From NCBI GenBank assembly GCA_951812925.1, contig OX638371.1:117513124-117577123 (forward strand): 64,000 nt of DNA. The letters are read 5' to 3'. This stretch comes from Calliopum simillimum (lineage: Eukaryota > Arthropoda > Insecta > Diptera > Lauxaniidae). Under the pieces are notes generated by a model. It was not told where the DNA came from. It saw only the letters and a program-made list of their open reading frames with translations, and ran no database searches. Below, piece by piece: positions 1 through 64,000 of this stretch (positions are counted from its first letter, which is position 1; every line of letters begins with the position of its first letter). The translations under genes and the position numbers were made by a program.

Positions 1-304
1 CTGTTACTCTTTTACCCTTTTAGTCAAGCTGTTTTCTAGTGTAAAATAATCTTACACTTTTGCCTTTTTTTACTATTTCTATTTCTATAGAATCGTTTGA
101 ACTTGTTTATTATTGAGAGACAATTTAGAATGAGAGCAAATATTCATTTGAAAATTTTTTTTTATTTTTTGATTTCAGTTAAAACTATTTTGATAAAATA
201 TACGTGCAAAAGTATTGAGTATGCTCACAATTCAGAGTAACCGAGTGCAATTTTACCCTGTTACTCAGCTGTTACTCCAGATCGTGAATAACTCTATTGT
301 TTTT

Positions 305-1435
305 CATTGGAAAATCTAGATTTTGCTTTTAGATGAAAAATTTTTAGTGTTGAATGGAACATGGAAACAGAGCAATTTTTTATTTTTACTAAAGCGGGTG
401 ACGGCTATAAATGTTTTGACATTTGTAGTAACAAGCAAGGTTGTAGTAGTGAATCTTCAAATTATTTGACATTTGAATTTTTAAAAACAAACGCAGTTAT
501 TCGAAAAGAAGAAAACGATTCTTTGAACTTTTTAGCTGTGCTTTATTATATAAGCATATGTTTACTATACACAATATGACTCCCAAAATGTGAAATATGT
601 AAACCTCCTTGAAAGGTAATGTCTTGAACATATACTTATATTTCTGGGCTAACATACGATGAACTCGCGAAGCATTGACCTTTGTTTCATGCGCAGCACT
701 TGCGGCCTTGTAAGCCGCATCCGTTGTATTATCAAAGTCGACTTAGCACAACTCAATTGGCGAAGCAGCATTCAACAAGATTTTTGGCTGCCTCCAAAGT
801 TGTGTGTTTTCAGCTAGTTCTTGTTGAGTGCCATTCGCAGCATCTTCCAAATTTCCCATATTAGAGTGAAGACCGCACATGCAGATACTTGAGTCAAGTA
901 AGCATTTCGCAGACTTTTTAAAAAATCAAAAATATTTTCTGATGGCCAAATGATGCTGCCACTTTGACATTTGTCCTACATGCTTGTAATACTGCCATAC
1001 CTAAATTGGAGCGTCAGGCGTTGCGTTATTTAACGTTACACATACCGAAATAAAGAGCGTTGCGTTGAAGTCATTTGTTTGTCAAAATCATATTGTTGTT
1101 TCTTTTTTTACTTTTCTGCAGCTTACTTCACTCCATAACGCTTTGTCAAAATTGGAAATTCGAATAGCTCAGCGTTGAGCGTTGGCAATTTCGGTATGCG
1201 CCATACAAATTGTATGTACATGAGAAATTTTTGACAGTAAAATAACGCTGACGCTCCAATTTAGGTATGGCAGATAGTGTGAGTTCTAGCAAATGAAATC
1301 TGAAAAAAAAAATCTAGATTTGAAAAAATTGATCTGAGATCAAAAAATTTTGCTCTAGATTTCCCAATGGTATGCAAATTGTAATAGATTTTGATCTAGA
1401 TCAAAAAAAGATTGCTCTTTTTTGCCCAATGGAAA
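305..1435. repeat. TIR element, family A, copy 1
   Basis: The left end reads cattggaaaatctagatttt. The right part (about 1310-1435) contains its inverse, ending in ctagatttcccaatgg. The same end sequences recur at about 36263-36310 and 37015-37065, including the flank caatggaaaacgacataagt, so this is a family with at least two copies in the window. No transposase is visible. A separate MITE (992-1273) is nested inside. Borders are approximate. Confidence 0.5.
992..1273. mobile_element. MITE with near-perfect 26-bp terminal inverted repeats
   Basis: The left end, ctgccatacctaaattggag and onward, is repeated inverted at the right end (ctccaatttaggtatggcag), with about 26 bp matching. Both ends are flanked by ATA, a possible 3-bp target duplication. 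The interior repeats AGCGTTG motifs and has a further inverted pair around cataccgaaa / tttcggtatg. There is no ORF, so it is non-autonomous. It sits inside family A copy 1. Confidence 0.75.
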
Positions 1436-2807
1436 ACGACATAAGTACTATACTGAAAGCGTTTTTCAAGATAACAAGTCAAATTTCACTCAGACACTAA
1501 AAACAGTAAGTGCAAGCCCTGACCAAAAACTGGGCGAACTCGGACAAGAGGGCGTGGCTTACGAGCAAAATTCACGTAATTCTGTAGTGCAAGCGTTGAG
1601 GAAATGAAACCAAATTTCGCACAGATGCTTGGAATTGTTAGTCAAAGATCTGAGCAAAAACTAAGTTATTTTGGTCGAGAGGGCTTGGCACCTCCCATAC
1701 AATCAAAGTTTTCATATTATTGCAGTGTAGGGTATATAATTTTTGACCAGGCCAAGGGTAGCACTCTTACTAGTGTTTTTTTTTTTTTTTCTCCCTTCAT
1801 AATTATCATTGATATTGTGATATTGTTAAAAATATAAATAATTCCATAGTTACCAGCTCCAGAAGGTTTGCCTGTTTTATGCATTTATTGACTTTACTAT
1901 ATGAATTCCGGGTGAAAATCTACACTCCATTTCGCATGAAGAAAAACAAACAAAAAAATGACAAATCCAAACGAAAATTAATTTTACAATAGGGTTAATT
2001 TATATTCATAGCATTTTTGAGATAATTTTTAGGATGTTTGGAATGTCGTGAGTACGCTTACAAATGGAGGTCAAAAAACAAGATAAGTATAAAGAGTGGT
2101 TGGGGTTCGGTAGAACACCGGAAAATGTAAGATCCCTGGAACTATTCTGAACAACTTTTCTTAGGTCCATTTTTCGAAATTCGCAAAACTGACGAAGATA
2201 TAGTCATCGGAAAATCGGTATATAGCTTTATGATGACTGGTATAAGTTCCGCTTCATGGATTTTAAAAATATTGTTGTCATATGAAAGGTATTTAATTGG
2301 CTACAAAATTGGTATGCAAAAGTTTTAAATCCGAGTCATGGTTTTCGAGATATAGCAAATTTTCAAAATTTTTTACCAGTGTGCTTTTTTTAAAAACTAT
2401 TATTAATACATAGTTTTAGTAACAAATTATGAAAGCTCAATTTATTTCCTTTGTACCTGATTTCCTTCATTATCATATTTTTTATAGGAAAACAAAAAAA
2501 ACAAATCAAAGAAGTTACCAAAACATTGTAATAGCACCGAAAACATTACAATTGCATGAAAATTTCTTTGGTTTACTTTTTTCCTATAAATACAATTCTT
2601 GTACATTTCGTTGCCCTAATGCGGAACTAGTCTGAGTCCAAAATTTTAAAAATTCCCGTTTTTAAACAGTTTTCTTTCTGAGCAATAATTGTTCATCGAT
2701 TTAGAAAGTGTATGAGTTCTAAAAACTGTCGAATACTCTCCTAAAAAAATTTTGATTTTGTGACTTAGTAAAGTTCTGCACTAGAGTGACGATTTGATTA
2801 ATACTAT

Positions 2808-3217
2808 TAATAGCTTTGTTTGACGAATTTAGATCAGAGTAGAGTAGAGTAGAGTAGAGTAGTGTAGAGCAGAAATTTAAAAAAGCACAAAATAAGCAAC
2901 TTTGAGTAAATCAGCAAAAATTTAGAAATATTTACATTTTTTCACGTTAAAATTAAAAAATAAATAAAAAAATTTACGTAAAATTTTAAAAATATTTATT
3001 TTGTTTTGATTTTTCTTATGAAAGTTTGCTGCTCGAACCTGCTCTACATAAAATTCTAGAGCAGAAAAAAGCAAACAGAGTAGTTTAGAGCAGACTCATC
3101 GAACACTTTTCAGAGTAGAATACATCAAGCTAGAGCAGAAAAAAGTTTCATCGGACACTTTTGACTGCTCTAACTTGCTCTAGAGTACTCTAGAGCAATC
3201 ATCAAACAAAGCTATTA
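2808..3217. mobile_element. MITE with TIR TAATAGCTTTGTTTGA
   Basis: The left end (2808-2825) and right end (about 3200-3217) are inverted copies of taatagctttgtttga. The interior has an AGAGT tandem run (about 2834-2866) and many 'tctagagcag' motifs in both orientations. It ends six bases from the stop codon of the chitinase-like gene. A related TIR (aatagctttgttcg) occurs at 17929 and near 26890, so this may be a wider family. Confidence 0.65.
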
Positions 3218-3223
3218 TTAAAT

Positions 3224-5096
3224 TTATTTTTTTCGTATGTCGAACAAATACTGCAATGCTAGAACCATTGCTTCATTCACTATGCGTAAAAGTGGATAAC
3301 TAGAATTTGAATGCTTCAACACAGGAAGATGTACTCCAACTTCATTATCAAATATAAAATCTGCATATGTGTCGTTTGGTTGTACACATGACCCCATGAA
3401 ATCATCAGTATCCACAGACCAAATCATAACACCTGCCAATTGTTTGTTCATCGCAAATTTAACTTTATTGGCAATCGAACGTGAGCTATCAAAAGCTATA
3501 ACTCTGACCAATCCATTCGAGCGTGTAGAACGTGCAAGCGTTTGTGAAGAATTCACATCCCAACTGATGGTCCAAGCAGAAATTTTGTTATATATTTCAA
3601 GACAAATTTCATTGTAGCCTAGAAAACCATTTTCTGCAGTAAAGGGACCTTGAAAAGTCATGCCATCTGTATCATCGCCAATTTTGCCATCCAATGATGT
3701 TTTAAAAGTTCTACCATAGAATGGTAGGCCAAGCACTAGCTTTGAGGATGGCGCACCGAGTGCAATGAGATATTCGATGGTGAATTTCTGAAAGGAAAAA
3801 AAAAAAAAAATGTGTGCTATAGTTTTATGCAAAGAATTGCAAACATTTATATTCAACGGCGGTTCTTCAAAATTTAAGTTGCTTTTTTCCCGATTTTAAA
3901 TTTTTGGTAAATTCTTGTGGATATGATTCCCACACATCCTCATTCACTAAAAGATTTGTGATTTTAAGAGCAAAAAATTTCATTAAATATCTCGGTTTTA
4001 TATTTAAATAATTTTTATGTTTTATATCAAATATATCAAATAAGGTACTGGGACAAAGATGAGGCAACGCGCACTGGGCAATAGCTAGTTAGCAATAAAA
4101 ACTTTTTCAAACGAATCAGCTAAAAGTTTCTATTATTCAATATTTCATCTTTAAAATAATTTTTTGTCAAGAAGCCCAAACAATACAACCTAAAAGGTTT
4201 TTTTCGTCTTCTATAAAAAAGTGCATTTTGTAACATATGGGGTTTCAGAATACGCCGATTCAATAACATATACATATCTACGAGTTTTTTTACAATACGA
4301 GATCTGTGTGTGCTTTGCTCGAACAAAACGAGCGTAAATCTTTTTAAAATACCTACCACATTCATAACATCAAATACATTTTCGCCCATTAGTGGTGCAT
4401 TATAGCCAATTTTATTATCCCAGTGACCATGATAATCGTAGCACATTACATGAAAAAAATCCAAGTATTGCGATAACTGTGGGACATCATATGCTTGGTC
4501 GATTGCATATTTTACCGAACCAATCGAGACTGTTAAAATCAAATTATATTGACTAAATTCCTCACGTAACTCTTTTGTCAATAATACAAAGTTTTCACGA
4601 TCACTTGGCGCACCTCCACGTTGAGTTGGATATTTCCAATGCAGATCCAAACCATCAAAATTATATTTACGCAAAAAGTTTAAAGTCTGCTTTATAAATT
4701 TTTGCCGCAGATAAGCATCGGCGATAAGTAAAGAGTAGTTTACGGAACCCTCATTCCAACCACCAATTGCCAAACTAACTTTAAGGTGGGGATAAGTTCG
4801 TTTAAGACCTGTTAGCCGTACATAACCACCTTTACCATAATCATCTTTAAGATCCTGCCAAGGATCTGAAAAAAAGAAATAGATCTACAGATTAATTGCC
4901 TTTGAATATACTTATAAAGTTTTCTATTTACCTAATGACTTAATTGCTGCTAGTGTTAAATTAAGATCAGCAAATGCGTGTACGGCATGTGTACACAAGT
5001 TTGGATCAAATTTTTCTATGGCATATGCACCATTTCCTGGTCGATAAACGGACCAGGTTGATATATAACAAACAACGATTTTATCATCAGTCGTAC
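3224..5096 (-). CDS. GH18 chitinase-like protein, partial, catalytic site mutated
   Basis: This is the 3' part of a glycoside hydrolase 18 gene, read as complement(join(3224..3787, 4357..4865, 4932..5096)), with clean GT/AG borders and matching phases: about 412 residues. Visible family landmarks are an early YISTWSVYRPG strand, the SLAIGGWNEGS motif, MCYDYHGHWDNKIGYNAPL, and a late GVMIWSVDTDDF. Active chitinases carry DGLDLDWEYP, with Glu as proton donor. Here it reads DGLDLHWKYP, so the Glu is Lys and a supporting Asp is His; hydrolysis is very unlikely. The protein may bind chitin or glycans, like other catalytically dead GH18 proteins. The first exon with the signal peptide was not found: the intact Fanzor lies immediately upstream on the other strand, so the exon is either further away or lost. 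Resemblance to the Cht2 type is from memory only. The gene could be a decaying pseudogene, although no stop codon or frameshift is seen in the three exons. Confidence 0.8.
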
Positions 5097-5210
5097 CTTA
5101 TTGAAAGTTAGTATATGAATATTAAATTTTTAATCATTTTTATAAGCTTTCAGACCCATAAACCCCAAATTACAATAGTGTATTTAGACTTTTTTTCCGT
5201 GAGCGTAGAC

Positions 5211-5218
5211 TATAAAAG
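5211..5218 (+). promoter_or_regulatory. TATA box upstream of the intact Fanzor
   Basis: TATAAAAG lies 167 bases before the Fanzor start codon. A start site about 30 bp downstream (around 5241) would give a leader of roughly 140 nt. This is sequence evidence only. The same TATAAAAG is found upstream of the second Fanzor copy at 8227. Confidence 0.5.
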
Positions 5219-5384
5219 CGGTTCATTTTTGTTGAAGTTAAACTTTGTAAACCAAAAAGTAACTCTACAATTTTATACTTGAGAATTTGAATTTAAGTTT
5301 TCCTTGATGTAGAAAAATATTTTTCATTCGTTTTAATAAATCAATCACAATAATTTTCATTTCATTGTCACACTTGGCACTGTG

Positions 5385-7191
5385 ATGCCGAAACGAAAGG
5401 AACCCTGCAACAATAACAACAAAGAGCAAGTGCAAAATTTTGTCATCAAGAAGGCACTCTATTCAACATGTAAAAATGTGGACGTATTCAATAAGATTCA
5501 ACGCGATGTTGCCGAAATGTCAGCGCTCTTTGTCGAAGTTTCAAGGTGAAATTGATTTTATTTTTGTGTTGTCGAAATGTTGTCGCAATGGCATTTATTG
5601 ATTTTACTGTACATACATTTGTAGGTACATTCATTTTACTTTGATGAAAAAATGGACTGTTGGTGACTTTTCTGAAATCAAATTTGCCGATTACTACTAT
5701 CATCTCATGCAAAAAAAGAAGCCCAAATACGTTGTAGACGCTACATATGCATCATTGAGGCAACATTTGCCACTCTACGACAGCTCATATAGATCGAATC
5801 TCTTCATAGATTCCGCTAACCAGTACAGTACACTATTTCACAACAACATATGGATGCACGCGTATTCAAGGCTGCGTAGATTTTTCAGCAAATTCACACA
5901 AGACCACTCAAAAATATACAATACTCTTCGTTATTTATTCAGCGAGGACAACGAGTTGGACCAAAAGTCACGAGATCCCGATTTGGATTTGCTGCTTCAC
6001 ATGACCGAGGAATTGCAATGGCGTGGCGAAAAATTTGCAAAGTTGCAAAATAAAAAAAATTACTGGGCTTCGATAAAAATATTTTTCAATCTCCAACGCT
6101 TCAACGAGCGCAACAATTACAAAAACTTTTCAATGATACCCATTTTCAAACACGGCGCACACCATATTCGCTATGATTCTTTTGCTTATTTCAATTTACT
6201 TTGTTCTTTAAAATTATTCAAGGGCGCATGGAAGGATTTCAACCGTGAGGAATATTGGTGTAAATACTTTAAACTACCGAAAAGCCAATTTGCTTTTTCA
6301 CTGCAGACCGATGGTGTATCAGTTTCATTCCTGATGCAAAAGCCCAATTCTAAAACAATGGTAAAGACAAAGTGTGTGTTAAAGAAAAAGAAGGAAAAAA
6401 ACAAAATGACAAGTTGCAAACAAACGGATTATTTTTCAGCGACAAAATTGGAGAAAATTAGATGCACCAAATATATAAACAAAATTGGTCTAGATCCGGG
6501 GCTTCGGTTGCTCTACGGTGGTGTGCGTAATGGGAAACCGATAAAATTGAAAAGTTCGACATATCATCACATGAGCGGGTTTTATTCACGTAAATACAAA
6601 CTTTCAAAAATTACTTCAAAATGTCCGCCAAATACAAAATTTTCTTCCAATTCAATCAACGATCTTGACGAATATATTCGGTACGAGTTGGAAATTTTTC
6701 AAGAGAAACAAAAAATTTTTAGTCAACGAAAAGTCACGCGATTAAAATTACAAAAGTTCATACAAGTTGAAAAAACCTGTCAGCGGTTAACAAATGAACT
6801 TGCGGGAGATGTAGCAGAACAAACTTTAATTTGCATTGGGTCTACGGAAATATCATCAAATTCACCAATTCGCGGTTACATACGAACACCACATCGTAAA
6901 TTCATACAAGCACTAAAAGAGCGAAGAAATGTCGATATCATATTCATCAATGAATTCAGGACAACAAAGTTGTGCGCAAATTGCAAATCACCCGAAAATA
7001 AAACATCTCAGTCCCCACACAGGTATCAATTTTGTCCAAATTGCAATACTTGTTGGAACCGAGATGTTAATGCCGGTGTAAATATATTGTACCTGGGCGA
7101 CTGCATAATTAGTGGGACACAAAAACACGAAAATTTCCAAAAATACAAAAGTAACACTATTGCTCCTACCGAGGAAAATGTGTCTACTTGA
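5385..7191 (+). CDS. Fanzor (eukaryotic TnpB-like RNA-guided endonuclease), apparently intact
   Basis: Spliced as join(5385..5545, 5625..7191), this gives 575 residues. The 79-bp intron has GT/AG ends and phase 2, and the broken second copy has its intron at the same place and phase. The N-terminal half is lysine- and aromatic-rich with no named domain visible. The C-terminal half has the split RuvC nuclease fold and zinc finger of TnpB/Fanzor proteins. RuvC-I is KIGLDPG (Asp about 344). The segment GSTEISSNSPIRGYIRTP (Glu about 462) is followed by INEFRTTKLC (Glu about 497, the position expected for the rearranged Fanzor catalytic Glu). The zinc ribbon is Cys 504/507 and 524/527, and RuvC-III is NRDVNAGVNI (Asp about 534). 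Fanzor proteins are known to cut DNA guided by an omega RNA encoded beside the gene. All catalytic and zinc residues are present with no stop codon. I found no transposase or flanking TIRs. Biochemical activity is inferred. Confidence 0.9.
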
Positions 7192-7224
7192 CCGTTTCTC
7201 TTTTTGATCAAAAGGAAAAATGGT

Positions 7225-7275
7225 TTAACTCTGCTCGGATTCAGATAACACAACTGTGTATGACGGGTCTGAAAG
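7225..7275 (+). ncRNA. Candidate omega-RNA scaffold hairpin 3' of Fanzor copy 1
   Basis: Just after the stop codon a stretch can fold into two stems: an outer TTCAGA (7240-7245) with TCTGAA (7268-7273), and an inner ACAC/GTGT hairpin, with a GGG before the closing strand. The same structure, with different loop bases, occurs 3' of the second Fanzor copy (10554-10587), together with the shared lead-in aatggtttaactctg. In known TnpB/Fanzor (OMEGA) loci the guide RNA scaffold is encoded at this position. Function is inferred; it could also be a 3' UTR element. Confidence 0.5.
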
Positions 7276-7285
7276 GGTTATAAGC

Positions 7286-8104
7286 TTATAAGCTTCTTTA
7301 ATTAAAAAACTTTTCAACTTTGTTCCGAAACTTTACCTTTTACTATTAATATCATGAAAGTAAACAAAACAGTAAGCTCAAGGAAATTTCTCCATAATAT
7401 AAGTTTTTTTAAAATAATCATCTGGAAAAAAAATATGTATATATAAAATGTGTGGAGCCTCCAATATAAAGATTCTTAAAAAAATTTTAAGTCTGAAACC
7501 TAGTGACTTAAAAAAAAAAATAATAAATATAACAAAATCTAAACGATTTATAAGAAAACAAATTTGCAATCGTAAACAGATTACTTTATAAGGTTATTCG
7601 AATTTATTTATTTTGGGTTAGCTCATTGACTATCTCGTATGCGACCGGTATCTAAGGTGCTTTCCTATTTCCAATATTATTCATTTATTTATTTAAAATT
7701 ACAATAAATGCCATGTATAAAAACAGCCCACAAATAACCAGTTGGATTCGTAGTAGTGGAACAGAGAAGGCTCACGAACCACCCAAGTGCTAAAAAAAAG
7801 CTATACAATGCAACCACTATCTCGACGAAAAGCGCTGGGCTTTTTGCCGGTAAGATTATGTATGAATTATGGAAATTTTTTTCTTAAATTTTTTAAAAAT
7901 TTATCTAAATCTTCAAAGGTAAAATTCAGTCTTAAGTTACTTTAATATTTGCTAGCATTTACGAAAATCCGGATGATCCACAAACATTTCAATAATTTTT
8001 GATGTAATTTTTTTATCTACTTAAAATATATTTCATTTCTTGTTCCTCATTCATCATATCATTTCATCCATTTCATAAAAAAACCGGGTAATATTTTAAT
8101 CACT
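7286..8104. other. Spacer between Fanzor copies; possible orphan first exon
   Basis: Mostly AT-rich, without an evident gene. At 7711 there is a tataaaaa box, followed by an ATG at about 7808 (MQPLSRRKALGFLP) and a good donor-like gtaaga near 7850. No following exon was recognised, so this is only a possible orphan first exon. Confidence 0.3.
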
Positions 8105-8260
8105 TGAAAAACTTCACGAAAATAAGCGACAGTTCGTCAATAAAACCAGTGACGTCACGATAGTACTTGACAGTTCGAGATGTTGCCAGATGTTTCGCAA
8201 ATGCAATTCTAGAATATTCATATGGGTATAAAAGGAGCTGTTCATGACAGTTGAACACAG
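8105..8260 (+). promoter_or_regulatory. Heat-shock-like promoter upstream of Fanzor copy 2
   Basis: The sequence shows TTCTAGAATATTC (8207-8219), an exact match to the heat-shock element rule TTCnnGAAnnTTC. Partial TTC/GAA units lie upstream (ttcacgaa near 8116, ttcgaga near 8174). A TATA box, TATAAAAG, lies at 8227-8234. Downstream comes an A-rich leader of about 280 nt without early long ORFs, up to the Fanzor copy 2 start codon at 8538. HSE, TATA and a long A-rich leader are typical of fly Hsp70-class genes. It could instead be a promoter from a lost retroelement LTR. Confidence 0.5.
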
Positions 8261-8537
8261 TTGATTTTAAGCAACAAAGCTAAAAGGTTGTACACACAGT
8301 GCCAGTGAAAGTAAATAAAGTGCTAATTGAAATATAAGATTTTGAATGTAAATAAACAGTAAAACAAACAATTGTACCGTGTTATAATAAACGTTTGTGA
8401 TTTAAATAAACCATTTTATAATTAAATAAAGTGTGTGTTTTTGATTGCTACACAATCCAGTGATCGAACTCAGAAAACTATAAGTGATTGAAATCATCGT
8501 CATAGAGACAGGAAATTTCGTAAGAATTGAAATTTCA

Positions 8538-9613
8538 ATGGCGAAAAGACTAAGTGATTTTAACAATAGTAGTAAACAACATACAGAATTTGTAATAAAA
8601 AAGCTCTATTTTCAGCATGCAAGAAGGAAGAAATTTACCATAAAATTCAACAAGACGTTGACGAAATGTCGGCACTCTTTGTAGAAGTTTCTAGGTTATT
8701 ATAATATTTCTTTTAATATACAATTCAAGAGTTACAATGTCATTATTTTTCTACACACACACACACACAGATATATACATTTTGTTCTAATGAGAAAATG
8801 GAAAGCTGGAGATTTTGACGAAATAAAATTTGCCGATTATTATTATCATTTGATGGTAAAGAAAAAATCAAAGTACATTATCGACGAGGACTATGCTAAT
8901 ATTCTTTACAGGCTGACGGTATAGCTGTATCGTTTCTAATGCGAAAACCAATTGTAAAGTTAAACACTGCAAAGAATTCTGTAAAACGAAAAAGAACTTC
9001 AGCAATTCGTGGCGAAAACAAAGAAATTGAATACTATACAAATGTCATTTTGGAGAAAATATGCTCAACAGAATATGCCAACAAAATTGGTCTTGATCCG
9101 GGATTACGTTTGATATATGGTGGAGTTTGTAATGGAAAGCCAATTAAAATGAAAAATTCTACGTATCATCATATGAGCGGATTCTATTCGCGCAAATGTA
9201 AATTAAAAAGATTCACTTCAACAATGTGCCCAGAAAATACAAATTGAGGATGATTTTCAGTCAACGTAAAGTAACCAGATTAAAATTACAAAAATACATT
9301 TGTGTAGAGAAGACTTGTCATAAGCTGGCTAAAGAACTTGTTGGACCTGGTAATAATGGATCGACTCTAATTTGTATCGGTTCAAGTGAAATCTCATCAG
9401 GGTCACCAGTACGCGGCTATATACGGACACCACATCGGAAATTTGTACGGGCATTGCGAGAACATAAAAATGTCGACGTTATGTTAGTTAATGAATATAG
9501 AACCACTAAGCTATGTGTAAGTTGTTATTTTGAAAATAAAACATCACGATCACCACACAGGTATCAATTTTGTCCAAATTGCAATACTTGTTAAAATCGT
9601 GATGTTAATGGTG

Positions 9614-9616
<3 letters not shown>
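8538..9616 (+). pseudogene. Fanzor copy 2, broken
   Basis: Colinear with the intact copy. Exon 1 is 8538-8694, with the same phase-2 intron, and exon 2 starts at 8771 (YIHF then LM-KKW/RKW-type match). It is damaged in several ways. One A is missing in an A-run after about residue 20, shifting the frame. About 0.5 kb encoding the N-terminal middle region is deleted near 8910. A second deletion of about 70 bp near 9243 removes the segment before IFSQRKVTRLK. A stop codon (TAA) replaces the Trp codon just before NRDVNG at 9592. The RuvC-I GLDPG, the VNEYRTTKLC segment and the zinc cysteines are still readable. The 3' end is separated by a retrotransposon insertion and continues at 10398. Confidence 0.88.
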
Positions 9617-9649
<33 letters not shown>

Positions 9650-10397
9650 GTCTTATTAATTCATGTACAAAGTTATAAATAATTAAAAATAATTTAACTA
9701 ATATAAATAATTATTAAATGACTAGTTCAACCAAAAGGTCTAAGGAACTAAAAGAGACCGACAACTTAAAAGCTAGAAGTGATTTTTGAAATCATTAAAA
9801 TGGAACAATTCAAGGAAAAGAAAATATAACCCTTAACAATTCATTGACATAACTAGGAACTTAAGCGAAATTGAAAATTTACAAATTTATACAATTTTAC
9901 AGGTTAAGTAGAAAAATACAAAATTTACAATATAGCTAGCAGCGTAGTTCTATTTAAGAGGAATTCTTTTAACTTCTTTTTGAATAACTCCATATTCGAC
10001 AGGTTCTTGATCGAACTGTTCAACTCATTATACCACCTAAGTCCATTGTGCGATATACTCTGCGACGACATAGCATTTACTGCTCGAGAAATGACCAGAA
10101 CATTTCTATGCCTTGTATCATGCGAGTGTTGAAGCGTCAAAATCTGAACATTATTAGGACTTAGATTATTTTGGACTTTATGAACGTGCCATAACAACTG
10201 TAACCTATGAATGTATGAATGGCCTTAACAGGCAAAATACGATAATTGGAGTAAAGATCAACTGAATGATATCGAGAATGCAGATTGAAAACATTTTTTA
10301 ACATTTTATTTTGCATTACTTGAACACTATTAGAGTTCGAGAAAGCAGCCCAGATACCGGTGGCATAAGAGATATGGCAGTGAGCAATCCCAAAGTA
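9617..10397 (-). mobile_element. 5'-truncated non-LTR retrotransposon inserted in Fanzor copy 2
   Basis: On the minus strand, two overlapping frames (about 10370-10161 and 10197-9925) encode the C-terminal part of a LINE reverse transcriptase polyprotein, including SYATGIWAAF, VQVMQNKMLKNV and a final FKKKLKEFLL. A frameshift lies near 10190. The minus-strand 3' end abuts an (AT)n run at about 9616-9648, consistent with a simple-repeat tail. The palm domain is absent, so the copy is dead. It interrupts the Fanzor codons for NILYLG, which resume at about 10398 (aatatattgtacttgg). Confidence 0.75.
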
Positions 10398-10600
10398 AAT
10401 CAATATATTGTACTTGGGCCAATGTATTATTGCCGGTATCAAAAAAAATAAAAATTTTTGTAAAAGTACTACTATTTCTGGTATAGCGAAAAATGTATGT
10501 ACTGTATGACCGATTTTATTGTAATAAATAAAAAATGGTTTAACTCTGGAAAATTCAGATAACACAATCGTGTAGTCTGGGTCTGAAAGTTAATAGCTCT
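10398..10600 (+). pseudogene. 3' end of Fanzor copy 2 with conserved hairpin
   Basis: From aatatattgtacttggg the sequence again parallels the 3' end of the intact Fanzor: degenerate C-terminal codons, then the noncoding block aatggtttaactctgg...attcagataacacaa. The hairpin TTCAGA (10554-10559) / TCTGAA (10582-10587), with its inner ACAC/GTGT stem, is kept although the protein part is ruined. Similarity fades at about 10590, which may mark the original element or transcript end. Confidence 0.7.
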
Positions 10601-10761
10601 TATGATAAAATGATCGCAATGATGCCAAACAAATTCGAATTCATCAAATAAATTTTTATAATTTGATGCTCTGTCCACCCCAATTTGTTACGCAGCTGTC
10701 ATTCACTTCGTTACAAATTATTTCATTTGTTTTCACATAATTAACTTGATTTGGAATTGCA

Positions 10762-11113
10762 ATGGCCTCTGGACTGGAAGGTTTTCTCAATTTATCATTC
10801 ATGTTTGAAGCTCAAGCACCCATTAATAAACATTATTTTAGGTTATATCAATCACACAGTTTCCATAATAACAGCCGATGGCCGTAATTTCATTGGAACG
10901 TTAAAGGGCTTTGACCAAACAATCAACGTAATCTTGGATGAGTCCCATGAAAGAGTTTTCTCTACCACAACAGGTATTGAGCAAATTGTGCTTGGATTGC
11001 ATATTATAAGAGGTGACAATATTGCAGTAATTGGACAGATAGATGAGACAATAGATTCCCGATTAGATTTCAGCAATATAAGGGGAGAGCCCTTGGGCCC
11101 AGTTGTTCATTAA
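10762..11113 (+). CDS. LSm8: U6 snRNA-associated Sm-like protein LSm8
   Basis: Spliced as join(10762..10780, 10842..11113), this gives 96 residues beginning MASGLEGYINHTVSIITADG. The short 61-bp intron has gt...ttttag borders; an unspliced reading would give a false longer N-terminus. The Sm1 motif is visible in ITADGRNFIGTLKGFDQTINVILDE and the Sm2 motif in LGLHIIRGDNIAVIG, and the length equals the family norm. LSm8 is the subunit that defines the nuclear LSm2-8 ring, which binds the 3' uridine tail of U6 snRNA for splicing. An AATAAA lies near 11246. PolD2 follows in convergent orientation about 1.2 kb away. Confidence 0.95.
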
Positions 11114-11317
11114 GCTATGGGACTAAACTAAAATAAGAAAAAAAAAAAAAGAAAACTACATACTTTACAATTTGTTTTCATGATGGATTCCGTGCTGGTT
11201 GGAGGCAACTAAATTTTGGTGACTGTCCAATTTTGCCTAATTCAAAATAAACATTTTGTCTTAAAACCCAATTTGATTAAACCAAACTTTTCTTATTAAA
11301 CTTATAATTCTATAATC

Positions 11318-12329
11318 GAGTCATGGTTTTCGAGATATGGCGAATTTTAAAAAATTTTAAAAAGACCACTAAAAAAAATAAAAAATTGCGCTTTAAGACA
11401 ACTGGTAGGTAAACCTGTTCCAAGTGTGTTTATTAAGAAAGAATATGTCATCAAAAAGTGTCGTCAAGACCTGATTTCGGAGATATAGCCATCGGAAGAT
11501 CTGAATATCTTCTATGAAAACCGCTATAAGTTGGGAACCATAACGCTTTATTTCATCTTTACTTTTGCTGTTGAAAATTGAGTAATTTTTCATTTATTCC
11601 TAAAATGTTTCGCGAAATGGATTTAGTTTTTGTGCAAAACTTTGGTTCTTGATTGGCCCTAAAAAAAAAACATCTCGCTCGTTTGCTGCAAAACCGTTAT
11701 TAGTCAAAAAATCAAAATTTCGAGAAAAACGCCTTTAAAGATTTGAATTTACAATTGCATCACAGAAATAAAAACAAAAATTGTATAGCAGTTATAATAA
11801 TAGCCATGTTCACGATCCGGTGCAAAAGGTCTTGCATCATAGCATTTGTAAATAGGTGTTGAAAAATTTTGCTATACAACAACAAAATATGTAGGATTGA
11901 ATTTGCATTTACATTTACATTTTCTATGCTCTCGTTCTCTTTGCTCATACGATTTTCTCAGAGAAATAAATTTTTTCGTAGCTCGCAATGTTTATACTTT
12001 TAATATTGCTCACAATCAAGTGGAAATTATTGCTATTTTGCTACTTTGCAAGTCTAAGCTCCGGATCGTGAACACTGCCAATGTAATCATTATATCTCTT
12101 TGATAAGAAACGTGTGAATTGACTTTGGGTAGAACTCTTACTCGTTGACAAGTCTTAAACTGACCCTCCTTCGAGTTATGATGCTCTTGTTGCAAAGTAA
12201 GGTTCTACGTGCGTCATTCAATTTCTGCGTACTTATCTCAAAATTTATTTTATTTTTATTTGACGGTGTTGCAACAAACGAGTGATAACGTATGTAAAAC
12301 ACAGGTTACATTTAATTCCAAAATCGCAT
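11318..12329. other. Spacer with dispersed repeat, no gene seen
   Basis: About 11318-11545 contains the dispersed 'gagtcatggttttcgagata / gagatatagccatcgg' repeat also seen at 2160-2360 and 31650-32610. The remainder up to PolD2 has no recognisable gene. The short ORFs lack codon character and domain similarity. Confidence 0.5.
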
Positions 12330-13631
12330 TTATTTAGAAATACAAAAAGAAATTTGATGACAATCTAATGTACTCAGATTTACCACTGCAACAGACTGCG
12401 TTTTTGAAAATGACGGTACACAAACAAGGCGAGTGCGCTGATTTAAAGAGCCAATGTACAGCTCTGTTTGAAACTCATCACAGTTCCCAGCAAAATAGAT
12501 ATGAGGACACTCTTGCATTATAAACGGATCACTATCTATATAGGGGTAACAAGATAGAGTATCAGGTGATGTTGGAGCAATATGACTCCATATTAATGTT
12601 GAGCGTAAAGCATCTAATGGGTGATCAATAAAAGTAGTTCGCAAAATATCTTTAACATTTTGCCCCGAACAGCCAACAACCAAAATATCCTTTAAATCAA
12701 AAGCATAAGGATTTGGAACACTTCTGAATGATGAATTTTTGCCTGCCTCTTGGAACATGCAACGATGAAATGGCTGCTGTGGTAGCATAAAGTTGGCGGG
12801 ATCATATTCACCTGGCATGATATCTATGGGTATGGAACGCGACCAGCTAGAAAGCCACGTATCTAAATTACGTACTGCATCCAATGTGCAACTTGGTTCA
12901 GCTGAACGTGCTTGCAATGAAGATACCTTCATTTCGGCAGAAGTACGCACCGAGTTTCCTGCAATAATCAAGCGCACCAGCTGGGAGCTAATATTACTTG
13001 AACCACCCATATTTCCACAAAGCCAATTTTGGAATAGATTTAGTGAATCAGCATAAAGATGCGATTCTACCTGACCAAGACCCGACGCCAAGACCAGGTA
13101 ACTTTGTTGCTCTAATGACATTTTGAATGGTTTTTGTGGTCCACTTTGGTAGTACAAAATATCTTCTACATCAAAACGCCCGTCTTCTTCGATACTTCCA
13201 AGTACTGCACAAACAACGCCCGTAGCCATTTTACGTATATCAACTTTACCGAAAAGGCGGACCCTCTGAAGTTCGTCTTCCATTATTAGCTTGTCATCAG
13301 GATCGGCGTAGTGCTGTCGCGGTGGTTGTGGTGCTAACTGATTCTCTTCGGAAATTTCACGCAAAATGCTAGGTTTATGCACTTGGTGTTTGAATATAGT
13401 GCCAATAATAATACAGTTTTCCTCCTCCTCACGCAGTTCACAAAGTTTTTTTATCGGATACTCATCCCCCCATTTTTCTAGAGCCTTTACCTTAATCAGC
13501 ATTCTCATTTCAGCTAAGCGAAAAGCGTAAAGATGTGAAAACTGCTTTTGGTAATCGCATCTACGCATACAAAACTTATGTGCCAAGTTTGTGTAATTGA
13601 TTTCTAAACGTAAATTTACATTTTCTACCAT
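12330..13631 (-). CDS. PolD2: DNA polymerase delta small subunit (p50)
   Basis: A single uninterrupted exon of 433 residues, close to the family length (human about 470). It begins MVENVNLRLEINYTNLAHKF. An OB-fold region covers about residues 45-150, with EEENCIIIGTIFKHQ. The inactive calcineurin-like phosphoesterase domain follows, marked by LVRLIIAGNSV, IDIMPGEYDPANFMLPQQPFH, VGCSGQNV and CPHIYFAGN. This B-subunit links the Pol delta catalytic subunit to accessory subunits in lagging-strand synthesis and repair. The stop codon TAA lies inside an AATAAA sequence, so the 3' UTR may be very short or use a later signal. The start was chosen as the first Met in frame with family-like sequence. 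Confidence 0.95.
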   Translation of the reverse strand: MVENVNLRLEINYTNLAHKFCMRRCDYQKQFSHLYAFRLAEMRMLIKVKALEKWGDEYPIKKLCELREEEENCIIIGTIFKHQVHKPSILREISEENQLAPQPPRQHYADPDDKLIMEDELQRVRLFGKVDIRKMATGVVCAVLGSIEEDGRFDVEDILYYQSGPQKPFKMSLEQQSYLVLASGLGQVESHLYADSLNLFQNWLCGNMGGSSNISSQLVRLIIAGNSVRTSAEMKVSSLQARSAEPSCTLDAVRNLDTWLSSWSRSIPIDIMPGEYDPANFMLPQQPFHRCMFQEAGKNSSFRSVPNPYAFDLKDILVVGCSGQNVKDILRTTFIDHPLDALRSTLIWSHIAPTSPDTLSCYPYIDSDPFIMQECPHIYFAGNCDEFQTELYIGSLNQRTRLVCVPSFSKTQSVAVVNLSTLDCHQISFCISK

Positions 13632-15197
13632 TTTTTAAACGATTTATATTATTATACTAAGAAAAAGAAATCTCACAATAAAAAATCGCGCGCCTTTCTT
13701 TTCCTAATATTTATCAATCGATACTATCGCACACTTATTGCTGATAGCATTGTACAATTATAGAGGTAGCGCCAAATTGTCAAAACGAACAAAGCGGAGA
13801 CAAAATTGGTAGCATGTTCTGTCAATAAGAGCAAAGCGGAGAACGAAATCAACCAATCAAATCGCCTAGAGACAAATGTCAAAATCAGAAAACTGTAAAA
13901 TTGTTCTTCATCATATATGCTACTCATTACGAGTAACATAGGTCCCTAATAACGGGAGCTGCCTTGACTGAAATTGATTTTTCTTTTTAACCTATAATTA
14001 GGTTATGTGCGATTCACGCGCCTTGGAAAAAACACGTGTAACGGGTCTAACTTAAAAACACTCGTGAACGATTACACCCGAGTGCCTGTACTCTGTCACG
14101 GACAAAACGAAAGTCCTGTAAAATTGTTGTTTTGCTAGTTAATTTTGACAGTACTTCGTACCAAAAAAGAAGAACGCTACCTTGTTAATTGTATTATAAT
14201 CTCTTTTGTGGAGAATTACAAGTTCTACAAATAATACGCATTAACGATAAATTAACCATTTAAGAAATATTCTCAAAAAACGGCAAAAAGTCGAAAAATT
14301 CGATTTTATTGAATATTTCGTAAACGGTTCCTTTTTTGTTAATGAAAATCAGTATTATTTGTAGAACCATTAATTCTCCATAATCGTTTGAGTCACGTTT
14401 TGATCAAAAAGCCTCATAAATGAAATGTAATCGAAATTGAAACAGGCCTTAAAAATTACTATAGTAGTATAAACGACATCACCCAGTTGCAAAAGCCAGC
14501 ATGCATGCTTTGCAGCATTCATGAATCATGCATACATTTCGTAGCAATACGGAAGATTTGAGGAAAAAAAAGTCTCAAACTTATTCAAATTACTTAAACT
14601 TGATTTTGAAACCAATTTTCATCTTAAAATCACATTTAGGAAAATATAATAGAAAATCAAATAATATAAAACTCCTTTTGATATTCTTTTGTACTCCTGG
14701 ATCATGTTTAAATTGAATTTTTATATGAAGTGAAGTGAAGTCAACATTTTTTATGTCACAAAAAATAAAAATAAATCGGTCAGACGCTAAAAGCAATTTG
14801 CACCACATCATCCATAATATCACTAGTGAAATGGATCGTCAGAGATTCGCTGAGAGAGTGCGTTATGCGCCTCCAATAGAATATGTAAGCATTGCATAAA
14901 TCACCTGGAGAATCATAAGATAATAAATGATATAGCGCTGATACATCTCAATAGTAGATCGGATTTCAAAGGTAAACTTCTATATTAGTCTAATAATTTT
15001 CGGAGAATGTAATATAATGTTAATCAATTTATTTTAAGAGCATATTAGAGCAAAATCAATATCAGAATAATTAAGAACTACAATAATTGTGCAACGAGTA
15101 TTTTGCTTCGGGTTACGGTCATACGGAAAATGGTAAGATTTTAACTTTTTTGGAATAAATATATTGTTAATTCTCTTGTGATATTTGAGATAGTTAT

Positions 15198-15420
15198 TTT
15201 AAAAGTGGCCCAAGGCCATTGAAGTGCAAAAGTAATGGCATATACAATATGTGCCATTATAATCTGTTTTTTGACCGATATCAAATTTAAACGTATTACC
15301 TTCAATTTTACACCATGAGGTAAACTTTCCGCGAAAGTTTCTTTTCTAACAAAATGGCAGCCAATTCACATTATGACATTACTTTTGCTCTCGAATGGAC
15401 TTAGGTCACTTTCAAAATAA
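15198..15420. mobile_element. MITE family C, diverged copy
   Basis: The ends gttattttaaaagtggccc and gtcactttcaaaataac are inverted. Interior blocks 'gcaaaagtaatg...tatgtgccat' and 'cattacttttgctc' match the cleaner copy at 15871-16138. There is no coding capacity. Confidence 0.6.
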
Positions 15421-15870
15421 CCGGCTCATTTAATTATTATTCTGAAGCCGTTTTTTTAAATTCCGCAATATTATTTATTGTATTTATTTCACAGTCTCTA
15501 CTCTGATTCCTAAAGTGTGCTGTAATGCCACATAAAGATTTCTCAGTATGTGAAGATATCTTTAAACGTGCAAATACATCTACTTATCACCAATATATCA
15601 TATTTGCTCCGCGGGTAAAGAGTTTCATGATTCTTGTTGAGAAGATTCTGGCGGTGCTGACATCATTTTTTTATTATAACAAAACAATGTCAATAATAAC
15701 TATTAATAAAAATATTTATAACGGCAATTCTTACCTAGTTTTTTAAACGTAAAATAGGGGTTCCATGAAACAATCCTTCAAAAGTATGAATGAATCATGT
15801 ATGGAAAATAAAACATGAAGAAGTTGTCTTTTAGCTACAGTGAATCATGTGTAGTAGGGTTGTCATGAAA

Positions 15871-16138
15871 CAATTGAGGAGTGGCCGTACCAAAGGGCCT
15901 AAGTACCTTAACGAGGCAAAAGTAATGTCATACATATTATGTGCCATAATAATGGGTTATTTGACCGGTATCATTTTTTCAACACAATGCCATCAATTCC
16001 AAATCATCAAGAAAATTTTTCGTGAAAATAGAAAACAATTTTAAACATTTGTAACAAAATGTCACTCGATTAATATTATGACACTACTTTTGCCTCGTAA
16101 TGGTACTTAGGCCCTTTGGTACGGCCACTCCTCAATTG
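15871..16138. mobile_element. MITE family C, clean copy
   Basis: A long perfect terminal inverted repeat starts gaggagtggccgtaccaaag and continues to aagtacc on both ends, flanked by CAATT on both sides, the probable target duplication. It interrupts family B copy 1 at its 'gaaacaatt' sequence; the intact site is seen at about 55097. Confidence 0.75.
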
Positions 16139-16533
16139 TTCGAAAGCATGACAGAATCATGGATAGTATAGAATAGAAAATATGATATATGTGTTCTAAA
16201 GCATGAGCAAATCATGAATAGAAAACATGATTCTAACATTCCAGATCATTTTTTGAGCATGCATGATTTCCTATGACATGCCTGTACAAAAAAGAAACGA
16301 ACGAGCATTTAGCACGGCATGCATGCCAAGCACCCCAAAGAGGCATGATTCATGCTTCTATCATGTTTATTTTTGCAACTGGGCACTGACACAATGTAAG
16401 AACAAATTATCGATAATTCGGCAACGCATTTGACAGCTGACACAAGTTAATTTTCATTTTCATCGTCTTTCTTCGTTCATTGCGAAAATAATTAGAATTC
16501 CGAAAAAATCTAAAAAATAAATTTATATACACA

Positions 16534-17474
16534 ATGCCTGGACGTGTAAAGACAAGAGAAACTAAAACTGGCGAAATAATAGCATACAGTGAAGCGGCTA
16601 TACGCAACAATATCTCTGCAGTGGAATACTGTCGAACTTCCATGGCCGCGATTTCTGGTTGTGCTGCTGGTAAGTAGTTTGGTATAATTTTATTTCACTT
16701 TAAGTGCCAGTTTGTTTATTTGCTTATAACCACTTTAAATGCAATAGATCTGAACAAATAATAGAAAGAGGTTTCAATTTATTCAAAATAGTATAGAAAA
16801 CTATTAGAAAAAGCAAAAAAAAAAAAAATAGGTTTTTGATTTTGTTAAGATAATATGTGTTTACATATACCGTACCTATCAAACATCCACCTGACAACAA
16901 CATGGAAGATTTAAGAGGGAAGTCTCTGTATCCCCATACAAAAAACTATTGAAATTCTCTAGCTCTCCATCTATAGATGCTATCATTATAAAACTTACAT
17001 GGGGACATGCTAAATCGCAAAGCAAAAATTGCAGGATTTTATGACCCGTAAAACTCGACGGTGCAAAGAACTCTCAATTGCTACCAACTGTAGAAACTGA
17101 CTTTCGTCAGAATTTTTATTCCGTATGCGTCTGTACTACACAAACATGAAATCACCTCCATACACTACACAAATCGTTTGCACAAATGTCCTCTGCTGCT
17201 ACTTATATTCTAATGTGCTAGAGCAATAGTAAATTTACACATTATTTAATTTCAATTTATTTCAGGCATACTTGGATTAAGTGGACTGTTGGGATTTTTA
17301 TTCTATTTTGTTGCTGTATTTGGACTGTGGTGTCTTGTGTTGCTTAAATCTGGAGCGCAGTGGAAAAAGTTCTTTATAAACAGGCAGAGCTTGTTAACCA
17401 ACGGCTTTATGGGTGGCTTATGTACCTATGTACTTTTCTGGACATTTCTTTATGGAATGGTGCATGTTTATTAG
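16534..17474 (+). CDS. EMC6: ER membrane protein complex subunit 6
   Basis: Spliced as join(16534..16669, 17266..17474), this gives 114 residues. The N-terminal tail is cytosolic-type; then come [24 protein letters not shown] and three hydrophobic segments (about 43-65, 70-80 and 92-112), ending in [15 protein letters not shown], the family signature. EMC6 (TMEM93) is a membrane subunit of the EMC, which inserts tail-anchored and multipass proteins into the ER. The intron is 596 bp. The second exon with its 3' flank is duplicated about 10 kb downstream (27488-27696), next to beta4GalT7, so two acceptor/terminal exons could serve one first exon. Confidence 0.93.
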
Positions 17475-17854
17475 ATGTATACAAATATTTAGTTCGAAAT
17501 TGCAACGGGTATTTAATGGATTTAGTATTTAATTTCTATAAAATAAATTCGTAGACAAATCATGTTTTTAAATTTTTATTACAAAAAATTATCTAGCTTT
17601 GCGTACATATGAAATTCATTTAAAGGACGTGGGCATGATTTGCTCCTGAGGGAGTTTTTCATAAAAAAAAAACAAATATATGAATGTCAACAGAATAAAT
17701 GTACATATGTACATAAATAATAATATACATATTTGATATATTGCGAGTGATGCTTTTTGTGTAAAAATACTACACAGTGCCGACGGGATGGTTCATTCTG
17801 TTATTCAACTATTTGTTTATTTTTTTCAATAACCTTGTGAATGGAAATTGGAGT
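17204..17854. repeat. Segmental duplication, copy 1 (EMC6 intron end, exon 2, 3' flank)
   Basis: About 650 bp starting at tatattctaatgtgctagag and ending at gtgaatggaaattggag recur at 27426-28077. The 209-bp coding part reads identically, while the noncoding flank shows several substitutions and small indels (e.g. gggagttt/gggatttt and tacatatgtacat versus tacatatatatgtacat). Confidence 0.85.
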
Positions 17855-17928
17855 GTAGCATCTTCAATATACTTTGTTATATACATACTTTGTTTTTATT
17901 TAGACTCAAATTATGTATTCAAAATAAT

Positions 17929-18120
17929 AGCTTTGTTCGCGTTCAAACAATTGTCAACTATTGTTAACAATTTTTTCCTTAAAAGCGTTTTTGTACACAA
18001 AAAATTTTGAAATGAGAGCGAAAAAAATATGGCTTCCCATTTCCCCTCCAAACAATTTTTAACAAATTTTAACAACAAAATTTCATGAGGCAAAAATTGT
18101 TCCAAGTGTCAAATAAATTA
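17929..18120. repeat. TIR-element fragment with aatagctttgttcgcgttc end
   Basis: The left end aatagctttgttcgcgttca, followed by ttgttaacaatttttt, is the inverse of 26757-26892. The two are probably copies of one small family related to the MITE at 2808-3217. The rest, to 18849, is AT-rich with no gene. Confidence 0.45.
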
Positions 18121-18849
18121 AATTAAAATAAATTGAATTTCAAAAATATTTCAAAAATCTGACAAAAAATTGGAAGACTTGAAATATTTTAAATTCTAAT
18201 GAATGGTTTTGGAACTTTAGTACAGCAATATTTAGCCAATTAAATTATCTTCCAAATGTTATGCATTTTGCTCGAATTGACCTTTAGGTTCACTGAAAAA
18301 ATAGGTTTTAATAAAACAAGAATTCTGGGCCGGCAGCAATTCTGTGTCTTAAGGGGAATAGCATAGGAAATTATAAAATAAATGCTATTTTTACAATACG
18401 GATTTATTTGTTATATCAGAGATTTTTTTTTATTTTAATATAAAACCAATGGGAAAAATAATGAAATTAACAAACTGGTGGTGTTTAGAAATAATTTAGA
18501 CACAACTTGAAAGTTTAAATTCTTTCTTATTAAAGACTTTGATTAAGAGTTTGTGCTTTTTGCTATGCATTTATATTTGGCGATGAGGTTGAACGGATTT
18601 AGGAATCGGTACTATTGTATCAGATCTAAAACTACTGACACAAAAATAACAATACACAAAAAATGCGGTGGCCCTTTTACTAATTCAGTATTATTATTTT
18701 ATATAGATTATCTTGCTTGGCCCGCTTCCATCTTTTACGTAAGCGCACATTTTTTTCGAAACTCCTTTGCCTCCATAAAAGAATTAATTTGAAATTTGCA
18801 CAAGCTTATATCAGAGGCATAAACTCTGGAGGTGCATGATCATATAATT

Positions 18850-21382
18850 TGTAACGATTGTTTTATTCCAGAGGCTGAAGTAGCGTCAGCGGTTGCCATG
18901 GTCAACTAAAAGACAATCAAACTTTTAGTGGTAAAATGATCGTTTATTGAATCTCTCTCAGAAATCGTCTTAAATATTATAGTTTTACAATTCAATTTTC
19001 TTAATACAATTCAATAATCTTAGCTTACAATAGTATTAAAATAATAATTACAATTTAAGTTCTTGGAAGGAATATAATACAAAGTGTCTCAATCTTAGAA
19101 TGGTTGTTTTGTAACTGCGGCTCCTTTTTAATTCGTGAGGGTCCCGCAGGATCAGCGGTTTGCTACCACGTGTCTCCCTTTGACTCTAATTCTCCGTAGG
19201 AATGAATCCGGGTGAAGTGTTATATGGAACACCTCCAATATCGAAGTCACACCTAAATGAGCACTATATGGAGTACTCGGTGCGGTCCACTACGACCTCT
19301 TGGCCACTTAAGGTGTCCAAAGGAAGATCGGGGCGAAATGCTATATGGAACACTGGGTGAATACTATATGGAGTATTCAGTGTGGTCCACTACGACCTTT
19401 TGGCCACTTAAGGTGTCCAAAGGAAGATCGGGGCGAAATGCTATATGAAGCACTTCAAATATCGAACTCACACTGGAGTGAATACTATATGGAGTATTCA
19501 GTGTGGTCCACTACGACCTTTTGGCCACTTAAGGTGTCCAAAGGAAGATCGGGGCGAAATGCTATATGGAGCACTTCAAATATCGAACTCACACTGGAGT
19601 GAATACTATATGGAGTATTCAGTGTGGTCCACTACGACCTTTTGGCCACTTAAGGTGTCCAAAGGAAGATCGGGGCGAAATGCTATATGGGGCACTTCAA
19701 ATATCGAACTCACACTGGAGTGAATACTATATGGAGTATTCAGTGTGGTCCACTACGACCTGTTGGCCACTTAAGGTGTCCAAAGGAAGATCGGGGCGAA
19801 ATGCTATATGGAGCACTTCAAATATCGAACTCGCACTGGAGTGAATACTATATGGAGTATTCAGTGTGGTCCACTACGACCTTTTGGCCACTTAAGGTGT
19901 CCAAAGGAAGATCGGGGCGAAATGCTATATGGAGCACTTCAAATATCGAACTCACACTGGAGTGAATACTATATGGAGTATTCAGTGTGGTCCACTACGA
20001 CTTTTTGGCCACTTAAGGTGTCCAAAGGAAGATCGGGGCGAAATGCTATATGGAGCACTTCAAATATCGAACTCACACTGGAGTGAATACTATATGGAGT
20101 ATTCAGTGTGGTCCACTACGACCTTTTGGCCACTTAAGGTGTCCAAAGGAAGATCGGGGCGAAATGCTATATGGAGCACTTCAAATATCGAACTCACACT
20201 GGAGTGAATACTATATGGAGTATTCAGTGTGGTCCACTACGACCTTTTGGCCACTTAAGGTGTCCAAAGGAAGATCGGGGCGAAATGCTATATGGAGCAC
20301 TTCAAATATCGAACTCACACTGGAGTGAATACTATATGGAGTATTCAGTGTGGTCCACTACGACCTTTTGGCCACTTAAGGTGTCCAAAGGAAGATCGGG
20401 GCGAAATGCTATATGGAGCACTTCAAATATCGAACTCACACTGGAGTGAATACTATATGGAGTATTCAGTGTGGTCCACTACGACCTTTTGGCCACTTAA
20501 GGTGTCCAAAGGAAGATCGGGGCGAAATGCTATATGGAGCACTTCAAATATCGAACTCACACTGGAGTGAATACTATATGGAGTATTCAGTGTGGTCCAC
20601 TACGACCTTTTGGCCACTTAAGGTGTCCAAAGGAAGATCGGGGCGAAATGCTATATGGAGCACTTCAAATATCGAACTCACACTGGAGTGAATACTATAT
20701 GGAGTATTCAGTGTGGTCCACTACGACCTTTTGGCCACTTAAGGTGTCCAAAGGAAGATCGGGGCGAAATGCTATATGGAGCACTTCAAATATCGAACTC
20801 ACACTGGAGTGAATACTATATGGAGTATTCAGTGTGGTCCACTACGACCTTTTGGCCACTTAAGGTGTCCAAAGGAAGATCGGGGCGAAATGCTATATGG
20901 AGCACTTCAAATATCGAACTCACACTGGAGTGAATACTATATGGAGTATTCAGTGTGGTCCACTACGACCCAATGATCACTTAAGGTGTTCGAGGGAAGT
21001 TCGGGTGAAACACTATAGAAGTATTTCTAATACCTTACAAATACGAGGCTTCTGCACTTTCCTTTAAGCTTTCGATGGTTAATAATCAATATTAATAAAT
21101 TAACACTGATGTTCACTCGACGAACGCTAGGCTGTGACTGCCTGTCGATTGCTCGACTGCTGCTGCTTTTATCGTCGCGGGTTCACGTATGTATGTGTGT
21201 ATGTGTGTTTGTACTGTATATTTTGTTGTTGGCTCTTTGAACATATGTTTGACGGCGTTAAAATTGTTTTGGTTTGTTTGTTTTAGTTTTAAATTTGGAT
21301 TCCCGTTAGAATTGGTTCCCTTTACAATTTTTTAAAGTTTTGTTACAAATAGAAAAGTTGTGACGTCACTTGGGACGTTACA
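18850..21382 (-). repeat. 3' LTR with 121-bp tandem array
   Basis: On the element strand it begins TGTAACGTCCC (21382) and ends CGTTACA (18850). A TATA-like ataaaag lies at about 21166-21172, and AATAAA at 18943-18948 close to the far end. If these are used, R would be about 2.2 kb and would contain the whole tandem array, which is unusual. Confidence 0.93.
19262..20975. repeat. Tandem array of about 15 units of 121 bp (left LTR)
   Basis: The phrase gagtattcagtgtggtccac recurs every 121 bp from 19371 to 20944 (14 positions), plus a diverged, shorter first unit near 19262. Units are nearly identical in the centre. Each contains the inverted repeat TGAATACT-atatgg-AGTATTCA and a second one, CTTTTGG...CCAAAG. 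Open frames overlapping across units arise because 121 is not a multiple of 3; they shift frame each unit and are not genes. Confidence 0.97.
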
Positions 21383-21395
21383 GTCCCCCCCTACT
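21383..21395 (-). other. Polypurine tract of the LTR element
   Basis: On the minus strand, agtagggggggac sits directly before the 3' LTR start TGTAACG. This is the expected position for the plus-strand primer in reverse transcription. Confidence 0.8.
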
Positions 21396-21460
21396 TTCAA
21401 AACGAGAGCTTTCTCGTTGAAAACAGTTCATTGATTTAAAAAAAATTTCCGCCGATTTTT

Positions 21461-23206
21461 TTATATTATTATTTTTTCCCCACTATAACGGCACGAAATT
21501 TTCTTCCTCTTTTTCCAATTGAATTGTTTAGTGTCTGTTTTGCTTGCGAAACTCGATTCTTCCAGCTTAGTTGCGATGAGATGAAAATTATTCATGTATT
21601 CCTTTAACGTTTTGTTTCGTGGTTGGTTTATGATTCCAAAGTCATGCTCTGTGAAAGATGTGGCTTTATTCAGTAATATGCCAGTTTTTCTGCGTGTTTC
21701 CTTATGGAAGTAAGTTTTTCGTGAATAATACTTCCTTTCGATAGGAACGGTACTTTTAATCCTTGGCTGATTTGATTTATGGTCTCTTATTTCAAGTTTG
21801 CGGAACTCGTGGAGACCATAACGCGAAGTGTATTCGACATCTTCAGTTTGTGTGGCGGGAATGCAACGGCAACTTTCGTCGTGATGCTCTTTTTGCCGCT
21901 GTATTGTAGCATTGTATGATTCTGCTACAGTAATTAATGATTTAACTGGAAGTCCTACTTTTGTAGTGCTTTCAGCCTCGAGAGACCTGATGAAGTAACG
22001 ATCCTCTTTGTTTATTGCGCTTGGCATTCTATCAGCTTTACCCAGTAGGAGAGGTGGCTCCGTTTCATATTGAACATTTTCATTAAATTGCACTCGAGGA
22101 ATTGGAACTTCACCATCATGCTGATTCGTCCGGCCTTCCTGAAAAACAGTAGGATCCTCGCTAGTTGAGTTTTCCGTGATCACAGTGTGTACCCACTGTT
22201 CGTCCGCCAGATGTTCATTGCCTTGCCGAGAATACTCTGTGAATGCTTCTGGCCAAACTTGCGTAATTTGGCTAGGATGTCCGCATCTCAACGTATTCGC
22301 TTCCATTCGGATAAATTCGTACTCCTTAGTGAGCATTATCAATTCGTCCAAAGTTCTGAATCCATTTCTGCTTATGTATAAGCGATATTCAGCGCGCAAT
22401 CCGTCGTATATCCTATCCGTGAAATCTTGAGAGTACAAATGTGGATGCTGAAAGATTAGGTTTTGAACAGCTAAAATATAATCCTGTCCACTTTCACGGG
22501 GACCTTGCCGGCGGCTATGGATGTCTTCCTCTAAATGTGTGAAGTACCTCGCTGACATAAAGAAACTGATTGCTTCCATGCGGAACTGTTTCCAAGTGGA
22601 TATCGTATGGTTCTTGATCCTCCACCAATCATAAGCTTTTCTTTTAAGCAGCACAACCATGGGTACCAACATTTTGTCCATCGGAATCTCGTAGTATTTC
22701 GCCATTTCCTCTAATTCGTATATATAATCCAGAACATTTTCTGATCCTTCATACCTTAGATTCCACTTTATTACGATATCCATTATGTCTGCATTACTTA
22801 AGCCTCTTTGGCCTTCGCAGATATGCACATCCTCTTTAGTGGCTTCCTCAGTTAGCTCTTTAACTAAATTTTCGGTCGACTGTCGGCCGCGACGATTTTT
22901 CAAGAAGGTGCTGAAACGTCGCCGAAGGGCATCCATATTTCCTTCCGTCTCGAGGCCTTGTTTCACCATTTCTTCCATCAGCCTTTCCTTTCGTAAGTTG
23001 TATATCCAGCCAAGTGAGGACGGGCTGCGCGATCGGTGGTTTACTCCATTTTCTGATTGTTGAGTTAAAATTCCATTTACTATTATTTGTGGGATAGCTG
23101 CAGATCCTGACGCTGTATCGCCATTGTCTGAGCTAAGTCCCTGCTCGGGCGCCATTTGTAACGATTGTTTTATTCCAGAGGCTGAAGTAGCGTCAGCGGT
23201 TGCCAT
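21461..23206 (-). CDS. Retrotransposon Gag protein
   Basis: One open frame, about 581 residues from the first ATG (23206); a second ATG at 23155 overlaps the primer site. A retrotransposon Gag capsid-like region spans about residues 130-300, with LDYIYELEEMAKYYEIP, KRKAYDWWRIKN, TWKQFRMEAISFF, ESGQDYILAVQNL and YDGLRAEYR, as in Ty3/Gypsy-type Gag. The C-terminal third is charged; no CCHC zinc knuckle is visible. The frame begins inside the LTR and is read through the primer-binding site, a layout also known from long-LTR fly elements such as Ulysses and Osvaldo (recalled, not checked). It ends 70 bp before the polypurine tract. No stop codon interrupts it, so Gag may be produced. Confidence 0.85.
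   Translation of the reverse strand: MATADATSASGIKQSLQMAPEQGLSSDNGDTASGSAAIPQIIVNGILTQQSENGVNHRSRSPSSLGWIYNLRKERLMEEMVKQGLETEGNMDALRRRFSTFLKNRRGRQSTENLVKELTEEATKEDVHICEGQRGLSNADIMDIVIKWNLRYEGSENVLDYIYELEEMAKYYEIPMDKMLVPMVVLLKRKAYDWWRIKNHTISTWKQFRMEAISFFMSARYFTHLEEDIHSRRQGPRESGQDYILAVQNLIFQHPHLYSQDFTDRIYDGLRAEYRLYISRNGFRTLDELIMLTKEYEFIRMEANTLRCGHPSQITQVWPEAFTEYSRQGNEHLADEQWVHTVITENSTSEDPTVFQEGRTNQHDGEVPIPRVQFNENVQYETEPPLLLGKADRMPSAINKEDRYFIRSLEAESTTKVGLPVKSLITVAESYNATIQRQKEHHDESCRCIPATQTEDVEYTSRYGLHEFRKLEIRDHKSNQPRIKSTVPIERKYYSRKTYFHKETRRKTGILLNKATSFTEHDFGIINQPRNKTLKEYMNNFHLIATKLEESSFASKTDTKQFNWKKRKKISCRYSGEKIII
23137..23154 (-). other. Primer-binding site, tRNA-Lys type
   Basis: On the minus strand, tggcgcccgagcagggac starts two bases after the LTR end (ACA-AA). 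It is one base different from the well-known 18-nt tRNA-Lys primer site tggcgcccgaacagggac, which supports tRNA-Lys as primer. Confidence 0.85.
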
Positions 23207-25689
23207 GGTCAACTAAAAGACAATCAAACTTTTAGTGGTAAAATGATCGTTTATTGAATCTCTCTCAGAAATCGTCTTAAATATTATAGTTTTACAATTC
23301 AATTTTCTTAATACAATTCAATAATCTTAGCTTACAATAGTATTAAAATAATAATTACAATTTAAGTTCTTGGAAGGAATATAATACAAAGTGTCTCAAT
23401 CTTAGAATGGTTGTTTTGTAACTGCGGCTCCTTTTTAATTCGTGAGGGTCCCGCAGGATCAGCGGTTTGCTACCACGTGTCTCCCTTTGACTCTAATTCT
23501 CCGTAGGAATGAATCCGGGTGAAGTGTTATATGGAACACCTCCAATATCGAAGTCACACCTAAATGAGCACTATATGGAGTACTCGGTGCGGTCCACTAC
23601 GACCTCTTGGCCACTTAAGGTGTCCAAAGGAAGATCGGGGCGAAATGCTATATGGAACACTGGGTGAATACTATATGGAGTATTCAGTGTGGTCCACTAC
23701 GACCTTTTGGCCACTTAAGGTGTCCAAAGGAAGATCGGGGCGAAATGCTATATGAAGCACTTCAAATATCGAACTCACACTGGAGTGAATACTATATGGA
23801 GTATTCAGTGTGGTCCACTACGACCTTTTGGCCACTTAAGGTGTCCAAAGGAAGATCGGGGCGAAATGCTATATGGAGCACTTCAAATATCGAACTCACA
23901 CTGGAGTGAATACTATATGGAGTATTCAGTGTGGTCCACTACGACCTTTTGGCCACTTAAGGTGTCCAAAGGAAGATCGGGGCGAAATGCTATATGGGGC
24001 ACTTCAAATATCGAACTCACACTGGAGTGAATACTATATGGAGTATTCAGTGTGGTCCACTACGACCTGTTGGCCACTTAAGGTGTCCAAAGGAAGATCG
24101 GGGCGAAATGCTATATGGAGCACTTCAAATATCGAACTCGCACTGGAGTGAATACTATATGGAGTATTCAGTGTGGTCCACTACGACCTTTTGGCCACTT
24201 AAGGTGTCCAAAGGAAGATCGGGGCGAAATGCTATATGGAGCACTTCAAATATCGAACTCACACTGGAGTGAATACTATATGGAGTATTCAGTGTGGTCC
24301 ACTACGACCTTTTGGCCACTTAAGGTGTCCAAAGGAAGATCGGGGCGAAATGCTATATGGAGCACTTCAAATATCGAACTCACACTGGAGTGAATACTAT
24401 ATGGAGTATTCAGTGTGGTCCACTACGACCTTTTGGCCAATTAAGGTGTCCAAAGGAAGATCGGGGCGAAATGCTATATGGAGCACTTCAAATATCGAAC
24501 TCACACTGGAGTGAATACTATATGGAGTATTCAGTGTGGTCCACTACGACCTTTTGGCCACTTAAGGTGTCCAAAGGAAGATCGGGGCGAAATGCTATAT
24601 GGAGCACTTCAAATATCGAACTCACACTGGAGTGAATACTATATGGAGTATTCAGTGTGGTCCACTACGACCTTTTGGCCACTTAAGGTGTCCAAAGGAA
24701 GATCGGGGCGAAATGCTATATGGAGCACTTCAAATATCGAACTCACACTGGAGTGAATACTATATGGAGTATTCAGTGTGGTCCACTACGACCTTTTGGC
24801 CACTTAAGGTGTCCAAAGGAAGATCGGGGCGAAATGCTATATGGAGCACTTCAAATATCGAACTCACACTGGAGTGAATACTATATGGAGTATTCAGTGT
24901 GGTCCACTACGACCTTTTGGCCACTTAAGGTGTCCAAAGGAAGATCGGGGCGAAATGCTATATGGAGCACTTCAAATATCGAACTCACACTGGAGTGAAT
25001 ACTATATGGAGTATTCAGTGTGGTCCACTACGACCTTTTGGCCACTTAAGGTGTCCAAAGGAAGATCGGGGCGAAATGCTATATGGAGCACTTCAAATAT
25101 CGAACTCACACTGGAGTGAATACTATATGGAGTATTCAGTGTGGTCCACTACGACCTTTTGGCCACTTAAGGTGTCCAAAGGAAGATCGGGGCGAAATGC
25201 TATATGGAGCACTTCAAATATCGAACTCACACTGGAGTGAATACTATATGGAGTATTCAGTGTGGTCCACTACGACCCAATGATCACTTAAGGTGTTCGA
25301 GGGAAGTTCGGGTGAAACACTATAGAAGTATTTCTAATACCTTACAAATACGAGGCCTCTGCACTTTCCTTTAAGCTTTCGATGGTTAATAATCAATATT
25401 AATAAATTAACACTGATGTTCACTCGACGAACGCTAGGCTGTGACTGCCTGTCGATTGCTCGACTGCTGCTGCTTTTATCGTCGCGGGTTCACGTATGTA
25501 TGTGTGTATGTGTGTTTGTACTGTATATTTTGTTGTTGGCTCTTTGAACATATGTTTGACGGCGTTAAAATTGTTTTGGTTTGTTTGTTTTAGTTTTAAA
25601 TTTGGATTCCCGTTAGAATTGGTTCCCTTTACAATTTTTTAAAGTTTTGTTACAAATAGAAAAGTTGTGACGTCACTTGGGACGTTACA
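23157..25689 (-). repeat. 5' LTR with 121-bp tandem array
   Basis: Same length and unit number as the other LTR (array about 23569-25282). The differences noted are one substitution inside the array (24440, A instead of C) and C at 25357 where the partner has T. The partner itself has a private T at 20002. Equal array length in both LTRs fits copying of one template during reverse transcription. Confidence 0.93.
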
Positions 25690-25942
25690 AATTAAATGAG
25701 AGGCACTTAAAAAACTAATCTGGGTTTGTTTGATATTAGGATTTTTTGAGGCAATTCGCAAAATTTAGCTGACGATTCACTTTTACTCCAGTTTATAGCC
25801 CTCTCGTTCGAAGGATCCTTAAGATACAGACCTGTTCCGGAATCCCTGCGATTTCAATTACTATTCGTTTTGAAACTTTTTTGATGAAAACGGTTAGTCA
25901 CACGATAAAAAGTACCAAGATCTCTTTTGTGGATAGTTACAT

Positions 25943-26313
25943 TAGTGATGAGCAAACCAAGACCAAGACCATAACAGTCTTGGTTTTGGTCTTGGTCTTG
26001 GACATTGAGGTCTTGGTCTTGGTTTTGATATTGAGTTTTGGTCTCGATCTTGGTCTTGAAAAAATTTCTAAAGATTATTGAGTAATGAAAATTTCCAAAC
26101 CTTATTTTTACAAAACAGTTGATTTTTTAAGATGACAAATTTCGAATTGAGAGATGATTTTATGTTTGAAATGGGCGTGACACACCTATTAACTATAAAA
26201 TACCAAGACTGAAAAGCAGTCTTGATCTTGGTCTTGAAATCATATCAGCGTCTTGGTTTCGAAAAATTATCAAGACCAAGACAAAGGCTCAAGATAAATT
26301 TTGATCATCACTA
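25943..26313. mobile_element. hAT-type MITE with TCTTGG/CCAAGA interior
   Basis: The ends tagtgatgagcaaa and ttttgatcatcacta are inverted, and the 8-bp flanks agttacat / aattacat match at 7 of 8 positions; this TIR and TSD length is typical of hAT elements. The interior is dominated by repeated ttggtc/tcttgg hexamers on the left and their inverse on the right, so the RNA or single strand would fold back. There is no ORF of note. Confidence 0.75.
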
Positions 26314-26756
26314 AATTACATGCTCTATGAAGAATATGGATTTGTGTGTACGGAAAAATTAACGTATATCATTAAAAATCCGCAAAACTGGAAAAAATTC
26401 TCTTAGTTGGTTACTTTTTGGTTAACAGGTATAGTTGTTATTCATAAGATTTCGAACCATACGGATCTAAATACTATTTCATCGTTTTCACCAAAAAACC
26501 TTCGAAATGAAAAGTAATTGAAACCGATCGGATTCCGCAACAGGCCTAATAATTTACCTTTTGAACATTTCGTTCGATTATATCAGTGGCAATAAGGAAA
26601 AACAGCAAGTCGATATTCGATAAAAAAGCAACATAAATTCTATACATATAAAACAAAATTTAAACTGCTTTGTTTTCCAATTAAAAATCGGGTTAAGCAT
26701 TATAAGCAAATTATATTGAATATACGAGTATTCCAAAGGCAGTTAGCCCCTTAATT

Positions 26757-26892
26757 TCTAACAATTTTTAACAATTTTTCGTTTTCGTACTTTTGTAGTT
26801 TTTTGTTTTTTTGAGAGTAAATTCTACTTACTCTCTGAAATTTTCTTGTTAACAATTGTTAACAATTTTTTGAACGCGAACAAAGCTAATTT
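26757..26892. repeat. Small TIR-family fragment
   Basis: The right end, ttgttaacaattttttgaacgcgaacaaagct, is the inverse of the left end at 17929; the left end has ttaacaatttttaacaattttt. Around it (26314-27425) I see no gene. Confidence 0.4.
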
Positions 26893-27425
26893 ATGTTTAT
26901 TTGAGTTTTCAAAATATTTTTATATTCATTCGAATTTGAATTTTATATATGAATGTTTACTTCATGTTCATGTTGAATTTGAAATAAAGATATAAATTAA
27001 TTTTATTAAAATATTAACTACAATTGGCGATCCTGCGAATCTTTTCTGTGATTCAAATTTCAACAATTCACTTGAACAAGGAACTGCAAGAATATAAACC
27101 TACCGGAAAATGTTAAGAAGAAACTAAAGCATACACTTATTGTATCTATTATGCATATCAATTGATCAAGCCCACAACGTAATTAAAGCAAGAACATCTA
27201 TAATAAGAAAAGCAACATCTGCAACAACAAATCTACTGCAACAAAAATTGAATTTACAATAATTAATAAAACAGTAATTTTAAGTTTATATTATTTACAA
27301 CAACAGAGGACAACAACAACTTTGCAACAAATAAGCAAGTCAAATTATTTTATTTAAGTTGTCTATATTATTAATTATTAACTTTTATTTTGTTTAAATT
27401 TTTTAGTTTGTATATTTAAGTTTTT

Positions 27426-28077
27426 TATATTCTAATGTGCTAGAGCAATAGTTAATTTACACATTATTTAATTTCAATTTATTTCAGGCATACTTGGATT
27501 AAGTGGACTGTTGGGATTTTTATTCTATTTTGTTGCTGTATTTGGACTGTGGTGTCTTGTGTTGCTTAAATCTGGAGCGCAGTGGAAAAAGTTCTTTATA
27601 AACAGGCAGAGCTTGTTAACCAACGGCTTTATGGGTGGCTTATGTACCTATGTACTTTTCTGGACATTTCTTTATGGAATGGTGCATGTTTATTAGATGT
27701 ATACAAATATTTAGTTCGAAATTGCAACGGGTATTTAATGGATTTAGTATTTAATTTCTATAAAATAAATTCGTAGACAAATCATGTTTTTAAATTTTTA
27801 TTACAAAAAATTATCTAGCTTTGCGTACATATGAAATTCATTTAAAGGACGTGGGCATGATTTGCTCCTGAGGGATTTTTTCATAAAAAAAAACAAATAT
27901 ATGAATGTCAACAGAATAAATGTACATATATATGTACATAAAGAATAATATACATATTTGATATATTGCTAGTGATGATTTTTGTGTAAAAATACTACAC
28001 AGTGCCGACGGGATGGTTCGTTCTGTTATTCAACTATTTGTTTATTTTTTCAATAACCTTGTGAATGGAAATTGGAG
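27426..28077. repeat. Segmental duplication, copy 2
   Basis: Second copy of 17204-17854. The upstream junction lies within tatattctaatgtgctag; the downstream junction is after ggaaattggag. The DNA beyond both junctions is unrelated to the sequence around copy 1. Confidence 0.85.
27488..27696 (+). pseudogene. Duplicate of EMC6 exon 2 (orphan or alternative terminal exon)
   Basis: The 209-bp exon reads identically to 17266-17474, keeps its ttatttcag acceptor, and ends at the same stop codon. No copy of EMC6 exon 1 was found upstream, so alone it cannot make the full protein. It lies in EMC6-like orientation beside the convergent beta4GalT7 gene. In Drosophila the two genes are, as I recall, neighbours (CG11781/CG11780), so this may be the ancestral exon and the one at 17266 the duplicate, or it may be an assembly artefact. 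Confidence 0.7.
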
Positions 28078-28358
28078 CATTGCATCAGTTAGCTATTCGA
28101 AAACACGTTGCATTCATCATTTAGATTAATAGCCTAAGCATGGAAGACGAAATGAATTACGTGACTGAGTCAATCGTTAATATCAGTCGATTGAAACTTC
28201 TCATGAAGAACTTGATTTGAATTATTGATGAAGCAATGGATTTCCATTTTACAATACCCTCCCATTTAGGTTCTTTGTTCTTCTAGAAGTTACCGGAAAA
28301 GAATAAAAAAGAAACAAATGAACCATTAACTTTCAAATATTTATTTAATTTTAGTTTT

Positions 28359-29331
28359 TCAAATTCTAGTTGACGCAGCTTCCCCATTACAGTCACAATA
28401 GGGCGTCTCTTGCAAATCACATTCCAACAAAATGTTGAGGATTGTTATTTTTGTGTTATCGATGGTCAATTCGTGTATCTTAGGTATTTTATATTCTAAT
28501 GTGCTAAGACCGGTGAAGCGGTCACGTTTTCGAGTAACTTCTTTTTGATTAAAACATTTCTGAGTATCACGTTTGCGATGATAGCGATTATGTATGTGGC
28601 TAAAAGTGTTATTAACTCCAGTCTTTATGCCTTTAGGCCGACTGACTTCCAGTCCGGCATCCCTGATACGTACATAAAATTCATCATCCTCTAAGCCCCA
28701 GCCCCAATATTTATTGGACATGCCATTGACTTGTGCAAAATGATTTCTGTTTATTAGTAATATGCCACCGACAAAAGTTTGGTAGTGATACTTGGGATGG
28801 AATTCGGGCGATGCTATGTGTAGCGGTCCTTTTTCCGGGTACTCATATCGTAGTGCATCATTTAGTGGCAGCAAATCCACATCATGCATGGCAACGTAAT
28901 CGTACACATCGCGTGTAAATTGGAAACCTACATTAATGAGAGAAGCGCGATTGAAGCGATACCGATCAATTTGATTCAATATGAATATATGATGATTTAC
29001 ACGCTGTTTTCGTAAAAATTGAGTGAGATGTGGGACAAACGTTAGTAGCTCTTCGAAGCGATCGCGAAATGGCACAAGCACCGCTAATTTATGCGGTGAA
29101 TCAAAATTGGTGTTGTCGTGTACGATTTCCACTTCTGCATTTCCAAATCCACTGACAGGACAGTTGCAATCTAACGAGTGGGAAAGGTTTCCATTCATAA
29201 ATTCAAAGACAATTTTACATGTTTTTTTTTACATTACCTGAAGGTGGCATTAAACTTAATACAACTATGGCACCTAAGCAAAATGCCAGACCGCAAATGA
29301 AAAACCAATTTATGTGTGTCATTACCGACAT
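28359..29331 (-). CDS. beta4GalT7: Xylosylprotein beta-1,4-galactosyltransferase 7
   Basis: Spliced as complement(join(28359..29170, 29238..29331)), this gives 301 residues; the intron is 67 bp. Residues 9-28 form a signal anchor (WFFICGLAFCLGAIVVLSLM), giving a Golgi type II protein. GT7-family motifs follow: LAVLVPFRDR, RFNRASLINVG, the metal-binding DVD in HDVDLLP (about 128-130), FVGGILLINR, and WGWGLEDDE (about 187-195) with the catalytic acidic residues, then HIHNRYHRKRD. The enzyme adds the first galactose to xylose in the glycosaminoglycan linker of proteoglycans. All key residues are present. An unspliced reading would start at 29198 and lose the anchor. Confidence 0.95.
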
Positions 29332-30685
29332 GGCTTCTGCATATTTATAAATATTTTAAAACTAGGTAATATAAAATTTATTTAAAAATAAATTTTTGAC
29401 AGTTCAATGCAGACAATGGGACATTTTATATGATCAATCAACTCATTATAAATGCTGGGCCGTTCGTACTTTCAAATTTTGTAGTTTTTAATTTGATGAA
29501 CTACACCTTTTTTAATTTAATTTCAGAAGTTTTCATTTATATTTGAGAAATTTTCATTTATATATCAGAAACTTTCATTTATATTTGAGAAATTTTCATT
29601 TATATATGAGAAATTTTCATTTATATTTGAGAAATTTTCATTTATATATGAGAAATTTTCATTTATATTTGAGAAATTTTCATTTTAATTTCAGAAATAT
29701 TCATTTTAATTTCAGAAATTTTCATTTTAATTTCAGAAAACAATTTAATGAGGTTTGTATGACAAAAACACTTTGCTTATTTTAATTTTTGAAGAAAAAT
29801 GGTACTTAGTGTTAACAAAAGGCATGAATCGATATTGCCCATTAACAGTATAGTAAGCGGAAAGTGAAAATCACCAGTTCAGATATTTAATTCCAAAGAA
29901 AGTCATGAGATAATAATTTAACAATGAAACAATTACAATGAAAACTGAATAAGACGTGTTAGTTATTGATGCATATACAATTAACTCTCCAACCGGCATA
30001 TTTTCGAGCTTCAAAGCAGTTGCTGTAAATGACGATGTATGTTGCACAGCCCTAGCGCAGTCACTGCAAGCAATTGCTGGAATTCCTCCGTCTATTTGCT
30101 GCTCTAAATAAACAAGCCGTTGCTCTCCAACACCTACTGCGTAAACAATTGGAACCTGAATGTGTGACTTGACATGAGTCCTTAGCTTATATTAAATGGT
30201 TGCAATTGGGTTGAGCATGGGCGAGTAGGGTCCTAACTTTCTATACTAATAGGGCTATTCTGGCTAAGACAGCAGAAAGTCTTTCTGAATACATGTCAGA
30301 ATTGCTTTCTAAGATTCCCGAAGACATTTGGTATTCTGGCGCAGAAATCTTTTAGAAAAAGCTCATGAATTCACCACATAAAAGCTTTCGAGGTGAACTT
30401 GTCAAATTGTGCAAACTAACATGGTTGAATTTTCTGGTTGCAGCGATAACAAATGTTGCTTCTTCTTAAACTACGAAAATGTCAAAATTCTTTGTTTTGA
30501 TTATAGACTTTTGACAGATAGCAAGGCAAGATGCCGGGTTACATTTTTTATTTTGACATGCAAAATAAGTTCTTCCTGCGCGCCGCCATATAATATTGTG
30601 CAGAAATTGTTGCTATATGTTTTTACACAAACTTTTCTTTTCTTTTGTAACTATTAGAACAAATATTAAACCAAAATAGTTATAA

Positions 30686-31489
30686 CCCAAGGGGAAAAGT
30701 AGTGCTTCAAAAACCCTTCTGAAGTGCATCCTTTTCACCAATAAGCGCTTCCGCTCCGTAAGAAGAATACTTTCTTTTTAACATTGCATGTCATAGGATG
30801 TAAGCGAGCAAAAGCTTACCGCAGCCTTACCAAAAAAGAGTTTTTAAAGCGCTTATTTGTAATGCTGAGGTAAGCGTTTTTTCAATAAAATTAAAAAAAA
30901 AGAAAAAAAAAAAAAAAAAAAAAAAAAACTGCCCACGCCAGGATTTGAATCCACGACCCTCCGCGTGCTAGATATTTTTTTCTTACATTTACCAACCCTT
31001 TAGACCGCTCCACCAACGCCCGATGATATGAAGTAAATAAAAATGTGAAATTAAAATAGAAAAGTGAAATAAAAAAGGTTGAATAAAAAATATTTTAATA
31101 AAAAAAAAATAAAGCAAAAACAAATAAAAAAACGGAAAAAAAAAATCACCCGGGCTGGGTTCGAACTCACGTCGTTCTTATTGCAGCCTTATATGGAATC
31201 ATTGTGTAATCAATTTCAATTCGGTTAAGCAAAAGTAAATTAATAAGAGAAAGGAAAATGGAAAAGTGAAATAAAAGATGTTGAATAAAAAATATTTAAT
31301 TAAAAAAAAAAATTATGCAAAAATAAGTAAAAAAAAGTAAAAAAAAAAAATCTCCCGGGCTGGGTTCGAACTCACGTTGTTCTTACTGCAGCCTTATAAA
31401 AAATCATTGTGAAGTGCTTCTAAATTTCTATGGGGACAAGCACTTTTGAAGTGCTTGGATCAGAAGCGCTAGAAATTTTTCCTCTTGGG
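30686..31489. mobile_element. TIR element carrying tRNA-like segments
   Basis: The ends cccaaggggaaaag and tttttcctcttggg are inverted, with gaagtgctt and aagcgct motifs beside them. A long A-run (about 30892-30928) and A-rich spacers separate three segments with RNA polymerase III B-box-like words. Confidence 0.55.
30928..31023 (-). pseudogene. tRNA-like sequence (A and B box)
   Basis: On the minus strand, gggcgttggtggagcggtct resembles a tRNA D-arm/A box, and ggattcaaatcc a B box, but the acceptor ends do not pair well and the spacer is odd. Two further B-box-like words (gagttcgaaccc on the minus strand) lie near 31148-31170 and 31363-31383. These are best seen as tRNA-derived or SINE-like fragments, not working tRNA genes. 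Confidence 0.4.
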
Positions 31490-31649
31490 AATTTTGTTTT
31501 TCCCTTTATCATTATCACTCATACAAACAAAAATTTAACAACTGCCAAATCTTAGGCAACAATTTTACTTTAAAAACTGTTGTTGTTTTGTTTATATATT
31601 TTTTTGCCCAAATAGGGCTCTCAAAATTAATTACAACAACATTAACAGA

Positions 31650-32610
31650 AAGTTCTGGTCAAATCTACTTTCGGAGATATAGCCATCGGAAGATCGGGAT
31701 ATAGCTTTTATGAAAACCAGTAAAAGTTCAGAATCCCTTAATGGATTTTAATAATATTGGTGTCATATGAAAGGTATTTTAACTGGCTATAAAAACGACA
31801 TGCAAAAGTTTTAAATCCGAGTCATGGTTTTGGAGATATGGCGAATTTTCGAAAATTTTTACCAGTTTTTTTGTTTTTAATGCACTATTTTTCCAAAAAT
31901 GTCTTATTAACAAAAACGGCATATGAAAGGTAATTTAATAAGCTACAATACTGGACAAATAATTTTCTAAATGTTGTTCGTAGTTTTCGAGATATTACGA
32001 TTTTTCTGAAATTTGGGCTGATTTTTTTTCCCACAGTAATTTGGCATAAGAGTAGGAGTAAGTGGGCGGCTTCGGCAGCAGCTCCGGATTTAAAACTCCC
32101 AGAAATCCAATGCCGGCTTCACGGCGGTCTTCGGCCGCGAATCAGTCTATAATATATCCATCAAATAGTTTGCTAGCAAAATTCCAAATTTCCGTTGTTG
32201 TTGTTCATGAAAATTTCTTTGGCTTACTTTTTTGTTTTCCCATAAAAAAATGTGCTAATGAAGGAAATGAGGTAAAAATTGCATATCAAATCAAATGAAA
32301 TTGATTAGGATTTCATAATTTGATACAAAAACTATAGGTTAATAAGACATTTTTTGGAAAAATAATGCTTTAAAAATAAAAAACTGGTCAAAATTTTTGA
32401 AAATACGCCATATTTCGAAAATGTTGACTCGGATTTAAAATTTTTGTAAAACAGTTTTGTAGTGTGTTAAAATACCTTTCATATGCCACCAATATTATCA
32501 AAATCCAGCCAAGGGTTCCGAACTTATATAGGTTTTTATTAAAGCTATATCCCGATCTTTCGATGGCTATATCTCCGAAAGTAGATCCGACCAGACATTT
32601 TTGATTATAT
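31650..32610. repeat. Foldback element with GC-rich hairpin centre
   Basis: The left arm (31650-31990: gagatatagccatcggaaga, then gtcatatgaaaggtatttta) reappears inverted at 32250-32600. The centre (about 32050-32150) is GC-rich and carries gcggtcttcggccgc-type hairpins. The same central module, inverted, is in the foldback element at 38555-38936. Confidence 0.65.
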
Positions 32611-33434
32611 TTTCTTTCTCAAAATTAAAAGTTTAATAAGCCAAATTAGGTTTAAAAAGAAAATATTAACAGTCGATAATCTAACATTAAGCCCAGCTGT
32701 TTTATGATAAAAAATTATAAACAAGCAATAAAATAAAATTTTTCATAATTCTGCACTTTTCACATAATAAAAACCTGACAGCAAGCAACTAATAGTTTTA
32801 AGATCGCTCTAAGATCTCCTACGTAGCAGGTATTAAAAGTCGTATTCATAAAGACGGAAAAGAGCTTTCGAAATGCTGCCAGAATACCAAAACATCTTCG
32901 TTGCTACTTTCGTAGCAGTGAATACTGTGGTGAGCTGTTTGACAGCTCTAATACTGTCGCCAGAATAGCCCTATAAGTATCAATGGGCAATATCGATTCA
33001 TGCCCTTTTGTTAACTCTACGTACCATCTGTCTTAAACAATTAAAATAAGCAAAGTGTTTTTCTCATACAAACCTTATTAAACCAAAATAACATTTTTTC
33101 TGAAATTAAAATGCAAATTTCTGAAATTAAAATGAAAATTTCTCAAATATAAATGAATGTTTTTGAAATATAAATGAAAATTTCTCAAATATAAATGAAA
33201 ATTTCTCAAATATAAATGAAAGTTTCTGAAATATAAATGAAAATTTCTCAAATATAAATGAAAACATCTGAAATTAAATTAAAAAAGGTGTAGAATTTGC
33301 TTGGCATCACTAATTTTGAGATCCGAGATCACTCTTCAAATTATAGTTTTACTTTGTACGCCGATGCATGTATGTACGTATTTATTTATTTAGTTAGTAT
33401 AACTATTGAAATTTGCTACAAATTTATAAATTAC

Positions 33435-34347
33435 ATCCCAGCAAATCCTGTAACCGTTACCAACCTTATTAAATAAGAGTTACAAATCTCGTATTATACC
33501 AGTTACATTTCTTTTAGCATCGGGAAAAAAATAACCACCTTATCCCTATCAGTGTGATCGTGCATCCTTGTCTTATCAATACGACTATCTCATCAATAAA
33601 AATAATAGAAAACTATAGCTATCTCTTTCATTCTTTCCAATTCCTTTTGTAGACATTCTTTCGATTTATGTAAACAAATAAAAATCAAATTGAAATTTTA
33701 AAAAAATTATTTTAATGTCATGAATGAGTTACAATTTTTTAAATGGATGAGGCTTCGTCATAATTTTGAGCTGTTTGCCAACAAATTTAGTTACTTTTGT
33801 ATCGTATCAGGATGGCGATCTGGTGCAACCGACGCACTGCCCCCTGCTGGTATTATCGGCACAGATTTCAGCAACATGCGTGGTGCATTACTGCGATCAA
33901 GTGCCACTTTTGCACGAAAATCTTCAGCTATTAATTGAATGGCGTCTTCTACGGGCATGTTGCGATGTTCTGCAGGTAGACCAGGAACATCTTTGTTGGG
34001 AAAAAGAACATCAACACATAGCTTCAGACGATCCACAGTTGATTCAGCATATTTCCTTCAAATTTTACAAAAATGAGTTTAATTATACAAAGTAACAATA
34101 CAAACGGAACTTACGTGTTTTTCCGATTAACAACAATATTTTCACAGTCATTGTTTGACAATAAAAAAAAATTCAATTTTGTTCTCTGTCAACTTGATAT
34201 TTTTTGAGTAAGGGAGCAAGGCATCTTTTCGTTTATATCTTTCCCTTTTTAAATTTCTTTGTGGTAATGAATTTTGAAAAATGTATCGTAGTATGTGTTA
34301 AATGGGTCAGTCCATAATTCAATATGGTTACGTAGGATTTGCTGGGA
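33435..34347. repeat. Inverted repeat pair ATCCCAGCAAATCCT around a small gene
   Basis: atcccagcaaatcct at 33435 and its inverse aggatttgctgggat ending at 34347 bracket 913 bp that include the two-exon frame at 33791-34153. It is either a TIR element that captured a gene or two unrelated insertions. Confidence 0.5.
33791..34153 (-). CDS. Small conserved-looking protein, function unknown, start uncertain
   Basis: A two-exon frame, complement(join(33791..34055, 34116..34153)) approximately, with gtaagt donor (34114) and tttgaag acceptor. The spliced frame reads ...CENIVVNRKNTKYAESTVDRLK, then VDVLFPNKDVPGLPAEHRNMPVEDAIQ, ending HPDTIQK: about 100 residues, with a predicted helical N-terminal half and no membrane segment. 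Its composition looks like a real protein but I do not recognise the family. The only nearby ATG (34153) is one base out of frame with the conserved part, so a one-base deletion, a non-AUG start or an unseen upstream exon must be invoked; it may be a recent pseudogene. Confidence 0.5.
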
Positions 34348-34449
34348 TAATATTTAACTAAACTAAGAGTATTTATTTATATTGCTAAAGATTAAAAAGT
34401 TTAATCTCAAAGTGCGAATCACCAACGGAAATCAAGCTCGACGTTAGAT

Positions 34450-35110
34450 ATTTAGGCACCATGGAGTGTTTCATTTTAAACACGAACACAGCAGGACATT
34501 AATGATGATTCGTTCTTTAATATTTAGCCATTTTAGACACAATAGCATCCACATAACTGGTGTATAAAAAATACATTTGAGAATAGTTCTCATAAGGAAC
34601 CTTATTTTCTTTGAAATTTTTTTCGCCACGTATGTCATATGATTATGAAAGTTTAGTTTACAATCGATTACAACACTAAATAATTGAATTTCATTCACTT
34701 GTTCTATGGGTTTTCCATCTGTTATTAAATTAACAATGTCATTGCTATTATTGATAATCATACATTTAGTCTTATTAACATTTATTTTTAAGTTGTTAAG
34801 TTGAAGCCATACACAAAGATTGTTTAAAAGGATATTTTGCAATTTTGTAATATTTTACAGACATCGTTTATGTACAACAAGAACAGTTGGGGACCTAGGA
34901 TGGTTCCTTGTGGGACACCGAAGCATGTTTTGATTGCACTCGACGTTACATTACTTATATTTGTCACTTGTGTTCTGTCTGTACGATCTGAGCCATTCCA
35001 GCTAAGAGCCCTTAATACCTTATTTTGATAATTTGCTGAGAACTGTATTTCGATCAATAGTTTCAAATGCTCTTTCAAAGTGTAAAAATAGTGTTATTAT
35101 TTTATTGCCT
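34450..35110 (-). mobile_element. Non-LTR retrotransposon reverse-transcriptase fragment
   Basis: Minus-strand frames encode KTCFGVPQGTILGPQLFLLYINDV (RT motif region) and then LCVWLQLNNLKINVNKTKCM (RT thumb-side region). Between them the catalytic FADD/YADD box is missing: NCKISF is followed almost directly by LQNILLNNL, so an internal deletion has killed the copy. Several other frame changes are present. Confidence 0.75.
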
Positions 35111-35342
35111 ATCTCGTGTTTAAAGAATTTTTGGGCGTGTGCCAAATCGAAACTTTTACCTTAAGCAAATAATGGTGAAAAAAATTTCACTCTGGTGACT
35201 AAAATTTTTAATTTTTCCTGTGCCAAATGGATTACAATTTCTGACAGATTCAATTTTTGACATTTCAGCGAATCGAATTTTTTTTACATTTGTTTTGTAC
35301 AATTTTTACCAATTACAGAAAATAAATAATGCCGTTTTCCAT

Positions 35343-36259
35343 CCCGATCAAAAAAAGTATATCAAAAATATATCAAAATGATATCAAAAATTTGTCAGTG
35401 ACATACAAATTTTTGATAAAAAAAGGATATCACAGTGATATACGGAATGTAACGCTTTTTGTATATCACCATGATATCAAAAAAAGATATCAAAATGATA
35501 TCAAAAAAGATATCAAAATGATATCAAAAAAAGATATCAAAATGATATCAAAAAAAGATATCAAAATGATATCAAAAAAAGATATCAAAATGATATACAA
35601 TTTTTGTACATTTCTGATACAAAAAAATGACAACCAATTTTGGGTCCGATAACTAAAGTGACGCAGATTATGGCCAAATTTTACAATATTGTGGTTAATC
35701 GTCGTCAACTAGTTTTTTTTTGTACTCAATTATATTTTTCATATGCTTTTTCACTAATTTCATGGCAAAATTCACTTCTTACTAAAATTGGCTGCTCGTC
35801 CGTTTTCCATACTTTTAGTTTTCCCAACCACAGGCCGCATGCAGCAACTGAAATGGAGTGTCGGTTTTTTGCACTCAACTATAAAATTTTGTGCTTTTCA
35901 CTAATTTCATTAGAAAATTAACTTATTCACTAAAATTGGCTGCGCGTTCGTCTTCTATAATTATCTTTAAATAAAATTCACAAACGAAAACGTAAAATTT
36001 GACATATCAGCAGCTGATAAATTTTTGATATCATTTTGATATACATTTCTGATACAAAATTGATATCAGCGGCTGATAAATTTTTGATATCATTTTGATA
36101 TACATTTCTGATACAAAATTGACATGTCATTCAATGATATCAAAAATATATCAAAATGATATACAAAAAATGGATATCAGCGGCTGATACATTTTTGATA
36201 TCATTTTGATATACATTTCTGATACAATGACAAGAACTTGACAAGTGTTTTTGATCGGG
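35343..36259. mobile_element. TIR element with GATATC-rich subterminal tandem repeats
   Basis: The ends cccgatcaaaaa and tttttgatcggg are inverted. The left subterminal part has about five units of a roughly 21-bp repeat built on aaaaagatatcaaaatgatatc (35470-35590). The right part has about three longer units with gctgatacatttttgatatc and atacatttctgatacaa (36001-36230). The 107-residue frame here is only the repeat being read and is not considered a gene. Confidence 0.6.
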
Positions 36260-36262
36260 TAT

Positions 36263-37065
36263 AGAGCAAAATTTTTTGATCTCAGATCAATTTTTTGAAA
36301 TCTAGATTTTTTCTCAGATTTAATTTGCTCGCACTCACACTATTACAAAGCAAGTAGGGCGAGTGTCAAAGTGGCAGCATTGTTTGAAATCAAAAAACAT
36401 TTGTTATTTTTTAAAAGTCAACCAAATTCATTTGGAGTTCCACGGAACGAATCAATTGCCATGGGAAGATATGGATAGCTTCCAGTTCCATTAAATACTT
36501 GACTGCAAATTACATGTGCCAAAAAATAAACGTCACCAAGAATCCAGCTATACAATAAATGGAATCTGCAGTAATTGAAAGCTGCCAAAAACCAAAGCAG
36601 ATGCTAAAAGTATCTTTGAAAGGCACATTCGAGATGGTGTTGCAAGCTGCCAGTGGTTGGAAAAAGCAATTAAGAATAGTGAATGCGTAGATGAAATATA
36701 AGGCGTAAAATATTGGAAATATCTAGGTCAAATTCATCCAGATAAAGAAACAAATATATATAAAATAACAGACTTCATTAGTTAAATCATTTCTTTAATA
36801 TATAATTTCTTCTTTTAAGCGCAAAAATAAAATAAGTTTAAAGAAAGTTTTTTGTTTATATCTATTTATTTTTTACTTTGAAAATACAAACGTCAAACTG
36901 ACAATACACTACTACAACCTTGTTTGTTACTGCAAATGTAAAAACATTTGTACCCATCATCCGCCCCAGCAAAAACAAAATAATTGCTCCGTTTTCGTGT
37001 TCCTTTCAGCAAGAAAAATTTTTGATCTGAGAGCAAAATCTAGATTTCCCAATGGAAAACGACAT
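36263..37065. repeat. TIR element, family A, copy 2
   Basis: Shares its ends with 305-1435 (ttgatctcagatcaatttttt; tctagatttcccaatgg followed by aaaacgacataagta), plus an interior 'agtggcagcat' block. No complete ORF. Confidence 0.45.
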
Positions 37066-38172
37066 AAGTAAAAAACATTCAAAAATTTAAAAAAAAAAAA
37101 ATGGGACTTGATTAGGATATTCGAATTTAATTTTGAATATGCTCAAGGAGCTGGGTCAGCAAAAGACGCTGCTATGGAGCTTATTTGGAATGAAAAAGCC
37201 TGACATATGGTGACCCAAAAGAAAGTTTATATATAGTGGAATAGTAAAAAATAAAAATAACCCCATCTATCGAATGTTTTTATTATTTATGAAATTATAT
37301 AATTTTGGAAGTTTATTTCTGAAAAATAATATCGTCCAAATGTAATTTCTAGCCGTCACTGAACTAATTCATTCAACCACTAAAATTTCTTATGAAGGCT
37401 ACCATTTTGTGATGGATATTTTTAGTAAACTGTGCCAGAGAATTTGGTCTATTGGCGGAAACTTCAGATTTTAAAAAAGATCAGGAAAAAATCCGTTACA
37501 TCGGGACTGCGTGGAGGCCAATATATGTCACTTGCCTTGAAAATCAATTTCTCAGGACAAATTTCTCAAATTCTTGACAGAGACATGTGTTGCGTTGTTC
37601 CGTTCTGCTGAAACCATGTTCTTTGGATTCTAATATCTGCAGTTTTGCTTATGTATGTACATGTCTTGTATTGTATATTTTGTATTTTCCCTAAAAAAAC
37701 AAAATTACCAAAAGTCAACAACAAGCAAAATCATTTATCGCCACACATTTCATTATACTTACGTGTGGAATAACTCTTTGTTATTTGGAGTGCTCATACA
37801 TATTTTTTTACAAATTTAAAATTTTATTTTGAATTATTTCATTGTCCATTGACATTTTTAAATTTCTATTTCGATTGTCACAATTTGCAGTAGCCCCTGG
37901 GGCTAGTACAAATTTTGACACAACAATTTCACCTCATATGCTTCAAAAATCGTATTTGAGACGTCAGAATTTGTATAGGTGAGTGAAAGTTTTCGATTGG
38001 CACAGGCCCTTTGAGGATTTGACGATTGATTTGATGATTCCAAAAAAACTTGGCATCACTGAAAATTTATGAAGAATTGATCATGTAAAAAGGACTGTTC
38101 ATATTTATCAGCTGATGAAGTTTTACATATTTTATTTTTATTTTTAACTATTAAAGTCGGTTAATAAAGAAA

Positions 38173-40374
38173 ATGTTGCGCTACATTCTACGGATTTGTT
38201 TACTACCAGTAAAACAAAATCATAATTTAAGTGTCATACAGCTAAAATTGTTATCAACTACTTCATCCATCTCTACGGCTAGTCAAAAGGAAAGATGGGA
38301 CTTATATGCTGGTGTGCTTGTTGAACGTTTGCCAGTTGTATCTAAATCGCTATCGCCTCTTGAAAAACAATTTCAGGAACATCTTCTGCAGGTTGAATTT
38401 GAAAAGAGCCTTAAGTCCAATTTCGAGGTGCAACATGAACGCGATTTAGCTCAAGCTGAACGTATTAAAAAAGGTAAAGTGGAAGTCGAGCTGGACGGTT
38501 TCTTGTCATGAATCGTTACCGGATAAATTCTGAAGCTAATTTTTTTTAGGAAATGTCTATACGGGGCGTTCCGCGTACGCGAAAGCTCCTCTCTCTCTCA
38601 ATTTACTCAATTAGCGTACGCGAAACTCAATTAGCGTACGCGAAACTCAATTAGCGTACGCGAAATCCAGTGAAGTTTTTTCCCCCGGGGCTTGATTAAT
38701 TTATGTACTGATCCGCGGCCGAAGGCCGCCGCGAAGCCGGTGTCGGATTTTTGGGAGTTTTAAATCCTGAGCTGCGGCCGCAGGCCGCCCACTTACCCCT
38801 ACTTTTATGTAAAATTACTGTTGTAACGAAAATGCGTCCCGGGGGAAAAAACTTCACTGGATTTCGCGTACGCTAATTGAGTAAATTGAGAGAGAGAGAG
38901 AGGAGCTTTCGCGTACGCGGGCCGCCCCGTATAGACTGACTCTTTTTTTTATTAGGGTTTAAATTCTAAGAAAGAATATGTTATCAATCAAAAAGTTTCA
39001 GGATATCGTATGAAAACCGCTATAAGTTGGCAACCCCTGAATGAATTTGGAAAATATGGGGGTCATATGAAAGGCATTTTAATAGCCTATAAAAAAGAGT
39101 CTGTCTAATCGGGGGACAAGCGTACGCGAAAGCTGAACTAGCGTTTGCGAAATAAGCTTTCGGAAAACTTGCGTACGCGAAATCCAGAGAAGTTTTTTTA
39201 ATTTTTTCGCACGCTAAATTAATCATGCGTAATCAAGCTGCCCCGTGGAAAATAACTTCTCTGGATTTCGCGTACGCAAGTTTTCCGAAAGCTTCTTTCG
39301 CGTACGCTATTTCAGCTTTCGCGTACGCTTGTCCCCCCGAATAGACAGACTCATAAAAAAATTGTACCTACATTTCCAATCAAATGCTTAGTTTTCGAGA
39401 TATGACGATTTGTCCACCGTACACCATTACGATTTCGGAGCATTTGGGTTGCTGGGTATTGTTGTTATCGTTGTTGTATTTGTTGTTGTCTTTGTTTTTG
39501 TTGTTGCCACGAAAACTATCCATTTGATTGAAAAATTTATGCAGTACATTTTTATAGGCTATTAAATGGCTATGTCTCCGAAACCAGATCTTGCCGACAC
39601 TTATTGCTGTGATTCATTTTTATAGCCTTTTTAGGTCGTTTAAAAAAATTTTTTTGCGAATTTATCTGCATAGGAAATATGAACTTCATTTTTTTACTAA
39701 AAAAAAATTGCAATACATGTGTTAGAAATCATGTTTTTTTAAGATAAAATTCATTCAATCCAAAATCCTTCCATGCTACAAAAATGACAAATGTCAAAAA
39801 CAATTCTTTATTTTTTCAATTTGTTTTAATGTTTTTTTTTTTTTTAATTTTAGAGGTGGAGGTGCATTTTGAAGATACATCAAAACAGACTGCACAAGAT
39901 CTTAAAGATGCCTACAAAGAAGAATTAAAAAAATTCAAATTTGCATCGCAAATTACTGTTGATGATACAAATAACAATTTAAAATCGCATCATCGTCAGT
40001 TGGAGGATATGCTTTATTTGCTCACGGAGATTACTCTTGGCTCGAAAAAACATTTTTTGCTACCACAACGTATACGTATAGATGGTGAAACAATGCGTCA
40101 GACAGCTGAACGTGCACTGCGTGAAACGTGTGGTAACACCCTAATAGTTAGATTTTACGGCAATGCACCTTGTGGTTTCTACAAATATAAATATCCGAGT
40201 GCAGTCCGCAAAGAGGCTGTGGGTGCTAAAATTTTCTTCTTTCGTGCAGCAGTAATTAATGGAAATGTCGACGGTGATGTAAATAAGAACTTCAAATGGT
40301 TGGATAAGTCATCATTAGAAAATACATTACAAAATGCGTCATATAATGACAGTGTGCAAAAATCCCTACTGTAG
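38173..40374 (+). CDS. mRpL46: Mitochondrial large ribosomal subunit protein mL46
   Basis: Spliced as join(38173..38473, 39854..40374), this gives 273 residues, matching the family size. The N-terminus MLRYILRICLLPVKQ is basic and hydrophobic, as expected for a mitochondrial targeting sequence. The start of the mL46 domain is RWDLYAGVLVERLPVVSKSLSPLE, then VEFEKSLKSNFEVQHERDLAQAERIKK; across the splice it continues EVEVHFEDTSKQTAQDL and a degenerate Nudix-fold region, with LPQRIRIDGETMRQTAERALRETCG and GAKIFFFRAAVINGN. mL46 is a structural protein of the mitochondrial 39S subunit. The 1380-bp intron holds two foldback elements. AATAAA follows about 24 bp after the stop codon. Confidence 0.93.
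38555..38936. mobile_element. Foldback MITE in the mRpL46 intron, copy 1
   Basis: gtctatacggggcg at 38555 is inverted at 38923-38936. Both arms carry repeats of gcgtacgcgaaa (several on the left, e.g. 'ctcaattagcgtacgcgaaa' three times) and the block ttcactggatttcgcgtacg. The centre has GC-rich hairpins with three-base loops: gcggcc-gaa-ggccgc and gcggcc-gca-ggccgc, plus a GCGAAGC word. Confidence 0.75.
39097..39352. mobile_element. Foldback MITE in the mRpL46 intron, copy 2
   Basis: gagtctgtctaatcggggg at 39097 is inverted at 39334-39352, followed inward by acaagcgtacgcgaaagct and aacttgcgtacgcgaaatcc. The terminal bases match copy 1 (gagtcagtctatacgggg), so the two are one family with different interiors. 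Confidence 0.75.
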
Positions 40375-40586
40375 TTAACAAGTTAAAAATTATGCAATAA
40401 AGTTAATTATATCAAATTTGTTTATTCATAAATTCGATATGTCCAAAATCGTAACCTCAATACTACAACTAGGTAACTCCAATTTTCTAGTTTTGAGATA
40501 ACCGATTTTGATGAAATTTTCATAGTAAATTACTATCAATATTTTTAAGTTTTTGACCTTTTTTATTGATATTATTGATTAAAAAA

Positions 40587-40970
40587 ACGAGCTACAGGTC
40601 AGTATTTAATGTCAAATTATCTAAATTTTATTGTCGATATTTCGTTTTTCTTTGAAAAACATCATCAGGAACAACTAAAAATACAAAAATAGAAAAACTT
40701 ACAATATAATCACTCAACATAAAAATCGAATAACAGAAACTTACAAAAAAATTACATAAATAATTGACTGGAAAATTTTTTGATTTTAAACATTATTTGA
40801 AAAAAATAATAAACAAAAAACATAAAACACAACATCTAACATATAATATTTTACAAACAACACTTGACCACTGGACGTCGATGATTAATTTTTGTCAATT
40901 TTGTTTTGTTATGTCTTGTTCGTTAAAATTTAGATAATTTGACATTAAATACTGACCTGTAGCTCGTTTT
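40587..40970. mobile_element. MITE with about 44-bp perfect TIRs
   Basis: aacgagctacaggtcagtat and onward through gtcaaattatctaaatttta is exactly inverted at the right end, ending actgacctgtagctcgtt. The interior includes tcgatatttcgtttttcttt and is AT-rich and noncoding. Confidence 0.8.
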
Positions 40971-41295
40971 CAGTAAATTACTATCTATAGATCGGGAGAA
41001 GGTTATAGGCTAAATGGGCGATGCCACGCCTCTCAAAGGCATAATTTCTCATACATCTGAAACAATTTAACGTTTATAGATGCGATTTGACAAATATATA
41101 GGGACACCGGGGCAAATAACCCCTTCTGAAGAAATGGGCGGTATCACTACTTCATATAGCGGTATTCGTGATATCTCTATTGATTCGTACGTAGGTAGAT
41201 AAGACTTGTTACATACTATGAGCGTCATATGTGAGTCAACACCTAGAAAAGATTTTTACTTTTATTAGAAAATTAAAAAAAAAAAAATAATCAGG

Positions 41296-41526
41296 CATGT
41301 TCTGAAATCCGATTCATTTCGGAAACGGAATGAAAGCAATCTTCAAGAGCTCCGCATTTCGATAATTAACACCAAATTGGATTTATGTTTCGGTAAACCG
41401 AAAAGGAACCATTAGCATATTTTATTTGCTAAAATACTAATCCGATTCCATTTTATTTGTCGCAATGCAGAGCTCTTGAAAATTGCTTTCATTCCGTTTC
41501 CGAAGTTAATCGGATTTCAGAACATG
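41296..41526. mobile_element. 231-bp MITE with long TIRs
   Basis: catgttctgaaatccgatt, then tttcggaaacggaatgaaag and agagctc, is inverted at the right end, ending aatcggatttcagaacatg. It is noncoding. Confidence 0.75.
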
Positions 41527-41774
41527 ACAAAATGTTATGGTTTTGTTTCTGTTTTATTATAAATTTGTAAAGGACACATTAGAGTTTTTGTTACCTCAAT
41601 AAAAAATTAAAATTCGTTTCTATTTTTTGTTTACAGTCATAGTATGTAAAGGGCACCGGAGCGAACCAGAAAAACTGGAGACACCACTCCCTGAGAAAAA
41701 AAAAAAAAAAGTCAAAAAATAACTAAAAAATCTGAGTATGCCGTTAGTTTCCCGTTGTAGAATCAAAAATAGTA

Positions 41775-43059
41775 TTGGGTGTACAACTTAAAAACCGGAA
41801 TTTGACGGTGGATGTCCGTACTAACAAACATCGTGAAAGCTCGAACTTTATATATATGTCATTTTGAAGGTACATTTGACAGCTGTCAAAATCAGTCAAC
41901 AAAACAATTTTATCTTGTGTGCATCATTATTATTTTTCACGATGAATAACTTCGAAAATTGGAGAAAAAGACAGCATTTGCGGGAGGTTCTGTTGGGTCA
42001 TTTTTTTGCAAAGAAAACTGCTGCGGAAAGTCATAGTTTGCTTGTAGAAGTTTATGGGGACTATGCTCCAGCTGAATCAAGCTGTCGTGAGTGGTTTCGA
42101 CGGTTTAAAAGTGGTGATTTTGATGTCGAAGGCAAAGAACGTCCTGGTCAGCCGAAAAAGTTTGAGGATGAAGAATTGGAGGCATTACTCGATCAAGATT
42201 CATGTCAAACGCAAGAAGAACTTGCAGAACCATTGGAAGGATCGAGCAACAATTTCCAGACGTTTGAAAGCCTTGGGAATTTTTCAAAAGATGGGAAATT
42301 GGGTGCCATACGAGTTGAAGCCAAGGGACGTCGAACGCCGATTTTTGATGTCCACAATGCTGCTTGAACGCCACAAAAGGAAGGGTTTTTTGCATCGTTT
42401 TGTCACTGGCGATGAGAAGTGGATCCATTACGATAATTCCAAGCGCAAAACAGCGTATGTCAAGAAAGGTGAGGCCGGCCCATCACAGCCGAAGCCAAAT
42501 ATTCACGCTTCGAAGGTAATGCTCTGTATTTGGTGGGACCAGCTAGGTGTGATCCATTATGAGCTGTTGCCAGGTGGCCAAACCATTAATGCTCAACTCT
42601 ATCGTCAACAATTAGTCCGATTGAAGCAGAAAATCTAGGCAGAGCGGCCAACGTATGCGACCAGACACGAGTCAATCATTTTCCACCACGATAACGCTCG
42701 GCCACATATTGCTGCCCCAGTCAAAAATTATCTGGAAAACAACGGATGGGAAATTTTGCCTCACCCGCTTTATAGCCCAGACCTTGCACCATCTGGCTAC
42801 CATTTGTTTCGATCGATGCAGAATGCCCTATCAGGAATACGGTTCACTTAAGTTCAAGATATCGAAAATTGGCTCGATTCATTTTTGGCCGCCAAGCCGG
42901 CGCAATTTTTTTGGGATGGAATTCAAAAATTGCCTGAAAGATGGGGAAATGTTGTAGCTTCCAATGGACAATATTTTGAATAAAATATATTGTAACATTT
43001 TTCCACAATAAAGCATCAAATTTCGCTAAAAAATTCCGGTTTTTAAGTTGTACACCCAA
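41775..43059 (+). mobile_element. Mariner transposon, inactivated
   Basis: Perfect 29-bp TIRs starting ttgggtgtacaacttaaaaa flank 1285 bp, with TA on both sides, the mariner target duplication. The transposase frame starts at 41942 (MNNFENWRKRQHLREVLLGHFFAKKTAAESH). It shifts frame near 42235 and meets a stop at about 42636. Catalytic landmarks of the D,D34D family are seen: TGDEKW, HHDNARPHIA, and YSPDLAPSGYHLF, in which the third catalytic Asp (usual PSDYH) is Gly. It is dead on three counts, but the TIRs could still be mobilised in trans. Confidence 0.92.
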
Positions 43060-44054
43060 TATTTTCGAAATTTCTAGCCGTTCGCGTTAACGATATTGTA
43101 TTTTAAAAATTCTAAATTGAACTTTTGCGCTGTTTTAGAAAATTAGCAAGAAATATAGCATCAGAATTGCTATATCTCGTATGGCTTTCGAGATTTTTGA
43201 GGAAATTGTATATGATAAATGACAGGAGCAGTAGTTTTTGTTACTGAGACGAATAACTACATAAGAGAACTCCTTTATTTCTTATTAAAAAAATAATGAA
43301 ATACAAGGTCAACACTCCTTTTTCTTAAAATTTATTAGCAAATTTTAAAAGCTGTTATCTATGGTTTTAACTTGATTTCAGTTTGCCCACAGATGAATAC
43401 TAAGAAAACAATGCTGTTTGGGATTACGGTTCTGAATGAATATGTTCGAGTTTTAAATTAACTTGATTTTTAGCTGAGGAAATACAGTGTGTTTTCGGAA
43501 ATGGAACAAAATTTAGTTGCACTGCGCAGTAGATAATTTGGCGCGCAACATATAGCCCCCTATTGCGTATCGAAACGCTTTCTTGTTCCGTTTCTAAATT
43601 GGTTTATGTCATAAAATTCGCATTGCCGACGGAAACCAAAGCTGTCACTTTCGTTTTCAGTTCCTATTTTGGTCACCAGATTACGAAACTGCTCAGTAGC
43701 AGTTTCTTTGGTGTTTTGTTAAAAAAATTTTGCGAATTGAATTGGTATGAAATGTGAAGTGTTCCAAAATTATGAAAAAAGTAGAGCATACACTTGGACA
43801 GTTCCGAACCATACTTTTGGAGGAAATTTTGTTTTGGCTAAAATTTACTTTAGGGTTTTTTGGTTTGGATTTAGTTCAAAGAACAAATTTTTCCAATTCA
43901 TGCACATTAAAATTGAATGGAATCCTTTATTGAGACTTTTTTTGTAAAACGATCGTACAGATTATTTATAAAATTCACTATTATAACTAAAATAATGCCT
44001 CTTGGACTGCAGTCTTTTTAATCACAAATTCACACTTACTTTTGAAGTTCTTCT

Positions 44055-44205
44055 TCTTCTAGTGTACTGAATATTGTAAACAATACAAGGTATCGGGAAG
44101 GACTACCATGAACTCGAGGTCCTTTCTGTAATCCTTAGCGTAATCCACCAGCACGTTCCCGGAGGCCGACACCAAACCCCGCGCGAGAGACTGATGTTGT
44201 ACTTT
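44055..44205 (-). other. GC-rich exon-like island, unidentified
   Basis: In AT-rich surroundings, about 130 bp on the minus strand is GC-rich and open, reading HQSLARGLVSASGNVLVDYA and then KDYRKDLEFMVVLPDTL. It has codon-like character but no start codon, and I do not recognise the family. It may be a lone exon, a captured exon fragment or chance. Confidence 0.3.
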
Positions 44206-46354
44206 TTAATTAAAAATTAATTTTCTTGTAATTAACCGGGAACGGTAAAAAAGTCCATTTTACTTTTCTAATACAGAAAATTTTACTGTAATATCGCGTG
44301 ACGGTAAAAACATATGCACATTTAGACCATTAGCCCAGGAAAATAAGAATATTTCTGCGAAAAAATTCGAAGTGAATTTTTTTCACCGGAATTGTCTTTA
44401 TTAAACATAATGAATAATGTGTAAAAAGTCCATTGAAGTCCATTGTGCGCATAAAAAGTTATTCAGGCTCAAAGGTCGCTAAAATCAGTTTCTTGCAAAT
44501 ATCTCGCTAACGCAAACATTTACAGAAAAATTTTTTTCCACAATATTGTAACACAGGAAATTTCCTATGTAGATGTAAAAAATATTTTCGTGTAGCTTAA
44601 AGTTTAGGAGATAATCCAATTTAAAAAGTTGTGCACAGTTTTTATATGTAAATGCTACGTATAAGTTCATATTAAAATATTTTACTTTTAAAATTGGGAA
44701 TACTATTTAACGAGGAGTCGTAAAAAAACAAAATTAAAAAACCGTTCAAAAGATAATCGAATTTTGTAAACACCGTATTAAATTTTTTTTGGAGCAAAAT
44801 AACATAGTTTATATTTTTCTTTTTTTTTAATTATTAACAGAATAATAGTTTTTAACAGAATAATAGTTTTTTTTTTAAACTTATTAATATTGATTTTTTA
44901 TCTTTTGTTTTAAAATGTACTCAAGTCTATATCTTTTTCTTTTTTTTGTTTCATTACATATTAACTCTTGCTCCTGAAGTAACATAGTTCCCTTTTTAAC
45001 TAATGAAATCGTAATTTGGCAGCACTATTGAAAAAGGTACTAAAAATAATTTCGATTGGCAATGTCAAATAAAATTTCCGTTTCGTCTCTTGACTAGAAG
45101 CGAGACCAAAATTCGTTTCGATACGAAATAGCCTATTCCTGCAATTTTTGTTAAAATATTACGCAGCAGCTGTTGCAAGATGTTTTTATAACTATGTTAC
45201 TACGGCAGTGCTATGCAGTATTGCATTTCCTAAACACTTACACTTCTATTGTAGAAAATTTATATATGTTGGATTTTCTTCTCTATCTAAGCAGTCCTCA
45301 GTGTGATCTAGGAGCTGACAAAATCATATATTTCTACACCATCTGGTTCCTGAGGTAAAAGACATGGCAGAAAGTGATATGAAAGATTTTGTTGGATATC
45401 TCATCAAATTAAATTAATTTCCCAAAATAAAAACACAAAAGATTTATTTTCTTTGACATGCATCAAGTTTATAATTTACTAATAAGTAGATACATAAGTG
45501 TAAATATATAATTTTAAATGTATAACTTTTTGGATTTGTAATTTACGGTTTTTTAAATAAATTTTTGCAAAAATAAGCACGTTTGATTCAAAGTATTTTG
45601 TATCTCTTGTCATAACTGTTGAATAAAAGCCTGTTAGTATTAAAGTAAGTATGTATTACGAATAAATGGAAACGTCTCTATGTGTGCATTGATAATGAGA
45701 AAATTAATAAGCATCTTTCTTAGGTTCAATGGGCGTAGTAATAGTATTCTTAAGCGGAATTTAATTCACAAATAGCGTTTCATTAATAGATTGTATAATT
45801 TTAAGCTTCGTTCTTTAATATTTGTATGTATTTTTCTTGTACGAGAATTCGTTTTTTTTTTAACTTTGTTTACTTTTTTGTATCAAACACAACTTTTACA
45901 AAATTTTGTCTACACATTTTTAACATTTACTATGCATACCTTTTTAAAACTTTTGTAATCAACAAATATCGCATATTGTATTGATAAATAGTAAGAGTAA
46001 TGTGGATAAATATAAATTTGAAATTTCATAATAAATGCGTGTACAAACTGTGCTTTTTTGATATCGTACTTGCGTATATGTTTGTGAGTGGTTTACACTT
46101 TGTGGTGTAAATATAGTATCCTTTTTTGATTCTTTTTTCTTATAAATAAATTTGTCGTAAAACTTAAAATGTTTATTACTGTATTCCAAAAACAGCTTTG
46201 TTGGTTGTGTTTTTTAATATAATTTATGACTTAAATTTAAATCGCTCAGAAGAAAGCAAAATTTTGTAATTAAACAAATTAAAAATTGACAGGCTGATTT
46301 CCTAAATAATGAACATACACTGGTTTACGCAGACACTGTTTATGGGTTGCGTGC

Positions 46355-49300
46355 TTAATTTTGAAAAAGGGTTCGCGTAAACTCAATATAGTCAAGTGCA
46401 TCCTTTATGGATTGTCCAGAGCGTGGTTCTGCATAGGGTTTCATACGCTGCACACAATAGTCGGCCATATCCTTAGTGAGGTTCTATAATGGTTTGAAGT
46501 ACAAAATAAAAAATTTTTTGTTTATTTTTCAGGCGCCCAAGATTTGGGCTTTATTTGGTTTTTTTTTTTGGCGTTATTTCATTTTTTTAACACAAATAAA
46601 ATAGCGCCCAAATTATTTTCATATAAATATATTTTGGGCGTTATTTCCAAAATGATTTATATGAAGATAAGATAATTTGGACGTTATTTGTTTTTTTTTG
46701 CATTATTTTTAACGCCAAAAATTGTTTCTTTTGTTGAAATTTTCAGAAAACTTCGTTTTAGTTTAAGCCGATTTTGACGAAACTTAGCAACTGTATAATT
46801 TCAAATATACATTTTTTACCACAACACTTACACAATAGAGTTCTTCCTTTGTTACGTAGGGACGATCGGAGGCAGTGATTGCGCGGAAGGCATTTTCGAT
46901 TTCTTCGTAGGATTGAACATTTTCAGTTTCTTTTGAAATCATGAATGCAATGTATTCCTGCAGTGAAACATAACCATCGCGATTTGGATCGACAACATCG
47001 AGTATAGCTTCAAATTCTGGATCAGGTTGACCCTCTTCAACCATTGGCAGATCATAACCAAGAGCACGCAGACATGATTTAAATTCTTGATGATTAAGTT
47101 TACCGCTTTTGTCTTTGTCGAAATGTTTAAACATCATTGAAAATTCTTTGAGTGAATCTTCCGAGACACCCGAATGATTACGCGCTTGAATTTGTTGTTC
47201 TAAATTATGTTGCATACGCATGGATAGTTGATCGAGCTGATCCCATTGCTGTGCCAAGCCAACAGTTGAGTGCTCTGTGTATCGGTTATCTAAAATTAAA
47301 TGTTCTTCAAGCAAAGCACCTAGTTCTTCGATCTTCTTCAAATCAACACGACGTGCACGTACTTCAGTGGCTTTAACACGAAGTGCTTCCAATTGTTGCT
47401 CTAAAGAACCGGAGCCTTCCATCATTGATGTTCTAAATTAATATATTTTACATATAAGTAAAAAATTAACATAATTTCTTTATTAATTAAATTTATAAGC
47501 TTTGTGTTTTAAGCAAATACAAAAATAAGTTAGGAAGGCCAAAATAACGCAGACGCTTAAGTAGTGATGTAGTCAATTACACTTAGGCCTCTCTCTGGTT
47601 TTAATTTGACTAGATAAAACACAACAGGGGCGACGGTAAGGTAAGGTACGTTTCAAAATACGAGTACTTGTATATTTGAAACTCTTCATTCCATAACGCT
47701 CGTTGGTGACTCACAAGTTCGTCTGTACCGATAAACGAACCGCTTGGTATTTCATCATGTGCATCGTCAAATTCAATTACCTCAGCGCCTGTATGTTTTT
47801 CCTCTTAAGTAAATTCTGATTGCTGTAGTTTTGGGAAATCTAATTACTTTCCGTTTTGTAAAGGCATGAGCGCTTTTAATGTACATCTCCATTTTATGAC
47901 GAAGATGCGCATTTCTGTTCTTCCGAATGGAAATGAATATGCGTGGACTATGCGGGTAATGTGGTGCGCCCTTTTTTTTCCCATATTAAAGACTGTATAA
48001 CAATTCTGATTATTTGTGGACATTAAAACGCGAAAAACATATTTTATACGATCTTCGGCATTTCTATTATGCTCCTTACACGTGTGCAATTTCTTAACTG
48101 TTAAGTTGACTTTTTTTAGTACGCTCTGAGTAATTAAATAATTTCCTCAGAACTCTGTTTTCTAAAATTCAAATAACTCTAATGCAATTGTGGAACTATT
48201 ATTCAATGAAAAAATATATTAACAAGTCTGATTTCATATTTCTTTTATATAATCAATGATAATTTCAAAAAAGTGATGTATTCGGGTAATGAGGAATACC
48301 CCATATTATATACCGAATATCAACTGTGATTACTATTTAACCTTAAAAAGCTAATTGCATGTGTGAGAAAGCTGAGTTTGAGTAATGTGGAGTACTATTT
48401 TACGTATGATTCGGGAACCCTTATTACTTATTCACTTGTTAGTATGAATTTGGTTTATCTTACTAAAAAATATTCTTTAATAAGCCTGTAAAGCCATTTC
48501 GTAGCAAATATAATCTAAAAAAATGTGATTAACGGTACTACTTTAGGAAATGGACAGGGTGAGCCACATTACCCGACACTTTTCTTTTCCAGCTATTTTG
48601 AGGTAGTTTCAATTTAACTGGGCTCACGCTTGAAAATGATAATATTTTAGTTTATGAATTATCTAATAGTTAAAACAGTAGAATAACTAATACAAACTAA
48701 TTGACCAAATTAAATTACTGCCATTACTTTGAAAGAAATAGGTAAAAACAGAAAAGGTAACCACATTAGCCTAATTTACTCTATGGATAAAATTTATGTG
48801 TAGTATGGAAGCAATGGCATAAGGAGAAGACTATCTTAATGTTGTAATCGATTCAATAATCAAACTAAGCCTTCAATAAGTGCAGCAAAGTATGTTTGCA
48901 CCCCAAGTTAATATTTTCATAATAATACCTTAGCCCTCATGCAAAGGACAATCGCAACTGATTAGGCATTTTTTAAGTTTCTTGATAAATGTATGTAAAC
49001 TTTTTCTCCGTTGTTAGAATTGTTAATAGCTCAAGCAGCTAGTGTTATAAAATAATAACAGAAATGTCGTATTAATTTTATAACGCTTTACTGTATTATA
49101 TTGCATTACCCTTGACCATTATAACCGAGCATATAATATCTAAATAGAGAAAATTGTGTGTAAATTAATATAACTCTTATATAAAACTATAAATAACAAA
49201 ATTTTGTTCATTCTGCTGAGCAGGTTAGCAATCTTTACCACTATTATTAAAGTGGAAGAATGTTTATCAATTTGCTAATGGTAGCAGATTTATATTGCAA

Positions 49301-52300
49301 TCGATGAGTTAAAAGTTAATTCATACATTAACAATATTCTTACCTTGTTTCAGTAAGCCATTGATGGAAGAGATTTGCATGCTTTGCGAATTCCTTGCGC
49401 AATTTGTCGTTCTCTTCTTGTCTTTTTGCCTCTTTTGCCAATTCGCCATCTCGTTCCTCTATGATCTTTTGCAGATTACGCCATGTTTCTTCAAGAGCTT
49501 CCATGGTAAACCAAGTATACGGATTCGGCCCAACATTGAAGCTCTTGATTTTTTGGTCTAGTTCTGCTAATGCCTTAAAGTCAGCCTCGGCTGATGACAA
49601 AGACGCTTGGAATTGGGCATGAGCTTCTCGCAAAGCACGTATTTCTTCGATCGAATTGCAACGTACAGGATCAGTAAGATCCTCTTCGGCATTTTCGAAC
49701 CAAGAATTAAAAGCCGATGCTTTTTTGGCGAATGTCAAGTAGAGTTCTTCGATTTGACGGAATTGTTCTTGCATAGCCAAAAGACGTTGCTTACGTGTTT
49801 CAGATGCGTCACGTAATTTTTGCCAACGTGAAACAACATCTTCATGGCGTTTCAATATAGCTGGCGATTGGGCGTGATTAGCATTTATAAGTTGGTCCTT
49901 TAGTGCAGTAATATTATGAATGCCCTCTTGTTCGAAAGCATTGAGGCCTAAGTGAATAATGTAAAGCAGAAATTTATTGTTAGATTTGATAAAAATTATT
50001 AAAACGATCCACTTAAAGCAGCCTCAACTTACCAGCATCAAATGTCTCTTGCTTGGTTAACAGCGTTTGCACGGTCGACAAGTCACGTCCGTATTCATCA
50101 GATCGTACATAATTCTCTTTATCTGCGATCCAGCTTTCTACCACATCAGCTTTCCACATAAACTGCAAATATGCAGAGTTATCCAATAAAGCGCCCTTAC
50201 GACGTGCAGCCAAAGCATTCAAGTTTTCTAATTTATTTCGCAATTGTTGACAACGTTGACTTATAGAATCGCCATGATGATTTTTAGCTTCAACCAAGTC
50301 GGTGCCCTGTTCGCAAATCAAGGAGCAGCGATCTTTATGAGCAGCAAAATCGGTCTCAAAAGCGTCATGCTTTTTCAGGAGGCCTTGTACTGCAGCCATT
50401 GAGTCACCATAATCATCAACCGAGAGCAATTGCTGCTTTTCGGTAATCCAAGCTTCCTCTTCTTCAACCTGTGCTAGGAACTGTTGATAAATAAGGGATT
50501 CATCAAGCTTCTGACCACGAGTAGCAGCCAAATTCTTCAACTCTGCCCATGCCTGGTTGAGTGCCTTAAGACGCTGTTCAATTTCGGGTACACCCAGGTT
50601 GGAAACATCCATTAGTTTCTCTCCAGCTTCTTGGACAGCTTGGATGGCCGGTTCATGGGAAGCAAGTTCAGCTTCCAAACGTTTGTGTTTCTTTTTAAGA
50701 TTTTGCACACCAGTTAAATCACGACCGTAATCATCTGAGCCTACCAACAATTTTTTCTCTTTAATCCAGCTTTCTTCGTCAGCAATATCACGGAAGAACT
50801 GATGCAATGTTAGTGCCTCATTCAAACGTGCCTGACGATGTGCAGCTAAATTGCATATACGCTCATAACGTTCATTAATACTCTGTCGCTTCTCCTGTAT
50901 ACCAGCGCTATCGAATTGACCGCTGTCAACCAAGGAATCGGCCTGGCTGTTCATGTCTTTAATGCGATCTTCATGCGCAATTATATCCGCTTCAACCAAC
51001 TGATGTTTCTTCATAAGGTTTTGAACCGAAGCCAAATCCTTGCCAGAATCTTCAGTGGTCAGCAAACTCTCGACCTCGCCCAACCAGAAGTCCAAATCCT
51101 TGACAGCAGCAATATAAGTGCGTTGTTTGTTGGCCTCTTTCAATTTCAATGATTTCTCAGTTGTCTTATGAGTAAGATACTCCCACTGATCTGCGATCTG
51201 TGTAAGTCGCTTTTGTACAGCGTCCTCAGAGCCACTACATTGCTTTTTGTCAATCAAATTCTCTCCCATTGCAAGAACGCTTTGAATGCGATCAGCATTG
51301 GCCGCAAGCTCTGCTTCGAAAGCTTGATGTTTTTGATGCTTGGATTGAATGTTTGCAGGATCTTTGTAGCTTTCTTCAGTAGCCAATTGCAATTTTTCAG
51401 CGATCCAATTCTCAATTTCATCGGCATCACGTGAGAATTGCTGCAAAGTTTGTTCATCACCCAAGCGTGAGCGTTTTTCAATAAGACCTTCCTTCAGATG
51501 GCGCCAGCGTTCCAAAACTTGTTTGCGCTTTTCATCAATCACATTGGAAGCATAATGGTTCTGATTGATTAGTGTATCGGCAAGTACTTGCAAAGCAGCA
51601 ATCTTTTCTTCATGACCATTAATAGCCTTATCGAAGTCCTCATGCTTTTTAATCAAAGCCTCCACATTGTCACCCTTATCATCACCATCAACATCATCGG
51701 CATTAAGAAAAGCTTCACGGGCTGACATCCAATTTTCGGCTTGTTCACAATCTCTCATGTACAATTGCAAATCTAAATTTTGCTCCAATTGCAGACGACG
51801 CTCGGTCCATGCCTTTTCAAGCTCATCACGTGTCTTGGCTAAATCTTCAATTTTCTCTTTAATATCAGGTGAAGCATAATGATTAGCTTGTAGCAACTCA
51901 TTGCCGAATTGCTCAAAAGCGGCAAAAGTACCAGCACGTGCATCAATTTCAGTGCGATGTTCCTATTGTAGAGTTAGGGTTGATGTCAAAGAAAACAAAT
52001 TAAAATAAGATCAACTACGCAAAAAATTAAAAAAAGCATTTCAATATAAAACAACAACAATTTGTCAATTCGGCTTAATTAAACAATGTTAGATCAACAA
52101 CAAATAATTAAGAGTGAAAGTTTGGTTTTAGTCAAAAACAACAAATATGGAAAAACAAAAAAAAAAAAAAAAAAAACATGAAAAACATATTATTATTTAT
52201 AATCTAATCAGTGGAGCGAAGAATGATTTTTCTTTCTTCAAATTAAAAATCCTCAATGTTCAAATCTTTAATTTATCATAAAGCATATAAGTAACCATAT

Positions 52301-55300
52301 ATACAATTCTTAATACACGAACAAAGTTGAAAGGTAAAGAAACTCAAGGACTATCTGAATCACCCACATGTGAGGAGTAGTTGAACAAAAGGTAACATTT
52401 CCAGTTTTTGTCTTTTTGCTTTTTTTTTTGAAGAATCGTATGTAAATCTATGAACTACGCATTCCAGTTGAATTTGACGGTTCAAAGAATAACAGTTCCG
52501 AAGAAAAACGCGTTTTTCGTCGATTTCCGAACAAAAAGTAACATTTCCACTCCACTTACAATTTTTTTGTAGTTCTGACGAAAAATTACATTTACCTATT
52601 GTATTTAATACTAATCACTAATCATAGTCTTCGTCGAACATTTTCAGTTGCTTTTATTGCTCCCACAAGGCATAATTTCAGTCTAATGATTACACTGTTC
52701 AACGGCAAAAAATTATCTGAGTTCAGACCATGAAATTATTATTGCTTGCTATTGACATAATAGAACTGCATTTACAAAATTTTTCCATCACGTCTCAATT
52801 TTCAGATAAATTGACAAATCCAAAATCACGACTTACATCCGCGCGAAAATAAATTAAAAAAATTTAATCCATCAGAATTTTTTTAAAAAAAATGTCAAAC
52901 GATTCTAAAAATAGCAGTAATTTCAAATCTTGAAAAAATTTTGAAATCGGTCCGGCAGATTTTTTTGTATGCCCGTTTAATTGAGAAAATGTACTGAAAA
53001 AACCAAAAACCATCATACAAAAGCTATTGAATTTTTGTATCATAACTATTTGGAAATAAAAGTACTTGTATGATTTTCTGTATGTACATTTTTTGTTCAA
53101 AAGGAAATAAGTTGGTTATTCATGGTCCAAATTAAGTTAAAATAATGACGCACAAGTTCGTGAAGTTTTTTTAATTTTGTATTGATTTAGGCAAGATTTA
53201 TGTAATTAGAGATTGTTGATTTTTGGTTTTTTCAGTACAATTTCTCAATTAAAAGGGCATATAAAAAAATCTGCCAGACCGATTTCAAAATTTTTTTCAG
53301 ATTTGAAATTATAGTTATTTTCTGAATCGTTTGACATTGTTTTTTTTTTAAATTCTGACGGATTAAAATTTTCCATTTATTTTAGTCGTGATTTTGGATT
53401 TGTCAATTTATCTGAAAATTGAGACGTGATGGAAAAATTTTGTAAATGCAGTTCTATTATGTCAATAGCAAAGAATAATAATTTTATGGTCTGAACTCAG
53501 ATAAAAACAAAAACCTTAAATTCGTTGAACAGTGTTTTCAAAAAGTAAAATTTCCAACATTTCTTGACAAAAGGTAACATTTCCAAATTTCAAACTCAGT
53601 TATCTTCATTAATATGAAATTTTTTCAATGCGTAAAAACGCGATTATAAGGCAGTTTTTTTAGTGTATATTTATGCATAAACATATTTTTAAAAAAAAAT
53701 ATGCTACCTTTTTTAATCACATTTTATTGATTTCTGAAAAAAAAGGAAACATGGAAATGTTACTTTTTGTTCGATTACTCCTCATGTGAAGATACATCTA
53801 TAATTATCTGAATAATTCAAATAAGTAATAATCCGCTACAAGCAAAAGTTTAGAAACGCTAATTTCTCAGAAATGTAGTTTGACAAATCTATCTTGCGCT
53901 ACGTTATCCACTAGAGGTACCGATGGTGGGATAGCGTGGACCTAAAACGAAAAGTTTCTAGTGTTAATTTAGGTTTTTCTGAACTGAACTGTTTTGCAAA
54001 AATGTGAAATATACTAAACAAAGAACAAAGGAATCTTTCAACTTAGTGTTATCAACTTAGGTATGAAAGGTGCATGACATTTGGAGTGGGCGTGTCACGA
54101 ATAATACAAGCAAAAAGATAAAATCTGTACAAAAGGAATTATAAAAATGCGGTATGGGAAAACTTACTGAAATCAAAAGTGCTCAATGAGATTTTATATT
54201 AGTGGTATTCACGATGTAGGGCAGCTGGTAGGGCAGATGAGCAAAATAGCATAGTGTAAGCCAAGTTAGTGAACGACTGTGTAGCATCATTGTTAAAGAG
54301 CTACGAAATCACGTGGTTTTTGTTTACTTTTGAAAAACAAAAAAATTTTGTGTCAAAATTTATGAATCAAAATTTGTGAAAATTCGTACTATGGAAGAAT
54401 GAAAAATGTCCAATAGCTGTGCAACAGAATTTTAATTTGCAAAAAAATAAAAAATTTAATTTTTTTTAAACCCAAATGTCAACATAATTCGACACATTTT
54501 GCTGTAGTAGAAAAGCTATTCAAATTTACTTACTTGTTTTGTGTAGCAAAAGAGCTAACTTGTAACTAAATTTCTTTAATGTATTTTGTTGTTGCTTAGA
54601 GCAGATTTGCTCTTTTATCCTTTTGCCACACTAGCTGCCCTACTTCGTGAATACCGTTATTGATTCACAAAAACAGACAAAATACAATTTTATTGTAAAT
54701 TAAGGACTACAAGTCCTTAGTCCAAGTTAAGACTACAAGTATCATGTATTCACATTTTAACTGTTATTGCAGCGTAAGGTATGTAATTTTTGGTGCAATT
54801 TTCGATTTCATGAATGTTTTTTTTAGATACAAGAAGGAAAAAGATGTGAGGAAAACTCCATAAAAACTTCAAAAAAAGTTATTAAACAATTAAATTGTAT
54901 AAACAAAGTCCCTGCTAAGGTGCTATTCAGTTGCAGAAACCAGCATGCATGCTTTTAGCAATTATGAATCATGCTTGTAGCATTCATGAATCATACTTGT
55001 AGCATTCATGAACCATGCTTGTAGGAAAAAAGCGTAAAATTCATACAAATTATTTAAACCTGTTTTTGAAAACAATTTGCATCTTGAAATCACATTAACG
55101 AAACAATTACTCGAAAGCATGAGAGAATCATGGATGAATCATAGTAGCAATCAAAATCATTTGACATTCCTGTACAAAAAAGAAAAGAGCGATCTTTTAG
55201 AACGGCATGCATGCGAAGCACCCCAAAGAGGCATGATTCATTATTCAATCATGATTATTTTTGCAACTGCAAAAATATGAGTTTCCAAAAAAAAAATTAT

Positions 55301-58300
55301 TATTTTATTAACCTAAACCTAATAGACAATCTTGATACCGTAGTTCGATAGGTTTTATGATTTATTTACATTTAATAAATGTGACTTCAACATAAAATTT
55401 TAGTCTAAGAAAATTGTCATAGCTGCGACGTTCTTTCACTCAGAGCAGCATCACCGTAAGTTTCTGAGAGCATTCGATGCGCTTCAGCTGCATTTTTTTT
55501 CGAATTGTAACAGAAAAGTAAAACTTCCCGCAAATGGCGAGAATTGGGCACATAAACGGACATTTTCGAGCGTGAATAATACAAAAACAAGAACAACTGT
55601 CACTGAAACGGCGATGACAATTCGTTAGGCACTGTCCACACTCACTTTAAAGGCATTATCATCTATGTATTTCAACCAGCCTCAGCCGGTACAGCCACCT
55701 ATCGGAAAACGGCGGAAGCAAAGTTGTACACCCAATAAATTGTCTTTAAAAATAATAAGATCATTTCGATTTCGATATCAAAATATATGACAGCAAAATC
55801 GATTTAGTTCGAATCGAAATCAAATTACATGATTAGGGTGAACAATTAAGTGATTATAGTGTATTTCCTAGATCTATGCGGAGTGCAGACTTATTTTATA
55901 ATTTACTCAGAGGCGAAGAAGTTGCTTGAATTTTAATTTATTTATTAGAATTTGGGGTTTTCAATAATAATTATTTTGATCAATTTATTATACCAATTTA
56001 TTCCCTGGTCGAAAATCTTAAGTAGTTCTTACAAAAATTATTTTTTGAAATGCTTAGATTATTAGGTGGCTCACTTGAGAAATTTTTGACTAGCTACATA
56101 AATATATAAAATGCTACTACTGCAAAAATATGCACAATGAAATTTTATAAGATATGTCCTTACTAATACAACATTAGTTGAGCACTGTTAATGGTTGACT
56201 TGCACATAGTCAAAGTTGACCATATGCTTTCTCAGCAAGAGTTATTCAGTAAGGTTCAGTGTTGTTAATAACATTTGGAATGGGCGATATAAACAGCGTT
56301 ATTTTTTTTTTAAGTTAAAAAAGATTAAACACAAAAATATAGCACGGACAAATAGAAATTTAATGCAACAATGTTGTTTGTGCTTTAAGGTACACAGCTT
56401 TATTTGCAAATAAAATATGATTTGATGAAACTACCTCTGTAGGAATGGTACCGGTGGGTCCAAATATGAATTCAATTTCAGCACGATGAGCCTAGGGTTT
56501 TTGTGATTTTAATGTTAAGAATTTGAATGTTTTCGATATTGTCATAAAATAAATATTTGCACATTGTTTTACGTATCGTTTTTTCGTGAGAGTCGGGAAC
56601 AAACCATCATGTGAAACAAAAAAGCAACATACGAAACAGATAAATATGTATGTATGTGTGTATAATGAATAAATAAAGCTCATACTTTCGTTTCCAGGCG
56701 ATGGCAGGTGTTATTAAAAGGGATTCGTTAAAATTTTATCGTAGAGTATTTTAAAATTATCTACAGATTTTACCGAGTTAATAATACAACTAGACATTTA
56801 CATTTTTGATCTTTTTAGTTAAGTATCTAATAATATGAAAAAGAGGTTTACGTCTTATCTAGTCAATTTTTGGTTGAAATGTAGTCTCCATCCGACTATA
56901 TGCAAAAAACCAAAACTTCAAAATTCCATACAAAAATTGAATTTCAAAAAACTTAAAAAGCGTTTTCTCAATAATGAAGATACCTTGTTGTAGTTATAAC
57001 CCGACGATATGTTTGTATATGCGAATTTGAAATCTGGAGATTGTTTTGAAATACTCTACATCAAATTTGAGTCATCCATTTTAATAATACCAGCCGCAGC
57101 TTGAAGGCAACCGTGCGTAGATTTCTAAAAGCCTTAAAGTTCAAAAATTATTTTTTAACATAACTTTTCAAAAATAGTTTTTTCTTAATCTGTAAAATTT
57201 TATAAGACAAAATATTTTTATTGCTTTTCAATGTAAATGAAACGTAAGTGACACGATAATTATTTTTTGCATCATTTAAAAATCACATAGATATCATTAT
57301 CATCATGACGAAATACTTTTCAATTATATTTAAAACTTTAAAACTTTTTGGACTTTATAATTAATCAATACGTCAAAAGAATTGTTCTCCCCCTTTAAAA
57401 TTTAACTTACCTGATGGCGTTCAATTAGAGCTTCTGCGCCAGTGACATCGTTAGCCAATTCATCAGATGTTACCAAACTCATCATAGAATTAATCCATGC
57501 AAGCAAATCGCGATAATCACTGAGAAACCGTTGCAAGTCATAGGAGTCTAATAGTTTTTCTTTGCGCAATGTGGCCTTTGTTATTATTTGATCCCACATT
57601 TCGTTAATTTCTTTTTGCTTGGCGTAGGTTTGCTCAGCAGTGTCAGGATGTGTTTGCATTAAACGGTTGGCGGTCTCATCCAACTGACGTATCTTATCAC
57701 GTAGTGCGGCCAAATCTCTTTCAACACCTTCATGCTTACGCTGCAATGTTTGTACACTGCGTAAATCTTTTCCAAGGTCATCATTATTTAGGGCATTCTC
57801 TTTTTCAGCAATCCAATCTTTTGTCTCATCAATGTCACGATGGAAACGTTGAACTTCATGCGCTGAGCCCAACTGACTTGCTTTTTCAGTTGTCAGTTGT
57901 TGCAAGTTATTCCATTTATCGTTCAAATCTTGCATTTGAGTTTGAATCTTAAGAGCAGCTTCAGTTTGACCCAATGAAGTCAGTTGTACAGCAATTTCGT
58001 TCATGTTAGCCAATCGGACCTCATTGGCTTTCAAGTCATCACTAAAATCATCAAATTTCTTTTGCAATACTTCTACTTCTTCTAGATCTTCACCAACGAC
58101 ATCGGCAATTTGTGCATGATTCTCCTTGTCTTTGATCCAATGGGCTAAATCAGCTGCTTCGCGTACCAGGACGTATGCCTTTACAGTTTCATTCAGTTTA
58201 TTTTGGCGCTCACGGGCCAAGGCAAGTAGATTATCATATTGGGAGTTTATTTGATTTTGACGCTTAGTGATTGAGTGGTTATCGACGAGATTTTGTTGGC

Positions 58301-61300
58301 TGGCGCTAAGACCAGCTTCAATTTTCTTGATATATGCCGCTGGTACAAAACCTTGGCGATCGTTAACCTCAACTTTCCACCAATCTTTGTTATTCGAATT
58401 CAGTAAAGTTAGCACATCACCTTTTTTCATTGATACTTCTCGCGGTGATTTCTCAGTATAGTCGTAAAGTGCCACAACGCATTCCTTTCCTGTTATATCT
58501 ACAACTGGAGTTTCCTGCTGACGGCAGTTCTTGGCCTGCTCTTGCAGGCCTTGTATGGTATTTCCAAAAGCCTCCAGGTCAGAAACTAAAGCCTCGTGCT
58601 TCTTGAGCAAAGCTTCCGAAGAATCCTCATCCTTACCATAGTCATTACCAGTGGCGATGGGTTCTTTTTCGCGCATCCATGATTCGGCTTCGTTAGCATC
58701 AGCAAAGTATTGGTGAGCCTGCAATGAATCATCTAAATCCTGTTTACGTTGATTGGATCTACTTTTAAGATTATTCCACTGTTCTTGCAAAGCGTCTAAA
58801 CGTTGTCGTATATCCTCACTTGCAAATGGTTGATCTTTAAGCATATTTTCTCCGGAGCTGATTACATTCAATAGACGTGCCTCGTGGTTATTGATCTCTG
58901 CAAGAACTGCTTGATGTTTCTTAATAAGGTTTTGCACGCCAATAAGATCACGTCCACGATTGGTGGAAGCAGCAATTGGTTCTTTTTCTCGTACCCAAGC
59001 TGCTTCATCCTCCAAGTCGCGGAAGAGCTGTTGAACTTGTAAGGAGTCGAGTAGATGTTGCTTACGCTCAGACATGGGTGCAGCCAAAGCAGCATAACGA
59101 CTTGACAAATTAGCCTCTTTGTTGCGAATGTTGTCTGCGTCAAAATGGCCAGATTCGATAAATTTATTAGCGGCGACTTTGATACTTTCAATGCGATCTT
59201 GATGGGCCATTACGTCAGCTTCGAGTAAAGCATGTTTTTTTTGTAGGTTTTGCACAGAAGTCAAATCCTTGCCGTGATCTTCAGACAAAAGTTGACCTTC
59301 GATTTCACTAAGCCACAACTCGATATCTTCAATGGTACGATTAAATTGTTGCTGTTGGCAGGCTTCATTCAACTTAGTGCCTTTTTTATCTGAAGCTTGT
59401 ACAAGTGTTTCCCACAACACAACGATTTCTTGCATGCGAGTATTTATCTGATCAGCGGCATAATGTTCTTTCTCTATGAGTTCTGTACCGACAGTAGTAA
59501 TATCTTCAATGCGTGATTTGTTAGCATTTAACTCATGCTCAAAGTTCTGATGTTTTTGCATTTTTCCGTTCAGATTTGTAGGATCCAAATAGCTGTCATC
59601 AGTAGCAAACTTCAGTTTCTCGCTTATCCAACCCTTTGTCTCATCGCAGTCACGTTCAAATTGCTGATAGCGATTGGAGTCTTCTAGCAGTTGTCGGCGT
59701 CTTGCTGATTTCTCTTGTAGTGCAGCACGGCGTGCCAACAACATTTGCCTTCGTTGTGCGACATCATCTGCGGCGTAATGCTGACCATCGATTAGTTTAG
59801 TCGCAAAAATGTCAAGTGCTTTTATTTTCTCCTCTTGTGCTGCCAAACTCTTTTCAAAATCCTCATGCTTCTTTATTAAAGCCTCAACGGAATCAAGTGA
59901 GTCGCCTAAATCTTCATTGGCTAAGAAAGCTTCCTGTTTAGCCATCCATGTGTCAGCCTGTTCGGTATCTCGATAGAAAAGTTGCAAGTCCATGCACTGC
60001 TCATAGAGGATACGCCGATCTTCCCAGAGGGACAACAAAGAACTCTTATCGTTTTCAAGTGCAGCCAACTTTTCTTGTATTTCTGCGGCGGCATAGTGTT
60101 CGCGTTCAAGGAGTTTTTGCCCAGATTCAGTTGTCAGCTTGAAGCTATCTTCGCGTGCATCGATCTCTCCCTTGTGCTCTTGATGTCGTTCAAGCAGAGC
60201 TTCTGCGCCAGCAACATCCTTAGCCAATTCATCAGCAGAGATTATTGCTTTCATGCCATTTATCCAAGATACTAAGTCACGGAAATCTGCTAAAAATCGA
60301 TGCAAGTAATATGATTCATCCAATTTCTGTTTACGTTCACGTGCTTTTGCAGTCAAACTCTGCCAATAATTAGCAATTTCTGCCTGCTTATCACGTATTT
60401 GATCACTGTGATCAGCATGAATAGAGCATAAACGGTGAGCCTCAGCACCCAACGTGCTAACCTTGTCTTCGAGTGCTGCTAAGTCACGTTCGACACCTTC
60501 GTGTTTACGTTGCAGTGCTTGTACGCTGGCCAAGTCGCGACCATAATCATCTGAAGAAAGCACTACGTCCTTTTCAGCAATCCATGCGACGGTTTCATCA
60601 GCGTCACGATTAAAACGTTGAATTTCATGTGCCCCGAAAAGTTTCTCCTGTCGCACAATAGCAAGTTGTTTAAGACGCTGCCATGCTTCGTTCAATTCCT
60701 CCTTGCGTTTGGTTATGGTATCTCGTTCTGGATGACCATCTTGGACCAGCTTGTCGGCCAGCTGATTAACTTCAGTTACGCGATATTCCTGTGAAGCCAT
60801 ATCTTTCTGGAATTCATCGAATTTTCTTTGCAAAACCTCAACGTGCTCCAAGTCCTGTCCGAATTCATCAGCTGTAACAAAAGCCTCCTTATCTTTGATC
60901 CAAAACATAACTTCTTCGCATTGGCGTAGAAATTGCACAAGCACCAAGGCCTGTTGCAACTTTTGTCCTTTTTCTGCCAAACGGCTAAGTAATAATTCCC
61001 ACAAACGATGTAGTTCATCAAGACGTCGTTGTATAGTTTCTGATGCGAAATGCTGTTGATTAATCATTTCCTGTCCAGTATTGTCCAGCGAAACAATGGC
61101 ATTGCTATGTGCTGATACTTCAGCTTCAAAGGCTTGATGTTTTTGTATTTTAGCTTGTAAATTTGTTGGATCGCGATAGCTCTCCTCACTAGCAGCTTGT
61201 AATTTTTCATGAATCCACGACTCAAGTTCATCTGCATCACGCTTAAAATACTGAAAGCGTCGAGAGTCTTCCAGCTTTTCACGTTTCTGGCGTGTTTCAA

Positions 61301-61400
61301 TTTTGAATTCATTGTAACGTGAGAGTACCTGCTCACGACGTTCCTGTATATCTTCAACAGTTTCGAGGATTTTCACCTCCTTAGGTGTGAAATTTTCCAT
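46355..61400 (-). CDS. alpha-Spec: Alpha-spectrin, complete coding region
   Basis: Read as complement(join(46355..46483, 46832..47432, 49344..49947, 50033..51962, 57411..61400)): 7254 nt, 2417 residues, close to the 2415 of Drosophila. All junctions have GT/AG ends and agree in phase. It starts [19 protein letters not shown] (partial repeat that pairs with beta-spectrin), followed by about 20 triple-helical spectrin repeats. An SH3 domain lies at about 970-1028 ([42 protein letters not shown]). The C-terminal calmodulin-like domain has two EF-hands ([13 protein letters not shown] at about 2280 and [13 protein letters not shown] at about 2323) and ends FTRTLFQN. It forms antiparallel dimers with beta-spectrin in the submembrane actin skeleton. 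Introns of 5.4 kb and 1.9 kb hold TEs. A possible extra exon lies at 56435-56491. Confidence 0.97.
46545..46745. repeat. Small element rich in ggcgttattt
   Basis: In the last alpha-spectrin intron, ggcgttattt and its inverse aataaaatagcgccc recur four to five times, with ggcgcccaagatttgggc hairpin-like words. The same ggaaataacgcc motif dominates 63040-63730. Confidence 0.45.
47580..49343. other. Alpha-spectrin intron without genes
   Basis: No exon or RNA gene seen. A motif gggtaatgtgg or its inverse ccacattaccc appears about five times between 47955 and 48760, which may be remnants of an old repeat. Confidence 0.45.
52373..53788. mobile_element. 1.4-kb foldback element in an alpha-spectrin intron
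   Basis: The ends tgaggagtagttgaacaaaa and ttttgttcgattactcctca are inverted, followed by ggtaacatttcc on both sides. A second, longer inverted pair lies inside: 52690-53020 against 53225-53520, over 250 bp, including ctgcatttacaaaatttttc and its inverse. The whole would fold into a long hairpin. No transposase. Confidence 0.75.
54203..54657. mobile_element. MITE with ggtattcacgatgtagggca ends
   Basis: tggtattcacgatgtagggcagct at 54203 is inverted at 54634-54657 (agctgccctacttcgtgaatacc). About 455 bp, noncoding, inside the long alpha-spectrin intron. Confidence 0.75.
54928..55269. mobile_element. MITE family B, copy 2, uninterrupted
   Basis: cagttgcagaaaccagcatg at the left and tttttgcaactg at the right, with catgcatgc words and repeated 'gtagcattcatgaatcat' inside. 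It supplies the reference structure for the interrupted copy at 14482-16383. Confidence 0.75.
55420..55735 (-). mobile_element. Mariner fragment (5' end only)
   Basis: A terminal ttgggtgtacaactttg with adjacent TA lies at the right. On the minus strand the N-terminus of a mariner transposase follows ([20 protein letters not shown], then [17 protein letters not shown]), after which similarity stops at about 55420. It has the same TIR start as the mariner at 41775 but is a different, diverged copy. The 3' TIR and catalytic domain are absent. Confidence 0.75.
56435..56491 (-). CDS. Candidate 57-nt cassette microexon of alpha-spectrin
   Basis: Between the big first exon (ends at 57411, phase 0) and the next exon (starts at 51962), a 19-codon open segment is bounded by cctag| and |gtagtt and keeps phase 0. 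It reads [19 protein letters not shown]. Its start mirrors the start of the next exon ([11 protein letters not shown]), suggesting it arose by duplication of that exon's beginning. Inclusion would add 19 residues in a helical repeat. It may also be a pseudo-exon; no transcript evidence is available here. Confidence 0.5.
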
Positions 61401-61600
61401 TTTAGTCGTTAATCTTCGTAATATTCGTTTTTTATTTTATTTTTGTAAAGTCAAATTGATCCTAAAGCAAAAAGAAAAACATACAACATTCGTTCATTTA
61501 AAATATAAAAGATGTGTAATTGTAAAAATAGCCACATTTAGATAAAATTACTACTTACCTTATTTCACTCCTTGTTGTATATCTATAATACTGTATTCAA
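61401..61600 (-). other. Alpha-spectrin 5' UTR with small intron
   Basis: Upstream of the start codon, a donor aag|gtaagtag at 61559/61558 and an acceptor gctttag|gatc at 61462/61461 predict a 97-bp UTR intron (61462-61558), with a noncoding exon beginning upstream of 61559. The transcription start was not located. Confidence 0.6.
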
Positions 61601-63039
61601 TTTAATTCTGCTTCTGATATTGTATTCCTCAACACTCTGAAAAACAAAATAAAAAATAAAAATTTGTCAGCTTCTATCTTGAAATTAAATAAAACGAGCC
61701 CCGAGAGCAAATATTACATCATAAGCAAGTAAAACGATTTAAAAGCTACACTCTCTACTAATGACTATTGTTGCTCTGCTTATGCTGCCATATTCGACCG
61801 CACCTCATACTTTACTGTGTAACTTGGTTTCAAATCTGAGTGAATATGAATCAACTGCCCCTAGTGTTCGCTTGAGTTCACTACGTTTTTTATGATTATT
61901 ACTCTCTTATACAGTTTTCAATTTTATACATGCACAAATACATTATATCAGAGATATATTGACACATTTGAGGCACAGCAACTATAATTCCATAGGTGAC
62001 GTAAAGCATTACACTAAATGCCGGTGAGTTATCATTTTTTCATTGACTACTTTACTCATATAAAGTTAAATAAATGTGTTATCTTATCTAGTTTTTGTTT
62101 TATGTATTGATAAGCGTTCGAATTCTTTTAGCAGTAGGTAATAATAATTTTTAGCAAATTTGATTTAAGTCAAAAGCAAGCGTTTTAGTTCACTCACTGC
62201 GAATTAGGTCCATATAAAATTTTTGACTAGTACTAAGTGCGTAACGCTTAGAAATTGGTGATGTTTCAAATGTTTTTGCCCTTACCCGAAAAACTTTACC
62301 AGCTCTCCTACACTTTCAGAGTGTTCGTTTACTAGTCCACAATTAAAGTTTTAGTCCAAAAAGCTTTCGATTACGCATAAAACGTACAAACACTTTGTGA
62401 AAGCTTTTGTGTTTTGCATAAGCTTCTAGCCAGTGACGCAGTTCTGCATAACTACTGACACATTTGAACGCTTATCTGTATACGGAAAGATTTTAAGCTC
62501 AAAAGCTCAAGTGCTCGTGGGAATAGCCTTTGAACATCATCACTGATTTAGAGCCTTTCATATTTGCACTAGAGCTGCAGCAAAAAGTGCTATCAAGCTG
62601 AGAGGATGTAGGTCTGATTAAACTACTTCCAGTCTCAATATGCTTTGAATGGAAAATACCGCGAGAGAAAGGGTTGGGAACCCATACTTATTATCAAAGA
62701 AATATACACTCCCCTTTCGAGAATTCGAGTCCTTTTCTTGGCACTTTTACTGGAGTGTATTTTAAGAGAAAATTTGGCATGCTAACTTATCAAATGGAAA
62801 ATTTTTAAACCAGGAAGCCATCAATGCCCTTGACTCCAATGTTACTCAGACTAGTAAAATTAAGAAATTATATTAAAATTTCTTCTTTGGAATTTCTGTC
62901 CGTGGATTACAAACAATTCTTGTCGGTATTAAAATTGAAGAACGTAATAAATTCTATTCAATATACAAAAAAAATAAAAAATGAACTGCTGATTGTAAAA
63001 AGTTGTTGCTGAATGCAATGCTGATCCAAATCTAATGAA
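61600..63039. other. Region upstream of alpha-spectrin, no gene seen
   Basis: AT-rich, no ORF with recognisable similarity. It presumably includes the alpha-spectrin promoter, but no clear TATA or Inr could be assigned. Confidence 0.4.
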
Positions 63040-63730
63040 TGAACGGCAGAAAATTTTTTGGAAACAACGCCAGAATTTTTGGAAATAATGCCAAAGGAAA
63101 TAACGCCAGAAAATTTTTTGGAAATAACGCCAGAACAATTTGCATACAAAATTCTGCCGTTATTTCCATTTTGTTTTATTTCCTATGGCAATATTTCCTT
63201 TTTCTAAACGGTGCCGTGACATAGTCCCCACGGACATAATCCCCATTCACGAAGTGGGGATTATGTCCGCCAATAATTCGGACATAGTCCCCATTTCTAA
63301 AATGGGGATTAGTCCCTATTTCTAAAATAGGGATTATGTCCGCAAGTTTTTAGGACATAATCCCCTTAACGATATTTCCTAACGCCTTATTTTGTTATTG
63401 ACAACAGCCGTAGCTAAGGATTAACAACCCCCAAAAATTCCAATACCGTTACCAAAATGGGCGTTATGACCGAAAAATTTTCGAACATAGTCCCCATTTA
63501 CGAAGTGGGGATTATGTCCGTTGGGCTTATGTCCGGTAACCTTTCTAAGCTACATTATTTTTGGAAATAACGCCATAATTTTTGGAAATAACGCCATAAT
63601 TTTTGGAAATAACGCCAGAAAAGGTGTTGGCTTTATTTCCGAAACAAAATGGAAATAACGCCAGAATTTTGTATGAAGATTTTTGTGGCGTTATTTCCAA
63701 ACAAATTTTCTGGCGCTATTTCAGGGAGCC
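63040..63730. repeat. Hairpin cluster: ggaaataacgccagaa and ggacataatcccca repeats
   Basis: ggaaataacgcc(agaa) occurs about eight times in one orientation and its inverse several times (63165, 63690 and 63712, approximately). In the centre, units such as ggacataatccccattcacg meet their own inverse (aagtggggattatgtccg), giving perfect hairpins at about 63231-63270, 63270-63345 and 63481-63520. It looks like a foldback element made of two repeat types, with no coding region. Confidence 0.65.
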
Positions 63731-63869
63731 AATGAAAATATATACTTTCTTCGGCAAAGTTTCTCTAAATTATCCAAGTTTTCGATTTTCACTGAGCCGG
63801 ACCGGTTAAATTTATTTCCATACAAATCGGCCCACCTAATTAATATACATATATATTTTTCCCGCTAAA

Positions 63870-64000
63870 CCGGACTTGTTGATGATTTATGTTATAGAGT
63901 TAAAGAGGATTCAGCCGCTGTTAACAGATGGGCTATAGAAAATAAACTGTGTTTAAATCCTATCAAATCGCAAATCGTTTTATCAGTTCGCCGTACAAAT
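63870..64000 (+). mobile_element. Non-LTR retrotransposon reverse transcriptase, cut by window end
   Basis: From about 63873 one frame runs open to the window end and reads DDLCYRVKEDSAAVNRWAIE, then NKLCLNPIKSQIVL, the segment just after the catalytic DD box of LINE reverse transcriptases (W...L.LN..KS). The rest lies outside the window. Confidence 0.65.

Follow-up and report, generated by a model that had tools for sequence, protein, structure and literature searches.

The window, by which we mean the whole stretch of 64,000 nucleotides of Calliopum simillimum DNA analysed here, contains an intact two-exon Fanzor1 gene on its forward strand, where the parts of its element and a second Fanzor copy described below also lie. 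Exon 1 (5385..5545) and exon 2 (5625..7191, stop included) are separated by a GT-AG intron of 79 nt (5546..5624), and splicing of 5385-5545 to 5625-7191 gives a protein of 575 residues with a single, terminal stop. In the spliced translation, the RuvC-I motif GLDPG begins at residue 342 (catalytic D344), INEFRTTKLC at residue 495 (catalytic E497), and NRDVNAG at residue 532 (catalytic D534), and the CX2C pairs of a zinc ribbon are found at residues 504 and 524. In an alignment of 22 sequences, the first D and the E did not vary, and the last D and the four cysteines hardly did. The intact 575-residue frame with RuvC triad and zinc ribbon, which a first-pass annotation had proposed from the letters of the DNA, was thus confirmed by the spliced translation. 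The TATA box that it had placed upstream of the gene is present as a motif at 5211..5217. The intron, also proposed there, is backed by protein relatives that read straight through the exon 1/exon 2 junction, by another, decayed copy in the window, whose own GT-AG intron (8695-8770) occupies the equivalent site, and by its retention among other copies of the gene (see below).

The first-pass annotation had further suggested a TnpB/Fanzor profile search and a structure prediction, and both came out in favour of the assignment. Exon 2 matched the Pfam Cas12f1-like TNB domain (2.4e-10), and among solved structures the top match of the protein was SpuFz1, with a score of 2e-6 for the single sequence and 8.7e-21 for the 22-sequence profile. 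When exon 2 was modelled with AlphaFold2 (pLDDT 77, pTM 0.63) and the model compared with the PDB by Foldseek, ranks 1-7 were all Fanzors (SpuFz, PpFz, and GtFz). The 24 protein relatives included one from Rhagoletis zephyria (52% identity) and two from Contarinia nasturtii (27-28%), the other 21 being 32-58% identical. Sequence comparison and modelling support the Fanzor1 identity and the intactness of the gene at this locus, the product of which is a predicted RNA-guided nuclease. The Fanzor of the window is an ordinary protein; it is the manner of its spread that is unusual.

Comparison with other copies placed the gene within a Fanzor1 mobile element of subfamily A (5147..7277, 2131 bp), the left end of which is two bases short. 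The left terminal inverted repeat of the window copy is CTTTCAGACCC (5147..5157), full-length copies having CCCTTTCAGACCC, and the right one is GGGTCTGAAAGGG (7265..7277). The element is flanked by a 10-bp target-site duplication, TTATAAGCTT, at 5140..5149, where its last 3 bases overlap the element start, and at 7278..7287. Exact 13-bp repeats, CCCTTTCAGACCC and GGGTCTGAAAGGG, were found in seven full-length copies (L002, L049, L053, L058, L065, L040/L017, and L045/L028), and damaged ones in L008 and L046/L020. The earlier statement that no terminal inverted repeat was found beside the gene is therefore not confirmed, given these seven copies and the left repeat of the window copy that lacks just two bases. 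The statement that no transposase accompanies the gene was borne out within the element, where the open reading frame list contains no second frame of 120 aa or more from stop to stop, meaning that the element encodes no transposase itself. Part of the 5' untranslated region (5230-5383) matched at least nine further places in the genome at 83-87% identity, some of them in nearby pairs; eight of these matches cover element positions 82/83-205 and one covers 109-236, a shared segment.

The window holds other repeats as well. A second, decayed Fanzor copy (8538..10589), of subfamily B, has its intron position and 3' end as in the intact copy. It is broken near 9619 by another insertion that carries an antisense open reading frame (10161-10589) resembling by eye the tail of a LINE reverse transcriptase, with no match in Pfam. 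A broken Mos1-like mariner, split into an HTH and a DDE part that lie in overlapping frames, is located at 41837-42638, and an open frame of 583 aa that includes a retrotransposon gag domain at 21461-23212 on the reverse strand.

The first-pass annotation had also pointed to a conserved, structured 3' segment as an RNA candidate, and folding and copy comparison agree with it. The 100 nt ending in TTAT, the first bases of the right duplication, have a predicted folding energy of -30.7 kcal/mol (z -4.2), better than 200 of 200 shuffled sequences, and the last ~50 nt of the segment are nearly invariant among three copies from subfamilies A and B. In the predicted fold, the target TTA closes a stem with the element. 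A similar arrangement is known from insect-virus Fanzor1 elements, in whose reRNAs the target site is built into the scaffold (Yoon et al. 2023, PMC10711439; this and the other papers cited are drawn on in excerpt). By analogy with the SfAV Fanzor1 reRNA, and from fold and conservation, we predict a guide-RNA (reRNA/omega RNA) scaffold at 7190..7281 that ends with the target TTAT, the remainder of the right duplication being the presumed start of the guide. Rfam at gathering thresholds gave no hits in the window, a result still compatible with a Fanzor RNA, and a tRNA scan gave none. According to the excerpts of Saito et al. (2023, PMC10432273), the adjacent motif of GtFz1 is TTAAN, and a CA motif is kept upstream of the left repeat in SpuFz1-related loci. 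A T-rich/TTAN adjacent motif is therefore the natural prediction for the fly Fanzor, and the flank that follows TTAN would serve as the guide.

To judge the gene as a resident rather than an obviously mobile one, as had been suggested, its copies in the genome have to be considered. A search of the 690-Mb genome with exon 2, in which 83 of 279 candidates were scored, gave at least 85 matches. At least 33 were near-full-length copies with 98-100% amino acid identity on C1-C5, at least 13 of them with the top score and at least 31 without a stop inside exon 2; at least 23 near-full-length copies had 68-70% and at least seven had 50-53% identity, the remaining matches being partial. We compared 37 loci over 1618 bp (36 distinct ones, since L055 repeats L001): 28 were gap-free along the full or nearly full length with 0-9 substitutions, seven loci being identical to the window copy across the full stretch, and the other nine were gapped or partial. 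An intact open reading frame with an intron is what a resident host gene would have, but the near-identical copies on C1-C5 refute a single-copy gene, and most of the copies that could be read carry a target-site duplication of their own, so that we attach practically no probability to residence. The family is a young, recently active transposable element of the TTAN/13-bp-inverted-repeat kind. In L018 and L064, a short 3' portion of the element is left (433 and 415 bp aligned); the right end is preserved together with the adjoining flank, and most of the gene is missing, which brings to mind the 'ghost' loci described for Spizellomyces.

The right end is fixed among the copies read. A 122-base query made up of the 3' end of the window copy plus TTAT had at least 40 matches in the genome (40 of 96 candidates scored), all of which continued past the last base of the element; 39 belonged to subfamily A and one (79%) was of the subfamily B type. 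The 39 distinct subfamily-A right flanks, which were chosen by the end motif and do not include L066 of subfamily B, begin at the identical element base with TTA in 38 cases and ATA in one, followed at base 4 by T (26), A (10), G (2), or C (1). Beyond base 4, the pairwise identity of the flanks was 0.30-0.36, equal to background; there was thus no sign that new targets are chosen by the guide of the donor. None of the 39 right flanks starts with poly(A). An exon-2 fragment at C3:36782588, which contains residues 1-295 only, and two left-end matches (C3:104782920 and C3:104781161), none of which has a counterpart among the right-end matches listed, argue against a perfect right-end rule.

The left ends vary. 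Among the matches listed for a query of the first 236 bases, the element started at positions 1-3, 20, 26, 36, 41, 49, 61, 78, 85, 88, 90, 92, 100, and 115. Both ends were read in 31 copies (27 copies, three from paired loci, and L016), and 21 of these have target-site duplications, typically of 10-16 bp, that enclose a truncated, extended, or chimeric 5' end. An exact repeat of the right flank of at least 10 bp within 70 bp of the 5' end was present in 15 of 27 copies (L055 and L066 of subfamily B having been dropped) and in one of 702 mismatched pairs. In a looser test with ~1.2 kb of left flank, the duplications of the window copy, L005, L006, and L061 were not above the best mismatched pairing, and the null maximum of 16 for L001 stems from its duplicate locus L055. 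The duplications of 20 copies measured 10-16 bp except for one of 48 bp; the latter, a flank repeat of L004 with 3 mismatches, may not be a simple duplication. In L001, L002, L007, L047, and L016, ~87 to 980 bp of other sequence separate the duplication from the element downstream of it. The preference for T-rich targets is moderate, T preceding the duplication at position -1 in 16, at -2 in 13, and at -3 in 14 of 20 copies.

Seven of the 31 copies (L008, L049, L053, L058, L017/L040, L020/L046, and L028/L045) fit ordinary two-ended insertions with 4-bp duplications. Four of these seven matches are TTAT on both sides, as is partly expected by chance, and three are TTAA/TTAA or ATAT/ATAT; the terminal repeats are damaged in L008 and L020/L046. 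L002 has TTAT on both sides, but also a longer, farther duplication. Three copies (L051, L054, and L065) fall into neither class, with far duplication candidates in L054 and L065. The inverted repeats and matching 4 bp of the seven copies would suit an ordinary cut-and-paste element, the copies of which were later shortened by deletion and spread by segmental duplication. Later deletion would not, however, make the long duplications that abut or enclose the altered 5' ends of 21 copies, and copies with a common left flank change their right flank exactly at the element end, which leaves this explanation with very little probability.

The change of right flank is seen most clearly in L016 (C4:116.06 Mb), which carries the left flank and the left duplication of L059 (C4:115.92 Mb) and has a different right flank. 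The common left flank extends for 788 bp at 99% identity and then ends; upstream of it in L016 there are ~180-190 bp of filler and then TTATGAAATGCAATA, with which the right flank of L016 also opens, a 15-bp duplication of its own. We take L059 to be the donor of L016 because the duplication in L059 matches the right flank of L059 itself. Since L059 has neither a left inverted repeat nor a TATA box, the left repeat would be dispensable. The left flank of L005 recurs in L009 over 168 bp (98%) and in L011 over at least 1,021 bp (100%), with differing right flanks; the L005/L011 pair, sitting amid local relatives of the flank, could have arisen by local inverted duplication. The 263 bp that break up the element in L056 are also carried by L007, and the filler of L047, by eye a piece of a zinc-finger gene, recurs to the left of L009. 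L004, L005, and L011 (C5:108.05-108.14 Mb) as well as L047 and L009 adjoin zinc-finger-like genes by eye and have local flank relatives.

Target-primed reverse transcription classically leaves a fixed 3' end together with 5' truncation and duplications of 10-16 bp, and the presence of this pattern in the family counts against DNA-templated copying. The RNA-templated explanation holds that a LINE- or Penelope-like reverse transcriptase, acting in trans, primes at a T-rich/TTAN nick on an unspliced Fanzor RNA whose 3' terminus is the structured segment. The scattered 5' ends and the filler are likewise typical of such insertion, and the 3' end coincides with a stable predicted RNA structure. Compared with LINE/SINE-type elements, the fixed 3' end, the 5' truncation, and the variable duplications are present, whereas intron loss and a poly(A) or simple-repeat tail are absent: the intron was kept in 28 of 28 distinct copies that could be checked (27 of 79 nt and one of 68 nt; both exon edges exactly matched, and four duplicate loci removed by hand), and no right end has poly(A). 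Furthermore, seven copies with duplications (the window copy, L057, L048, L052, L005, L062, and L006) begin within 5147-5196, in front of the TATA box (5211), which excludes a TATA-driven mRNA as the template of those seven. The retained intron, the lack of poly(A), and the 5' ends above the TATA box together favour DNA over a spliced mRNA as the template; an unspliced read-through RNA could carry the intron and the upstream flank. The 788 bp of L059 flank found in L016 and the copies that fit two-ended insertions with inverted repeats also speak against an RNA template, and we consider this explanation unlikely.

A one-ended, rolling-circle transposition of the Helentron/Helitron2 type, as proposed for the Fanzor1 elements CRe-1/2/3 of Chlamydomonas, has a shared anatomy in its favour. 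The excerpts of Bao and Jurka (2013, PMC3627910) describe these algal elements as having intact 3' and truncated 5' ends, captured 5' sequence, and duplications of 7-19 bp, occasionally much longer, directly after TTTT, which they ascribe to one-ended Helitron2 transposition. In addition, the sources available in excerpt identify DINE-1, which is very abundant in Drosophila, as a Helentron and report that such elements prefer T-rich targets. The same sources report Helentrons and their relatives to leave the target site unchanged and to have subterminal repeats, while 21 of 31 copies here have duplications; nor do the TTAA/TTAA or ATAT/ATAT duplications of three of the seven two-ended candidates fit. 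A rolling-circle origin therefore appears improbable to us.

The explanation that we favour, and regard as probable, is a right-end-anchored, DNA-templated copying combined with Fanzor cutting of empty alleles. A putative enzyme encoded outside the element would attach the GGG of the right end to a T-rich/TTAN target. Host DNA synthesis would then proceed leftward with the donor as template and either halt or change template, be it within the element, at the left end of the element, or in the donor flank; the loose end would be joined afterward, often with microhomology. Fanzor itself is unlikely to be the cutter of new sites, since the right fragment keeps TTAN and known Fanzors cut inside the target, ~9-21 bases in according to the excerpts of PMC10432273. 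With the right end encoding the predicted guide RNA and the new flank serving as guide, every insertion would reprogram Fanzor against the matching empty allele (predicted motif T-rich plus TTAN), favouring spread or retention, and Fanzor probably cuts such alleles. The element itself would be spared, just ~6-12 guide-matching bases being left at the left junction and the upstream T's being replaced by GGG at the right one.

A broader possibility, which we put forward tentatively and hold to be doubtful, is that a one-ended 'copy-in' recurring across unrelated elements is the work of Fanzor or of its complex with the right-end guide RNA, where the guide-RNA end would suffice and donor flank could be copied along. 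It would embrace the fly family, the algal Helitron2-like CRe elements, and possibly the fungal MCi-2. Whether the CRe insertion mode is due to the Fanzor protein is a point that Bao and Jurka (2013, PMC3627910, excerpts) did not decide; a second kind of element behaving alike makes the protein as cause more likely, short of proof.

Of the known systems, SpuFz1 of Spizellomyces (8gkh and relatives) is the best match to the fly protein among solved ones, with 16-17% identity in the structural alignment. It resembles the fly element in its right-end guide RNA, which is predicted in the fly, and in conserved bases upstream of the left repeat, and differs in its adjacent motif, CATA (PMC10432273, excerpts), and its TA duplications (PMC3627910, excerpts). 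Several Fanzor1 families (13) have been described from another dipteran genome, that of the Hessian fly Mayetiola destructor (PMC3627910, excerpts), a species distant from the present host fly, whose PolD2 is most similar to that of Teleopsis dalmanni and further higher flies, with 65% at most. In structure, the fly family is most readily compared with the insect-virus Fanzor1 elements of ascoviruses, granuloviruses, and a nucleopolyhedrovirus, for which the excerpts of Bao and Jurka (2013, PMC3627910) report 13-bp repeats and TTAN duplications: in both, a Fanzor1 gene without a transposase lies between terminal inverted repeats of 13 bp, and the targets are TTAN. The SfAV reRNA, too, is produced from the right end, with the repeat and the target site within the scaffold (PMC10711439, excerpts), as predicted for the fly version. 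On the other hand, the fly family has many chromosomal copies, an intron, and mostly one-ended insertions with 10-16-bp duplications, a mode of insertion absent from what the excerpts say of the viral elements, which are compared here by that description. TTAN is found on the right side in 38 of 39 cases, and the same 4 bp stand on both sides in seven of 31 copies, four of these being TTAT/TTAT, as is partly expected by chance; most copies have the longer duplications. When viral contigs were searched with the alignment of relatives, at least 59 loci were found, mostly short C-terminal matches with 22-45% identity, and no insect-virus element was identified among them.

In behaviour, the closest counterparts are CRe-1/2/3, which share with the fly family the intact 3' and truncated 5' ends, the captured 5' sequence, and intron-bearing genes (5 and 10 exons in CRe; PMC3627910, excerpts). 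They differ in that their ends are common with Helitron2 and that, according to the excerpts, insertions stopping at the consensus 5' end come without duplications. Terminal inverted repeats and TTAN targets, in contrast, characterize the fly family. A literature search that covered subscription papers thinly found no report of such Fanzor insertion anatomy in an animal; similar anatomy has been known from the algal elements since 2013 (PMC3627910, excerpts). The natural role of the Fanzor nuclease is described as an open question in the excerpts of Saito et al. (PMC10432273). The fly family, which is young, comprises dozens of near-identical copies with an intact gene among them, and allows donors and daughters to be traced in part, offers an animal test system for this role, in which the insertion sites alone predict the guides and a T-rich/TTAN adjacent motif. 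The insertion mode anchored at the right end that was described in an alga appears here in an animal, on an element of another type. In the fly family, it is the structure of the insect-virus elements that is combined with the behaviour of the algal CRe elements.
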